Program-made: the position numbers and the translations under genes
The notes under the pieces: generated by a model
The model's database searches: none
Seen by the model: only the letters and a program-made list of their open reading frames with translations
What the model was told of the DNA's origin: nothing
In this document: piece after piece, positions 1 through 23,697 of the stretch
Numbering within the stretch: the first letter of the stretch is position 1
How the letters are laid out: every line of letters begins with the position of its first letter
IMG/VR virus record: IMGVR_UViG_3300044993_000263
Span: 1-23,697 of that record
Direction: 5' to 3' (one strand)
From: a virus
Length of the DNA: 23,697 nucleotides

Positions 1-193
1 CTAGAATAATGTCACGGACCTTTTCTCGATCTATACTATCAAAGCATGGTTCACTGCCATGACTCTTATAAAGACGAATAAGCTTGCGGGTAGCGTCAAC
101 GACTTCAGTATAAGTCGCTCCTATCTCCTTATATACACCATTCTCCCCATTATAGAATTCTAAAACATAATTATAGAATTCTTCTTTATCCAT
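1..193 (-). CDS. Hypothetical phage protein, C terminus cut by window edge
   Basis: The frame is open from an ATG at 193 down to base 1, giving 64 visible codons; the stop lies outside the window. The start MDKEEFYNYVLEFYNGENG is preceded by GGAG seven bases upstream (GCGGAGATTATT-ATG). A strong sigma70-like promoter sits about 30 bases further upstream, at 222-250. The visible part is acidic and tyrosine-rich, probably mostly helical, and has no signal peptide or membrane segment. I do not recognise a family with confidence; it has the look of a small conserved orphan of T4-like phages. Confidence is in the reading frame, promoter and ribosome site, not in any function. Confidence 0.75.
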   Translation of the reverse strand, partial: MDKEEFYNYVLEFYNGENGVYKEIGATYTEVVDATRKLIRLYKSHGSEPCFDSIDREKVRDIIL

Positions 194-221
194 AATAATC
201 TCCGCATTAATATTATTGTAT

Positions 222-250
222 ATGATAATATATAACAAATTAATTGTCAA
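222..250 (-). promoter_or_regulatory. Sigma70-like promoter, TTGACA-17-TATCAT
   Basis: Read on the minus strand, a perfect -35 TTGACA (245-250) and a -10 TATCAT (222-227) are separated by exactly 17 bases. The predicted start is about 20 bases before the ATG at 193. The TGA stop of the small ORF 247-384 lies inside the -35 box. Confidence 0.75.
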
Positions 251-384
251 GTATTTTTTTTAATCCTGGAGCAAACCCCGGAGCAAACACTTGCAACAAT
301 ATTATAAAAATGTTCTAAATGAAGTCCCGAACTATTAGGATAAGGAAACATCACACAAATATATTTGTCAATATTATTCTTCAT
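247..384 (-). CDS. 45-residue ORF resembling the leucyl-tRNA synthetase N-terminal HIGH-motif segment
   Basis: An ATG at 384 opens a 45-codon ORF ending at TGA 247-249. Residues 7-25 read KYICVMFPYPNSSGLHLEH. Class I leucyl-tRNA synthetases start their catalytic domain with MFPYPSG..LHxGH, where the second half is the ATP-binding HIGH signature. Here the conserved Gly of HxGH is Glu (HLEH), and the sequence ends at residue 45, so no working synthetase can be encoded. The tail contains a small internal repeat (VCSGVCS). No clear Shine-Dalgarno sequence precedes the ATG. It may be a remnant of a longer synthetase-like gene, a short protein using this motif for something else, or chance. The resemblance is seen in the residues; homology is inferred. 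Confidence 0.45.
   Translation of the reverse strand: MKNNIDKYICVMFPYPNSSGLHLEHFYNIVASVCSGVCSRIKKNT
268..288 (-). repeat. Direct repeat, two 9-base copies with 12-base period
   Basis: GTTTGCTCC occurs at 280-288 and again at 268-276 on the minus strand, separated by GGG. It encodes the VCSGVCS repeat in the 45-residue ORF. It is short and may reflect local slippage. Confidence 0.5.
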
Positions 385-522
385 TTGAAAAGTCTTGTTA
401 TTCTATATATTTCTATTAGAAATTAAAACATAATTCGTAGTTTCTGTATGAATCTGTCATAATAGATTTATCTACATGATCTACTATGGTGCTTTCAACA
501 TTATTAAATAAAAACACAAATA

Positions 523-786
523 TTATGACCACCTCAATAAAAATAATATCATATCTTTTTCTCTTTCAAAAACTAAGTGTGCTATTTTAGTTTCATAACT
601 AATATAAGCATTATATTTCTCTTTTAAATATTTTTCTCTAGCAGCAAACCAATCTTGACCACTAGATGGAATAAATTCAGTAATAAAATTATCCCATATT
701 TTAGTCGGCTTTAAGAAAACGAAAGGAAGATAATTACATTGCTCTTTAATTTCATCATATTCATATAAAGCAATTTGAAATGTCAT
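523..786 (-). CDS. Hypothetical protein, 87 aa
   Basis: An 87-residue ORF starting MTFQIALYEYDEIKEQ and ending in the hydrophobic ILFLLRWS. Aromatic and charged residues alternate throughout, as in many small globular phage orphans; there is no signal peptide and no full membrane segment. The region before the ATG (AATGTAAAACAATA) has no good ribosome site, so translation may be weak or start differently. A TATAAATA late-promoter-like sequence lies about 155 bases upstream, at 942-949. No family recognised. Coding-like amino-acid composition and a complete frame support it. Confidence 0.55.
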   Translation of the reverse strand: MTFQIALYEYDEIKEQCNYLPFVFLKPTKIWDNFITEFIPSSGQDWFAAREKYLKEKYNAYISYETKIAHLVFEREKDMILFLLRWS

Positions 787-817
787 TATTGTTTTACATT
801 GGTTATAACATATTTCT

Positions 818-840
818 AATTTTATTTATCAAATAAAATT
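818..840. repeat. AT-rich inverted repeat, 10-bp stem, 3-base loop
   Basis: AATTTTATTT and AAATAAAATT flank ATC. On the plus strand it is followed by a T run, on the minus strand preceded by an A run. It lies in the gene-free 787-985 interval between the decayed virion-like gene and the 523-786 ORF. It could be a weak terminator or mRNA end, but the stem has no G-C pairs. Confidence 0.35.
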
Positions 841-985
841 TTTTATGAATCTACGAAATCTCAATTATTTTTAAATAGATGTTTTTATGTCACAGATATC
901 AAGAGAAATCCATGATAATTCAAAAAGACAACTTCTAAAAATATTTATAAAATACCTTAAGTAGTGAATTATAATAACCAACTAT

Positions 986-1360
986 TTAAAAATAAATCTT
1001 AGCAAAACAATTTCCCCTATTTTTACCGAACCCTATTCGTAGCATACGATTATCGGTATCAAGGGGAATCTCGTCTATGTTAATACTCATAAAAGCTGTA
1101 GTATACAGGATACAGAACCTGGAGTTTCTCTTGTCACTAGTCAAGACCGGGAAGTTCTCAAATCTCAAATTATGCCAAATATTAAGTGCAGGACCGACCC
1201 GACGGCGTTGCGCCATTTACCACTGATGCTCTAATTTCATAGCTATTTGCAGAATTACTAGCTTGTACACAATCAAGTATAGTCTAGTATCAGTTGCAGT
1301 GCCATCATTGAGTATAGTTACCCGGGCTTCTACAGGACCAAAAGCATCTATAACCTCAAC
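986..1360 (-). pseudogene. Decayed remainder of a virion/tail-associated protein gene
   Basis: Directly after the in-frame TAA of the 1361-1567 ORF, the same frame continues VEVIDAFGPVEARVTILNDG, then degenerates. A second frame carries ASNSANSYEIRASVVNGA, and a third carries GPALNIWHNLRFENFPVLTS, which opens the 76-residue ORF 986-1216. Read in order, the three pieces make one plausible beta-rich structural protein of the sort seen after the SG.ISL.D...E.GG module in marine T4-like phages. The segments are seen directly; that they were once one gene is inferred. At least one nonsense change and two frame changes would be needed. The 76-residue ORF is therefore better read as a relic than as an independent gene. 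Confidence 0.6.
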
Positions 1361-1567
1361 TTAACGATATTGCAACCCATAAAATGCTATTCCGCCATAA
1401 AAATTACTAAGTGATATTTGGCCACTTGTAAGTACCGAGTTATTAGGTGTGGTATTAGGGACCAATGACCTGCCTCTATAATATTCAGTAATAGATATAG
1501 GATTTAATCCGCCGTATTCATTTTGTAAATCATTCAATGATATTGCACCAGCGATAGGAGGCGCCAT
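1361..1567 (-). CDS. N-terminal module of a phage virion protein (68 aa, truncated)
   Basis: The protein carries two copies of a recognisable motif: GAISLNDLQNEYGG (residues 7-20) and SGQISLSNFYGG (about 48-59), joined by PISITEYYRG and a Pro/Asn-rich linker. This SG.ISL..(F/Y).G pattern is a recurrent N-terminal module of structural proteins in marine T4-like phages, probably for binding another virion component. AGAGAGG precedes the ATG at good spacing. The ORF ends in a TAA after GLQYR, and related sequence continues beyond it in the same frame, so the ORF is probably a truncated N-terminus of a longer protein. Whether the 68-residue product is stable or used is unknown. Confidence 0.65.
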   Translation of the reverse strand: MAPPIAGAISLNDLQNEYGGLNPISITEYYRGRSLVPNTTPNNSVLTSGQISLSNFYGGIAFYGLQYR

Positions 1568-1605
1568 GATAAATCCTCTCTTTATCAGGGTATTTATGCC
1601 AAAAC

Positions 1606-1788
1606 TTAACCTAGCAACTGAAACCGATAAAGATGGATGGTGAGCATCAAAAATGTTGCCATAATGTTTAATATTGTAAACACAAGAATCGGAGTATCTT
1701 CAGTCTTTTTATAAATCCTGTAGAATACAATAGCTGAAACAAGGTTTACTAAACCAAAAGGGTTAATCCAAAATGTAAGAAAGTCCAT
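1606..1788 (-). CDS. Small two-helix membrane protein, 60 aa
   Basis: A 60-residue protein with two hydrophobic segments, about residues 9-24 (INPFGLVNLVSAIVFY) and 33-53 (PILVFTILNIMATFLML), separated by a charged turn (RIYKKTEDT). It is probably an inner-membrane hairpin. Its ATG follows TTGAGG at suitable spacing, and a TTGACA-17-TATTAA promoter lies upstream at 1912-1940, leaving a leader of about 115 bases. Small membrane proteins of this kind in phages may act in lysis control, superinfection exclusion or host membrane takeover, but nothing here decides among these. No family recognised. Confidence 0.65.
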   Translation of the reverse strand: MDFLTFWINPFGLVNLVSAIVFYRIYKKTEDTPILVFTILNIMATFLMLTIHLYRFQLLG

Positions 1789-1911
1789 GTTTTACCTCAA
1801 CAAATGTCTCTATTTAATAATATTTCCTAAGTTTTTTACTTAATTGCACTAAAAATACACTCAATAAAAGACAGCACCGTAACTTGAGCTACCAATATCA
1901 AGAATGAAATT

Positions 1912-1940
1912 TTAATATCATCGAACAACTAAGTTGTCAA
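1912..1940 (-). promoter_or_regulatory. Sigma70-like promoter, TTGACA-17-TATTAA
   Basis: -35 TTGACA at 1935-1940 and -10 TATTAA at 1912-1917 on the minus strand with a 17-base spacer. It starts three bases after the T run of the terminator at 1943-1972, so one unit ends and the next begins back to back. Confidence 0.7.
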
Positions 1941-1942
1941 CC

Positions 1943-1972
1943 AAAAAATGTTTCGGTTAATAATTAACCGAA
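1943..1972 (-). terminator. Rho-independent terminator after the 152-aa paralog
   Basis: TTCGGTTAAT and ATTAACCGAA (1952-1961 and 1963-1972) form a perfect 10-bp inverted repeat, followed on the minus strand by ACA and six T (1943-1948). It lies 12 bases past the stop of the gene at 1985-2443. The very short centre means the top pairs open to form the loop. Confidence 0.7.
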
Positions 1973-1984
1973 GCCTTTGTGATA

Positions 1985-2443
1985 TCAACAATGAATGAAT
2001 TTCTTTTTATCCTGGATGTAAAATTTCTCTACATGAATATTGTTGATACGTTCAAAGTATCCGGACGCTTCATTATACAAAGAAATATTTCGCCCAAAAT
2101 CATCAACAAACTCAATGGTGTATGTTTCAGGATTTTCTTTGATTTTTTCAGCCAAAGCATAGGCTGATTCTTCGCTTACAGTACAATGAATGATGGAAAT
2201 TTTCCCGTAAGCGCGACCAAAACTGTCTCCGGTGTTATAATTAATATATACTACATACACATATTCATAACCATCAGGAATTAAAAAAGTTTCACTCTTA
2301 CGACAATATGGTGCAGGTTCATTATCATCAAGACGGACCACGCATTCAACATCTGATGAATAAACTTCTTCCCAATCGCCAAACTCTTCTTCAGAGTAAT
2401 AATAACTCTCTAGATATTCATTATAAATAATACAAACACGCAT
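1985..2443 (-). CDS. Hypothetical protein, paralog of the gene at 2620-3069 (152 aa)
   Basis: The protein begins MRVCIIYNEYLESYYYSEEE and shares long stretches with the 149-aa product of 2620-3069: MRVC, SETFL(I/L)PD, VYVVY, (T/S)GDSFG, G(K/R)ISIIHCT, FVDDFGR and GYFERI. It is acidic, soluble-looking, and has no signal peptide or membrane segment. CAGGAGAG precedes the ATG, and a 17-base-spaced promoter lies at 2467-2495. The gene is thus the second copy of a tandem duplication with its own promoter and terminator. The copies have diverged considerably, so the duplication is not recent. Function unknown; early promoter type and position among accessory genes suggest a host-takeover role, which is inference only. 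Confidence 0.8.
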   Translation of the reverse strand: MRVCIIYNEYLESYYYSEEEFGDWEEVYSSDVECVVRLDDNEPAPYCRKSETFLIPDGYEYVYVVYINYNTGDSFGRAYGKISIIHCTVSEESAYALAEKIKENPETYTIEFVDDFGRNISLYNEASGYFERINNIHVEKFYIQDKKKFIHC

Positions 2444-2466
2444 AATCTACTCTCCTGTTTATATTT

Positions 2467-2495
2467 TAGATAGCAGGATTGCTTAAAGTTGTCAA
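2467..2495 (-). promoter_or_regulatory. Sigma70-like promoter, TTGACA-17-TATCTA
   Basis: -35 TTGACA (2490-2495), 17-base spacer and -10 TATCTA (2467-2472) on the minus strand, 23 bases before the ATG at 2443. The spacer segment GCAATCC is shared with the promoter at 3094-3122, as expected if the promoter was copied with the duplicated unit. Confidence 0.75.
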
Positions 2496-2593
2496 CCATT
2501 AATTTTATTTTTTGTTACAAGTTCTGGTTATAAATTCATAAGGCTAGTCCTAGAATATCCGCCCTGTTTTCATATCCATTTTTGCTTTTTGTC
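2496..2593 (-). pseudogene. Remnant of a duplicated copy of the 92-aa gene
   Basis: On the minus strand this stretch reads T-K-S-KNGYENRADILGLAL before a stop, matching TNKNGYEIRSDILGLAS in the gene at 3119-3397. Its far end (CAAAAAATAAAATTAATGG before TTGACA) matches the 3' end of that gene. The middle and the start are missing. It is therefore an internally deleted copy of the 92-aa gene, left between the two paralogs at 1985-2443 and 2620-3069. Confidence 0.75.
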
Positions 2594-2595
2594 AA

Positions 2596-2624
2596 CAAAA
2601 ATTAAGGGGCCGAAGCCCCTTAAT
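2596..2624 (-). terminator. Rho-independent terminator with TTCG tetraloop
   Basis: ATTAAGGGGC-CGAA-GCCCCTTAAT (2601-2624) forms a 10-bp stem with a stable TTCG loop on the minus strand, followed by a T run. The TAA stop of the gene at 2620-3069 lies inside the stem. Confidence 0.9.
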
Positions 2625-3069
2625 TAATTCGGTATAGCTTGCTGCGGTCAAGGTCAAAAGACTCAACCTGGACATATTCGATCCTTTCAAAGTACCCTGC
2701 ACCGGGATTGTACAGACTTACCTTGCGACCAAAATCGTCAACAAACTTAAACGAAAACTTATTAGGATTTTCCTGAATCATTTTAGCAATAGTGCGTGCA
2801 GCGATTTTATCCGCAGTGCAGTGAATGATGCTGATTCTTCCTTCTTCATGCCCGAAGCTATCACCGCTGCTGTAAATCATATACACAACATACACAGTCT
2901 CAGCTTCATCGGGAAGCAAGAACGTCTCCGACATATACGGTGCTTCTTCATCTTCTCCCAAAATATACACCCGCTCAATCGAAGAGTCATAGCTTGCCGA
3001 CCACTCTCCCGTCTCACCGTCACTGTGCGAATGGACGCAGTTTTCATCATAACTTACGCAAACACGCAT
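2620..3069 (-). CDS. Hypothetical protein, paralog of the gene at 1985-2443 (149 aa)
   Basis: I place the start at the ATG at 3069 (MRVCVSYDENC), not at the longer frame from 3126. CAGGAGAACAAGT gives an ideal ribosome site, the MRVC start matches the paralog, and the longer version would run through the promoter. The product is acidic and soluble-looking. Shared blocks with the paralog include SETFLLPD, VYVVY, SGDSFG, RISIIHCTA, FVDDFGR and GYFERIE. It has its own promoter (3094-3122) and terminator (2596-2624), making a single-gene unit. No family is recognised and no catalytic motif stands out; the conserved HC in IIHCT and the FVDDFGR block are the best candidates for functional residues. 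Confidence 0.82.
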   Translation of the reverse strand: MRVCVSYDENCVHSHSDGETGEWSASYDSSIERVYILGEDEEAPYMSETFLLPDEAETVYVVYMIYSSGDSFGHEEGRISIIHCTADKIAARTIAKMIQENPNKFSFKFVDDFGRKVSLYNPGAGYFERIEYVQVESFDLDRSKLYRIN

Positions 3070-3093
3070 ACTTGTTCTCCTGTCTATAGAAGA

Positions 3094-3122
3094 CATATAG
3101 CAAGCTGGATTGCGTTTGTCAA
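3094..3122 (-). promoter_or_regulatory. Sigma70-like promoter, TTGACA-17-TATATG
   Basis: -35 TTGACA (3117-3122) and -10 TATATG (3094-3099) on the minus strand with 17 bases between. It drives the gene at 2620-3069. The TGA stop of the upstream 92-aa gene (3119-3121) is part of the -35 box. Confidence 0.75.
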
Positions 3123-3397
3123 CCACTATTTTTGTTTTTATTGCATGGATTATTTACAAAGTCGTAAAGCTGCTGCGCAGTATCAAGAATTTGTTCCAAC
3201 CCCGGAAACTGAGGAATAGTGACGTTGGTTACTATTTCTCCTGTTTCCGCCTTTTTGCATTCAAATTCCCATCCTGCCATCTTTGCTTTGTATTCTTCTA
3301 GAACTAGCTGGCTAGCCAGCCCTAGAATATCCGACCTGATTTCATATCCATTTTTATTTGTGTTGACTTTAAAATCAAAGTTCTTATAATTATGCAT
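3119..3397 (-). CDS. Conserved small phage protein, 92 aa, function unknown
   Basis: The 92-residue product contains FDFKVNTNKNGYEIRSDILG (residues 7-26), then a helix (LASQLVLEEYKAKMAGWEFE), a charged turn (KKAETGEIVTNV), and PGLEQILDTAQQLYDFVN. This layout, with YEIR.D.L..A..LV.EEY, looks like a small protein common in T4-like phages whose role is not known to me. The C-terminal tail (NPCNKNKNSG) is polar. Its stop codon TGA is embedded in the next promoter. No strong ribosome site precedes the ATG, so it may be read by coupling or from a weak site. A deleted second copy lies at 2496-2593. Confidence 0.75.
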   Translation of the reverse strand: MHNYKNFDFKVNTNKNGYEIRSDILGLASQLVLEEYKAKMAGWEFECKKAETGEIVTNVTIPQFPGLEQILDTAQQLYDFVNNPCNKNKNSG

Positions 3398-3414
3398 TTT
3401 AATATTATTTCATT

Positions 3415-3525
3415 TTAAATAGTAAACAATAAGCCTAAAGTAATAAGTAATATAATTGCAATACTACCGGCCCCTAGTCTATGCATCCAAATAGAGGAGG
3501 TGGGTTCATATGAACGGTAACTCAT
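3415..3525 (-). CDS. 36-residue single-span membrane microprotein
   Basis: An ATG at 3525 is preceded by AAAGGAGAATAA, a near-ideal ribosome site that also overlaps a 5-codon mini-ORF. The product starts MSYRSYEPTSSIWMHRLG and ends in a hydrophobic span of about 17 residues (SIAIILLITLGLLFTI), so it should sit in the membrane with its N-terminus free. It begins 18 bases after the stop of the gene at 3544-3810 and is probably co-transcribed with it. No family recognised. The combination of a strong ribosome site, correct spacing and a clean membrane span makes it more likely than not a real gene. Confidence 0.65.
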   Translation of the reverse strand: MSYRSYEPTSSIWMHRLGAGSIAIILLITLGLLFTI

Positions 3526-3543
3526 TTATTCTCCTTTCTTCAT

Positions 3544-3810
3544 TTAAAACTTGAAAATATTAAGATATTCGGTAGATTCTTGCATAATCTTAGCCAAATC
3601 AGAATAAAAATTTCTGTCAGTAATAGTTGAATAAACTTCTCTAGCAAATTCACAAGACGAATCAACTACCTTCTTAGCGGCTTCGTTGTGAGAATCTAGA
3701 AAATTATTATATGCCCTGGCAAAATTTTCATTTTTTATAAAATTATCTGCCACCATCTTGTTTGTTGCGGTGTTAATATCTATTGCTGTTTTTAACATTG
3801 TTTGAATCAT
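3544..3810 (-). CDS. Helical hypothetical protein, 88 aa
   Basis: An all-helical-looking protein (MIQTMLKTAIDINTATNKM...), rich in Ala, Asn and charged residues, with no Pro until late and no membrane segment. Its layout of long amphipathic helices is reminiscent of phasin-like or coiled-coil proteins, but that is not enough for a family call. AGGAGGAAAAA before the ATG is a perfect Shine-Dalgarno sequence, so high expression is likely. Upstream at 3844-3874, TATAAATA can serve both as a T4-type late promoter and as the -10 box of a sigma70-like promoter. Confidence 0.75.
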   Translation of the reverse strand: MIQTMLKTAIDINTATNKMVADNFIKNENFARAYNNFLDSHNEAAKKVVDSSCEFAREVYSTITDRNFYSDLAKIMQESTEYLNIFKF

Positions 3811-3843
3811 TTTTTCCTCCTGTGTCTATGTGTAGCAAGTTAC

Positions 3844-3874
3844 TATTTATACAATAATTCAATTCTTATAACAA
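3844..3874 (-). promoter_or_regulatory. Overlapping late (TATAAATA) and sigma70-like (TTGTTA-17-TATAAA) promoter
   Basis: TATAAATA on the minus strand at 3844-3851 equals the T4 late-promoter consensus. The same bases form a -10 TATAAA (3846-3851), 17 bases from a -35 TTGTTA (3869-3874). It lies 34 bases before the strong ribosome site and ATG of the gene at 3544-3810. Either or both could be used. Confidence 0.55.
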
Positions 3875-3878
3875 TATT

Positions 3879-4253
3879 TTATTTATCCAAATAATCTTTG
3901 ATCCCGCCAGATAATGTTATCAAAGTTGCTGTAGGTTTATCATAAATTCTGAGAATATTTACGGGTTTATCAGCCACAATATAAAAAGGAACGTATAATT
4001 TTTTACCTATATGTAAATGATATAATGCAGTTAAGTAATTATTTTTACATTGAGGTATTTCAAAATCATAATAGTCTTTTAATATTAAGTCAAAATAGTA
4101 TTTTCCTATAATAGATAATCTTAAAAAATCCGAAGATTTTGAACTGCAAAACCAATCATTAACCAACTCATCTAAAGGACGTCTTTCTATGATATTATTT
4201 ATATCCTTATCTAAAATATATTTTACCCAATAATATTTTTTATGAATGATCAT
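3879..4253 (-). CDS. Hypothetical protein, 124 aa
   Basis: Starts MIIHKKYYWVKYILDK and overlaps the end of the gene at 4240-4539 by 14 bases. It is therefore read by translational coupling within the small-gene run 5498 to 3879. It is rich in aromatic residues and Lys/Asp, with a C-terminal block KPVNILRIYDKPTATLITLS that could be a beta-hairpin. No signal peptide, membrane span or known motif was seen. Overlap with a neighbour and uniform composition support it as a gene; function unknown. Confidence 0.7.
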   Translation of the reverse strand: MIIHKKYYWVKYILDKDINNIIERRPLDELVNDWFCSSKSSDFLRLSIIGKYYFDLILKDYYDFEIPQCKNNYLTALYHLHIGKKLYVPFYIVADKPVNILRIYDKPTATLITLSGGIKDYLDK

Positions 4254-4539
4254 CAGGAAATATTACCCTTCCTGTATTCATAAAAACTACGGTAAACTTA
4301 TCTGTCTTGAATTGTGCATTTAATTTTCTGCATAGATTTCTAGCATGACCTGGATTGCTGAAACTGGTCTTTTTGTATTTAGGGGGAATATCACTAGAAA
4401 GATAATGAGAGGATTTTAAATTTATAGGTTGCCCATCATAAAAAACTGCCCATACCCCGGCAGCAGCCACCACTTGGTCTACTTTATAAGTATTTTTATC
4501 CACATATTCTACCAGGACTGTTGGCTGAACTTTACTCAT
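4240..4539 (-). CDS. Hypothetical protein, 99 aa
   Basis: Starts MSKVQPTVLVEYVDKNTYKV and overlaps the 3' end of the gene at 4532-4735 by 8 bases. Residues about 57-81 (KTSFSNPGHARNLCRKLN followed by FKTD) form a distinctive conserved-looking block, and VWAVFYDGQP precedes it. Small proteins with a similar F..PGHA.NL...LN..FKTDKF pattern occur in T4-like phages as uncharacterised orphans; that link is from memory and not tested. No catalytic motif, membrane span or signal peptide. Confidence 0.72.
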   Translation of the reverse strand: MSKVQPTVLVEYVDKNTYKVDQVVAAAGVWAVFYDGQPINLKSSHYLSSDIPPKYKKTSFSNPGHARNLCRKLNAQFKTDKFTVVFMNTGRVIFPDDHS

Positions 4540-4735
4540 TTTTAAATGATCCGCCTTTTAATTCAATTGTTATATTTTCTTTTTTATTATTTTTATTCTT
4601 TTCATAAAGATCCGCTAATAAATTGGCTATATCATCCTTTAATCCTCGAACTTCTTCAATAGACAATACCAAATCTTTTTTGGCTCTGCTTTCAGCAAAT
4701 GTGGCTTTTTCAATAAATTTTCTAATGTACAACAT
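4532..4735 (-). CDS. Hypothetical helical protein, 67 aa
   Basis: Starts MLYIRKFIEKATFAESRAKK; its ATG overlaps the TAA of the gene at 4735-5190 (TAATG). The sequence predicts a long amphipathic helix (SIEEVRGLKDDIANLLADLY), then a Lys/Asn-rich linker and a short beta strand (NITIELKGGSF). Such a helix may pair as a coiled coil. The family is unknown to me beyond its phage-orphan look. Confidence 0.72.
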   Translation of the reverse strand: MLYIRKFIEKATFAESRAKKDLVLSIEEVRGLKDDIANLLADLYEKNKNNKKENITIELKGGSFKNE

Positions 4736-5190
4736 TAACTATTTATACTAGAAATAGCATCACTTTTTGTTTTAAAAGGCCCTTTATAGGGGTATCTCTG
4801 TATAAAGATATATTTAGGGCAAAAAATTACTTCTTTATTGCCATTAAAGTCTATTACAAAATATCCTGCAGTATAATAACATTTACTTTTTTTAGTTTTG
4901 GTGAATAAATGCAATCCTCGTTTAACATCCATAATACTATTATAAATTTGTTTGGGTGTTGGATATTCTGGATAAGGCTGTTTTACCGTCTTCTTTTTTG
5001 TGTATGACTGAAAGTCAATCTTAATTGTTCTTGATAATTCATCTTTATTGAAAAAAACAGAACGATTGCCCGATAAGTTAACTTCATAAACATTATGATT
5101 ATTAAGATATATATTGCCAATCTTTTTGACACCGTCGGTGACGATCCAAAATTGATCAGTTACAATTGGTTTAGCTACAAGTTTATTCAT
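4735..5190 (-). CDS. Hypothetical protein, 151 aa
   Basis: Starts MNKLVAKPIVTDQFWIVTDG with AGGAAG as ribosome site, two bases downstream of the preceding gene's stop. The N-terminal third looks beta-rich (FWIVTDG..KIGNIYLN). The middle has YPEYPTPKQIYNSIMDVKRG and then LFTKTKKSKCYYTAGYFVID, and the C-terminus EVIFCPKYIFIQRYPYKGPF. The TKTKKSKC..AGY and CPKYIF..RY.Y.GPF patterns look conserved and are probably structural or nucleic-acid contacting given their basic, aromatic nature. No family assigned. Confidence 0.78.
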   Translation of the reverse strand: MNKLVAKPIVTDQFWIVTDGVKKIGNIYLNNHNVYEVNLSGNRSVFFNKDELSRTIKIDFQSYTKKKTVKQPYPEYPTPKQIYNSIMDVKRGLHLFTKTKKSKCYYTAGYFVIDFNGNKEVIFCPKYIFIQRYPYKGPFKTKSDAISSINS

Positions 5191-5192
5191 AA

Positions 5193-5498
5193 TTACTTCC
5201 TAAGAAATTTAATTACATTTTCACGGGTTTTCTTTTTAAGAGTCCAGTATTTTCCTTCAGGTCCACAAGCATTTTCTCTAGAATAAAAGTACAATCGTTG
5301 TGAGACACAGGATTCAGGGTTTGATTTTTTGCCCACTATCAACTCTTCTCCACTCAATGTCTCTATTGATCTGGGACGAGTGCAATAATAATTATTAGGA
5401 TGAATACTACGGGTTCTAAATAATGATTTTATTCTATCTCGCCAGTAAATTTTAACAAACGCACATTCTTTACAAATAAAAATAGAGTTATTTGACAT
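5193..5498 (-). CDS. Cysteine-containing hypothetical protein, 101 aa
   Basis: Starts MSNNSIFICKECAFVKIYWR; AAGGTG provides the ribosome site. A CxxC pair (residues 9 and 12) and three later Cys (in YYCTRP, ESCVSQ and NACGPEG) suggest a small zinc-binding fold, although spacing fits no family I know. The protein is basic, so nucleic-acid binding is possible. Its start overlaps the end of the small ORF at 5488-5607 by 11 bases, consistent with coupled translation. Confidence 0.75.
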   Translation of the reverse strand: MSNNSIFICKECAFVKIYWRDRIKSLFRTRSIHPNNYYCTRPRSIETLSGEELIVGKKSNPESCVSQRLYFYSRENACGPEGKYWTLKKKTRENVIKFLRK

Positions 5499-5607
5499 AT
5501 TTACACCTTTTTACTAAACCAAGCAAAATTAATAACATATCTCGTTCAGAAATTTCACCGAGATTTCCGTCTCTGTTTTTATAATAGTGAATTAGTATTA
5601 TAATCAT
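5488..5607 (-). CDS. Small ORF, 39 aa, possible 3' half of a frameshifted gene
   Basis: MIIILIHYYKNRDGNLGEIS starts at 5607. The ORF ends inside the start of the 5193-5498 gene, an overlap typical of real phage gene ends. The part from HYYKNRDGNLGEISERDMLL reads like normal protein. No good ribosome site precedes the ATG. Together with the 38-aa ORF just upstream (5579-5695), it may represent one gene of roughly 65 residues broken by a frameshift, or two tiny overlapping genes. Confidence 0.4.
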   Translation of the reverse strand: MIIILIHYYKNRDGNLGEISERDMLLILLGLVKRCKYVK

Positions 5608-5695
5608 ATCGCACTATTTTATATGCATTACAAACTACGTCATTTTTTAAACATTCAAGAGTGTATAAAAACCATCTATCTAAGCTTGTATACAT
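5579..5695 (-). CDS. Small ORF, 38 aa, possible 5' half of a frameshifted gene
   Basis: MYTSLDRWFLYTLECLKNDV opens at 5695, shortly after the stop of the exonuclease gene, and ends in TAA at 5579-5581. The composition is protein-like. It overlaps the 39-aa ORF 5488-5607 by 29 bases in another frame. The junction (NTNS against IHYYKNRDG) reads smoothly if the frames are joined, which is why I suspect a single broken or slipped gene. The ribosome site is weak. Confidence 0.35.
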   Translation of the reverse strand: MYTSLDRWFLYTLECLKNDVVCNAYKIVRYDYNTNSLL

Positions 5696-5712
5696 TACAT
5701 AATAATCTTGGT

Positions 5713-6714
5713 TTATTTTAAATTTCCCTTATACGTTTTGTTTAACCACTTAGTATAAAGGTCAACCTGTTCACCTATTTTGTTAAGCCCATACTTTCCG
5801 GCAAATCTCATTAAATTAAGTCCAATAGTTGGAACAGCAGTGTATTTTAACTGATTTTTGATAGCTGTATCAATTTCATTTTTAATATCATCAGGTTGTG
5901 CAGTTAAATCAATAAGAGTTCGGTTTAACTCGTATCGGTCTTTAACAATATGCTCAACTTGGTCATGGTCTACCCATCTTTGAAGCATAAAATTATTCCA
6001 TTTAAATCCTTGTTTATTTCTATCTTCATATGCTTCACGAATGCCAACAGTGTTTTTAGAACCTTTTTCGCGTACACCGGGATAAGCACTAAAAATATTA
6101 TCAGTTGCGTCGCCCCTAATGATTTTTTTAAATAATTGATACTTTGGATCTTCAAGCAACTTAGGCTGTTTAGTTTTTTTATCAATTATTGGTTTGCCCT
6201 TGTCATCAAAATAACCATCCAAAGTGATAAGCTGGTTGGTAAGGCCATTATATTGCTTAACATTTTCACTAATTAATTGTACAAAATCTGTATCACTGGA
6301 AATAATAAAATGTTCGTCATCAGGATGAAGAGCAATAAATCTAGCAATTAAATCATCTGCTTCTGCATTCGGACACTTGATTACACTAGCATTAGTTTTA
6401 TCCCGCAAGAAAGTTACAAATTCTTCATATGTATTCCAAAAAAGTTGATTTTCTTCAATTTCAGCCTCAGTCATGGCAGATTCATCTAGACGGCGCTGCG
6501 ATTTGTATTTAGGATAAACATCCTTGCGCCAACTGCGACCTTCTAAACAAAAAACAACATGGTCAATACCATAATTTCTAGCAATTGCGTTAATAGAAGA
6601 CAATGTAATATGAATAGCCATGCCTAGCTTCTCCCAAGTATCTGAATTGCGAGAGGCAATATGGCGTGCTCTAAAAAAAGAATTAGCTGTATCTATTAAT
6701 GCATATTTTGTCAT
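5713..6714 (-). CDS. 5'-3' exonuclease / T4 RNase H-like flap nuclease (333 aa)
   Basis: A FEN-superfamily nuclease that would remove RNA primers and 5' flaps during lagging-strand synthesis. Metal-site acidic residues are all present: D8 in YALIDTANSFFRAR, E118/D120/D121 in NAEADDLIA, D141/D143 in SSDTDFVQL, and D202/D205 in RGDATDNI. The arch/DNA-contact block WRKDVYPKYKSQRR lies at residues 62-74, and the helix-hairpin-like turn AYPGVREKGS follows the last acidic pair. Length is close to the 305-aa T4 RNase H. There is no Shine-Dalgarno sequence before the ATG; the promoter at 6721-6749 predicts an mRNA start at or near the ATG. The neighbours are orphans, so its job is read from its own motifs. 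Confidence 0.93.
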   Translation of the reverse strand: MTKYALIDTANSFFRARHIASRNSDTWEKLGMAIHITLSSINAIARNYGIDHVVFCLEGRSWRKDVYPKYKSQRRLDESAMTEAEIEENQLFWNTYEEFVTFLRDKTNASVIKCPNAEADDLIARFIALHPDDEHFIISSDTDFVQLISENVKQYNGLTNQLITLDGYFDDKGKPIIDKKTKQPKLLEDPKYQLFKKIIRGDATDNIFSAYPGVREKGSKNTVGIREAYEDRNKQGFKWNNFMLQRWVDHDQVEHIVKDRYELNRTLIDLTAQPDDIKNEIDTAIKNQLKYTAVPTIGLNLMRFAGKYGLNKIGEQVDLYTKWLNKTYKGNLK

Positions 6715-6720
6715 TTTTAC

Positions 6721-6749
6721 ATTTTACTATGTATTAAGAAAAAAGTCAA
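6721..6749 (-). promoter_or_regulatory. Sigma70-like promoter, TTGACT-17-TAAAAT, giving a near-leaderless mRNA
   Basis: -35 TTGACT (6744-6749) and -10 TAAAAT (6721-6726) on the minus strand, 17 bases apart. Seven bases past the -10 is the exonuclease ATG at 6714. The TGA stop of the upstream gene (6746-6748) lies within the -35 box. Confidence 0.6.
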
Positions 6750-7357
6750 CTAGAAGAAGTTATTGAAGGAAAATATACAACATTGCTGCCATTAGTGCAA
6801 TTATCGGCAAACACATATTCCGTAAAAGTTGTACATGGCTTCGCAACGGGGATATAAGAAACTTCCGGCTGCATTAAATTTTCTAAAGCGTCACATGCAT
6901 CAAGTTGACGTTGTTTTTCTCTTTCAGCATCTAGTTTAGCCTGTTTGATATCATGTGCATCCTTAAGATATTGTAGTAATTTTTTCTTCTCGATATCAGT
7001 CAATACAATATCCTTTTTATTACCCACCGAGAAACTAAAATTTTCTATAGAAATAGTATTCCAATTATTTAAAACAGCAACTTTAATATATAATTCAATA
7101 TTACTATATTTAAAGGAATAATTAAAATACATTAATGCATTATGGTATGAACCGTCAGACACTTCACAAACAACCTTATCAATTTCTCGCAATATAATAG
7201 CGCCTATTGTGTCAACTAAGATACCAGACGGCAAGTGTTTCTTAAGAAATTCTTGTTTCTTTTTTCTTCTCCTAGCCAACATGTCAGTAATGCATATAAA
7301 TGCAATAGTAATAATAGTAAGGGACCAAATTAAAAAAAGCAATACTAACTTAATCAT
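6746..7357 (-). CDS. Hypothetical membrane-anchored protein, 203 aa
   Basis: Residues 3-24 form one hydrophobic span (KLVLLFLIWSLTIITIAFIC) followed by the basic stop-transfer stretch RRRKKK at 29-34. This predicts an N-out, C-in single-pass protein with a cytoplasmic domain of about 170 residues. That domain contains a beta-rich part, then a charged helix (KKKLLQYLKDAHDIKQAKLD) with Lys/Arg/Glu-rich coiled-coil character, and a tail with two Cys. AGGATAATTAAT supplies the ribosome site. It follows the methyltransferase N-domain gene by 5 bases. No family recognised; it may tether a process to the membrane. Confidence 0.75.
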   Translation of the reverse strand: MIKLVLLFLIWSLTIITIAFICITDMLARRRKKKQEFLKKHLPSGILVDTIGAIILREIDKVVCEVSDGSYHNALMYFNYSFKYSNIELYIKVAVLNNWNTISIENFSFSVGNKKDIVLTDIEKKKLLQYLKDAHDIKQAKLDAEREKQRQLDACDALENLMQPEVSYIPVAKPCTTFTEYVFADNCTNGSNVVYFPSITSSS

Positions 7358-7362
7358 ATTAA

Positions 7363-7800
7363 TTATCCTAATTTAAATAGATCATTACCGAACACTATTG
7401 GTTCACCAAAACTATAATTATACGTAAGCCCATCTGCACATACTATATTTTTATTTACAATATATCTTAATTCCTCATGACCACACAACAACCGTTCTCT
7501 ACACAAGTCTACGTTGTCTTGCATTATGTCTACACCGTATATAGTAGACAATGCTGTAGGAAAGTCAATGCCATTTTCTAATTTTCTTATCAAGATTTCG
7601 CTAAGAAATTGACCATCTCCGCAAGCCGGATCCAAGAAGGTTTTAGTCGGGTCTCTGAATAATTCTTGGGGGAGTTGGTCAAGTATCTCCTGAACGAGCG
7701 GAGTTGGAGTGAAAACTTCTCCCGTTTGTTTCACTCTTAGTTTGTCTCGGTCTACGCCAGACATATAACTACGTTCTCTTAAATGCTTTATATAATTCAT
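7363..7800 (-). CDS. SAM-binding half of a split N6-adenine DNA methyltransferase (145 aa)
   Basis: I place the start at the ATG at 7800 (MNYIKHLRERS), which forms an ATGA overlap with the stop of the 7797-8591 gene; a longer frame begins at 7848. The product holds only the N-terminal half of an Eco57I-like gamma-type adenine methyltransferase: TGEVFTPTPLVQEILD (26-41), motif I FLDPACGDGQFL (55-66) that binds S-adenosylmethionine, the acidic D91 in YGVDIM, and CADGL (121-125). Catalytic motif IV (NPPF) is absent. The protein stops after FKLG, exactly where MKFDVVVGNPPF would be expected to follow. That segment begins the gene just upstream. The two products probably act together or derive from one split gene. 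Confidence 0.82.
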   Translation of the reverse strand: MNYIKHLRERSYMSGVDRDKLRVKQTGEVFTPTPLVQEILDQLPQELFRDPTKTFLDPACGDGQFLSEILIRKLENGIDFPTALSTIYGVDIMQDNVDLCRERLLCGHEELRYIVNKNIVCADGLTYNYSFGEPIVFGNDLFKLG

Positions 7801-8591
7801 TTTATTTGTTCTTCTATATAAGCTATTTCTTCTGTAGTTAAGTTCCATTCAATAGGATATTCAAACCCGGTTTTTATTTGATTAAGGTCAAATTTTTTGA
7901 TATTTGCCGGCATGCCTGCATGGCTGTTGCCCTTCATTTTTGTGGTAAAATACCTAAATGCCTTGTTATTAATAGTAAATAGCTTAAGTTTTTCTGCTTC
8001 TTCTAAAGTGCGGGTAGAGATATATCTAACACATCCCGCTAATAAAGGTTTATCAGTAACAGTATATGACTTTATTGATTCTAACATAGTAAAGGCAAAT
8101 TTAGGCCCATACACTACTTTTCTTGTATCAGTTACATCTGCATATTCTTCCGGGGTCTCTCCATTTAATTTTACCAACACTGTGTTACCGGTAGGCAATA
8201 CCAAATTGGATCTTCTATTTTGCATTAATGAAGAATATTGTGTCTTAACATTAAATTCGTTATTTCCTACTATTTTACAAATAATGGGATCGGCTATCGT
8301 ATATTCACTAATTTTAGGAGAATTCTTGCCTATAAAATAAAGAGTATTATAATTCCAATAATCAATGCTTGTCATGTAGTTTATTAAGTCGATTTGCTTG
8401 TTGAGTTTTGTTAATGTATTGATTACATTCTTGAGAGTGATTAAGGCAACGATGCCGTTTGGTTTACATACCTCAAAAGCTTTAGAGACAAACCTACGAT
8501 ATAAAGTTTTATTTCCTATTGTTCCTGATATGCCTCCTTTTTCTGTCACGCTATTAAATGGAGGATTTCCCACTACTACATCGAATTTCAT
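7797..8591 (-). CDS. Catalytic/target-recognition half of a split adenine DNA methyltransferase (264 aa)
   Basis: The protein begins directly at motif IV: MKFDVVVGNPPF, in which NPPF (9-12) is the catalytic signature of N6-adenine methyltransferases. Typical follow-on elements are present (SKAFEVCKPNGIVALIT, a core strand and helix), then a long region that should recognise the DNA target, and a C-terminal helix (NLTTEEIAYIEEQIK). SAM-binding motif I is missing and lies in the next gene, 7363-7800, giving a permuted gene order. The ATG overlaps the stop of the 8588-9106 gene (ATGA). The first 40 bases are almost identical to DNA at about 9391-9432. Alternatively it is an inactive relic, but the 264-codon frame is intact. 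Confidence 0.8.
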   Translation of the reverse strand: MKFDVVVGNPPFNSVTEKGGISGTIGNKTLYRRFVSKAFEVCKPNGIVALITLKNVINTLTKLNKQIDLINYMTSIDYWNYNTLYFIGKNSPKISEYTIADPIICKIVGNNEFNVKTQYSSLMQNRRSNLVLPTGNTVLVKLNGETPEEYADVTDTRKVVYGPKFAFTMLESIKSYTVTDKPLLAGCVRYISTRTLEEAEKLKLFTINNKAFRYFTTKMKGNSHAGMPANIKKFDLNQIKTGFEYPIEWNLTTEEIAYIEEQIK

Positions 8592-9106
8592 CCCAAATTA
8601 TCTCCCAATCCATAATAGTCGGGTATGCAACGCAATATTTCTTGATATTCAGTATCAGTAATACCAAAATGTTCACAAAGCATCTTGTCATTCCATATTC
8701 GGTCGAATGGAACAATGGGAATGGCCCTCAATTCGCCCATATGATTATTACCGTTAAATTTGTAAATAGAAAGTGCAAAGCGGGCAACGAATGACTTCAA
8801 GTAACTAACAAGACTATCCTTCTCGTAAGTAAAGATAGCAAGACCATAATCATGATTTTTAGATACTGTCCAATAAGAACTTATTGGCGAAATTACTGAA
8901 TAAAAGTCTTGCATTCCCATATGCCCTCTTATCTTTTGAATATAGAATTTTTCCGTATTTAAGTCAGATGTTACTAAATCTTGTAAAGTTCCAAAGTCAT
9001 TACACGCTTTGAGTATCTTCTTTGTTAATGAACCATATATAGTTAAGTCCATTCCGATTTTGTTCACTAGAGATATATCTACGTCGTACGAAGGAGCACT
9101 ACCCAT
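8588..9106 (-). CDS. Target-recognition/C-terminal part of a second, frameshifted methyltransferase (172 aa)
   Basis: The first residues, GSAPSYDVDISLVNKIGMDL, continue the sense of the preceding out-of-frame segment, which ends GKLDKYI. The ORF is therefore the 3' part of a larger methyltransferase rather than a complete protein. It carries no methyltransferase catalytic motif. It does carry the C-terminal pattern seen in this family (IVPFDRIWNDKMLCEHFGIT followed by a hydrophobic helix) and the middle SVISPISSYWTVS, as expected for a recognition domain. Its stop overlaps the next gene (ATGA). The ATG has no strong ribosome site. It could still be made as a separate recognition subunit; more simply it is part of the pseudogene at 9079-9593. 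Confidence 0.6.
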   Translation of the reverse strand: MGSAPSYDVDISLVNKIGMDLTIYGSLTKKILKACNDFGTLQDLVTSDLNTEKFYIQKIRGHMGMQDFYSVISPISSYWTVSKNHDYGLAIFTYEKDSLVSYLKSFVARFALSIYKFNGNNHMGELRAIPIVPFDRIWNDKMLCEHFGITDTEYQEILRCIPDYYGLGDNLG

Positions 9107-9593
9107 ATATATTTGTCAAGTTTTCCGAAATTATCTTTTATTTTTTGAAGAGTAGTAATAGCCAAATCTGTGAAAATTTCGGCGTTTTCAAATATACTTC
9201 CAGAAACAATCTCTACCGAAGTTTTATATTTTTTTACGTTTTCAAGCATCTTTTTTGAGTGAGTGCGAATATTCTCTTTCTTGTTTTGATATGGAGTAGC
9301 GGGCTGAATAAAAGTGACCCACCCGCCATCTTTAACCAGAACTACTGCTTTATTAAAAAACGCTGGCGTAGTTCTGCCTTTCCCTTAAAGGGAGGATTCC
9401 CCACTACTACATCAAATTTCATTCCTATATTATCCTTAATGAAATTAATTGTAGCATAATTATCAACCAATTTAAATTTATTTATTGCACAATTTATCCA
9501 TATTTGGTTATTTTTATAATCAAACACCCGGCCGGTGATATTTTTGTCATTATGACCATACTTGCGCAGCCTAGATTCAATTATAGAAACAAA
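9079..9593 (-). pseudogene. Frameshifted 5' part of a second adenine methyltransferase catalytic half
   Basis: From 9593 the frame reads FVSIIESRLRKYGHNDKNIT, then YKNNQIWINCAINKF and DNIGMKFDVVVGNPPFKG, which contains motif IV; it soon ends in TAG. In another frame the protein sense continues: GRTTPAFFNKAVVLVKDGGW, FIQPATPYQNKKENIR, VEIVSGSIFENAEIFTDLA and GKLDKYI, ending at 9079. The third piece is the ORF at 8588-9106. Two frame changes therefore break one catalytic-plus-recognition half, which also lacks motif I. The three frames are seen directly; former unity is inferred. Sequencing error is an alternative explanation for each shift. Confidence 0.7.
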
Positions 9594-9613
9594 CTAACCC
9601 CCTTGCTTTATTT

Positions 9614-10363
9614 TTACCTAAATTCAAATAAACCATTGCCGAGATTTTCTACTGGAAATATTCGCGCATGTGCTATATTAAAATAATATTCATCCTTTTC
9701 TATACCAATAAACCTTCTTTTTAAGTTTTTGCAAGCCACTCCGGTTGTTCCTGAACCCATTGTGTTATCAAGAACTACATCACCCTCATCAGTATATGTC
9801 TTAATGAGATACTCCATCAATAACACAGGTTTCTGTGTAGGATGTAAACCCTTTTCTTGCTTAAACTTTAACACTGTCTTAGGATAACGTGTTCCCTCAG
9901 GATTATCCCTGTGCTTAGATTTTGCACTTCCGTAGACTTCACCAATCTTGGCCTCATCACTACTAAACCCCTTATACGGAGTTCCTTTCTCCATTTGCGG
10001 GTTGTATTTCGGTTTGCCTCTACAGAACACTAGAATATTTTCATGTGATTTTAGCGGCATAATCTTAGCACACATGGGATTAGTTCCTTGTGGTTTTTCC
10101 CATATCCATTCATATTTGAAGTGCTTGATGTTTGATTGAACCAATACTGTTGTAAACGGCTGTGCCGAAGTAAACACCATAGCCGCATCTTTTTTACAAA
10201 CACGATTATATTGTTCCCAAAGTTGTTCTAATGGCAAAACACTATCCCATTTACATGCAGTGGTACCGTAAGGAAGGTCTGCTAATACCATATCTACTGA
10301 ATTATCAGGAATTTCATTGAGTAAAATTAAACAATCACCATATAAAAGTTGAATATCTGTCAT
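9614..10363 (-). CDS. Beta-type DNA methyltransferase, DLPY motif (249 aa)
   Basis: An amino-group (N6-adenine or N4-cytosine) DNA methyltransferase in the beta order, with catalytic motif IV first and SAM motif I last. Residues 26-40 read VLADLPYGTTACKWD, with D29-L-P-Y as motif IV. GLHPTQKPVLLMEYL is the motif X region, and VVLDNTMGSGTTGVA near the C-terminus is motif I. DLPYGTTAC.WD is typical of phage-encoded members. The gene is complete and its start overlaps the stop of the restriction-like gene (ATGA), so the two are co-expressed. It probably protects phage DNA from host restriction, or protects a site cut by its neighbour. Target sequence cannot be told from the protein by eye. Confidence 0.92.
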   Translation of the reverse strand: MTDIQLLYGDCLILLNEIPDNSVDMVLADLPYGTTACKWDSVLPLEQLWEQYNRVCKKDAAMVFTSAQPFTTVLVQSNIKHFKYEWIWEKPQGTNPMCAKIMPLKSHENILVFCRGKPKYNPQMEKGTPYKGFSSDEAKIGEVYGSAKSKHRDNPEGTRYPKTVLKFKQEKGLHPTQKPVLLMEYLIKTYTDEGDVVLDNTMGSGTTGVACKNLKRRFIGIEKDEYYFNIAHARIFPVENLGNGLFEFR

Positions 10364-10935
10364 ATTTTTATTTCATACATTTCCATAATTAATGAATTGT
10401 TTATTTTAGTCCAAAGCTGGTCAGACATTGAGCAACGAATATCCGCAATAAACCCTTCACCAATTCCTTTATATCCTACAATTTTGTTATCATTGATAAT
10501 GGTTTCCCACTTTGCATTTTCATATCTGATTTTATCAGAATCAATAACAACAAAATAATAAATCGGGTTATCGTATATTTTTTTATCTTTTTTATCAGTA
10601 GCCAAACAGAATATGTAATCTTCTTTTTTGTTTGATAAAAATAAAAGTTTATCTTCCAAACTTTTATGTGAAGTGAGACGAGAACCCGATATTTTCAACC
10701 AAGTTTTATTAGATTCAAATGAACCGCTCTTGTTGCTAATTCTTTTACCACAATTTGTAATTTGATCAACCCCAACGCCGTGATTATAATCGGGCTTCCA
10801 ATCAGAACCCAATCCTACATCTCTAAGAGTTCTTGCACAGACTTCTTCCCATAATTCTGCTTTACAAAGCAAATTATAATTTTGGTGATGCAATTTTAAT
10901 CTTTTAGTAAGAGGCTTTACCATTGTTTCAAACAT
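10360..10935 (-). CDS. Putative type II restriction endonuclease-like protein (191 aa)
   Basis: I choose the ATG at 10935 (MFETMVKPLTKRLKL), which follows AAAAGGA, over the frame from 10989 that would overlap the upstream methyltransferase. The protein has a block GVGVDQITNCGKRISNKSG (53-71). D57 and the S-N-K69 triplet ten residues on resemble the D...(E/S)xK core of PD-(D/E)XK nucleases, and KS.ED....L...ED.IF resembles strand-helix elements after the core. The best support is position: it lies between two site-specific methyltransferases, 31 bases after one and overlapping the other. I do not recognise a specific named enzyme family. It could instead be an unrelated DNA-binding protein. 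Confidence 0.5.
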   Translation of the reverse strand: MFETMVKPLTKRLKLHHQNYNLLCKAELWEEVCARTLRDVGLGSDWKPDYNHGVGVDQITNCGKRISNKSGSFESNKTWLKISGSRLTSHKSLEDKLLFLSNKKEDYIFCLATDKKDKKIYDNPIYYFVVIDSDKIRYENAKWETIINDNKIVGYKGIGEGFIADIRCSMSDQLWTKINNSLIMEMYEIKI

Positions 10936-10966
10936 TTTTGTTTTTCCTTTTTGGGATTTTGTTTTG

Positions 10967-11866
10967 TCAAGTATTGAGAAAATCATCAATTCTTTCTAAA
11001 GCAAAATTATGATAATCAGGATCAATTTCATATCCAATATAGTCTAACCCATTCTGTATGGCAGCAATAGCGCTAGTTCCTGTTCCCATAAATGGGTCCA
11101 TTAAAACTCCCGTCTTTATTCCTGAAAATTTTATACAATTATCAACCAGCTTTACAGGAAAAGTTGCTGGATGCCCGCCTCTATCCAATCCAGTATTTTT
11201 AATAGTTTCATAGGGAATATACCAAGTATTTCCTCTACAACGTACAGATGGTTTAGGTGAAATATCTAACTTTTTAAGCGTTTCCTCTACCCAATTTTTT
11301 TCATTTTTTGTTGCATTTTTATCAAATTCTTTTTTGTTTTTATATCCTAATTTTTTTATCAATTTCCCTCGTTTGCGCGATTCTCGGTCATTTATATTAA
11401 CCGGGTCGGTATAAGGTACACCAATGGCTAATCTATCACACTTTACCTTGCCAGTCTTAGTAAAATGGAATAAATGTTCCCAGGTAGTATTAGCAAAACG
11501 TTCGCTATTAATGGGTTTAAAATGTCCCTTTGTAACTCCATTTATATCAATACTTTTTACCCATACTATGTTATTTTGAAGAATATAATGTTTTCTCAAT
11601 ACATTAGCTACATCTATGCCTTGCCATGGGTTTATGTTGCTATATCCCATATTAACCCACAAATGACCATCATCTTTTAAAACTCGCTTGCATTCTATAA
11701 ATATAGCCTCTAGCCAAGCCAAATAGTCTTTAATGTTTTTGTTATCTTTATAATTGTTATAATTAATACCGATATTATATGGAGGTGAGGTAACAACAAT
11801 ATCTATCATTTTATCGGATAGTTTTTTCATTCCCGAAAGGCAATCTTCTAGAAAAATTTTATTCAT
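10967..11866 (-). CDS. Beta-type DNA methyltransferase, SPPY motif, likely N4-cytosine (299 aa)
   Basis: Motif IV is TSPPYNIGINY (S27-P-P-Y30); SPPY is most typical of N4-cytosine methyltransferases. GHPATFPVKL is the motif X region, and motif I is LMDPFMGTGTSAIAA (255-269) near the C-terminus, so the order is beta. TWYIPYETIKNTGLDRGGHP precedes it. Length is normal for a complete type II modification enzyme. A restriction-endonuclease-like gene begins 31 bases downstream, which is the usual layout of a type II restriction-modification pair. Its ATG overlaps the preceding stop by one base (TAATG). It may serve phage self-protection or pair with the downstream nuclease. Confidence 0.92.
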   Translation of the reverse strand: MNKIFLEDCLSGMKKLSDKMIDIVVTSPPYNIGINYNNYKDNKNIKDYLAWLEAIFIECKRVLKDDGHLWVNMGYSNINPWQGIDVANVLRKHYILQNNIVWVKSIDINGVTKGHFKPINSERFANTTWEHLFHFTKTGKVKCDRLAIGVPYTDPVNINDRESRKRGKLIKKLGYKNKKEFDKNATKNEKNWVEETLKKLDISPKPSVRCRGNTWYIPYETIKNTGLDRGGHPATFPVKLVDNCIKFSGIKTGVLMDPFMGTGTSAIAAIQNGLDYIGYEIDPDYHNFALERIDDFLNT

Positions 11867-12318
11867 TAACTGATTTCTACTTTGCCATCACCCAAATCTT
11901 TACGGTTAATAATTCTTGGCTCACGATTCCTGAGTTCTTCAATCATTCTTTTTTCAGGATCAGCTATATCTTGTTCATATATTTCCATTACTATATTTCT
12001 ACATACTTGTGTGAACCATCTATCTACTATATCGTTATCAGTATCGTTTTCACTAATCTTATATCCTGCTCTGATCAAATTAATAATGAACTTATCATTC
12101 CAATCTAATTCAATACTACCTTTATTGACATTATCAGGATCTAACTCTATATTAATTATGGCTACATAAGGCTCGCCCGCTAAAGTAGCTTTTTCTTTAG
12201 CAGAAAGAAATTTTTCATGGCCATCTTTTATTTCTTGATCTGAATTTAATAACAATTCTTCATTATTTGTGTTATAGGACGAATTACCCCATAACCAGTT
12301 CATTAGTTTTTTCCACAT
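11866..12318 (-). CDS. Conserved phage protein of unknown function, 150 aa
   Basis: The N-terminus MWKKLMNWLWGNSS is short, hydrophobic and basic, possibly a membrane-contacting helix. Next comes an Asn/Glu-rich linker, then KEKATLAGEPYVAIINIELD and GSIELDWNDKFIINLIRAGY, and finally DIVDRWFTQVCRNIVMEIYE. This arrangement (KA.AGEP.V.....D...G..ELDWND.F...L...GY..., D.WF..VCR) looks like an uncharacterised protein shared by T4-like phages; the link is from memory. AAAAGGA precedes the ATG. The 5' end overlaps the end of uvsE by 35 bases in another frame. Confidence 0.8.
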   Translation of the reverse strand: MWKKLMNWLWGNSSYNTNNEELLLNSDQEIKDGHEKFLSAKEKATLAGEPYVAIINIELDPDNVNKGSIELDWNDKFIINLIRAGYKISENDTDNDIVDRWFTQVCRNIVMEIYEQDIADPEKRMIEELRNREPRIINRKDLGDGKVEIS

Positions 12319-13345
12319 TGATTTTTCCTTTTACATATGTATTATACAACTCAAAACTAGCAAGATTTTTTGCTTTAGATTCACACATTATATCTGCCCA
12401 AAAATTATGTGACATTGCCCAATCATTAACTTTTTTATTCCAAAAATAGTCTGAATGAGCCCTAAGTTTTTGTTTTGTAAATCCCTGTTTAAACAACAAA
12501 TTGTGGTCAGGTAAGGTATTATTACAATGACCTAACAATAAATCTTCTCTAGATATACTGTAATGTATTACCGGTCGGCAACCTCTCCAGCTATCTATAA
12601 ATAGTTTGATTCTATCATCATCTGGTTGAATATATTCTCCAGTGGCTACCCAATGATGATGAATATCTAGGACCAATGGACATGTATCTACTAGTTCAAG
12701 ACTAGCATCAATTCCCCAGGTTATTTCGTCATTTTCAATAGTAATGCTATTTCTGGCTTCAGGGCTAAGTTTTAACATTACCTTTTTTATACCTTCAGGT
12801 CCTTGTTTACCTGAAATATGTACATTAATCTTAATGTCTTGAAATTTTTGTCCATAACCCATCATTCTTGCAATATCGCAATGATATTCAAATTCTTTTA
12901 TGCTTTTATTTACTACATCTTCTTTATCAGATGCTAAAACTACAAACTGGTCAGGATGAAATGAAATACGAATATCGTTTGCTTTTGCAAATTCTCCCAC
13001 TTTTTTAAAATTACTTTCCATGTAATTTTGAACTTCATTAGACTGATAAAAGTAGTGCCAATCATGATGATTATATACCGGAATAATATCCGATGATATT
13101 CTAAACATTCTTAATTCATGTGGTTGTTTGGCAATAAATTTAAAGCTATTATATATTGATTGTATATTATGCTTTAACAAATCCCAAAGCTTTTCTTCAG
13201 CTTTTTTCTTAGGCTGCCTGTTAAGCCAAGCCAATGTGGTAGTTTTACAATTCATTTCAGGAATAGGAATAACTACTCCATTTTCAACAACAGAGGGCTT
13301 ACAGGCAAAGCCTATGCGTCGTATATTATGATTAAACGTAGTCAT
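12284..13345 (-). CDS. uvsE: UV damage endonuclease UvsE/UVDE (353 aa)
   Basis: A TIM-barrel, metal-dependent endonuclease that nicks DNA 5' to UV photoproducts and some other lesions to start repair. Family signatures run in order: RIGFACK at the N-terminus, FRISSDIIP (81-89), RISFHPDQFVVL (126-137) with H130 and D132, NVHISGKQG (174-182) with H176, TIENDE (202-207) with E204, PLVLDIHHHWV (223-233) with D227 and H230, and PVIHYS (258-263) with H261. These match the metal-binding His/Asp/Glu set of the family. Length is near that of bacterial UVDE. In a phage it would let the genome be repaired without light, a plausible benefit in sunlit water. The stop falls within the start of the next gene. 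Confidence 0.95.
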   Translation of the reverse strand: MTTFNHNIRRIGFACKPSVVENGVVIPIPEMNCKTTTLAWLNRQPKKKAEEKLWDLLKHNIQSIYNSFKFIAKQPHELRMFRISSDIIPVYNHHDWHYFYQSNEVQNYMESNFKKVGEFAKANDIRISFHPDQFVVLASDKEDVVNKSIKEFEYHCDIARMMGYGQKFQDIKINVHISGKQGPEGIKKVMLKLSPEARNSITIENDEITWGIDASLELVDTCPLVLDIHHHWVATGEYIQPDDDRIKLFIDSWRGCRPVIHYSISREDLLLGHCNNTLPDHNLLFKQGFTKQKLRAHSDYFWNKKVNDWAMSHNFWADIMCESKAKNLASFELYNTYVKGKINVEKTNELVMG

Positions 13346-13360
13346 AATTTGACTTTAACA

Positions 13361-14191
13361 CTATATTGAAATATTATCAATCTTCAACATGTCCATAATA
13401 TCGTATTTAGGTTTCATAAACTTAGACACATTTTTAAGAACGGTTACTGGTAAATCACCTTTACGTCTAGGACCATATTCAACATCAAATTTTATGTTGT
13501 TTGTTTTTTGAAACATTTCAACAATTTCTTTTACACTATAGCCTTTGCCATGACCCAAAGATTCGATAGAATTAGTAGGACCATATTCAATTGCTTCTTT
13601 TATAGCATTGCATATTTCATTAACGTGAATATAATCTCTAATAGGTGTCCCATCATGACTTTCATTATAGTCGTTACCGTATATTGTAAATTTTCCGGTA
13701 ACAAAAGCCTCAATAAGTTTATGCATCAAACCATCAGGATTAGAAGGTATAAATCCATCAGCCCCTATAACATTATAAAACCTAAAAATGGTATAATTAT
13801 GATGTAATTGCGGTATTATTTGCTCACATGCTATCTTACTCATAGCATAGGGACTCCCCCCAAATTCTGCGGCACCGGTACTAGCAAATATAAAGTGTTT
13901 ACTATCAACGAGATTTAATATATTGGCTGTTCCAAAAAGATTGGTACGATAATATTGCCAGGGGTTAAGCTCGCTTTCACCCACTCTTACTAATGCAGCT
14001 AAATGAATCACTGTATCATATTCTGTGTTCCAAGAAGTTAACGTATTAATATCCACATTGTGGAATTTTGAAAGAGAAATTCCAATGGGAGCATTAATAT
14101 CCAACCCTTCTAGAATATATTTTCCCTCTAGCATTTTACACAAATGCGAACCAATATATCCTGAACATCCTGTAACCAATATTTTTTTCAT
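13361..14191 (-). CDS. NAD-dependent sugar-nucleotide epimerase/dehydratase, GalE-like (276 aa)
   Basis: An extended short-chain dehydrogenase that most likely epimerises or dehydrates a nucleotide sugar. The Rossmann motif GCSGYIG (8-14) is followed by an acidic D31 for NAD choice, DTVIHLAALVRVGESE (59-74), catalytic S/T at 104-105 (FASTGAAEF), and Y115-x3-K119 (SPYAMSK). GTPIRDYIHVNEI is the typical GalE-family block near the substrate site. Its length is shorter than the roughly 340 aa of GalE, so the substrate may differ. Its start overlaps the stop of the glycosyltransferase (ATGA), which suggests it supplies a sugar donor to that enzyme. Confidence 0.88.
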   Translation of the reverse strand: MKKILVTGCSGYIGSHLCKMLEGKYILEGLDINAPIGISLSKFHNVDINTLTSWNTEYDTVIHLAALVRVGESELNPWQYYRTNLFGTANILNLVDSKHFIFASTGAAEFGGSPYAMSKIACEQIIPQLHHNYTIFRFYNVIGADGFIPSNPDGLMHKLIEAFVTGKFTIYGNDYNESHDGTPIRDYIHVNEICNAIKEAIEYGPTNSIESLGHGKGYSVKEIVEMFQKTNNIKFDVEYGPRRKGDLPVTVLKNVSKFMKPKYDIMDMLKIDNISI

Positions 14192-15540
14192 GACCCAAAC
14201 TCAAAAAATGTTTCTACCTCAGTATTTTTTTCTAATGGAATAAAAGATTCATCTTTAGTAAGATAAGTATTTTGATCAGTATATATAATATTAAATTTAT
14301 GACGATTACTTAAAACACTTACAATATCTTCTTGTGACAAGAAATCCCTATTTAATTTTTCAACAAAGTCACTATATTTAATTGTATGTTCATTGTTAAT
14401 TTTAGCAACTGATGAAAAACTTTGTTTGCTTTTGAAATTATCAATAAACATTTTCCATTTATTTTTACATTCTTTATCTAGCAAATTGACGTAATTGGAC
14501 CCTGAATCATTTATGGGCTGATGATATAAATTTGTGATTATTTTAGCTGCATTTTTCTTGTTGGTAATAACATAGTACCGATTATCAAAATTGTCTGCCC
14601 AATCTTGTGTATCCAATACTACACATGGCATTTGTGACAAACATTCATAAAATGCAAAGGGATAATTTTCGCTATAAGAAGGATTAAAATGAACTTTGCA
14701 ACTCTGTATAAATGATACTTTTTCTTGACCAGTTAATTCTATTCCTATTTTATAATTAGTTATGTTACGCTTTTTAAACTCTGATTCAAATTTCTTTGCT
14801 CCATTTTTGTTAGTCAAAACTCTAGCGGGAAGATCTGTTTCTTGTATAACTTTTAAAAATGCTTCGGGGTTTTTTCTAGGCTCATATCTTCCTATATACA
14901 ACACGCCCTCTCTAGGGCCATAATTAAATTCTAATAAACCCCGTTCGGACATTGGCATGGGTAAAACTTCAACATTATTACAGCCATATGATATTAAATT
15001 ATTTTTATTTCTCTCTGATTGCGTTCCTACAATTATACCATCAAATTCTAAATGCTTATTATAAAACACATGATATGAATTTAAAAATACGTCATGATTT
15101 TTTTGCTCTCTTACAACCATTCTTGGTTGATGAGTATAAAATACTATTGGTATATAGTCAGTTAAATCCAAACTATACATTGCAGACATTGATTCTTGTG
15201 TATTGCATACAACCAAATCATAAAGATTATACTTGAAAGCCAACATTGCACTTCTACGAAAATTTACTATTTGTTCAAAATTAATACAATCAGAAAATGA
15301 ATAAATTTTATTATGTATGTCATATGGTATAGTTATTTCAGGATAAATCAAATTTGCACCCAAATTCTCAATGTCTTTGGAAAATTTATGCATTGGCTTT
15401 TTGTCTAGCACAATATCTACTTTCCAATTAAGCATTGAGGCCATTTCAGTGAAACTTTTTGCAAAAGAACCAAGACCCCCATGAGGAATTAAATGTTGGC
15501 TACTTATAAAAAACAAAACTCTTTTTTTATAAGTTTTCAT
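14188..15540 (-). CDS. Glycosyltransferase, GT-B fold, GT4-like (450 aa)
   Basis: The N-terminal Rossmann half has VLFFISSQHLIPHGGLGSFA with the Gly-rich GGLG (21-24) seen in GT4-like enzymes. The C-terminal half opens with GVLYIGRYEPRKNPE (212-226) and holds the donor-binding E-x7-E, E291 and E299, in YSENYPFAFYECLSQMP. The last 130 or so residues are a less conserved extension. It transfers an activated sugar to an unknown acceptor. The following gene encodes a GalE-like epimerase that may make its donor, and queE ends directly before it with no spacing. Possible acceptors are modified DNA bases, a virion protein or host surface material. Confidence 0.88.
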   Translation of the reverse strand: MKTYKKRVLFFISSQHLIPHGGLGSFAKSFTEMASMLNWKVDIVLDKKPMHKFSKDIENLGANLIYPEITIPYDIHNKIYSFSDCINFEQIVNFRRSAMLAFKYNLYDLVVCNTQESMSAMYSLDLTDYIPIVFYTHQPRMVVREQKNHDVFLNSYHVFYNKHLEFDGIIVGTQSERNKNNLISYGCNNVEVLPMPMSERGLLEFNYGPREGVLYIGRYEPRKNPEAFLKVIQETDLPARVLTNKNGAKKFESEFKKRNITNYKIGIELTGQEKVSFIQSCKVHFNPSYSENYPFAFYECLSQMPCVVLDTQDWADNFDNRYYVITNKKNAAKIITNLYHQPINDSGSNYVNLLDKECKNKWKMFIDNFKSKQSFSSVAKINNEHTIKYSDFVEKLNRDFLSQEDIVSVLSNRHKFNIIYTDQNTYLTKDESFIPLEKNTEVETFFEFGS

Positions 15541-16338
15541 TTAAGTTCCCCAAGCATTCCCAAATAAAGGTAAGTGCAATCTATCACTATAACGGATACC
15601 GTTCTTTAGCGCTATTTCTGCTACTTTGCGATTATTAAGTTTATACACCTCTTCAACACCCCCTACTGGCATAAAATAAATTGGCCCTTTAAAACCGGCG
15701 TCACGATATTCTTTTATCACTTCAAACGCTTCATTAGCATCATCTTCTGTTGCAATAACAAATTTAAGATAAGTATAACCAACTTTCTCATAAAATGCTA
15801 TTATTTCGGGTTTAATAGCATGTTCTTTTTTTTCACCAGAACAACTTAGTTTGGGACTAACTGAAAAAGTAACTTCGCGTTTAAACCCTAAATTTGAGGT
15901 AGAAGAAGACCATTCTTTTAAATATTCTGCTAATACGGATATAAGAGGCTGTGTTCCGTTAGTTTCAAAAGTTATTTCCTTAAGTCCAGCCATTTTGGGA
16001 TGATTTAATAAATTAGGATAAACCTTTTGCCATCCTAAAAGTGGTTCACCCCCTGTAATAACCAAATGTTCATCTCTCCATTCATTGAATGGAAGCAAAT
16101 CCATGATTTCATTAACAATAGTATCAATATCTTTAAAGGGAGATAAATGCTTAAAACGAGGATCCCAAGAGGCGTAACTGTCGCAACCTGTTTTAACTAA
16201 CGGTAGCTGATCATAACTATTATATTTGTTAACATCAATATTAAATCTTTCTTGTGAAAGCTCACCTTTTTTCATTCCAAATCCGCTACATGTAAAATTA
16301 CACCCGAAAGTTCTTAAAAATATACTGGGAACTCCCAT
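15541..16338 (-). CDS. queE: 7-carboxy-7-deazaguanine synthase QueE-like radical SAM enzyme
   Basis: QueE converts 6-carboxytetrahydropterin to 7-carboxy-7-deazaguanine using an iron-sulfur cluster and SAM. The frame from MGVPSIFLRTFGCNFTCSGF carries C13 and C17 of the CxxxC pair and, after a 34-residue insert, C52 in GCDSYASWDPRF; canonical QueE has CxxxCxxCD. GGEP (96-99), the SAM-binding motif, follows, then ETNGTQPL and SVSPKLSCSGE. The true start is probably an ATG at 16417: bases upstream encode IQGEGRY in this frame, the expected QueE N-terminus, but a 16-base homopolymer at 16362-16377 throws the ATG out of frame. The internal Met start given here is a minimum. A GAAGG eight bases before that ATG might allow internal initiation. 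Confidence 0.88.
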   Translation of the reverse strand: MGVPSIFLRTFGCNFTCSGFGMKKGELSQERFNIDVNKYNSYDQLPLVKTGCDSYASWDPRFKHLSPFKDIDTIVNEIMDLLPFNEWRDEHLVITGGEPLLGWQKVYPNLLNHPKMAGLKEITFETNGTQPLISVLAEYLKEWSSSTSNLGFKREVTFSVSPKLSCSGEKKEHAIKPEIIAFYEKVGYTYLKFVIATEDDANEAFEVIKEYRDAGFKGPIYFMPVGGVEEVYKLNNRKVAEIALKNGIRYSDRLHLPLFGNAWGT

Positions 16339-16417
16339 GTAACGGCCTTCACCCTGGATTGAAAAAAAAAAAAAAAAGTTCTGAAACCTTGATCCGGTTC
16401 AGTTCATTACTATTCAT
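16339..16417 (-). pseudogene. queE: Out-of-frame 5' end of queE
   Basis: An ATG at 16417 preceded by AAGGAAATTAAAA starts MNSNELNRIKVSEL, the expected N-terminal strand of a phage QueE, then runs into 16 T. Reading through gives repeated Phe, then NPG and a stop. In the other frame, just after the T run, the codons read IQGEGRYMGVPS, the canonical QueE substrate-contact segment joined to the downstream ORF. The two halves would be in frame with 15 or 18 T. Confidence 0.8.
16362..16377 (-). repeat. Homopolymer tract, 16 T on the coding strand
   Basis: Sixteen consecutive A on the plus strand (T on the coding strand) inside the 5' end of queE. The tract sets the reading frame; length changes by replication or transcription slippage would switch queE on or off. 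Sequencing or amplification error at such a tract is also common. Confidence 0.95.
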
Positions 16418-16432
16418 TTTTAATTTCCTTTT

Positions 16433-17725
16433 TTATTTTTTTAAAGAACTAGCTTTAATAAATTTTTCTATATCTATGATTTCATACTCATTTTTTACTA
16501 GTTCCCATTCATATATGTTAATATTTTTTTCTTTTCCTGTCAAGATATTTTTTGCTCTAAACATATATGAATGTGAACCCAAACTAAGATGTATATTTGG
16601 ATCAAACTTATCTTTTTCTATTTGTTGTCTTATTCCAGTATTTTTATCTATTACATTAATCTTTCCTTTATTTGGACCGGTATATCTATCTCGGTTATTA
16701 TTCCATTCTTCTTCTGTAAGTTGCACATACTTGCCAGTTAACGTATCATAAACTGTTCTTAAACCCTGCGTGTGACCCGAATAATTGCCGTTATTAAATT
16801 CTTGTTTAGTTATTAATTTTGACTTGCCATCATTATCTTTTACTAAAACCTTTCCTTTTGTGGATGTGATATATCTTTTCGGATCGTCTAAATATTCTTT
16901 TCTATCAATAATTCTTGTTTGTTTTGAAATTGTATCATAAACTTTCACAGTATTTGCATTACAATGAATATATTTTCCTGTTCGGTATTCTTCTTTACTT
17001 ACCCATACTGTTTCACCAGTATCATCAATACATTTTATTTTATGTTCTATAAGTTGTTTATATTTTTTGTATCCCGCTTCTTTGTTTAACTTTTTTGCTT
17101 CAGATTTAGTAATTTTTATTACTTCATTTGTTTCAACATTTATGAATCTATAAGTAGATTTGAACGGATTAATTTCGCCCCCGCCAATTCCTGGACCTAC
17201 ATTAGGTATATATCTGTCTTTATTATTGTAGTAATCTTCTTTGAAAATTGAAACATGTTTTTTAGATTGTTTGTCATATACTACCACACGACCGGAGGTA
17301 TGAAATTTTATATCATCTTGTTGCTTATATCTTTGTTTTGACATAACAATTACATTACCAGAATCATCCTTAAGATATACTTTATCTACGTTTTGTGTTT
17401 TAAACCAATTATAAAAAGAAGATTTTAATGTTTCATACACTCTACTAGGTATTGGTTTAAATCCTTCTTTATTGGTATTTTTATTACACATTTGTAAGAA
17501 AGCACTTTCTAAAGAACGATTCTCTGGATAGGCTTTCCACAACAGCCAGTGTGCTAAATGATGTTCTCTTAATGTAAGAGTTATTAGATTGTCTGGTTCA
17601 TCTGAACCATTAAGACATTTGGGAATTATATGATGTTTTTCAGTATAACTGGTAAGATTCCTATTACTATTTTTGATAGAAGTTATAAATTTATCATATC
17701 TGTTTTTATAATGATAATTTATCAT
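16433..17725 (-). CDS. HNH homing endonuclease with tandem C-terminal repeats (430 aa)
   Basis: Residues 29-67 form the HNH nuclease core: EKHHIIPKCLNGSDEPDN, then LITLTLREHHLAHWLLWKAYP, with H31/H32, N47 and H55/H56/H59 as candidate catalytic and metal residues. From about residue 113 to the end lie some nine degenerate repeats of about 33 residues, each like (K)V.D..(T/S)G....I(S/T)KEE(Y/F)..(G/N)(K/R)Y. They probably bind DNA along an extended target. A free-standing gene between queE and the phosphoribosyltransferase gene is the classic position of a mobile homing endonuclease that cuts a neighbouring gene in rival phages. Expression appears restricted to late times by a hairpin at 17724-17766 with a late promoter in its loop. 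Confidence 0.88.
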   Translation of the reverse strand: MINYHYKNRYDKFITSIKNSNRNLTSYTEKHHIIPKCLNGSDEPDNLITLTLREHHLAHWLLWKAYPENRSLESAFLQMCNKNTNKEGFKPIPSRVYETLKSSFYNWFKTQNVDKVYLKDDSGNVIVMSKQRYKQQDDIKFHTSGRVVVYDKQSKKHVSIFKEDYYNNKDRYIPNVGPGIGGGEINPFKSTYRFINVETNEVIKITKSEAKKLNKEAGYKKYKQLIEHKIKCIDDTGETVWVSKEEYRTGKYIHCNANTVKVYDTISKQTRIIDRKEYLDDPKRYITSTKGKVLVKDNDGKSKLITKQEFNNGNYSGHTQGLRTVYDTLTGKYVQLTEEEWNNNRDRYTGPNKGKINVIDKNTGIRQQIEKDKFDPNIHLSLGSHSYMFRAKNILTGKEKNINIYEWELVKNEYEIIDIEKFIKASSLKK

Positions 17726-17766
17726 TTTCTTCCTTTATATTGAATTATTTATAAAAGGAAGAAAAT
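17724..17766 (-). promoter_or_regulatory. RBS-sequestering hairpin of the homing endonuclease gene
   Basis: A 13-bp perfect inverted repeat: 17754-17766 (ATTTTCTTCCTTT on the minus strand) pairs with 17724-17736 (AAAGGAAGAAAAT). The second arm contains the Shine-Dalgarno AAGGAAG and the first two bases of the ATG. Transcripts reading through from upstream would have a closed ribosome site. The loop of 17 bases contains TATAAATA. Confidence 0.8.
17746..17753 (-). promoter_or_regulatory. T4-type late promoter TATAAATA inside the hairpin loop
   Basis: TATAAATA matches the T4 late consensus exactly. Initiation about 6-7 bases downstream gives an mRNA starting near 17740, without the first arm of the hairpin, so the ribosome site AAGGAAG is free. 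This mirrors the known arrangement for late expression of T4 gene e, soc and I-TevI. Confidence 0.78.
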
Positions 17767-17838
17767 AACAAAATTATCTCTGTTATATTACAATTTTTCT
17801 TTCAAGGAATATATTAAACAAAATAAGATATTTAAATT

Positions 17839-18417
17839 TTATCCAAAATTTACACCTGAATTACAAGAATGATCTTTCCACCATTCTTCCCAAGGAAATA
17901 TTGCCCATTGAGGAATTTCTTCTTTATTAATACCTTCTGAATAAAAATCTATTGGAAAGTTGCAAGCTTCGTTGTAAACAAGAGAAGCAAATTTAACATT
18001 ATTATGCCAAACACTATTCCAAGCTTCTTTTTCATCAGGAAAACAACAATTCATCCAATCATTCTTTATCCAATCAAATGTCTCACCTTGGTCCACAATA
18101 TCATCTATAATTAGAATATTTTTTCTTTTAGAAATATCCCATCTGGTATAAACAATTTGTCTTTCTTTTGAATTGATATAGCCAAATGCTTCTTTTGCCA
18201 TCCAACATTTGCTTTCGCCAAAACTCTCATCTTTAAGACTTATTTTTAAAGTTTCCATTGGAATGTCAAAATAATGACTAATATATAAAGCAGGAATTAA
18301 CCCCCCTCTAGTTATTCCTACTACATAATCTGGTAGCCAATTGGAAAGTATGATGGCTCTAATTATATCATGAACCATTCCATCTATATCTTTATCACTA
18401 TAATAAACGTCTATCAT
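17839..18417 (-). CDS. Purine-type phosphoribosyltransferase (192 aa)
   Basis: The PRPP-binding loop is ILIIDDIVDQGETF (101-114 from the chosen start), close to the type I consensus with two Asp and a DxGxT turn; here the turn is DQGET. An upstream GITRGGLIPALYIS (34-47) is the PPi-loop, typical of xanthine/guanine and related phosphoribosyltransferases. I choose the ATG at 18417 (MIDVYYSDKDIDGM) because AAAGGAAATAAC precedes it; the frame from 18450 would only translate the ribosome-site sequence. The exact base is uncertain. With folE, guaC and queD/E nearby it may recycle guanine or a 7-deazaguanine base, or feed GTP for FolE; this is inference. Confidence 0.82.
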   Translation of the reverse strand: MIDVYYSDKDIDGMVHDIIRAIILSNWLPDYVVGITRGGLIPALYISHYFDIPMETLKISLKDESFGESKCWMAKEAFGYINSKERQIVYTRWDISKRKNILIIDDIVDQGETFDWIKNDWMNCCFPDEKEAWNSVWHNNVKFASLVYNEACNFPIDFYSEGINKEEIPQWAIFPWEEWWKDHSCNSGVNFG

Positions 18418-18456
18418 GTTATTTCCTTTGCCCCCCTGATTTTTTTTCATTAATAG

Positions 18457-18954
18457 TTATCCCAACAAATTCTCGTTCCACTCTCTATGACCCTCTCTAA
18501 AAGCCATATTACTTTGTGTTTCTCTTACTTCAACTCTGTAACACCAAAGTCTATCTGCTTCACCTTTTCCCCAATGGTCAGGAATATATACTCCATTTAC
18601 ATATCGATAAAGCATATCCGCAATGGCTTCACACCCTGTTGCAGGAACAATTGTCAATTTTGCTAATTTTTTTTCCTGGAGCAATTTAAATGTTTCTAAT
18701 TCAGGATCATCTTCACTTACCAATAATGTATGATCAAACTGTTCTTCAAGAATAGCCTTTAAATCTCTTAAACCACCATAATCAGCACACCAATTTCTTG
18801 CGTCTAACGTGTCTGCGCCAAAATAAAATTTAAAACTAAAACTATAGCCATGAATTAAATTGCAATGACTGTCTGCTCTCCATTGACGATATGCGCAAGG
18901 AAAAGCATCATGATATTCTTTAGTTGAAGTATACTTATAAGTTACAGGCAACAT
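18457..18954 (-). CDS. queD: QueD-like 6-carboxytetrahydropterin synthase (165 aa)
   Basis: Converts dihydroneopterin triphosphate, the FolE product, to 6-carboxytetrahydropterin. Family features: SHCNLIHGYSFSFKF (29-43), where C31 fits the catalytic Cys and H35 a zinc ligand; DYGGLRDLKAILEE (58-71); FDHTLL (73-78) with the catalytic His; VPATGCEAIADML (103-115); and VEVRET (141-146) with the substrate-binding Glu. The usual HGH zinc pair is HGY here (Y37), so a third ligand must come from elsewhere, perhaps C20 or H15. Length is above the roughly 120 aa of E. coli QueD, in line with a separate phage/proteobacterial branch. It stands before the phosphoribosyltransferase gene and after a TATAAATA late promoter. 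Confidence 0.87.
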   Translation of the reverse strand: MLPVTYKYTSTKEYHDAFPCAYRQWRADSHCNLIHGYSFSFKFYFGADTLDARNWCADYGGLRDLKAILEEQFDHTLLVSEDDPELETFKLLQEKKLAKLTIVPATGCEAIADMLYRYVNGVYIPDHWGKGEADRLWCYRVEVRETQSNMAFREGHREWNENLLG

Positions 18955-18970
18955 TAATAATTCCTCTATT

Positions 18971-18978
18971 TATTTATA
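18971..18978 (-). promoter_or_regulatory. T4-type late promoter TATAAATA before queD
   Basis: TATAAATA on the minus strand 17 bases before the queD ATG; initiation would leave a leader of about 10 bases beginning at or near the GAGGAA ribosome site. Short, but it fits late-promoter geometry. Confidence 0.55.
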
Positions 18979-19001
18979 CAATAATAGTATAATATTACTT
19001 T

Positions 19002-19020
19002 ATTATACACGATTATACAC
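19002..19020 (-). repeat. Two GTGTATAAT copies with 10-base period
   Basis: GTGTATAAT occurs at 19012-19020 and 19002-19010 on the minus strand. Each contains TATAAT, a perfect -10 hexamer, but no good -35 lies at 16-18 bases. It may be a regulatory pair or chance in AT-rich spacer. Confidence 0.35.
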
Positions 19021-19040
19021 AGTAGTAATACAACTTTATT

Positions 19041-19748
19041 TTACTCTTCTATAAACATAGAATTAAAATTGGATATATTTGGAGAAACAGTCTCTCCCAA
19101 ATAATCTTCATCTTTTTCAAGCCTATCTTTACACGGTTCTATCCAATTAATTCTAGTTTCTTTGTTAATATCATTTTTTAGCCAAACTAGCCAACAATAA
19201 GCTGTAGCAGTAGCTAAATTTTTTTCAACTTTCCCCTTACACATGCCAACTCTTTCTACAAATTGAAGCAAATAAGAGGGAGGGTTTTCTTTAAACAACT
19301 CATAATATCTATCTTTACTTTCAATAAAAGCCAATCTGACAATTACAGCCACACCCACTTTACTAGTTGGCAATGCTTTTTGCACAAACTCTTTTGCTAA
19401 AACAAAAGGTGGATTAGTAATAGTAAAGTCTACTTCAGAAAAATTTTCATCCGTAATATAATTCTTTACAGGAAAACCATAACCATAGTCATGAATATCT
19501 GAACCTTCTACAGATTTAAAATATTCAGTCAAAGGTCTTACCATATAACCTCGGTTAGCAGCCGGCTCTCTTACGCTCATATTGCCAATATCAATATTTT
19601 TAGATTTTAGCCATTCGCATAATGCTCTAGTGGCCCAAGGGGGTGTGGGGAAATCATCCAAACTAATTTTTTTAGGCTCAAATCTTCTCTGAACTACTGC
19701 CGTGGATCTATTTGGTTTTTTCTTTGTTTTTTCTTTGTTATTAGTCAT
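19041..19748 (-). CDS. Adenine-specific DNA methyltransferase-like protein (235 aa)
   Basis: A class I SAM-dependent fold in the gamma-like order. DDFPTPPWATRALCEWL (31-47) opens the domain as in many phage adenine methyltransferases; VREPAANRGYMVRPL (59-73) occupies the motif I position; GSDIHDYGYG (82-91) fits motif II; and TITNPPFVLAKEFVQ (109-123) has the NPPF catalytic motif IV. Motif I is unusual: EPAANRGYM instead of DPaCGxG, yet the Gly and the acidic lead are kept. The first 25 residues are Lys/Arg-rich and disordered. The gene overlaps the Smr-like gene by 4 bases (ATGA). It may be an active orphan modification enzyme. Confidence 0.85.
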   Translation of the reverse strand: MTNNKEKTKKKPNRSTAVVQRRFEPKKISLDDFPTPPWATRALCEWLKSKNIDIGNMSVREPAANRGYMVRPLTEYFKSVEGSDIHDYGYGFPVKNYITDENFSEVDFTITNPPFVLAKEFVQKALPTSKVGVAVIVRLAFIESKDRYYELFKENPPSYLLQFVERVGMCKGKVEKNLATATAYCWLVWLKNDINKETRINWIEPCKDRLEKDEDYLGETVSPNISNFNSMFIEE

Positions 19749-19957
19749 TTAAATTTCCCCACAATTAAAACTCCAAAGCGATACATTGAATATTCACAGC
19801 CTATACGTTCTAAAGTATTTTTTGCAATTTCAACCATCTTGACACTGTTTCCGCAAATAATTTTTAAGGGAAAACTATTCTGATTGGAGAAAATAAAATT
19901 CTCAATTTCTCTATCAGCATCTTGATGTTTAACGCCGTGGAGATCCAACTCATACAT
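19745..19957 (-). CDS. Smr-domain-like small protein (70 aa)
   Basis: The N-terminus MYELDLHGVKHQDADREIEN has the LDLHG signature of the Smr domain, and FPLKIICGNSVKMVEIAKNT fits the following strand-helix (usually GxG plus K/L). Stand-alone Smr domains in bacteria act as nucleases or RNA-binding modules, and the His of LDLHG is often catalytic. Seventy residues covers almost the entire domain. It is coupled at both ends: its ATG overlaps the stop of the DUF805-like gene by one base and its stop overlaps the methyltransferase start. A role in DNA or ribosome processing is possible but not shown. Confidence 0.7.
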   Translation of the reverse strand: MYELDLHGVKHQDADREIENFIFSNQNSFPLKIICGNSVKMVEIAKNTLERIGCEYSMYRFGVLIVGKFK

Positions 19958-20292
19958 TATTCAACTTCTTCTATAATTCGTGAATTATCCGTTGGAATGA
20001 TGCCAAACACAATAGTTGCTATAAAACTAATATACGGAATGAGCATTACTAAACACCAATATGGACTAATACCGGCATCTCTACAACGTCTAGCTGTAGT
20101 AGCTAAAGATAGCCAAACAGACACAACAATCAAACCTAAAAGCAAAATTAGTCCAGGAAAAAATGTTTCATCAATGAAAATCATTGCTCCTGCACCCATT
20201 CCTAGAATGTAGCCCACTACTAGAAGGATTACTATTATTGCCCAATATTCACTACGGGGAGTAAAACCATTAAAACTAAAAAATCTTCCCAT
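19957..20292 (-). CDS. DUF805-family inner membrane protein (111 aa)
   Basis: The N-terminus MGRFFSFNGFTPRSEYW carries the F.GR.SR.EYW pattern of DUF805 (YhaH-like). Three hydrophobic spans lie at about 17-39, 45-65 and 79-99. Between the second and third is TTARRCRDAGISPYW, corresponding to the family RRLHD.G.S.W signature with His replaced by Arg. DUF805 proteins are bacterial inner membrane proteins with no settled function. The sequence resembles a cellular protein more than most of its neighbours and may have come from a host, though its base composition looks like the surroundings. Confidence 0.85.
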   Translation of the reverse strand: MGRFFSFNGFTPRSEYWAIIVILLVVGYILGMGAGAMIFIDETFFPGLILLLGLIVVSVWLSLATTARRCRDAGISPYWCLVMLIPYISFIATIVFGIIPTDNSRIIEEVE

Positions 20293-20308
20293 TATTTTAC
20301 CTTTCCTT

Positions 20309-20518
20309 TTAAAATTTTAAATTTAATATAATTTCAAGTTTTTGTTCCAAGGCATATATTGAATTTTTAACCTTTTCCCAGTTCTTTTTATCACAAGATT
20401 CTATCCAATTCATTATTTTTGGACAATTTACTTTATATAAATTTCTTCCAGTTTGAGAATGAATGCCTATTATGCTATAAAGTTTTGTAGTTTCTGGTTC
20501 TTCTATGTATTTGCACAT
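20309..20518 (-). CDS. Hypothetical protein, 69 aa
   Basis: Starts MCKYIEEPETTKLYSIIGIH, with AAAGG nine bases before the ATG. Residues 16-34 (IIGIHSQTGRNLYKVNCPK) look like a short beta-hairpin, and the rest is a basic helix (KNWEKVKNSIYALEQKLEII). No known family or motif. It lies between folE and the DUF805 gene in the same direction, with 31 bases to folE, so probably the same transcript. Confidence 0.65.
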   Translation of the reverse strand: MCKYIEEPETTKLYSIIGIHSQTGRNLYKVNCPKIMNWIESCDKKNWEKVKNSIYALEQKLEIILNLKF

Positions 20519-20549
20519 TTTTGCCTTTGTGAAGTTATAGCAAGAAGTG

Positions 20550-21227
20550 TTATTTTCCTAGTCTAGCTATACTCAAAAATTCATTTCTAGCTGCCGGATC
20601 GGTCTTAAAACCCCCGCCCAATTTGGTAGTCACTGTAACTGAACCAGTATCTTCAACTCCTCTAGAAGCTACGCAATAATGTTTAGCTTGAATCATTACG
20701 GCTACATTTTCAGTATCTAAAATGTAACATAGAGCATGGAAAATTTGTTCGGTTAATCTTTCTTGTATCTGCGGTCTTTTTGCAAAATATTCCACTATTC
20801 TATTAATCTTTGAAAGTCCTAATACCTTTTTATTTGGAACATACGCAACCGTGGCTAGACCATCAATGGTAACAAAGTGATGTTCGCAATTACTCATGAC
20901 AATAATATTACGTGCCACTACCATTTCGTCATAATTCATTTTATTTTCAACGGTAGTGCATTTAGGGAAGGCTTCATAATCTAACCCCCAAAAAATCTCA
21001 GTTACATACATTTTAGCAACTCTTTTGGGAGTTTCAGCCAGGCTATCGTCACTAAGGTCAAGCCCTAATGCTTCCATAATATCTGCAAATTTTTGTTGAA
21101 TTATTTCAATTTTAGTGGTTCTATTTAACTTATTATCAATAATAGGAGTTTCAACTCCCTTTTTTACTAAATATTCATGAACTTTGCGACCTAACTCTGG
21201 ATCACATTTATTTTTATTAAATGACAT
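20550..21227 (-). CDS. folE: GTP cyclohydrolase I FolE (225 aa)
   Basis: Catalyses GTP to 7,8-dihydroneopterin triphosphate, the entry step for tetrahydrofolate and for 7-deazaguanines. The zinc site is complete: C114 and H117 in NCEHHF (with H116 as the catalytic His) and C185 in AKHYCVASRGVEDTGS; H183 and the RGV-x-D-x-GS substrate block are present. LSKINRIVEYFAKRPQIQERL (138-158) is the pterin/GTP-pocket helix region. Length matches the roughly 222 aa of E. coli FolE. AAAGGATAAAAA gives a good ribosome site. With queD and queE in the window, the context supports a deazaguanine rather than a folate role. Confidence 0.95.
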   Translation of the reverse strand: MSFNKNKCDPELGRKVHEYLVKKGVETPIIDNKLNRTTKIEIIQQKFADIMEALGLDLSDDSLAETPKRVAKMYVTEIFWGLDYEAFPKCTTVENKMNYDEMVVARNIIVMSNCEHHFVTIDGLATVAYVPNKKVLGLSKINRIVEYFAKRPQIQERLTEQIFHALCYILDTENVAVMIQAKHYCVASRGVEDTGSVTVTTKLGGGFKTDPAARNEFLSIARLGK

Positions 21228-21282
21228 TTTTTATCCTTTCATAGCGTCTATCGTTTACGCTCAACGGAGATAATTCTCAATT

Positions 21283-21300
21283 TGTGACCGTTTTGTCACA
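21283..21300. repeat. Inverted repeat TGTGAC-6-GTCACA
   Basis: A 6-bp perfect inverted repeat with a 6-base centre between guaC and folE. It is not followed by a T run on the coding strand, so not a terminator for guaC. It may be an operator or chance. Confidence 0.35.
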
Positions 21301-21310
21301 TTTTTATTTA

Positions 21311-22375
21311 TCACTTAACAAACACGTCATTAAATTGTTTATTGACCTTTATAAAAGTAGTTTTATCATAAAGTTCTGAAAGGTTCTTTGCGCCAACATA
21401 TGTACAGGTGCTTCTAATTCCGCCAAGCAAATTTTTTATGGTATTTTCAACTGGTCCTTTATATTCTACTTCTACTGTTCTGCCTTCACTACTACGATAA
21501 TCTGCTACACCTCCGTGATGCTTTTTCATTGCCGTATCACTACTCATGCCATAAAATTGAACTCTTTTGACAGTGTTTAAAATTACATCATTATTTTCTG
21601 AATAATAACCGGATGAAGTTGTTCTTGTAATTATTTCTCCCCCACCCTCATCATGTCCTGCAAACATAGAGCCCAACATGACAAAATCTGCGCCTGCACC
21701 GAATGCTTTTGAAACATCCCCAGGACAGGTGCATCCTCCATCTGAAACCAAATGTGCTCCTAATTGATGAACTACTTCTCTGCACTCCATTACTGCTGAT
21801 AATTGAGGATATCCTATACCTGTTTGTATCCTAGTAGTGCATACTGCTCCTGAACCAATTCCAATTTTAACAATATCAGCACCGGCGTTAATTACCATTT
21901 GTGCCATTTCGGGAGTCACTACATTCCCTGCCATAATAGTGATTCTAGTCTTGTATTTTTCTCTTACCTTAGAAATATAATTTAAAAAATGTTGACTATA
22001 ACCATTTGCAACATCAATACATACAAATTTTACTTCTTCTGAAAAATCTAAAATTTTTTTCAATCTTTCATAATCTTCTTTATTTGTTCCTGTGCTAATA
22101 ATATAATTGTTGTTTAAAGATGGGTTTGGTAATTTGTCTTCGGTTTTTACTATACAAGTAAGCATATTATACTTAGCCAATGCTTCTACCATTTGTATAG
22201 TTCCAACTCCATCCATATTTGATGCTATTATAGGAATCCCGGTCCAAGTGTGACCTGAGTGTTTAAAGGTATAGGTTACATTTAAATTGACATCTTTTCT
22301 ACTCTTTAGTGTTGAATACTTTGGTTTAATTAAAACATTATTAAAATCAAGTTTTGTATCTTCTTCAATTTTCAT
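21311..22375 (-). CDS. guaC: GMP reductase GuaC-like enzyme (354 aa)
   Basis: A TIM-barrel IMP dehydrogenase/GMP reductase family enzyme. The active-site loop IGIGSGAVCTTRIQTGIGYP (171-190) holds catalytic C179. SDGGCTCPGDVSKAFGAGAD (211-230) and FVMLGSMFAGHDEGG bind the phosphate. GGVADYRSSEGRTVEVEYKG and GGIRSTCTYVGAKNL match GMP reductase rather than IMP dehydrogenase, and there is no CBS domain insertion. It would reduce GMP to IMP and ammonia with NADPH. Length is close to the 347 aa of E. coli GuaC. AAGGAATTAAC provides the ribosome site. In this phage it may adjust guanine versus adenine pools while GTP goes to FolE, which is an inference. Confidence 0.93.
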   Translation of the reverse strand: MKIEEDTKLDFNNVLIKPKYSTLKSRKDVNLNVTYTFKHSGHTWTGIPIIASNMDGVGTIQMVEALAKYNMLTCIVKTEDKLPNPSLNNNYIISTGTNKEDYERLKKILDFSEEVKFVCIDVANGYSQHFLNYISKVREKYKTRITIMAGNVVTPEMAQMVINAGADIVKIGIGSGAVCTTRIQTGIGYPQLSAVMECREVVHQLGAHLVSDGGCTCPGDVSKAFGAGADFVMLGSMFAGHDEGGGEIITRTTSSGYYSENNDVILNTVKRVQFYGMSSDTAMKKHHGGVADYRSSEGRTVEVEYKGPVENTIKNLLGGIRSTCTYVGAKNLSELYDKTTFIKVNKQFNDVFVK

Positions 22376-22466
22376 GTTAATTCCTTAAAAATAAAGCTTT
22401 TAAATTTTTTCATTTAATAAATTTTATGTTTTAAATGAATTAGTAATCATTATATTTTCTTTCCCG

Positions 22467-22694
22467 TCATTTAATAAATTTGTCCTTGATAGTTATTACT
22501 CTTTTGTCACCATTAATTTCATTAAATACAATATCTAATGAATTGGTATTATAATTATATACCACATTTACATTATTTCCGGGACCAATCAAATCAATAA
22601 CAATGTTTTTTATATTTTCAAGGGTTTCAGTATTATATAAATCAAATAAATATAGTTTAACCACTTTTATAATATCTTCATCTGTGTAAAGCAT
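22467..22694 (-). CDS. Hypothetical protein, 75 aa
   Basis: Starts MLYTDEDIIKVVKLYLFDLY; its ATG overlaps the TAA of the glycosyltransferase (TAATG), so translation is coupled. An N-terminal helix leads to IVIDLIGPGNNVNVVYNY and a beta-hairpin NTNSLDIVFNEING. It is acidic and soluble. No family recognised. Its last 15 bases (AAATTTATTAAATGA) recur in the spacer 57 bases further on, apparently a small duplication. Confidence 0.72.
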   Translation of the reverse strand: MLYTDEDIIKVVKLYLFDLYNTETLENIKNIVIDLIGPGNNVNVVYNYNTNSLDIVFNEINGDKRVITIKDKFIK

Positions 22695-23697
22695 TAGTAT
22701 TTTTTCTCTGTTAAACGTTTACGATAATTATTAATATCTCTTCTCCACTGTTCGCCTTTTCCTTCTATAATATCACAAATTCTATCAATTGTTCCGTTTG
22801 TCCAATTACTAATCTTGCCCATATTAGGGTGGGGCTTTTTCAGTAGATTGTCAAGCTTTGTAATAGCGTCCTCAATTGACCAAGGAATATACATACGTTC
22901 ATAGTCATTGGCAAAAATTTCAGGAAATGAACGATATGCTGGAAATAGCACATTACATCCTAATGTGTCTGCTTCTGATACCGTATTTGAAGTCCAATCT
23001 TGCAATGCGCAGTTGAAAACAACTCTGGAATTATTCAATATTTCATAATATTTGTTCTTTGGCAAGTTATCATAAATGATAAGCTTTCCTTCTTCTTCCA
23101 TTTTTCTAGCACGAACAATACAAGATTCATCATTGCTAGTAAAATCACCGCCGCTACATATAACAAATTCAATATCCTTACTGGGAAACTGTTCATGCCA
23201 TGCTTCAATCAAATCCATAAAGAAATGAGGCTGTTTTTCTCGGTCCCATCTACTTGTAAATGCTACACGCATTCTTCTAGAATGAAAAGGAATTAGATAA
23301 TTGTCAACTCTTTCTAATACTTCGTCTATGCTAAAGGCCAATCCACTTATATTATAAATAGGAACGTCCCAGCCTGCAATTCTCATATGTGCTACCATTT
23401 CTTCGTTACTGGCTAATATAGCAGTCACACATGAACATACCATTTTTTCATAATGTCTCATCCAATTATCCATGTTCCATACATGAACGAAATCATCAGG
23501 GTCGATAGTTTGTGCCAAACATCTTACATAAATTCTTGGACGCATTGATGTTGAAATTTGATTAATAATATAAGGCAAAGATTCAAACCCAGGATGAAAC
23601 ATATCTTCAAAATATATTACATCATGACTGTTAACTTTACCTTCACGCATCATTTTAACCAGGTTCATCATTTGACTCATAGCAAAGTAAGATCTGC
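22694..23697 (-). CDS. Glycosyltransferase, GT-B-like, N-terminus cut by window edge
   Basis: The frame stays open from the window end: before the ATG at 23680 the codons read RSYFA, so the gene very likely begins outside. The visible 333 residues have MRVAFTSRWDREKQPHFFMD, the start of a GT-B C-terminal domain. They continue with DIEFVICSGG and GKLIIYDNLPKNKYYEILNN, then VVFNCALQDWTSNTVSEADT, where the Glu of SEADTLG sits at the donor-binding site. VHVWNMDNW and the ASNEEMVAHM block belong to the acceptor half. Sugar and acceptor are unknown. It is separate from the other glycosyltransferase at 14188-15540 and not clearly a paralog of it. Confidence 0.85.
   Translation of the reverse strand, partial: RSYFAMSQMMNLVKMMREGKVNSHDVIYFEDMFHPGFESLPYIINQISTSMRPRIYVRCLAQTIDPDDFVHVWNMDNWMRHYEKMVCSCVTAILASNEEMVAHMRIAGWDVPIYNISGLAFSIDEVLERVDNYLIPFHSRRMRVAFTSRWDREKQPHFFMDLIEAWHEQFPSKDIEFVICSGGDFTSNDESCIVRARKMEEEGKLIIYDNLPKNKYYEILNNSRVVFNCALQDWTSNTVSEADTLGCNVLFPAYRSFPEIFANDYERMYIPWSIEDAITKLDNLLKKPHPNMGKISNWTNGTIDRICDIIEGKGEQWRRDINNYRKRLTEKKY

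Follow-up and report, generated by a model that had tools for sequence, protein, structure and literature searches.

A predicted homing endonuclease gene, an RNA hairpin and a long T tract recur together at the 5' end of phage queE genes

Introduction

In phage T4, Bonocora and colleagues are said to have described in 2011 (PNAS, doi 10.1073/pnas.1107633108) a "mobile DNA cassette" made up of the HNH endonuclease gene mobA and the 50-nt bypass element of gene 60. To our knowledge, this gene 60 cassette is treated as nearly unique. The mobA/gene 60 bypass system is dealt with in two reviews (PMC5009743, PMC3014915), and free-standing homing endonuclease genes of T4 tend to adjoin conserved genes, with co-conversion of the flanking sequences (PMC2988022). 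Bacterial RNA polymerase slips efficiently on nine A or T, and a stem-loop located 5' of a T-containing motif can drive slippage, with features resembling those of a terminator (PMC5009743). In the IS630 element of Roseiflexus (Penno et al. 2015, via PMC5009743), such a nascent, terminator-like RNA hairpin lies 5'-adjacent to the T-containing motif and is needed to join two frames. Homopolymers of at least nine in dnaX of Thermus thermophilus and in genes of Buchnera and Blochmannia give rise to mRNAs of mixed length and to some in-frame product (PMC5009743). Homopolymers near the 5' end of an open reading frame, polymorphic in length, are also found at the phase-variable loci of Neisseria and Campylobacter.

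The queE locus described here resembles T4 mobA/gene 60 in several respects: a conserved phage gene is immediately preceded by a free-standing HNH gene, its 5' coding part holds an insert that breaks the frame and comes with an RNA stem-loop, relatives free of the endonuclease gene lack the insert (here, eight of eight endonuclease-linked lineages against 80 endonuclease-free queE genes), the insert would presumably shield the gene from its endonuclease, and the product would be made from two out-of-frame parts. It differs in that the T4 insert is a 50-nt gap, whereas that of queE is a run of 11 to 20 T of drifting length, and in its decoding, which is ribosome bypassing in T4 and would be polymerase slippage in queE. 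The queE type occurs in numerous lineages and is associated with endonucleases of two families, its target being queE or a purN-like gene instead of a topoisomerase gene; the T4 cassette is described as mobile, and mobility of the queE cassette is a proposal drawn from sequence. Take-off and landing codons of bypassing are absent from queE, which carries a pure T run and no gap flanked by matching codons, so that the locus may work like T4 mobA/gene 60 but is not a member of that class.

The other systems are alike in part. As in stem-loop-stimulated slippage, the queE hairpin lies directly 5' of the motif; the Roseiflexus motif is T5C5 with one precise deletion, whereas in queE the T run is long and pure and would slip even with no hairpin. 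The Thermus, Buchnera and Blochmannia genes, unlike queE, have no homing endonuclease and no cassette site recurring across many genomes. From the Neisseria and Campylobacter loci queE is set apart by its mostly out-of-frame, stable lengths, by its linkage to a hairpin and an endonuclease, and by being a phage metabolic gene.

Results and Discussion

The window, that is, the whole analysed stretch of 23,697 nt, is a 23.7-kb phage contig from IMG/VR whose genes include folE (20550–21227; PF01227), queD of the 7-deazaguanine pathway (18457–18954; PF01242, phrog_2389) and queE, all on the minus strand. On the same strand, a phosphoribosyltransferase gene (17839–18450; PF00156) is the upstream neighbour of a predicted HNH homing endonuclease gene of 430 aa (16433–17725; phrog_655, E = 1.4e-32) with an N-terminal HNH domain and a repeat-rich C-terminal part. 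It is followed by queE, the product of which we take to be 7-carboxy-7-deazaguanine synthase. Read directly from the minus strand, queE begins with AAGGA-AATTAAAA-ATG (16430–16415), comprising the ribosome-binding site AAGGA (16426–16430) and the start codon ATG (16417–16415), and continues with MNSNELNRIKVSEL, a tract of 16 T (16377–16362; A16 on the plus strand) and CAATCCAGGGTGAAGGC, which encodes (S)IQGEG in a different frame. The 5' frame as encoded, MNSNELNRIKVSELFFFFFNPG, extends from 16417 to a stop at 16349, and its IK[VI/L]SE is conserved among relatives. The second frame, (S)IQGEGRYMGVPS..., forms the queE body (15541–16361, minus strand, with the stop at 15541) and encodes a QueE-like radical SAM protein (phrog_2076, E = 4.9e-46); PF04055, the radical SAM signature and the QGEG and TGGEP motifs in the alignment agree with an assignment to the phage type of QueE. 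The tract overwrites the highly conserved ELFYSIQGEG codons, replacing those of F-Y-S, and sets the frame off by +1. An RNA hairpin, CTGAACC-GGATCAA-GG(T)TTCAG (16381–16402, minus strand; −6.6 kcal/mol), ends 3 nt short of it. Rfam gave no match anywhere in the window and hence no known intron or riboswitch.

The original prediction, made from this stretch alone, of a queE frame split by the tract and preceded by a good ribosome-binding site was thus correct, as was its statement that 15 or 18 T would join the two frames; 9 or 12 T would do so as well. The spacing of the residues in E-L-F-Y-S-I-QGEG does not vary among the 80 nearest relatives and is nearly the same in known phage QueEs. This puts the canonical length at 9 T-equivalents; the tract of the window exceeds it by about 7 nt and is thus an expansion instead of a slip by one base. 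The next-longest homopolymers in the window are of 8 nt, and 909 kb of related loci contained no other run of at least 10 apart from the T15 that the sister phage L090 has in this position of queE. The T16 of the window is far above chance expectation.

A pattern scan (T10, 2–8 bases, CARGGNGARGG) of 2.9 million viral contigs in IMG/VR returned 16 further contigs, and in all 16 the match was the same queE site, with T11 to T20 in seven lineages besides the window. T11 was found in two lineages (L101/L112 and L104/L106/L111/L113), T12 (L108, L109, L110, L115) and T13 (L103, L116) in one, T14 (L102) and T20 (L107) in one each, and T15 in two (L105, L114), making a total of eight with the T16 of the window. 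The sister phage L090/L105, which has T15, shares 72% QueE identity with the window. When flanking bases are counted, the T15 tracts of two lineages are the only ones in frame (two of nine alleles); offsets of both signs occur, and no lineage was observed in both states. About 82 related queE genes carry no tract. Among IMG/VR relatives found by alignment query, all 80 at 62–72% identity read E-L-F-Y-S-[I/V/L]-QGEG with no tract; a single-protein search of IMG/VR yielded no close relatives, and a search with exact flanks and a variable gap found the same phage in no other sample. The four matches to the tract pattern in bacterial genomes, none of them in queE, were taken as chance. In L126 (2167–2202), queE carries an in-frame T8, reads SETFFSLQGEG with Y changed to F, and has no endonuclease; it was set aside as a different thing and is possibly a precursor state of the tract.

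Homopolymers longer than about 12 are error-prone, and the sister phage L090 has an in-frame T15. Short-read assemblies can miscount long T runs by ±1, so T15 versus T16 in the window is uncertain; a one-base error in the window contig alone is possible and would leave the finding unchanged. That the frame break as such is an assembly or sequencing artefact, the true queE being in frame, is nevertheless very unlikely. Sixteen other contigs have long tracts at this site, and elsewhere in 2.94 Mb of phage records such tracts appear only in a second endonuclease-linked case; moreover, six contigs have an out-of-frame T11, a length that short-read data usually give correctly. The four contigs of one T11 lineage are 2–5 SNPs apart and the two of the other 13 SNPs apart, in both cases with no indels, which indicates that T11, although out of frame, is stably kept and does not come from random miscounting. 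Runs of at least 12 T or A were present in 11 of 30 phage records (2.94 Mb), one per record and always at the start of an endonuclease-linked gene. The assembly error that the original prediction had named as a possible objection finds no support, since independent assemblies of relatives carry T11 to T20.

The tract had also been proposed to make queE phase-variable, in which case replication slippage would turn queE, and thus DNA modification, ON or OFF between phage generations. Tract lengths do differ between lineages, and T12 versus T13 is the sole indel between two 12.3-kb contigs with 99.9% identity, which points to a drifting length. Both of these lengths are out of frame, however, as are seven of the nine alleles, and the OFF state of T11 is fixed in two lineages though queE is under purifying selection. 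Moreover, T runs this long slip during transcription anyway (PMC5009743) and would give mixed-frame transcripts at any length, making a poor switch, and phase variation leaves the endonuclease linkage and the hairpin unexplained. The variability of the tract therefore stands, but simple ON/OFF phase variation is improbable and less likely than the cassette reading set out below.

Downstream of out-of-frame tracts QueE is intact, with pN/pS values of 0.27–0.37 (0.27 for the queE body of the window against its sister L105). Between the tract and the internal Met, differences in QGEGRYMGVPS are mostly synonymous, and in the L120 lineage the internal ATG is replaced by GTT. Given this replacement and purifying selection on either side of the tract, the QueE product very probably joins both frames. 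QueE could instead start at the internal ATG (16338), which has GGTGAAGG 7 nt upstream, leaving the tract as 5' untranslated sequence; the protein would then lack QGEG, a motif that every relative retains, and both the mostly synonymous change of the codons before this ATG and the GTT of the L120 lineage speak against it, so that we consider such a start extremely unlikely. Nor do the relatives begin at the internal Met, a concern voiced earlier: all 80 carry the full N-terminus.

Two features that the original prediction did not mention travel with the tract: the homing endonuclease gene just upstream of queE and the hairpin next to the T run. As judged from its domains, the window gene is a predicted HNH homing endonuclease of phrog_655. 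The catalytic residues H31, H32, N46 and H55 are invariant across six relatives, and the gene has the marks of a free-standing mob-type endonuclease: an HNH motif, a C-terminal DNA-binding part, a position beside a conserved gene and no Rfam intron. All contigs returned by a search with this protein carry the tract, the full-length family being found only beside tract-bearing queE. An HNH gene or its C-terminal remnant lies directly upstream in all eight tract lineages (12 of 12 tract loci tested). Of the tract-free queE genes for which 300 nt or more of upstream sequence was available, 78 in all, none has one; counted by lineage, the association gives a Fisher p of 2e-11. In three lineages only a C-terminal stub is present, of 114 aa (L121–L125), 35 aa (L101/L112) and about 39 aa (L104/L113), and hairpin and tract persist at loci where the gene is reduced to such a remnant. 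Comparison of L120 (6001–7263) with L121–L125 (98.7–99.8% identical) revealed a clean internal HNH deletion of about 0.96 kb that leaves a 114-codon stub; to judge by these alignments, it is endonuclease decay in progress. Among isolated phages, the HNH protein was matched only weakly (30%, C-terminal part only) and the GIY-YIG enzyme described below had no relative, so that these searches gave no cultured example.

A hairpin is located 0–3 nt 5' of the T run in all eight tract lineages versus 2 of 80 tract-free queE genes. It occupies the codons for (S/N)(K/N)-IK-VSE, and its stability is modest across lineages (−3 to −8 kcal/mol); randomisation of synonymous codons matches the observed stability at p = 0.002–0.06 per lineage (p = 0.007 in the window). 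In the five lineages of equal hairpin length, three pairs display double-sided (compensatory) changes with 90% pairing, which collapses if the partner strand is slid. The Ser codons in tract-bearing queE are TCN, whereas tract-free queE mostly uses AGY or TCA. On these comparisons, the hairpin sequence is tuned for pairing despite its coding role. Shuffle z-scores of single sequences for hairpin plus tract were near zero, and dinucleotide shuffles are uninformative here because the shuffled sequences pair with the U run. A simple terminator scan did not call the queE site, probably owing to the bulge of the hairpin and its A/T-rich stem. The modest stability, the near-zero z-scores and the missing terminator call weigh against the explanation favoured below.

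The placement of a hairpin 0–3 nt before a long T run is, in all lineages, that of an intrinsic terminator, and it stays in place where the endonuclease gene has been lost. The element might hence be a terminator or attenuator that ends the endonuclease transcript and lowers queE, its effect on the frame being incidental. We regard this as unlikely, as the site falls after the queE start codon and inside conserved codons, 8 T would suffice where 11–20 are observed, and the out-of-frame lengths would still need correction downstream, queE being under selection.

Among 80 loci with an HNH domain, the only other run of at least 10 was found in L187/L189, a second, independent case, where T12 lies at codons 11–14 of a gene for a purN-like formyltransferase (PF00551). 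Directly before this gene, and overlapping its start, is a gene for a GIY-YIG endonuclease (PF01541, with a score below the cut-off), and a UCCAA/UUGGA hairpin stands just 5' of the T12 (L187, 4635–5949). Flavobacterium phage immuto (L211) is 88% identical over the purN-like gene and has neither the endonuclease nor the hairpin with T12, in place of which it reads GTAGCATTTTTTAGT; immuto has GTAGCATTTTTTAGTCAAACA where L187 has ATAGTTTTTTTTTTTTCACAAACA. The flanks of both phages are continuous up to the point where about 870 nt of L187 take the place of 12 nt, so endonuclease, hairpin and T run seem to have arrived together. The T12 of L187 is in frame and needs no correction, which counts against the explanation that we favour.

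Across the compared queE contigs, then, a predicted HNH gene, a predicted hairpin and a tract of T11 to T20 recur together at the 5' end, at in-frame and out-of-frame lengths. We consider it reasonably likely that the three form a cassette resembling T4 mobA/gene 60 bypass, in which slippage makes the rewritten start tolerable; the linkage is read from the sequences, and the remaining steps are what we infer. The endonuclease would recognise the conserved queE start in phages without the endonuclease gene, and repair would copy this gene together with the rewritten start into the recipient phage, whose new hairpin/T site would escape cutting and so confer immunity. The hairpin would pause RNA polymerase over an rU:dA hybrid, the polymerase would slip and produce mRNAs of mixed U number, about one third of them in frame, and queE would stay expressed whatever the tract length. 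The tract outlasts the endonuclease gene, a C-terminal stub being left in three lineages. The earlier views of the tract as a slippage site and of a share of transcripts being corrected both gain ground, as bacterial polymerase slips on nine A or T (PMC5009743), with slippage at queE itself being predicted.

Ribosomal slippage on the U run may contribute. Ribosomes are known to slip on U UUU UUU, and the queE offset could be met by −1 or +1 shifts, perhaps aided by the 5' hairpin. As a replacement for transcriptional slippage, we give it little credence, because +1 and −1 offsets share the same architecture, which fits a mechanism indifferent to length better than a shift of fixed direction, and because stimulators of −1 shifting usually lie 3' of the slippery site.

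How the cassette came to its present distribution is less clear-cut. On the QueE tree the tract requires 4–5 changes, but a topology that groups all tract alleles in one clade is not rejected (AU p = 0.32), and a single ancient acquisition followed by losses is compatible with the trees; spread of the queE cassette by homing thus remains a proposal. Tentatively, homing endonucleases of at least two families, HNH and GIY-YIG, may carry a portable hairpin and poly-T module that overwrites the conserved start of the target gene, destroys the cleavage site and leaves the gene expressible via RNA polymerase slippage. If so, a mobile element would be rendered harmless through transcriptional slippage, as introns are through splicing, and the pairing of a homing endonuclease with an insert tolerated by recoding would appear as a strategy that recurs, slippage taking the place that splicing or bypassing has elsewhere. 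Tracts of T11 to T20 with adjoining hairpins would offer natural, recurrent slippage sites for study, and many phage "pseudogenes" at homopolymers may work. At queE, an enzyme of 7-deazaguanine DNA modification, which is anti-restriction (PMC6884629), would be placed under a slippage-dependent step.

Several other features of these contigs were recorded. No DpdA/TGT was found in nine contigs, mostly fragments, by a search run with no phage-type positive control. In the window, a run of adenine-methyltransferase-like fragments, overlapping and split, in which a MKFDVVVGNPPF motif is repeated (7363–9527, minus strand) may be a methyltransferase gene that is broken or duplicated, or else a further recoded gene. 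Two tandem paralogous ORFs with no function assigned (MRVC[IV].Y.E...) are located at 1985–2443 and 2620–3126 (minus strand). An IMPDH/GMP reductase-like gene (21311–22375, minus strand), which has relatives of its own in phage contigs, adjoins folE and likely serves purine supply for the 7-deazaguanine pathway.

Follow-up and report, generated by a model that had tools for sequence, protein, structure and literature searches.

Analysis of a 23,697-base virus record from IMG/VR, whose whole length is referred to here as the window, showed that an inverted repeat at 17724-17766 covers the start of a free-standing HNH homing endonuclease gene (HEG). The arrangement is very probably a translational timing device of the T4 type. 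The endonuclease gene and the frame-broken queE-like gene downstream of it may also form one mobile cassette, a more tentative reading. Long genes in the window lie on the minus strand, and the features of the region are listed in Table 1.

Table 1. Positions of the features around the endonuclease gene and the queE-like gene in the window
Feature	Position	Strand	Remarks
HNH homing endonuclease gene (HEG)	16433..17725	-	Free-standing, 430 aa; PHROG 655; five full-length relatives
Upstream arm of RBS-masking hairpin	17754..17766	-	Perfect 13-bp repeat; present only in read-through RNA
TATAAATA, T4-type late promoter motif in loop	17746..17753	-	Same place in 6/6 full-length members (TATAAATA or CTAAATA)
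Downstream arm	17724..17736	-	Contains Shine-Dalgarno GGAAG (17733-17729) and the A and T of ATG (17725-17723)
Sigma-70-like promoter TTGACA-17-TAACAT in last codons of HEG	16515..16543	-	10/12 matches; proposed early queE promoter
queE-like gene	15541..16417	-	PHROG 2076, E 4.9e-46; start codon at 16417; QGEGRY core from 16356; frame broken at T run
Small hairpin in queE 5' coding region	16381..16402	-	Ends 3 nt before T run
T run in queE	16362..16377	-	16 T on coding strand, at the ELFYS codons of HEG-free queE; queE out of frame

The window endonuclease matched PHROG 655, 'homing endonuclease', at E 1.4e-32, and Pfam HNH at 19.1 bits, under the curated cut-off of 21.4. It consists of an HNH nuclease domain and a distinct C-terminal part, and its gene lies outside an intron, as judged by reading the flanks. 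The neighbouring genes run in the same direction, with queD-like and phosphoribosyltransferase genes upstream and the queE-like gene downstream. Elsewhere in the window (7363-9106, minus strand), several adjacent frames resemble pieces of DNA methyltransferases by eye and are perhaps one frameshift-broken gene. Although 889 cultured phage records matched the endonuclease in part, several of them annotated MobE or MobD, none covered 80% of it, and the collection thus contains no known isolate carrying the entire unit. Near-DNA comparison of the locus with cultured phages returned nothing. In IMG/VR, five full-length relatives were found, L009 (= L018), L010 (= L019), L011 (= L020), L012 (= L021) and L022, with 46-57% identity in the best segment. 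A further 75 loci matched mainly the N-terminal nuclease domain, and inspection by eye of the upstream regions of 74 of these (L079 is without a start) revealed no consistent device.

A preliminary description of the region had pointed to a perfect 13-bp inverted repeat closing the Shine-Dalgarno sequence and start codon, with TATAAATA in its loop. Both elements were confirmed at the positions given. The read-through RNA folded at -19.1 kcal/mol (z -4.33), a value equalled by 0 of 200 shuffles. No second perfect inverted repeat with arms of 13 bp or more and 3-30 nt between them occurs in the window, and such repeats numbered 0.017 on average in 60 dinucleotide shuffles of the whole window. 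TATAAATA alone, an AT-rich motif, was not enriched across the window (10 found, 7.0 expected). The evidence therefore lies in the combination and its conservation, and not in the octamer. With T4 late promoter spacing, RNA would be expected to start near 17739-17740. The queD-like gene has a second TATAAATA 24 nt ahead of its start, at 18971-18978 (minus strand), and its RBS is without strong pairing.

Immediately ahead of the start codon, all five relatives had TATAAATA or CTAAATA flanked by complementary arms whose sequence was their own, and the RBS fell inside an arm in all six full-length members. The six hairpins had z scores of -4.5 to -6.3, with 0 or 1 of 1000 shuffles equally good. 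Gaps in a MAFFT alignment of the six devices prevented the counting of pairs by column, and an arm-swap permutation test was used instead. Arms paired with their own partners gave a mean of -16.25 kcal/mol, compared with -12.29 kcal/mol for swapped arms, and 3 of the 720 arrangements, the true one included, were equally good. This supports covariation, with pairing kept by compensatory change, among six members that are few and share ancestry. Co-conservation of the arms, whose absence the preliminary description had named among its refuting outcomes, was thus found in relatives: the late-type motif lies within a hairpin of differing arms in 6/6.

Other hairpins occur in related contigs. A pattern search for window-like arms around TATAAATA turned up 5 contigs in which the gene's RBS lay outside the hairpin, and these were rejected as a different device. 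In L098-L102, a structural gene (495-499 aa in complete copies) is preceded by a terminator-like hairpin and then by TATAAATA flanked by complementary arms; the RBS of this gene is outside the hairpin. Two contigs with an endonuclease remnant, L013 and L016, also retain the upstream arm of the hairpin, truncated immediately ahead of the late motif.

Autorepression of I-TevI at an operator overlapping its late promoter has been published (PMC2988022). By the same logic, the hairpin could be a DNA site, for instance an operator through which the endonuclease shuts down its own late promoter, instead of an RNA timing device. This seems very improbable. Relatives have different arms that still pair, a pattern closer to RNA pairing than to a single protein-binding site, and the position of the RBS within an arm in all six speaks against it as well. 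The two roles could nevertheless coexist.

For the RNA timing device, the fold, its conservation and its covariation are as observed above, and from them we infer the start site and the timing. In early and middle read-through RNA from upstream genes, the hairpin would hide the Shine-Dalgarno sequence and start codon, leaving the endonuclease untranslated. Late RNA would start in the loop, past the upstream arm, and the endonuclease would become translatable. In the five members counted, the RBS was unpaired at 0.05-0.29 in read-through RNA and at 0.54-0.94 in late RNA; as its open frame extends further upstream, L022 was kept outside this set. T4 genes used as yardsticks behaved as expected in this measure, going from read-through to late values of 0.31 to 0.87 for I-TevII, 0.08 to 0.56 for gene 49 and 0.41 to 0.66 for soc.

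The preliminary description had further suggested that the phage has T4-like late transcription. Late motifs were counted 8-60 nt upstream of genes in the window and the contigs of the five relatives (427 kb). For TATAAATA this gave 15 genes, where the remaining sequence predicts about 1.0, and for CTAAATA 11 genes, where it predicts about 2.1. Members of the HEG family made up 5 of these 26, and the RBS in their read-through RNA was unpaired at 0.05-0.29, compared with 0.24-0.74 in the other 21. Contig G005 carries genes for a gp55-like late sigma factor (E 7.9e-27) together with gp23 (E 3.4e-82) and a T4-type portal (E 6.6e-109). The sigma factor was matched in this one of 8 records, the others being possibly fragments, and the gp45 clamp in 0/8 and 0/6 records, where controls were likewise unmatched by these searches, so that the zeros carry no weight. 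Late-type promoters are likely in the group, as the motif enrichment and G005 suggest; for the window phage itself we infer late promoter use.

The same contigs held further late motifs near endonuclease or small genes. An HNH gene in G005 (L174:2921) has TATAAATA and lacks the hairpin, indicating that the hairpin is not general to endonuclease genes in these contigs. At L179:1863-1927 (G004, also the contig of L012), CTAAATA lies in a hairpin of -22.7 kcal/mol that closes a start codon. The gene, from 1913, is SegE-like GIY-YIG (Pfam SegE_GIY-YIG, E 1.7e-4), an endonuclease unrelated to that of L012. At L185:3458-3517 (G001), TATAAATA lies inside a moderately stable hairpin before the start of a 194-aa gene with no Pfam match, which starts MALPSSGSISLNSLQTEYGG, like a small gene of the window at 1361-1567.

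The HEG was found immediately upstream of queE in 6/6 full-length cases, and the gene on its other side varies. In the linked queE genes, a T run takes the place of the tyrosine codon and the bases around it, an element that the preliminary description does not mention. The runs contain 12-20 T beside a full-length HEG (window 16, L009 15, L010 14, L011 15, L012 12, L022 20) and 11-13 T beside remnants. A search for queE gave 51 loci, of which 47 were examined, excluding L128, L148, L152 and L154, which begin at or inside queE. In all 47, which are HEG-free, the longest T run before the QGEGR core was 2-6, the sequence mostly reading ELFYSIQGEGRY.

The link was then followed from either end. 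A tract-driven scan of all IMG/VR viral contigs identified 16 contigs. These include the five with a full-length HEG, five near-identical ones with an HEG remnant (L013-L017), contigs with a C-terminal remnant only (L156, L167, L159, L166, L168), and L161, whose sequence ends 133 nt before the queE core and is identical there to L159. The tract was accompanied by the HEG or its remnant in 15/16 contigs, L161 being too short. A tract-blind scan for the C-terminal codons of the HEG returned 32 contigs, from which 17 short unrelated frames without a tblastn match were dropped. All 15 genuine contigs had the tract, and all were among the 16. The association of tract and HEG is complete in both directions in IMG/VR, as far as the patterns reach. 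A scan of bacterial genomes for the tract with the queE core gave no genuine case; its single match, in Priestia, was rejected as not queE.

At L150:2068-2965, a different HNH gene lies directly before a tract-free queE that groups with those of L022, L010 and L159. The identity of its product is 51%, over residues 5-65 only. More than one endonuclease thus occupies the site before queE, and the tract accompanies a single family. The 5' side of queE is a recurrent landing place for endonucleases.

A small hairpin ends 1-3 nt before the tract in 8/8 distinct linked lineages. These hairpins fold at -3.1 to -7.6 kcal/mol (mean -5.2), whereas 27 distinct unlinked 5' ends, taken from 28 of the 47 loci, average -0.44. 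Compared with randomised synonymous codons, linked queE is over-structured (eight p values of 0.0025-0.107, Fisher 4e-9), with the p values overstating independence since the lineages share ancestry. The L010 hairpin was not significant alone (p 0.107), and 0/27 unlinked queE fell below 0.05. Hairpins became weaker when their halves were swapped between lineages, and 4 of 40320 arrangements matched the true one, itself included.

Through the tract, queE is out of frame in 6/8 lineages; beyond it, the frame is intact. Because dN/dS was saturated (dS above 1.8 or not computable), conservation was assessed as identity by codon position, which in five linked queE pairs was 0.69-0.76, 0.76-0.85 and 0.39-0.45 for positions 1, 2 and 3, respectively. 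The remainder of queE after the tract is under purifying selection. A queE tree was built from 37 rows, 6 with the full gene, 3 with a remnant and 28 with neither. Linked queE did not form one clade in it, and the full-gene label forces at least 4 changes on supported branches; L012 sits on a long branch and its placement is unsure. This polyphyly indicates repeated gain or loss, with tract and hairpin following.

The last codons of the HEG (L-T to NIYEW) spell TTGACA, 17 nt, and TAATAT or TAACAT. This putative embedded promoter occurs in the window, L010, L011, L022 and both short-remnant lineages (L156, L159); it is weaker in L009 (9/12 matches) and absent in L012. The leucine at the promoter site is TTG in all five full-length members having leucine there, and TTG makes up 0.12-0.26 of their leucine codons. 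A general sigma-70 scan found 21 sites, compared with 21.4 in shuffles, and the case for the promoter therefore rests on codon conservation and not on the scan. HEG remnants retain this 3' end. Several T4 endonucleases carry embedded promoters for downstream genes (PMC2988022), and the one described here would serve queE early.

The HEG, together with a hairpin and poly-T insert in its proposed target queE, may constitute one mobile cassette in which the insert erases the cut site and slippage restores QueE, although we regard this as slightly more doubtful than probable. Within the same reading, the HEG would be late-timed by its hairpin and costly to delete through the embedded queE promoter. 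queE is proposed as the target from its position only. The enzyme would cut or nick queE near the ELFYS codons in phages without the unit. The T-run allele would be uncleaved, making its carriers immune, and would be copied along with the HEG by co-conversion. On transcription, the nascent hairpin and the T run would cause RNA polymerase slippage and bring part of the queE mRNA back in frame; the frame of the tract would become irrelevant, with QueE still made. The embedded promoter would supply queE early, so that loss of the HEG 3' end would be penalised. The steps of cleavage with immunity, co-conversion and slippage are held jointly, less firmly than the timing, and with belief falling somewhat short of doubt. 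queE belongs to the 7-deazaguanine pathway, which phages use for DNA protection (PMC6884629). The mainly open-access literature searched, at the level of titles and abstract openings, contained no account of a homing endonuclease tied to a slippery tract, or of homing into queE.

Other explanations for the queE tract were weighed. The hairpin and T run could be an intrinsic terminator that ends the HEG transcript, shielding or silencing queE. In every linked lineage, a hairpin stands 1-3 nt ahead of a T run, as it would in a terminator, and terminators and slippage signals resemble each other, as in the stem-loop slippage architecture described in PMC5009743. However, the stems are weak at the energies given above, an automatic scan of 15400-19200 reports no terminator, and the element sits within the conserved frame of queE, which opens ahead of it and stays under purifying selection afterwards. 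Termination as the sole role is unlikely, while partial termination may occur together with slippage. A phase-variable switch, turning queE on and off by replication slippage and unrelated to homing, appears less plausible still, and we consider it improbable. Homopolymer switches are common in bacteria (PMC2831843), and tract length does vary, even where contigs are almost identical (T12 and T13 in L012 and L013-L017), but such a switch would leave unexplained both the complete link to one endonuclease family and the covarying queE hairpin. That the run is an assembly artefact is scarcely credible: homopolymers are error-prone, all data are metagenome assemblies and single-base lengths of T14-T20 may be wrong, but the tract is present in 16 IMG/VR contigs and the window, six contigs from two lineages share the same out-of-frame T11, 47/47 unlinked queE loci examined are free of it, and in each of the six contigs (427 kb in total) it is the only homopolymer of at least 11.

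The timing hairpin has clear precedents. An RBS-masking hairpin relieved by a late promoter controls I-TevI, with similar arrangements at I-TevII, I-TevIII, segB and Aeh1 mobE, and at the further genes soc and e (PMC2988022); the logic for e and the endonucleases is also told in PMC3014915. The preliminary description had cited e, soc and I-TevI. It had also proposed that the device recurs with unrelated endonucleases. That point is already in print, as I-TevIII and Aeh1 mobE are HNH enzymes and I-TevI, I-TevII and segB are GIY-YIG (PMC2988022). The window device is a further member of a known timing arrangement and not a new principle. Aeh1 mobE (Gibb and Edgell 2007, 2009, via PMC2988022 and PMC3014915) is similar in being a free-standing HNH gene with an RBS-masking hairpin that its late promoter, by its position, leaves out of late RNA. 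It belongs to another endonuclease family, its target is a ribonucleotide reductase gene where queE is proposed here, and the window unit is known from sequence only. The T4 genes I-TevI, I-TevII, I-TevIII, segB, e and soc share the logic of late promoter and RBS-masking hairpin, and I-TevII, gene 49 and soc gave the same numbers as the window family in the RBS measure; the T4 set differs in comprising intron-encoded genes, other endonuclease folds or non-endonucleases. The window family extends this T4 principle to uncultured phages, and its covariation indicates that the pairing itself is kept.

For the proposed cassette, the closest comparison is T4 mobA with the gene 60 bypass, for which the primary paper is reportedly Bonocora et al. 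2011. In both, an HNH endonuclease lies beside a frame-breaking insert in a target gene or proposed target gene. Gene 60 is still decoded (PMC5009743), as queE would be, with protection and slippage putative here. The gene 60 insert may derive from a degenerate intron that protected against the nuclease (PMC5009743). Endonuclease and altered queE allele co-occur in 15/16 and 15/15 contigs. Gene 60 has a 50-nt gap crossed by ribosome bypass (PMC5009743), whereas queE has a hairpin and T run for which RNA polymerase slippage is proposed; as the queE insert is a homopolymer and not a 50-nt gap, the unit is compared with mobA/gene 60 and not classed there. Runs of 9 A or T slip efficiently, as in Thermus dnaX, and a nascent stem-loop enables transcriptional slippage in a Roseiflexus IS element (PMC5009743). 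Linked queE resembles these in having a potentially slippery A/T run and, as in Roseiflexus, a hairpin beside it, here directly upstream in the nascent RNA. It differs in having 11-20 T, against T5C5 and T9 in those cases, and in lying in an HEG-linked phage gene. If correct, the proposal would give homing endonucleases with a recoded protective insert a second example, working by a different mechanism. As a transcriptional counterpart of mobA/gene 60, it would allow long T runs, immunity at the target site and slippage by RNA polymerase to be examined together.
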